NCBI GenBank assembly: GCA_007123695.1
Contig: SLGN01000352.1
Span: forward strand, 1 to 11,745
Source of the DNA: Verrucomicrobiales bacterium
GTDB lineage: Bacteria; Verrucomicrobiota; Verrucomicrobiia; Verrucomicrobiales; DEV007
Direction of reading: 5' to 3'
DNA length: 11,745 bases
Shown in pieces: positions 1-11,745 of the stretch. Positions within the stretch are counted from its first letter, which is position 1, and each line of letters opens with the position of its first letter. The translations under genes were made by a program, and so were the position numbers. The notes beneath the pieces were generated by a model. That model saw only the letters and a list, made by a program, of their open reading frames with translations. It ran no database searches and was not told the DNA's origin.

Positions 1-1010
1 CGCAGGCGAAGAGGCACCCGTCCAGGCACGGGGTCCAGGAGGAGGGGGCAGCAGCGGTAGTCAGATCGACCGATCCGGCCTCGGTGGCGCGCGGCTCGGA
101 TGCGCGGGATCGACGGCCTTGGTGTCGCGGCCGAGGTACTCGAGAATCCGTTCAATGACCGCTGGCGCCTAGATGCTGGCGATGACGCGCAGCCGCCCGC
201 CGCATTGCCGGCAGGTGTGGATATCGATGGCAAAGACGCGCATGAGGCGTAGCGCTTAAGCCTGAGGGCGCGTTGCCGGTCGGCGGCCGATGCCGCGGCC
301 CGATCGCCGTCAGCGACAGCCGCTCGGTGGCGATCGCGGGCCGTGAGACGTAGCGCGCCAGGTGCTCGAGCTTGTCACGTTGCGCGCTATCGGCCGCGAT
401 GCCCGCGTGCAGCGAAAACCCTGAGCTTCTGGCCACCTCCCGGCGCGGTGTGTCCGGCTCGGCCGGCAGCGTTTGCCGCGCGAACACCTTCTGGTCCTCT
501 CTCGGCCCGGTTGCGATTCGGTAGGTGATCGAAGACCCAAGCAGGCCGTTGATCGGCGCCTCCTCGGCTGGATCGAAGGCGAGACAGGCGTTCTCGATGT
601 CGCGCGTGATGCGCCCCGAGCGCTCGAGCGAGCGGCCGATCCGTTCTGCGATCCGCTGAACCAGCCGCTCGAGCGCCTCGGTGCTCGGGGCCGGGACGGG
701 CACGAACACCAGACGATCCTCTCCGTCCCGTCGGTAATCGCCGTCGGGCACGAGCAGGTGAAAGTGCACGTTGAGATTGAGCGCGCTGCCGAATCTCTGG
801 ATCAGCGTCACGGCCCGGTCACCGCGCTCTCGCGCGTCAGGCCGGCTTTGTGGATCAGATGGCCCGAGATCGCTCGATAGACGATGCCGAGCACCTGCGT
901 GATGACCTCGGGCCGCGTCGCCAGCAGGTATCTCAGCGCAAACGGCAGCGACAGCACCCATTGGCGCACGGGCTGCCGATGATCACGTACAACCGCGCAA
1001 TCCAGGACAC
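1..1010 (-). mobile_element. Decayed IS91-family insertion sequence, truncated at the window edge
   Basis: The only recognisable content is a broken IS91-type Y2/HUH transposase read on the minus strand (separate entry). IS91 elements transpose by a rolling-circle route and leave no target duplication, so element ends cannot be found from flanking repeats. The transposase 3' side (the oriIS side in this family) faces the left edge; about 60 bases follow its stop before the window ends, and I could not identify an oriIS hairpin there. The transposase 5' side faces dnaA. Homology fades between about 970 and 1010, so that boundary is approximate. Confidence 0.7.
61..1010 (-). pseudogene. IS91-family Y2/HUH transposase remnant, several disruptions
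   Basis: Three minus-strand frames together resemble an IS91 transposase, the single-strand endonuclease of rolling-circle transposition. First piece, about 970 down to 810: PVRQWVLSLPFALRYLLATR and an HLIHKAGLTRES stretch, ending in a stop. Second piece, about 815 to 310: AVTLIQRFGSALNLNVHFHL, which contains the HUH motif (HFH), through to LARYVSRPAIATERLSLTA, which holds the expected catalytic tyrosine region (YVSRP). Third piece, about 258 to 61: LMRVFAIDIHTCRQCGGRLR, the C-terminal Cys-rich segment, with an in-frame TAG after VIASI where the family has an acidic residue (a GAG to TAG change would explain it), then APAVIERILEYLGRD and a stop at 61-63. Frameshifts separate the pieces, and roughly 80-90 codons usual between LSLTA and RVFAIDI are missing. 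The N-terminal zinc-binding part is not recognisable. Inactive. Confidence 0.85.
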
Positions 1011-1073
1011 TGTGAAACGGCTCGCCGGAGGAGTAGAAGCCCGCAAGTCAGCATCGCCCTTCACGGCGTCCTG

Positions 1074-1217
1074 CTCCAACGCTGGCTGGATGGGTACCGC
1101 ACCGACTTCGAGGATCTCCGCACCATCCTCGGGCCTTCCGTCTACGACCTCTGGTTCTCCGATTTCAAGCTTCTCGCCGCCTCTTCCGACGAGGTCGTAC
1201 TCGTCGCTCCCGGCACG
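1074..1217 (+). other. dnaA: In-frame 5' part of dnaA (domain I) lacking any start codon
   Basis: Reading the dnaA frame upstream of the ATG at 1218 gives LQRWLDGYRTDFEDLRTILG followed by PSVYDLWFSDFKLLAASSDE and VVLVAPGT. This is what a DnaA domain I looks like (DnaB- and self-interaction domain), so translation should begin upstream of 1218. I found no ATG, GTG or TTG in this frame from about 940 to 1217, and no stop either: the frame simply runs into the IS91 remnant. A GGAGGAG at 1026-1032 resembles a ribosome binding site but no usable start lies at proper distance in this frame. Either the true start was lost at the IS91 junction, a non-standard codon is used, or the join is an assembly error. 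Confidence 0.7.
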
Positions 1218-2612
1218 ATGTATGCCATTTGGGTCGAGGAGAATTTTAAAAGTTCTTTGTATTCTGTTTTTGAAAAGCACCTCGGGGCAAGGCCCCGGAT
1301 CCGTTTCGAGATCGATGCGTCCTCGCTCGACGCCTTCCGTGACGATCCGTCGACGGGGGCTTCCGAAGCAGCCGTTGAGGACTATGGCTCGGCTGCCGAT
1401 GGCGGCGAGCCGACCCGCATCGCGCCGCGCGTCCTCGTCGAGAAGGTCAGCGAGAAGAAGCTGCTGGAGCGCGGGCGTGCCGCCGGACTCGTCGAGATCT
1501 ACCGCTTCGAAAACTTCGTGCCGGGGGAGAACAGCGAGCTGGCCTGGGCCGCCGCGCGCGCCGTGGCCGACCAGCCCGGCAAGACATACCAGCCACTCTT
1601 CTTCCACTCCCACTGCGGTCTCGGAAAAACCCATTTGCTCCATGGCATCGGATGGGAGTCGCTGCGGCGTCGGCCCAAGTCGAAGATCATCTTCGTCACC
1701 GCCGAGCAGTTCGCCAACGACTACATCGACGCAATCCAGAAGAACGCCCTCGTCGCCTTCCGCAAGCGCTATCGCGAGGCCGATCTCCTCCTCATCGACG
1801 ATGTCCAGTTCCTCGGACGCAAGGAGGGCCTGCAGCGCGAGTTCTTCCACACCTTCAACCGCCTCGCCGACCAGCGGAAGCAGATCGTGCTGGCGAGCGA
1901 CTGCCCCGCCTCCGAGATCGCCGAACTCGAGGCCCGCCTCGTCTCGCGCTTCCAGTGGGGGCTTTCCGTCGAGATCCACCGTCCCGGCCTGGAGACGCGG
2001 GCGGCGATCCTGCGGCGCAAGCGCGACGACTGGCACATGCAGGTGGACGATGCCATGATCGATCGCATCGTCGAGCGGGTCCGGGGCAACGTCCGCTCGC
2101 TCGAGGGCGCCCTCATCCGCGTGGCCATGGTCACCACTCTAAACGAGGAACCGCTCGGCCCCGAGCAGTTCGCCGAGACCATCGCCGACATCTGCGATGT
2201 CGAAGAGACCCGGCAGGTGGGCGCAGAGGAGATCAAGCGCTCCGTCGCCGAACACTACGACCTCGACGTGGCCATCCTCTCGGGCAAGAAGCGGACCGCC
2301 CGTGTCGCCGAGGCCCGCCAGGTTGCGATGTTTCTCGTCCGCAGCCTCACCGACCTTTCCCTAGTCGAGGTGGCCGCCGCCTTCGGCAAGGACCACGGCA
2401 CGGTGATCTACGCGGTCAAGAAGGTGAAGAAGCGCTGCGAGGACTCGGCTTCCTTCAAGAGTTCCGTCGAGTTGATCAAGCGGAGGCTGGTCCGGGGCGG
2501 ATCCTCGGTCGAGGGGACGCGTCCGAACGGTTCCGCCCGGCGGCAGGGCGGGGCTGGAAGCGACCGCCTGCGGGGCCCGGCTCCCAAACCGGGCTGGGCG
2601 CTCGGCGAGTGA
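1218..2612 (+). CDS. dnaA: Chromosomal replication initiator protein DnaA (5' end compromised)
   Basis: DnaA is the AAA+ initiator that binds DnaA boxes and melts the chromosomal origin. Numbered from 1218, the first ~25 residues finish domain I and a linker runs to about 98. The ATPase domain begins at YRFENFVPGENSELAW. It has Walker A HCGLGKTHLL with Lys137, Walker B LLLIDDVQF, sensor 1 IVLASDCPASEI, box VII around LEARLVSRFQWG and sensor 2 GNVRSLEGAL. Domain IV carries ARQVAMFLVRSLTDLSLVEV and the DNA-binding signature DHGTVIYA. Walker A is odd: the usual glycines before GLGKT are replaced (SHC rather than GGV). About 40 low-complexity Arg/Gly/Pro residues trail the normal C-terminus. 1218 is the first standard start, but homology extends upstream to about 1074. 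dnaN follows after 56 bases, the common order. Family assignment is secure; whether this copy is expressed intact is not. Confidence 0.93.
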   Translation: MYAIWVEENFKSSLYSVFEKHLGARPRIRFEIDASSLDAFRDDPSTGASEAAVEDYGSAADGGEPTRIAPRVLVEKVSEKKLLERGRAAGLVEIYRFENFVPGENSELAWAAARAVADQPGKTYQPLFFHSHCGLGKTHLLHGIGWESLRRRPKSKIIFVTAEQFANDYIDAIQKNALVAFRKRYREADLLLIDDVQFLGRKEGLQREFFHTFNRLADQRKQIVLASDCPASEIAELEARLVSRFQWGLSVEIHRPGLETRAAILRRKRDDWHMQVDDAMIDRIVERVRGNVRSLEGALIRVAMVTTLNEEPLGPEQFAETIADICDVEETRQVGAEEIKRSVAEHYDLDVAILSGKKRTARVAEARQVAMFLVRSLTDLSLVEVAAAFGKDHGTVIYAVKKVKKRCEDSASFKSSVELIKRRLVRGGSSVEGTRPNGSARRQGGAGSDRLRGPAPKPGWALGE

Positions 2613-2668
2613 AGTTTCGCGTGGACAGGGGAAGGCTGTCGGTCCAAACTAAACGTTTTTCGGAACCC

Positions 2669-3766
2669 ATGAAATTTCAGATCGAGAGAGACGTACTCCA
2701 GGACGCGCTGAATCAGGTGCAGCATGTCGTCAGCACGCGGACGACCCTGCCCATCCTGTCGAACGTCCTCGTCGAGGCCGACGAACTCGGCCTGCAGCTC
2801 TCGACGACCGACCTCGACGTGACCATCAGCAAGCGCGTCCCGGCAAAGGTGGAGACGCCGGGCACGACCACTCTGCCCGCCCGGCGCCTCGCCAGCATCG
2901 TCCGGGAACTGCCCACTTCCGAGATCGACTTCGAGGTCGATGCCGACAACGCAGCCACGGTCCGCAGCGGGCCCAGCTTCTTCAAAATCCTCGGCCTGCC
3001 CGCGTCGGAGTTTCCCGTGATCGGCGAGTTCGGGGAGGCGAAGGAGTTCACCATCGACCAGAAGCTCCTCCGCGACGCCCTCCGCAAGACGGCCTACGCG
3101 ATCTCGACCGACGAGACCCGCTACGTGCTCAACGGGGTGAACTGCCTCATCGGCGAAGGCATGCTGACCCTTGTCGCCACCGACGGACGCCGCCTCGCCA
3201 TGGTCGAGCAGGACCTCGAGTTTCCCGCCGGCAACGAGACTGGGGTGATCGTGCCGACCAAAGCGGTCAACGAACTCCAGCGCCTTCTTGAAACCTCCGG
3301 CGAAGTCAAGGTCGCCATCTCCGACAACCAGGCCAGCTTCGAGCTCAACGGCAGCCTTCTCATCACCAAGCTGATCGAGGGCAACTACCCCAATTTCCGC
3401 CAAGTCATTCCGACCCAGGCGAACCACCGCGTCACCGTCGAGCGCGAGGTCCTGCTCGCGGCGGTCCGGCGGGTCAGCCTACTCGTGAACGAGAAAACGA
3501 ACTCGATCAAGTTCGCCTTCGAAGACAACCGGCTCTCGCTCACGGCGAACTCGCCCGAGATCGGCGAGGCCGAAGAGGTCATCGACGTCCGCTACGACGG
3601 GCCGCGCATCGTCGCTGCCTTCAACCCCGAGTTCGTCATGGCCCCGCTGCGCAACCTCGACCAGGACGAGGTCTTCATCGACCTCATCGACGACAGCAGC
3701 CCCGGCGTGATGAAGATCGACGAGCCTTTCCTCTACGTCATCATGCCGATGCGCGTGGCGGGCTGA
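2669..3766 (+). CDS. dnaN: DNA polymerase III subunit beta (sliding clamp)
   Basis: The beta clamp is a ring-shaped homodimer that tethers the replicative polymerase and other repair and replication factors to DNA. The 365-residue product has normal length for the family. It starts [20 protein letters not shown] and continues with [15 protein letters not shown] and [14 protein letters not shown], all typical of clamp domain 1. The middle domain has the pattern [20 protein letters not shown] followed by [10 protein letters not shown]. The end, [18 protein letters not shown], matches the conserved C-terminal strand (YVIMPM) that contributes to the partner-binding pocket. The frame is open far upstream, and a GTG at 2609 overlapping the dnaA stop is possible, but residues before 2669 do not resemble clamps, so the ATG at 2669 is chosen although no clear ribosome binding site precedes it. 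It probably shares transcription with dnaA; the next gene begins 10 bases after the stop. Confidence 0.97.
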
Positions 3767-3776
3767 GTCGGGCGCC

Positions 3777-4226
3777 ATGGCCGGCGGAAGCCCAGCGCTC
3801 CCCTCCAAGCCCTGCGCCCATTGCGGGCGGCCCATCGTCTGGCGCAGGAAGTGGGAGCGCTGCTGGGACGAAGTGCGCTACTGCTCCGACGCGTGCCGCC
3901 GCGCCCGCAAGTCCGCCCGCCACGACTCCCTCGAGCGGGCCATCCTCGCGCTGATCGCCGAGCGCCGCCCCGGTGCCAGCATCTGTCCGTCCGAGGCGGC
4001 CCGCGCCGTATCTCCGGAAGCATGGCGCGAGCTGATGGAACCCGCCCGCCAAGCGGCCCGCCGCCTCGCCCTCGCCGGCGAGATTCTCATCACCCAAGGC
4101 GGCCGCCCCGTCGATCCCGGCACCTTCAAGGGGCCGATCCGGCTTCGCGCCGCAGCGCGTCGGGACGAGGATCGAGGAGTTGAAGACGCGGATGTGCACG
4201 GGGTCTTCGACGATGTTGTAGGCTAG
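3777..4226 (+). CDS. DUF2256-DUF3253 fusion protein with abnormal C-terminal tail
   Basis: The N-terminus (residues 11-42) is a DUF2256 zinc-binding motif: C13-x2-C16-G-R-P, then W22-RRKW and WDEVRYC36-x3-C40-RR. Residues about 52-124 match DUF3253 ([56 protein letters not shown]), a winged-helix-like domain. The two domains are often found fused; no biochemical role is established to my knowledge. The normal end should fall near GPIRLR at 4131-4148. Here the frame continues for about 25 more residues ([20 protein letters not shown] onward) that are simply the opposite strand of the DUF1501 remnant, so the native stop was lost when that fragment joined. The gene lies 10 bases after dnaN and may be cotranscribed with it. 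Probably still functional because both domains are complete. Confidence 0.88.
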
Positions 4227-4372
4227 GTGTAGTCGTCGGTGGCGCCGAGGTCGTAGCCGGCCTTGACGCCGCCGCCGGCCATCCACGAGGTGAAGCAGCG
4301 CCCGTGATGGTCGCGCCCGAAGGTGGGTGCCTCGAACTCGCCTTGGCTGTAGACGGTGCGGCCGAACTTGCC
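4167..4372 (-). pseudogene. DUF1501 protein fragment, C-terminal part, frameshifted
   Basis: On the minus strand, [20 protein letters not shown] followed by [20 protein letters not shown] and DLGATDDYT is the characteristic C-terminal half of DUF1501 (sulfatase-fold, usually secreted) proteins common in Planctomycetes and Verrucomicrobia. A stop and one-base frame change at about 4222 interrupt it; in the next frame it continues [18 protein letters not shown]. After SSIL the family would read on toward LDHERLT, but the sequence instead becomes the end of the DUF3253 gene on the other strand. Upstream of GGKFGRT, 4373-4479 has no convincing DUF1501 homology and I see nothing else in it. It is a dead fragment of about 70 codons, apparently left by a rearrangement. 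Confidence 0.8.
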
Positions 4373-4479
4373 GCCGCCCGCGGAGCCTCTATCGCGCGGG
4401 CATCGATGTAGGGCGGGATCATTGAGAGGCTGGCGTGCGTTTTGGGCCGAGACCCGGGCCGACCGTTCGACCACCGCAA

Positions 4480-5304
4480 TCAGTGCGGTCCGATCCTGAC
4501 TCCGGCGAGTTTCCAGCCCATCAGGCCCCGGCGTGCAAAAAGGAAGGTGAACGACTCATTCTCCGAAGCGGATGCGTCCGGCTCGCCTGCAATTGTGACC
4601 GCGAAACGGTTCAGAGTCTCGTAGCCCATGCTGGAGACGTCCATGCCGGCCTCGTCGCGGACTTGGGCCTCGGGGGGCATTGCTCGGGAGCCGGCTTGCG
4701 GCGGTCCCGGATCCTCTTTCAGAATCGCGTCTAGATCCCACCCCTGCATCATCTGGACAAGTCCCTCGGGAGTCACGAACGCATCGACCATCGGGCCGAC
4801 CAACATCGCGCCAAATGCCGCGCCCAAGGCCTCGAAGCCGTCCGCATCGCCCTTGGTCGCCTCTCTGGCGAGACTGGCAGTGATCGCTCCCTTGAAGCTC
4901 TCCCGGAGCTGGGGGAAGTCGACGCGGTCGGCGACGAAGATCGCATCGTTTCGGTCAACGGCGCGTTTCAAGCGGTAGAGCGCCCAATACGGGCTGGCGA
5001 AGTAGCAGGAAATCAGGATGGCGGCGACGATCCCGCCCGCGACGAGGAGCTTTCTCCTGGAAAACCGGGGAGAGACCTCGTCGGTCGAGCTCGCCTGCGA
5101 CCGCGGGGACGCGGAGCCGATGGCCAGAGAGACGGGCGGCGGAGCGGGAATGTTGACGACGGAGTGGACAGGGAGCCATTGATCCCATCCCTCCTGCCAG
5201 CAGTGGTCTGTGAGGAGAATCGAGCCCTCCTGTAAGTGGCGGGTCAGCTCATCGAGTTCAAACGGACCGAACTGTTGGCCGTCCTTGGAGACTAAGTAGC
5301 GCAT
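4480..5304 (-). CDS. GYF_2 domain, single-pass membrane protein with DUF2939 domain
   Basis: The protein starts [20 protein letters not shown]; residues 1-50 fit a bacterial GYF_2 domain (GPF...L...G.I...[11 protein letters not shown]), a presumed peptide-binding module. A Pro/Ser-rich linker with a basic patch (RFSRRK) precedes one transmembrane helix, [20 protein letters not shown]. The rest matches DUF2939: [20 protein letters not shown] then [20 protein letters not shown], a large helical middle, and a closing strand-rich stretch ([20 protein letters not shown]). By the positive-inside rule the GYF domain should be cytoplasmic and the DUF2939 part periplasmic. A longer frame begins at 5445 but its first 47 residues look non-coding, so the ATG at 5304, at the domain boundary, is chosen; no good ribosome binding site is visible. 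Function unknown. It is divergent from the Smr gene. Confidence 0.85.
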
Positions 5305-5409
5305 GGCGGAAGGAATGTTGACGGAGTGATCGGACAGGATGAAAGGCACCATTTCAACCCAAAAGGGCCGAGGATGGGTCATCCGTGGGGTGTCCCCCTC
5401 GGGATTTTC

Positions 5410-5419
5410 GGAAATTTCC
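5410..5419. promoter_or_regulatory. 10-bp perfect palindrome in a divergent intergenic region
   Basis: GGAAATTTCC lies in the 195-base gap between the GYF/DUF2939 gene (leftward) and the Smr gene (rightward), 90 bases before the Smr start. An A/T-rich perfect palindrome in G+C-rich DNA between divergent genes could be a repressor site, but a 10-bp palindrome also arises by chance. I see no convincing promoter hexamers for either gene. Confidence 0.25.
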
Positions 5420-5499
5420 CCGCAGCCGCGCTTGCCTTGATCCATCCGGCGCGTCCTTTATCTGGGCTCCCGGCTTCCCATCTGCCGGTCTTCACCCCC

Positions 5500-5862
5500 A
5501 TGAACCCCAATCCCGAATGCGCCCACTGCGGCCTCGAGGTCGAGTCCCTCGGGAGGCTCGACTGCCCGAAGTGCGGGATGCCGATTCGCTCCCGGAGCAA
5601 CGGCAGGGTTCATCACGTCGACGTGGTCCACGCCGGGGAGGACCGGGACACCGCCCTGCGGAAGCTGGAGCGTGCCGTCGACGAGGCCCTGCGCGGCAAC
5701 TACCGGGGCCTCAAGGTGATCCACGGACACGGGGCCACGAGGGGCGTCGCCCTCCTCAAGCCCCAGATCATCGCCGCGATGAAGCGGGCGGCGGCACGCC
5801 ACGGCGGCAAGGTCGTGCCCGACCGCGACAATCCGGGAGCGTCGCTGCTCTGGCTCGAGTGA
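5500..5862 (+). CDS. Zinc-ribbon plus Smr (MutS2 C-terminal-like) domain protein
   Basis: This 120-residue protein has two parts. Residues 7-26 form a zinc ribbon, C7-x2-C10-G and C22-x2-C25-G. Residues 37-120 form an Smr domain: VDVVHAG (39-46 region, in place of the usual LDLHG), an amphipathic helix TALRKLERAVDEALRG, the strand and signature GLKVIHGHGATRG (HGxG at 75-78), and a closing GASLLWLE strand. Smr domains are DNA or RNA nicking or ribosome-associated nucleases; stand-alone examples with a zinc ribbon are widespread but mostly uncharacterised. The open frame extends back to 5326, but the residues before MNPNPECAHCG do not resemble a protein, so 5500 is chosen. No neighbour suggests a specific substrate. 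Confidence 0.88.
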   Translation: MNPNPECAHCGLEVESLGRLDCPKCGMPIRSRSNGRVHHVDVVHAGEDRDTALRKLERAVDEALRGNYRGLKVIHGHGATRGVALLKPQIIAAMKRAAARHGGKVVPDRDNPGASLLWLE

Positions 5863-5921
5863 GCCGGACGGCGCATCGGCTCGGGCAGCTCGGGCGGCTC
5901 GGTGGAAACCGGCCCCCCCGT

Positions 5922-5941
5922 GCATGACAAAACATGACAAA
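5922..5941 (+). repeat. Short direct repeat of CATGACAAA
   Basis: CATGACAAA occurs twice in tandem at a 10-bp period, about 60 bases after the Smr stop codon. A one-turn period could suit a protein site, but nothing else supports that. The rest of 5863-6040 holds no gene I can recognise. Confidence 0.4.
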
Positions 5942-6040
5942 CGACCTGCGCCACCTTGCACCAAAACGCGAAGGCACCCCCGGAAGAGCTTGAAGGATTC
6001 CGCGGTATCACACAGAATCACGCATGGCCAAGAAGCTCCC

Positions 6041-6143
6041 CCCATCCCTCCGGAATGCCGTGCTTTGCGGGATCGGGTTTCCGGTGGTGTCGCTCGTTCC
6101 TCGCTCAACCACGGGCTACAGGCTGCCATGCCTCCGGCATGGC
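6041..6143. repeat. REP-like intergenic palindromic repeat
   Basis: The segment carries a hairpin at 6125-6143 (GCCATGCC, loop TCC, GGCATGGC; 8 perfect pairs), a related half motif CCTCCGGAATGCC at 6051-6063, and between them a 5-bp inverted pair GTGGT (6084-6088) and ACCAC (6108-6112). The shared CCTCCGGNATG core and nested symmetry look like a dispersed extragenic palindrome. It overlaps the 3' end of the AraC-type gene and supplies its last codons, so it may also serve as transcription terminator for that minus-strand gene, although no T-run follows the stem. Confidence 0.55.
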
Positions 6144-6943
6144 GGTGGTGCCTTTGCCGAAGCGCCACGCCCGAACTCCCGCCGATAACGCAGCGGGGTG
6201 ATCCCCATGCGCTGGCGGAATTGCGAAGTGAAGGCGCTCTGGTCGCAGTAGCCGAGCTCCAGTGCGATCTCCGCGAGCGTCTCGCCGCCGCTGCGCAGGA
6301 GGCGGCAGGCGGCGTCGATGCGCGAGCGACCGAGGAACTGCTGCGGCGTGAGGCCGGTCTCCTCCTTGAAGCGCCGGTCGAAATGCCGGTGCGAAATCCC
6401 CAGCTCGCGGGCCAGCTCCCGAACCGTCCCGATTTCGCCGGGCTGCTCCAGCATCCTCCGCACCGCGCGGGCCACCACGGCGTCGGCGGAGCCCAGGCCA
6501 CGCTCGCGCTGGTAGCGCTGCACCGTGCCCATGATTCCGGCGGGCGACCCGTCCGCTCCGGCCACCGGCAGCTTGTGGGTGAGGAACCAGTCGGGCAGCC
6601 CTTGGCGGCTGAGGAACAGCTCCACCATGCCGGTCATGCCGCGGCCCGTCCGCAGCACCTCCTCGTCGTCGCGGCGAAACTTCGCGGCCAAGGGCTTGGG
6701 AAAGAGCTCGAAGTCGTCGGCGCCGACGATCTCGCTCTCCTCCGAGAAGCCGAGGCGCTCATAAAAGTGGCGGTTCGCGAAGACGATTTGAAACCGCCGG
6801 TTCTTCACGAAAAAGGCGACGCTCTCGAGCCGGTAGAAGAGCTCGCGGAATCCGGCATCGCTCCGGGCGCCGGCGAGGAACTCGGCCTGCAAGGGCGAGA
6901 GCGATGAGGCCGATGAGGGCAGGGGAGGGGAGGGATTTTTCAT
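6116..6943 (-). CDS. PAS-domain AraC-family transcriptional regulator
   Basis: The 275-residue product has a PAS-like sensor at about 35-148 (FRELFYRLESVAFFVKNRRF, FANRHFYERLGFSEESEIVG, GADGSPAGIMGTVQRYQRER) and an AraC DNA-binding domain at about 160-257. The latter has both helix-turn-helix units: VRELARELGISHRHFDRRFK and TLAEIALELGYCDQSAFTSQ, followed by FRQRMGITPLRYRREF, the family signature. A PAS sensor replaces the usual cupin, so the signal may be a small ligand or cofactor. The ATG at 6943 is chosen because residues from about 20 onward look like domain sequence and the longer frame upstream is antisense to the next gene. The last ~17 residues, after RREFGRG, come from the REP-like repeat. 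It is divergent from the Gfo/Idh/MocA gene, its likely target. Confidence 0.92.
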   Translation of the reverse strand: MKNPSPPLPSSASSLSPLQAEFLAGARSDAGFRELFYRLESVAFFVKNRRFQIVFANRHFYERLGFSEESEIVGADDFELFPKPLAAKFRRDDEEVLRTGRGMTGMVELFLSRQGLPDWFLTHKLPVAGADGSPAGIMGTVQRYQRERGLGSADAVVARAVRRMLEQPGEIGTVRELARELGISHRHFDRRFKEETGLTPQQFLGRSRIDAACRLLRSGGETLAEIALELGYCDQSAFTSQFRQRMGITPLRYRREFGRGASAKAPPPCRRHGSL

Positions 6944-7018
6944 CTTTTGGCCAAGTTTTAACAAATCGAGGCCAAGCGAGTCAAGACGGGAGCGGAGACC
7001 GGTGCGAAGGTCTGCGCA
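6944..7018. promoter_or_regulatory. Divergent promoter region with two GGCCAAG motifs 21 bp apart
   Basis: This 75-base gap separates the AraC-type gene from the dehydrogenase. GGCCAAG occurs at 6949-6955 and again at 6970-6976, exactly 21 bases start to start, that is two helical turns in direct orientation; the first copy also forms the palindrome TTGGCCAA (6947-6954). Between them lies the most A/T-rich stretch of the area. Known AraC-family half-sites are commonly direct repeats about 21 bp apart, so these are plausible operator half-sites for autoregulation and activation of the dehydrogenase gene. I could not place -10 and -35 hexamers with confidence. Confidence 0.5.
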
Positions 7019-8161
7019 ATGAAAAGCCTCATCGACCACCCCCGCGTTGCTATCGTCGGCCTCGGCTTCGGCGCCGAGTTCATCCCCATCTACCAGCGGC
7101 ATCCCCACGCCGAAATGGCCGCGATCTGCCAGCGCAACCCCGAGTCCCTGCGGGAAATCGGCGACAAGTTCGACATCGCGAAGCGCTACACCGACTACGA
7201 GGAGCTGCTCGCCGATCCGGACATCGACGCGGTGCACATCAACACGCCCATCCCCGACCACGCCGCCCACACTCTCGCGGCGTTGCGCGCCGGCAAGCAT
7301 GTCGCCTGCACCGTGCCGATGGCCACTACCGAGGAGGACTGCCGCGCCATCGTCGAGCTCTGCGCCGAGACCGGGCTGCGCTACATGATGATGGAGACGG
7401 TGGTCTACGCCCGCGAATTCCTCTACATGAAGGAGCTCTACGACCGGGGTGAGCTGGGCAAGCTCCAGTTCCTGAAAGCCAGCCACCAGCAGGACATGGA
7501 CGGTTGGCCGGGCTACTGGCCGGGCCTGCCGCCGATGCACTACGCCACCCACTGCGTCGGTCCCGTGCTCGGGCTGGGGCGGCACGAGGCGGAGTATGTG
7601 AGCTGCTTCCCCAGCGGCACCATCCGCGAGGAAATGCACGGCTGCTACGGCTCGCCTTTCGCCGTGGAGACGACGCACATCAAGTTCGCCAACAGCGACC
7701 TCAGCGCCCAGGTCTACCGTTCGCTCTTCGACGTGGCGCGCCAGTACCGCGAGAGCTTCGAGGTCTACGGGTCGCAGAAGGCGGTGGAGTGGCCGCTGGT
7801 CGAGGGCGAGCCCCTCGTCGTGCACACCGCGAAGCGGCCCGAGCCCGAGATCCCCGAACGGGTTGAGTGCCCCGACTACGGCCACCGTTTGCCCGAGGAG
7901 ATCGCGCCCTTCACCCTCGGCGGCGTCTACGGCGGCGACGACGGCGAAGAGCACCTCAGCTTCACCCAAGGCGCTGGGCACGGCGGCTCGCACCCGCACC
8001 TCGTCCACCAGTTCGTCGAGCTGCTGCGCGGCGCGGGCGAGGGGTATCCCAACGCCGTGCAATCGGCGAACATCACCCTCTGCGGCATCCTCGCGCACGA
8101 GAGCGCGCTGAAGGGCGGAGAGCTCGTGCGGCTGCCGGAGTGGAGCCGGGCTGGAGAATGA
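7019..8161 (+). CDS. Gfo/Idh/MocA family NAD(P)-dependent oxidoreductase
   Basis: Members oxidise or reduce sugars, inositols and related polyols in the cytoplasm. The 380-residue protein opens with a Rossmann fold: RVAIVGLGFGAEF (GxGxxG-type, 9-21), then YTDYEELLADPDIDAVHINT and the cofactor-loop position HVACTVPMATTEEDC (94-108). Here the usual EKP is replaced by TVP, so the lysine normally implicated in catalysis is absent; this variant recurs in a recognisable subfamily. The C-terminal domain has GYWPGLPPMHYATHCVGPVL with H174 and H178, and GGSHPHLVHQF (332-342). ATG 7019 starts close to the first strand, as usual. The final Glu and stop codons (GAATGA) are the first bases of the flanking inverted repeat. 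The substrate cannot be named from sequence. Divergent from a PAS-AraC regulator; the next same-strand gene encodes a ThuA/heme protein. Confidence 0.93.
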   Translation: MKSLIDHPRVAIVGLGFGAEFIPIYQRHPHAEMAAICQRNPESLREIGDKFDIAKRYTDYEELLADPDIDAVHINTPIPDHAAHTLAALRAGKHVACTVPMATTEEDCRAIVELCAETGLRYMMMETVVYAREFLYMKELYDRGELGKLQFLKASHQQDMDGWPGYWPGLPPMHYATHCVGPVLGLGRHEAEYVSCFPSGTIREEMHGCYGSPFAVETTHIKFANSDLSAQVYRSLFDVARQYRESFEVYGSQKAVEWPLVEGEPLVVHTAKRPEPEIPERVECPDYGHRLPEEIAPFTLGGVYGGDDGEEHLSFTQGAGHGGSHPHLVHQFVELLRGAGEGYPNAVQSANITLCGILAHESALKGGELVRLPEWSRAGE

Positions 8162-8193
8162 CGAATGACGAAACACCCAAATACCCAAGGAAT
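8156..8193 (+). repeat. Left arm of a 38-bp inverted repeat flanking the four-helix-bundle gene
   Basis: The arm reads GAATGACGAATGACGAAA, then CACCCAAATACCCAAGGAAT. Its reverse complement occurs at 8704-8741 with one mismatch (C8174 opposite A8723; 37 of 38) and again at 8816-8853. It is built of short sub-repeats (GAATGAC, ACCCAAAT). The first six bases are the last codon and stop of the dehydrogenase gene. A partial copy, GAATGACGAA, follows at 8206-8215. The span 8194-8247 holds nothing else recognisable. Confidence 0.9.
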
Positions 8194-8247
8194 TTCGGAA
8201 TGCGGGAATGACGAAGATGTCGCGGTCGTTTGAGGTTCCTTCGAGGG

Positions 8248-8610
8248 CTATGAGCCGCTGGAGCGGTAGATTTTTGCGAAGATCAGGTGCAGCTCTTTGG
8301 CTTCTTGCCAGAGAGGGGCGGCTTGGTCCCTGAGGGACGGCACTGCTTTCACAATCATTCTGAGGAAGAATTTCGTCTCCCGCGCCTCCTTTTTGCAGTA
8401 GCCGATTTTCTGACGGAACTCCTTCTTCGAAACCGCGTCGTCCGCTTCGCAGTAGTTGGCCCCGACACTCGTGCCCGCGCCCACCACTTGACTGATCAGT
8501 CGTCGGGTCACGGAATCCTCTGGCACCATTCGAGCAAAGGCGATCACATCCTCGCCAAAGATCGCCGTCCGCTCCTCCAAGTCATAGGGCTTCCCATCCT
8601 CACGTTCCAT
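8248..8610 (-). CDS. Four-helix-bundle protein (S23/TIGR02436 type)
   Basis: The product is 120 residues, usual for the family whose founders are encoded in intervening sequences of 23S rRNA genes; related Avd proteins act in diversity-generating retroelements. Function of stand-alone members is unknown. Visible hallmarks: YDLEERTAIFGEDVIAFARM (helix 1), LISQVVGAGTSVGANYCEAD (residues 38-57, corresponding to the family pattern with S-x-x-ANxxEA), EFRQKIGYCKKEARETKFF (64-82), and a final helix LWQEAKELHLIFAKIYRSS. The surface should carry basic residues suited to nucleic acid. The open frame starts at 8670, but homology begins near residue 9 after the ATG at 8610, so that start is used. It is opposite in strand to both neighbours and lies entirely within the inverted repeats, suggesting it entered or spread with them. 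Confidence 0.92.
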   Translation of the reverse strand: MEREDGKPYDLEERTAIFGEDVIAFARMVPEDSVTRRLISQVVGAGTSVGANYCEADDAVSKKEFRQKIGYCKKEARETKFFLRMIVKAVPSLRDQAAPLWQEAKELHLIFAKIYRSSGS

Positions 8611-8703
8611 CCGAAACCCTCTACCGAATTCCCCACAATCCCGCAATCCCAAATTCGCCCCCTCCCGCATTCAGCTACCGTTTCGAAATTCGGCCATTCA
8701 GCC

Positions 8704-8741
8704 ATTCCTTGGGTATTTGGGTATTTCGTCATTCGTCATTC
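8704..8741 (-). repeat. Right arm, copy 1, of the 38-bp inverted repeat
   Basis: It reads ATTCCTTGGGTATTTGGG, then TATTTCGTCATTCGTCATTC, the reverse complement of 8156-8193 with one mismatch. Two octamers precede it, ATTCGGCC (8688-8695) and ATTCAGCC (8696-8703), and TTCGAAATTC before those. As RNA, the two arms could pair into a 37-bp stem enclosing 510 bases that contain the four-helix-bundle gene. Confidence 0.9.
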
Positions 8742-8775
8742 AAGCCCCCGCCCCTCCAAATCACAAGACTTCGAA

Positions 8776-8815
8776 ATTCAGCCATTCAGCCATTCAGCCA
8801 TTCAGCCATTCAGCC
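8776..8815 (+). repeat. Five tandem copies of the octamer ATTCAGCC
   Basis: Five perfect ATTCAGCC units lead directly into copy 2 of the right arm. The equivalent place before copy 1 has only two units, one diverged. The array is therefore a variable-number tandem repeat and part of a local duplication. Confidence 0.92.
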
Positions 8816-8853
8816 ATTCCTTGGGTATTTGGGTATTTCGTCATTCGTCATTC
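8816..8853 (-). repeat. Right arm, copy 2, of the 38-bp inverted repeat
   Basis: Identical over all 38 bases to 8704-8741, at an offset of 112 bases; the identity continues into CAAGCCCCC on the right. It ends 16 bases before the ATG of the ThuA-domain gene at 8870. The whole of 8611-8869 is repeat-derived or low-complexity sequence; I see no other gene or RNA in it. Confidence 0.92.
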
Positions 8854-8869
8854 AAGCCCCCCGCTCCCC

Positions 8870-9241
8870 ATGGTCTCCCCCTTCCTCCGAATCCTCCTCG
8901 CCGCCATCATCTCTCTCCCGTGCGCCGCCTCCGCGTCACCCATCCGCGTGCTCTTCCTCGGGCACGAGGGCGACGGTCCGGGGCAGGGGTCGCACCGGCC
9001 GCGCGAGATGCACCCCCGGCTCGCGATGGCGCTGGGGCGCGAGGCGATCTACTTCGACTACGTCGCCACCCCCGAGGCCGCCTTCGGCGACCGCGAGCGG
9101 CTCTTCCGCTACGACGCCGTGCTCCTCTATGCCAACCACCAGACCCTCGACCGCGCTCTTTGGCAGAACCTGCGGGACTACGTCGAGCAGGGCGGCGGCT
9201 TCGTCGCGGTGCAGAGCGCGAGCTGGTGCTTCCAGAACTAA
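8870..9241 (+). CDS. Secreted ThuA-domain fragment, 5' part of a broken PVC-type heme protein gene
   Basis: The 123-residue frame begins with a signal peptide, MVSPFLRILLAAIISLPCAA then SASP, with cleavage likely after Ala-Ser-Ala. The mature part starts a ThuA-like (class I glutamine amidotransferase-fold) domain: IRVLFLGHEG, MHPRLAMALGREAIYFDYVA, YDAVLLYANHQTLDRALWQN, YVEQGGGFVAVQSASWCFQN. It stops at TAA 9239-9241, about halfway through a normal ThuA domain of roughly 220-250 residues. The next frame (9242 onward) is in the same phase and belongs to the same multidomain family, so this is most simply the 5' end of one gene disrupted by an internal deletion that left a stop. The fragment alone is unlikely to fold. 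The start at 8870 is fixed by the signal peptide; upstream bases are repeat. Confidence 0.85.
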   Translation: MVSPFLRILLAAIISLPCAASASPIRVLFLGHEGDGPGQGSHRPREMHPRLAMALGREAIYFDYVATPEAAFGDRERLFRYDAVLLYANHQTLDRALWQNLRDYVEQGGGFVAVQSASWCFQN

Positions 9242-11398
9242 TTGAAAGACACCGACGGCGACGGTCGCGCCGACCTCCGCGAGACCGTTCTCAGTGGGTG
9301 GGGCATCCGCGACACCCACGCCGGTCCGTCGAACCTCCGCTACGGCATCGACAACTGGATCTACGGCGCGGTCGGCTACTCCGGCTTCGATGGCGAGGTC
9401 GGGGGCGAGCCGCTGAAGTTCGGCAACGGCATCTTCCGGATGCGTCCCGACGGTTCGGCGCTGGAGTTCCTCCACCAGTTCAACAACAACACCTGGGGCC
9501 TCGGCCTGAACGCCGCCGGCGAGGTCTTCGGCTCGACCGCGAACCGCAATCCCGCCTTCTTCGGCGGCTTCCCGCACACCGGCTACCGCGAAGGCGAGAC
9601 CGGCCCCAGCGCGACGATGATCGCCGACCGCGCCGAGTTCGACCCCGTGACGCCGAACATCCGCCAGGTCGACGCCTTCGGCCAGTACACCTCGGCGGCG
9701 GGCTACGCCTTCGCGAGCTCCGACCGTTTCCCCCCCGCTTGGCGCGACCGCATCGCCTTCGTCGCCGACCCCACCGGCCACCTCCTCGGCCTTTTCGAGA
9801 ACCGGCCCGAGGGCGCCGGTTACCGTGCCGTGAACCGCTCCAGCTTCCTCGCCAGCGCCGACGAGTGGTTCTCTCCCGTCGCCGCCGAGGTCGGCCCCGA
9901 CGGCCATCTCTGGGTCGCGGACTGGTACAATTTCATCATCCAGCACAACCCGACCCCGACTCCCGACCGCGGCGGCTTCGAGGGCGTCAATGGCCTCGGC
10001 AACGCCCACGAGAACCCCCTGCGCGACCAGCAGCACGGGCGCATCTACCGGGTCGTCTGGGAAGGGGCCGAGGGAGTCGCGACTGAGCCTCCGATCGACT
10101 CCCTCGCCGGCGCCACCGACGAGGCGCTTCTCGCCGCGCTCGGGCACGGGAACCAGTTCTGGCGGCTCGCCGCCCAGCGGCTGCTCGTCGCTGGAGGGAA
10201 GACCGACCTCGCTCCCCGCTTGCGGGCGATGGTCGCCGAGGGCGGTGGCGTGTCGGCGGCCCATGCGCTCTGGACCCTCGAGGGGCTCGGCGATCTCGAT
10301 CTCGAGACCCACCAGCTCGCCCTGCTGAAACCCGACGACCCCGTGCTGCAGCGGAACGCCGTCCGCGCCATCCCCGCGACGGAGGAGGGGATGCGGCTCT
10401 TTTTCGACACCGCCTCGGTGCAGTCGCGCGACCCGCAGGTGCGCCTCGCCGCCTTCGTGAAGTTGGCGCACTTCCCCGACCGCGCGCAGGTCGAGCGGGC
10501 CGCCCGCGAGCTGGCGACGCGACCGGAGAATTTCGGGGACGAATGGCTCGCCGCCGCCCTGCAAGCGGTCGGCTCCGGCAAGGTCCAGCGAGGCCCCGCC
10601 AAGATCACCGGGCCGAACCTCTTGCCGAACCCCTCGTTCGAGGAGATCGAGGAAGGCTCGGGCCTTCCGCAAGGCTGGAGCGCCCGCACCTACGCGGGCG
10701 AGGCGACCCACGCCGCCGATTCCGCCGAGGCCCGCAGCGGCGGGCGCAGCCTGCGGATCAGCTCCGAGAGCGGGGCCGACACCAGCCTCTTCGCCCGGGT
10801 GGCGGTGAAACCCGGCACCGACTACCAGCTCTCCGGCTGGGTCAAGAGCGCCGGACTCTCCGGCGCGCGCGGGGCGCAGCTCAACGCCCACGAGGTGCAG
10901 ACGCAGGAGGGAGGTTCGCGCACCGATGCCGTCGTCGGCGACACCGCCGAATGGACGCGCGTCGAGGTCGTCTTCAACTCCCTCGACCGCAGCGAGCTGA
11001 CGATCAACTGCCTCTTCGGGGGTTGGGGCCAGTCCACCGGCGTCGCGTGGTGGGACGACGTGGCGCTCCACGAGATCGAGTACGAGATCCTCGTCGAGGA
11101 GGAGCCCGAACTCACCGAAGGCGACCCCGAGCGCGGTCGCGAGATCTTTTTCGGCCACCCGCTCGCCGCCTGCAACCGCTGCCATGTCGTCGACGGCGAA
11201 GGTGGTTTGGTGGGGCCGGCGCTCGACGGCATCGCCTCACGGCACAGCGAGGACTACATCTACGAAAGCCTCGTCGATCCCCAAGCCGTTATGGCCGAGG
11301 GCTTCCCCGCCGAGGTCTCCCCGATGCCGCCCGCTGGCGTGCTGCTCGACAAGCAGGAGCTGCGCGATTTGATGGCGTATTTGATGACGTTGGAGTAG
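9242..11398 (+). CDS. PVC-type heme-binding protein, 3' part: beta-propeller, HEAT, CBM-like and cytochrome c
   Basis: This 718-codon frame (TTG start assumed, no ribosome binding site) matches the C-terminal two thirds of large secreted proteins abundant in Planctomycetes and Verrucomicrobia. Residues 3-270: propeller of glucose/sorbosone-dehydrogenase type, opening KDTDGDGRADLRETVLSGWG, with RDTHAGPSNLRYGIDNWIYG and HLWVADWYNFIIQHNPTP. About 275-430: HEAT-like helical repeats (ALGHGNQFWRLAAQRLLVAG). About 457-620: jelly-roll, CBM-like domain (NLLPNPSFEE to AWWDDVALHEIE). About 628-718: class I cytochrome c with C644-N-R-C647-H648 and probable distal Met695 in SPMPP. Family members are thought to pass electrons from periplasmic sugar or polyol oxidation. 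It lacks its own signal peptide and the first propeller blades; with the ThuA fragment it forms one gene missing an internal segment. Probably a pseudogene unless that gap is an assembly error. Confidence 0.88.
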   Translation: MKDTDGDGRADLRETVLSGWGIRDTHAGPSNLRYGIDNWIYGAVGYSGFDGEVGGEPLKFGNGIFRMRPDGSALEFLHQFNNNTWGLGLNAAGEVFGSTANRNPAFFGGFPHTGYREGETGPSATMIADRAEFDPVTPNIRQVDAFGQYTSAAGYAFASSDRFPPAWRDRIAFVADPTGHLLGLFENRPEGAGYRAVNRSSFLASADEWFSPVAAEVGPDGHLWVADWYNFIIQHNPTPTPDRGGFEGVNGLGNAHENPLRDQQHGRIYRVVWEGAEGVATEPPIDSLAGATDEALLAALGHGNQFWRLAAQRLLVAGGKTDLAPRLRAMVAEGGGVSAAHALWTLEGLGDLDLETHQLALLKPDDPVLQRNAVRAIPATEEGMRLFFDTASVQSRDPQVRLAAFVKLAHFPDRAQVERAARELATRPENFGDEWLAAALQAVGSGKVQRGPAKITGPNLLPNPSFEEIEEGSGLPQGWSARTYAGEATHAADSAEARSGGRSLRISSESGADTSLFARVAVKPGTDYQLSGWVKSAGLSGARGAQLNAHEVQTQEGGSRTDAVVGDTAEWTRVEVVFNSLDRSELTINCLFGGWGQSTGVAWWDDVALHEIEYEILVEEEPELTEGDPERGREIFFGHPLAACNRCHVVDGEGGLVGPALDGIASRHSEDYIYESLVDPQAVMAEGFPAEVSPMPPAGVLLDKQELRDLMAYLMTLE

Positions 11399-11400
11399 GT

Positions 11401-11463
11401 GGTGGAGCGGTGGAGCGGTGGAGCGGTGGAGCGGTGGAGCGGTGGAGCGGTGGAGCGGTGGAG
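11401..11463 (+). repeat. Octamer tandem repeat GGTGGAGC, seven copies plus a partial
   Basis: Seven perfect GGTGGAGC units and a partial eighth begin two bases after the TAG of the preceding gene. GGAGCGGT, the same octamer permuted, also occurs once at the 3' end of the four-helix-bundle gene (near 8258). Its function is unknown. Confidence 0.95.
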
Positions 11464-11477
11464 TCGGCCGCGACAGA

Positions 11478-11640
11478 ATCGGGACCGAAATCGGGATCGA
11501 TGGGCCGGTTCCATCGCGTGTCGGTCTGCGGCTCCTCCTTCGCCGCCAATTCCGGCGGAGTTGCCCGACCGATCATGGAGACAGCGAAGCGTTTGGGATT
11601 CCTGTCTGCGCAATGGTTCGATCCCGATTTCGATCCCGAT
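11478..11640. repeat. Imperfect 24-bp inverted repeat around a 115-bp spacer
   Basis: The left arm at 11478-11501 (ATCGGGACCGAAATCGGG, then ATCGAT) pairs with 11617-11640 (TTCGATCCCGATTTCGATCC, then CGAT) at 22 of 24 positions. The 115-bp spacer has no plausible gene, but contains two short inverted pairs: CCGCC/GGCGG, 6 bases apart, near 11543-11558, and AGACAG (11579-11584) with CTGTCT (11602-11607). The architecture echoes the inverted repeats round the four-helix-bundle gene. Confidence 0.75.
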
Positions 11641-11745
11641 TTCGATCCCGATCCCGATTTCGATTTCGATTTCGATTTCGATTTCGATTTCGATTTCGAT
11701 TTCGATTTCGATTTCGATTTCGATTTCGATTTCGATTTCGATTTC
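11641..11745 (+). repeat. CGATTT hexamer satellite running off the window end
   Basis: From 11655 to the end there are fifteen perfect CGATTT units; from 11619 to 11654 CGATTT and CGATCC units alternate. The tract grows out of the right arm of the 24-bp inverted repeat. The true length is unknown because the window ends inside it, which probably explains why the assembly stopped here. Confidence 0.95.

What the first reader, a model, noticed from the sequence alone, without database searches (positions are those of the whole stretch)
8156..8741. Four-helix-bundle gene enclosed in a near-perfect 38-bp inverted repeat outside any rRNA gene
Seen: 37 of 38 paired positions between 8156-8193 and 8704-8741, with one S23-type four-helix-bundle gene (8248-8610, minus) inside and both flanking genes on the other strand. 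Known: S23-family genes lie in 23S rRNA intervening sequences, where complementary ends form a stem processed by RNase III. Inference: this may be a free-living or mobile version of that design, a hairpin cassette carrying its own four-helix-bundle protein that settles between protein genes. A co-transcript with the dehydrogenase would fold into a long stem just at the stop codon. No transposase or reverse transcriptase is present, so movement would need a trans factor or an RNA/ssDNA route.
Basis: partly seen in the sequence, partly recalled or inferred. Interest (0 to 1): 0.8.

Follow-up and report, generated by a model that had tools for sequence, protein, structure and literature searches.

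The report
Hairpin-flanked gene cassettes between operon genes
A small gene best known from insertions inside ribosomal RNA genes also sits between ordinary protein genes in many bacterial groups, often enclosed by mirror-image arrays of seven- or eight-letter repeats whose letters differ from site to site, so it looks like a widespread kind of insertion element.

Summary
The inverted repeat is real (37 of 38 positions) and encloses a TIGR02436/S23 four-helix-bundle gene. It is one case of something general. Of 235 S23 loci outside rRNA (160 from the genome's own phylum, 75 from many phyla), 130 have matching inverted arms and 105 do not. Arms are degenerate tandem heptamers, sometimes octamers; their sequence differs between loci but agrees between the two arms of one locus (29 of 38 loci periodic on both sides). 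Cassettes with arms (median 484 nt) fill the gap between neighbouring genes and run with them: 66 with, 4 against among 79 loci with unambiguous neighbours, for example inside nuo and uppS-cdsA-type operons. Relatives show empty sites, or the same site with different arms. The rRNA intervening sequence of Coxiella has the same build, heptamers included (PMC4990558, passages), so these look like IVS elements living between protein genes. Stem formation in RNA, RNase III cutting and the route of movement are inferred. One test for a selected RNA stem (G-U bias) was negative. The window copy is atypical: antisense to both neighbours.

The parts
8156..8193 (+). left arm of the inverted repeat: GAATGAC x2.4, then an ACCCAAAT-type 8-mer repeat (the latter read from the sequence)
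   Evidence: 37/38 complementary to 8704-8741; GAATGAC array by TRF
8194..8215 (+). degenerate inner extension of the left arm
   Evidence: 60-nt, 85% inverted pair 8156-8215 / 8682-8741
8248..8610 (-). S23 / TIGR02436 four-helix-bundle gene (ORF may start at 8670)
   Evidence: AlphaFold model pLDDT 95.8 with four helices; nearest solved folds 2rld and 2gsc, Avd 4dwl lower
8682..8703 (+). degenerate inner extension of the right arm (8-mer ATTCAGCC array 8688-8707)
8704..8741 (+). right arm of the inverted repeat (8-mer TTGGGTAT 8709-8726, 7-mer TTCGTCA 8725-8741)
8776..8819 (+). perfect 8-mer array ATTCAGCC x5.5 leading into the second right arm
8800..8861 (+). second copy of the right arm, no gene attached; part of a 71-nt direct duplication 8688-8758 / 8800-8870 (93%)
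7019..8161 (+). upstream neighbour, GFO/IDH/MocA oxidoreductase; its stop codon 8159-8161 lies inside the arm
8870..9241 (+). downstream neighbour, ThuA-like ORF (33.1 bits, just below the Pfam cut-off of 33.4)

Best explanation
The window holds one copy of a widespread intercistronic IVS-type hairpin cassette: an S23 (TIGR02436) gene placed between two inverted arrays of degenerate heptamers or octamers. SHOWN: (1) S23 genes outside rRNA carry such arms far more often than controls; (2) the repeat unit differs between loci but is shared, inverted, by the two arms of one locus; (3) the cassette usually fills the gap from the stop codon of one gene to the start of the next and runs with its neighbours; (4) relatives have empty sites, and the same site can carry cassettes with different arms. 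INFERRED: in the usual, co-directional case the host transcript folds into a long stem with the S23 reading frame as its loop, which RNase III can cut as in 23S rRNA intervening sequences, so that insertion costs the host little and the S23 protein is made from the host's mRNA. Also INFERRED: the arms are continually rewritten by slippage plus copying from one arm to the other, which keeps them complementary while their sequence drifts. The enzyme that moves the cassette is unknown; no reverse transcriptase match was found in this 80%-complete genome.
For: Own-phylum set: inverted flank score above 15 in 85 of 160 loci (cross-paired null: 99% = 15, 1500 pairs); same flanks in direct orientation 15 of 160; PIN-gene control inverted 0 of 28 (direct 4 of 28). 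Multi-phylum set: above its null's 99% in 44 of 75, direct above 15 in 8 of 75. Short periodicity: upstream 81 of 160 (64 at lag 7), downstream 63 of 160 (42 at lag 7), against 2 of 157 and 2 of 156 in far flanks and 0 of 160 in the gene; multi-phylum 51 of 75 and 36 of 75 against 2 of 72. Arm units agree within one mismatch in inverted register in 29 of 38 loci periodic on both sides (direct register 3 of 38), against 34 of 2000 pairs between loci; 71 distinct left units among 83. Orientation: 152 with both neighbours, 15 against both, 56 mixed, of 223 by longest ORF; with unambiguous calls only, 66:4 (9 mixed) of 79, and 30:0 (3 mixed) of 33 loci below 50% GC. Fit, in 130 loci with arms: median length 484 nt; upstream stop to arm median 4 nt (n=109); arm to downstream ATG median 12 nt (n=92). 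Junctions: NuoJ|NuoK, NuoI|NuoJ, NuoK|NuoL, UppS|CdsA-type, DUF1553|DUF1501. Empty sites: nuoJ-nuoK gap 3-6 nt in the four other genomes of that genus searched, against 472 nt; gfo/idh to ThuA-like gap 91 nt in G028 against 708 in the window; Nostoc sp. C052 plasmid pair at 95% identity. Same site with different arms: nuoI|nuoJ in five genomes and the kinase site of genus g4. Published: Coxiella 23S IVS with S23 ORF, 28-bp stem, tandem heptamers varying between strains, RNase III processing (PMC4990558, passages).
Against: 105 of 235 S23 loci have no arm pair above the cut; in the window's own genome only 1 of 5 testable copies (of 7) is strong. If a sense-strand RNA stem were selected, arm mismatches should favour G-U; they do not (193 G-U type against 253 A-C type, p 0.005; 36 against 55 loci, 45 ties, p 0.06). 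The window copy is antisense to both neighbours, so the sense-RNA story does not fit it directly. Within-locus complementarity no longer stands out in 2 of the 5 nuoI|nuoJ cassettes (scores 8.5 and 8.0). The usable archaeal locus scores 14.5, below the cut. No transcript, cleavage or transposition event was observed. Neighbour orientation rests on ORF length: the caller even scored the window copy wrongly as co-directional, which is why one search was added.
Confidence: 0.66

Rival explanations
1. S23 genes merely settle inside pre-existing short-repeat hairpins (ordinary intergenic heptamer repeats or REP-like hairpins) that spread on their own; the gene is a passenger.
For: Lone heptamer arrays exist: 6 of 14 found in 148 loci have no inverted partner and no S23 near. 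A gene-less heptamer hairpin (L428) exists. The window's 17-mer occurs in 10 of 194 phylum genomes, the window's own included, with no S23 near in the 27 fetched loci (19 places) of the others. Heptamers were the most abundant repeat class in most genomes of an earlier survey (introduction passage of PMC4679880).
Against: In the same 148 loci, 7 of the 8 heptamer arrays with an inverted partner are at an S23 gene; but these come from only 4 loci at 2 sites, in genomes picked through genes that neighbour a cassette elsewhere, so this is weak. Units are mostly locus-specific, not one spreading family. The empty nuoJ-nuoK junctions are 3-6 nt and carry no hairpin.
Confidence: 0.2
2. A transposon-like hairpin moved in trans as single-stranded DNA by a Y1 (IS200/IS605 or RAYT-type) transposase.
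For: S23 density correlates weakly with Y1_Tnp density (rho 0.29, p 0.0014; 119 of 141 genomes, the 22 unlisted S23-free ones left out); the window's genome has at least 28 Y1_Tnp matches.
Against: 11 of 99 S23-bearing genomes show no Y1_Tnp match. Terminal sequences are not conserved between loci, so there are no fixed ends to recognise. The strong orientation bias is not expected of it.
Confidence: 0.08
3. A retroelement: the S23 protein, a relative of the DGR accessory protein Avd, recruits a reverse transcriptase in trans that copies the cassette RNA.
For: The fold matches Avd (4dwl TM 0.69/0.76; 8ube DGR ribonucleoprotein 0.59/0.63; Foldseek E 0.45 and 0.93); PMC10053308 notes that PF05635 resembles Avd (passages). 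The co-directional bias suggests an RNA stage.
Against: 68 of 99 S23-bearing genomes have no RVT_1 match, including one with 11 copies; the window's genome has none. S23 and RT densities do not correlate (rho 0.13, p 0.17, 119 genomes).
Confidence: 0.12
4. Not a mobile cassette: S23 genes are host genes whose expression is controlled by a flanking hairpin, inherited with the operon.
For: Several sites are shared by related species (nuoI|nuoJ in five genomes, kinase site in genus g4), so vertical inheritance is common.
Against: Patchy presence, very different junctions, up to 11 copies per genome, and presence/absence between plasmids of one strain at 95% identity.
Confidence: 0.1

Closest known systems
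23S rRNA intervening sequences (IVS) with S23 ORF (Coxiella; Leptospira as named there), PMC4990558
   Same: S23-family ORF as the loop, complementary ends forming a stem, tandem heptamers beside the ORF, ORF in sense with the host transcript (usual cassettes), patchy distribution
   Different: sits between protein genes, not in an rRNA helix; arm sequence differs at nearly every locus; many copies per genome; RNase III cleavage untested; the window copy is antisense to its neighbours
DGR accessory protein Avd (cd16375 / PF05635-like)
   Same: protein fold
   Different: no reverse transcriptase match in the genome; template and variable repeats not searched for
Cyanobacterial heptanucleotide STRRs, and heptamers in tRNA-Leu intron and RNase P RNA stems (recalled, not read here)
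   Same: degenerate heptamers, some reported in stem-loops
   Different: no S23 gene described with them as far as I recall; in all 5 cyanobacterial plasmid loci examined here heptamer arms do flank an S23 gene
TAACTGA heptamer repeats of Beggiatoaceae (PMC4679880)
   Same: intergenic heptamer arrays next to genes
   Different: one fixed heptamer, almost all direct arrays, and no mention of S23 (0 occurrences in its text)
MITE/REP-type hairpins
   Same: short inverted repeats in intergenic DNA
   Different: no conserved ends, a gene inside, usually in the direction of its neighbours

Membership tests
23S rRNA intervening sequence (IVS) | located in a 23S (or 16S) rRNA helix | tested here: not met
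   no rRNA by Rfam in the window or in the 11 loci scanned with it, one of them the window's own. For the wider set: four exact 23S motifs, no hit in 160 loci; two motifs with up to 3 mismatches, 2 hits in 235, neither locus rRNA by Rfam
23S rRNA intervening sequence (IVS) | S23 / TIGR02436 ORF | tested here: met
   57.7 bits, cut-off 24
23S rRNA intervening sequence (IVS) | complementary ends forming a stem around the ORF | tested here: met
   37/38; predicted RNA fold z -6.3 against 20 shuffles
23S rRNA intervening sequence (IVS) | tandem heptamers beside the ORF (as in Coxiella) | tested here: met
   GAATGAC x2.4 in each arm
23S rRNA intervening sequence (IVS) | ORF in sense with the host transcript | tested here: not met
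   window gene antisense to both neighbours; across loci 66 with, 4 against, 9 mixed of 79 unambiguous
23S rRNA intervening sequence (IVS) | RNase III excision | not testable with these tools
   no transcript data
Diversity-generating retroelement | reverse transcriptase | tested here: not met
   no RVT_1 match in the 80%-complete genome
Diversity-generating retroelement | template and variable repeats | not tested
   no dedicated search made
DNA transposon / MITE | conserved terminal inverted repeats | tested here: not met
   inverted repeats present but mostly locus-specific: 71 distinct units of 83
DNA transposon / MITE | target-site duplication | tested here: inconclusive
   none evident by eye at the window, at nuoJ|nuoK or at the Nostoc site, where roughly 190 bp of target are missing

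The most novel reading that the evidence does not exclude
S23 cassettes are a bacteria-wide class of mobile element with no fixed end sequence: the ends are inverted short-repeat arrays made, or continually rewritten, at each site, so that only their complementarity is inherited. rRNA intervening sequences would be the minority of these elements that landed in rRNA helices. GxxExxY genes, enclosed by arms of another repeat type, would be a second such class.
Probability: 0.38. Interest if true: 0.9.

Novelty: new variant of a known kind. Interest (0 to 1): 0.8.

Why it matters
It gives a common family of solitary small bacterial genes (in 99 of 141 genomes of this class) a physical context and a testable mechanism, and it turns rRNA intervening sequences from an rRNA oddity into one case of a general insertion. 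An element whose ends keep complementarity while changing sequence would be hard for repeat-finding software to see and would need an explanation. Cassettes inside nuo and uppS-cdsA-type operons imply that several hundred bases of hairpin plus gene are tolerated there, or serve mRNA processing.

Tried and rejected
(1) The 38-mer or 17-mer as signature: rejected, because it occurs elsewhere without S23 and other cassettes use other repeats. (2) Location in rRNA: rejected. (3) Sense-RNA wobble selection: the G-U test gave the opposite tendency. (4) A reverse transcriptase in the same genome as a requirement: not supported. (5) Phage origin: no DNA match in the phage collection; a viral-contig scan failed and was not repeated. 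(6) Chance: rejected by shuffles and cross-pairing. (7) GxxExxY genes were run as a comparison and also have inverted arms, of another repeat type (17 of 30 above 15; 14 of 30 above the 99% point, 18.5, of their own cross-pair null; direct above 15 in 4 of 30). PIN genes were the negative control (28 of the 30 fetched had enough flank). (8) The seed HMM missed the window gene; a second HMM was built. (9) Orientation by longest ORF miscalled the window; redone with unambiguous neighbours, same conclusion. Rows dropped: loci with less than 200 nt on either side (5 of 80; 9 of 170, leaving 161, of which 160 distinct), duplicates of the window locus, and L210.
Full report
OBSERVATION. The inverted repeat is as described: 37 of 38 positions, score 37.5 against a shuffle maximum of 17.5 in 1000, with a weaker continuation to 60 nt. 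The gene inside is an S23-family gene (TIGR02436 57.7 bits; PF05635 37.6 bits). Its model has four helices at pLDDT 95.8. Its nearest solved folds are the S23-family proteins 2rld and 2gsc; the DGR accessory protein Avd (4dwl) matches with TM 0.69/0.76 but a Foldseek E-value of only 0.45. TRF lists GAATGAC x2.4 in each arm and two 8-mer arrays (x2.2, x2.5) in the right arm. A second right arm lies at 8800-8861. The upstream dehydrogenase takes its stop codon from the left arm; relatives end in other letters.

IS IT GENERAL? TIGR02436 genes are in 99 of 141 genomes of the class (up to 11 per genome) and in 0 of 14 control genomes. I fetched the flanks of most of the listed matches (the list is cut, strongest first) and of the window gene's nearest relatives; 160 distinct loci had at least 200 nt on both sides. 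Aligning each upstream 400 nt with the reverse complement of the downstream 400 nt gave a score above 15 (99% of 1500 cross-paired controls) in 85 of 160, and above the control maximum of 25.5 in 27. In direct orientation 15 of 160 passed 15 (5 passed 25.5); PIN genes passed 15 in 0 of 28 inverted and 4 of 28 direct. Four exact 23S motifs are absent from these loci; two motifs with up to three mismatches gave 2 hits in 235 loci, neither of them rRNA by Rfam.

PERIOD SEVEN. With a 28-nt window and at least 20 matches at the best lag (4-20), upstream flanks are periodic in 81 of 160 (64 at lag 7, 10 at lag 8) and downstream flanks in 63 of 160 (42 at lag 7, 6 at lag 8), against 2 of 157 and 2 of 156 further out and 0 of 160 in the gene. 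In 38 loci both sides are periodic at 7 or 8; in 29 of them the two units agree within one mismatch once one is reverse-complemented (3 of 38 without), against 34 of 2000 pairs taken from different loci. Of 83 left units 71 are distinct. So the arms of one locus match each other while differing from locus to locus.

BREADTH. Of 75 usable, 44 exceed the 99% control score; 51 are periodic upstream and 36 downstream, against 2 of 72 far flanks. The one usable archaeal locus falls just short (14.5), so the evidence is bacterial. Of 12 plasmid records with a relative I opened six: five Nostoc/Anabaena loci have inverted scores of 28 to 36, one of them a perfect 36-nt arm pair; the Bernardetia locus does not (11). 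Of the 235 loci of the two main sets 130 pass 15 and 105 do not.

POSITION AND DIRECTION. By longest ORF, both neighbours run with S23 in 152 and both against it in 15 of 223 loci (mixed 37 and 19), in the class-side set (100:12) and in the multi-phylum set (52:3). That caller can be fooled by antisense ORFs in GC-rich DNA and scored the window copy wrongly. Keeping only loci where the better strand's ORF is at least 1.5 times the other's gives 66 with, 4 against, 9 mixed (79 loci); below 50% GC 30 with, 0 against, 3 mixed (33 loci). In the 130 loci with arms the cassette is 484 nt (median), begins 4 nt (median, n=109) after the upstream stop codon and ends 12 nt (median, n=92) before a downstream ATG (same ORF calls). 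Pfam confirms NuoJ|NuoK in L130, an undecaprenyl diphosphate synthase and a cytidylyltransferase in L175, a ferredoxin-type protein (NuoI by position) and NuoJ in L385, a complex I chain-5-type protein downstream in L401, and DUF1553|DUF1501 in L010. The window copy is one of the exceptions, antisense to both neighbours.

GAIN AND TURNOVER. In the four other genomes of the genus of G226 that were searched, the nuoJ-nuoK gap is 3-6 nt, against 472 nt with the cassette in G226. Of the 30 nuoK loci of the family that were fetched (best matches of 40 genomes), 7 carry S23 cassettes, at three different junctions. At nuoI|nuoJ, five genomes hold S23 proteins 49-68% identical with different arms; within-locus arm scores are 19.0, 18.5, 13.5, 8.5 and 8.0, between loci 3.0-10.5, so two of the five no longer stand out. 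In genus g4 one site upstream of a kinase gene holds two different cassettes with different arms in species whose kinase is 97% identical; two further copies there are broken, and the other 22 of the 30 fetched loci show no S23 gene. In Nostoc sp. C052 one plasmid has the cassette and two others (95% and 86% identical over the matching parts) have instead roughly 190 bp of other sequence at the same point. For the window, G028 keeps both neighbours with a 91-nt gap against 708 nt; the 25 genus orthologs printed show no cassette next to the gene by eye, and the HMM scan of these loci found no S23 apart from a weak 19-bit hit in L278.

HOW IT PROBABLY WORKS. Everything above is structure and comparison. 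The RNA part is inference: the predicted RNA of 8130-8765 (minus) folds with z -6.3 (20 shuffles), and the published 23S IVS of Coxiella, which has an S23 ORF, a 28-bp stem and tandem heptamers that vary between strains, is cut by RNase III (PMC4990558, passages only). The bias towards the neighbours' direction fits an element that uses the host transcript. Against selection on a sense RNA stem, mismatches between arms do not favour G-U pairs (193 against 253; 136 loci). A DNA-level copying of one arm from the other (slippage and template switching) would explain complementarity without wobble, and I give it as the likelier cause of arm renewal. No mover is identified: 68 of 99 S23-bearing genomes have no RVT_1 match, 11 no Y1_Tnp, 9 neither.

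LITERATURE. Ten searches of the open PMC library gave no listed paper that, by title or start of abstract, describes S23 genes outside rRNA with inverted heptamer arms; most subscription papers are not in it, one of these searches held 320 papers of which 10 were listed, and I saw only passages of four papers (PMC4990558, PMC4679880, PMC5041132, PMC10053308). The cyanobacterial heptamer (STRR) literature is recalled, not read.

VERDICT. The finding is real and much broader than the window. It is best filed as a new, intercistronic variant of the IVS kind; membership in the rRNA IVS proper fails on location, and for the window copy also on orientation. The phylum is not named by the tools; PVC-type domains suggest Verrucomicrobiota.

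Noticed in passing
L211-L240 (GxxExxY loci of the class): GxxExxY (TIGR04256) genes are also enclosed by inverted arms, of another repeat type (about 9-nt units such as ACCACGAAGGGCACGAAGG, read by eye): 17 of 30 above 15, 14 of 30 above their own cross-pair 99% point. Possibly a second class of hairpin cassette.
   Followed up: partly
L428 996-1088 and L423, upstream of the kinase gene: Gene-less short hairpins at the same site: one with heptamer arms (GTACGAA type), one with GxxExxY-like arms (seen by eye).
   Followed up: partly
window 8870-11398: The ThuA-like ORF (profile positions 12-89 of 209) stops at 9241 and continues in the same frame as a PVC-type cytochrome gene that lacks its first part (profile starts at 96): a broken or fused gene, or an assembly fault.
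   Followed up: partly
window 11401-11463 and 11617-11745: A perfect 8-mer array GGTGGAGC x7.9 and a hexamer array TTCGAT x21.5 running to the contig end.
   Followed up: no
L441 and L442 (Nostoc and Anabaena plasmids): S23 cassette lies between cas2 and cas1, antisense to both; Nostoc sp. UHCC 0870 has the junction without it.
   Followed up: partly
window 152-961: Y2_Tnp putative transposase match (PF04986) near the contig start, before dnaA.
   Followed up: no
L279, L283, L284, L285, L292: Short inverted motif AACAGGGTT...ACCCTGTT downstream of the dehydrogenase in several genus relatives, perhaps a terminator or a REP-like hairpin (seen by eye).
   Followed up: no
G205 (same phylum): 26 copies of GAATGACGAATGACGAA in one genome; no S23 found near the four places fetched.
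   Followed up: partly
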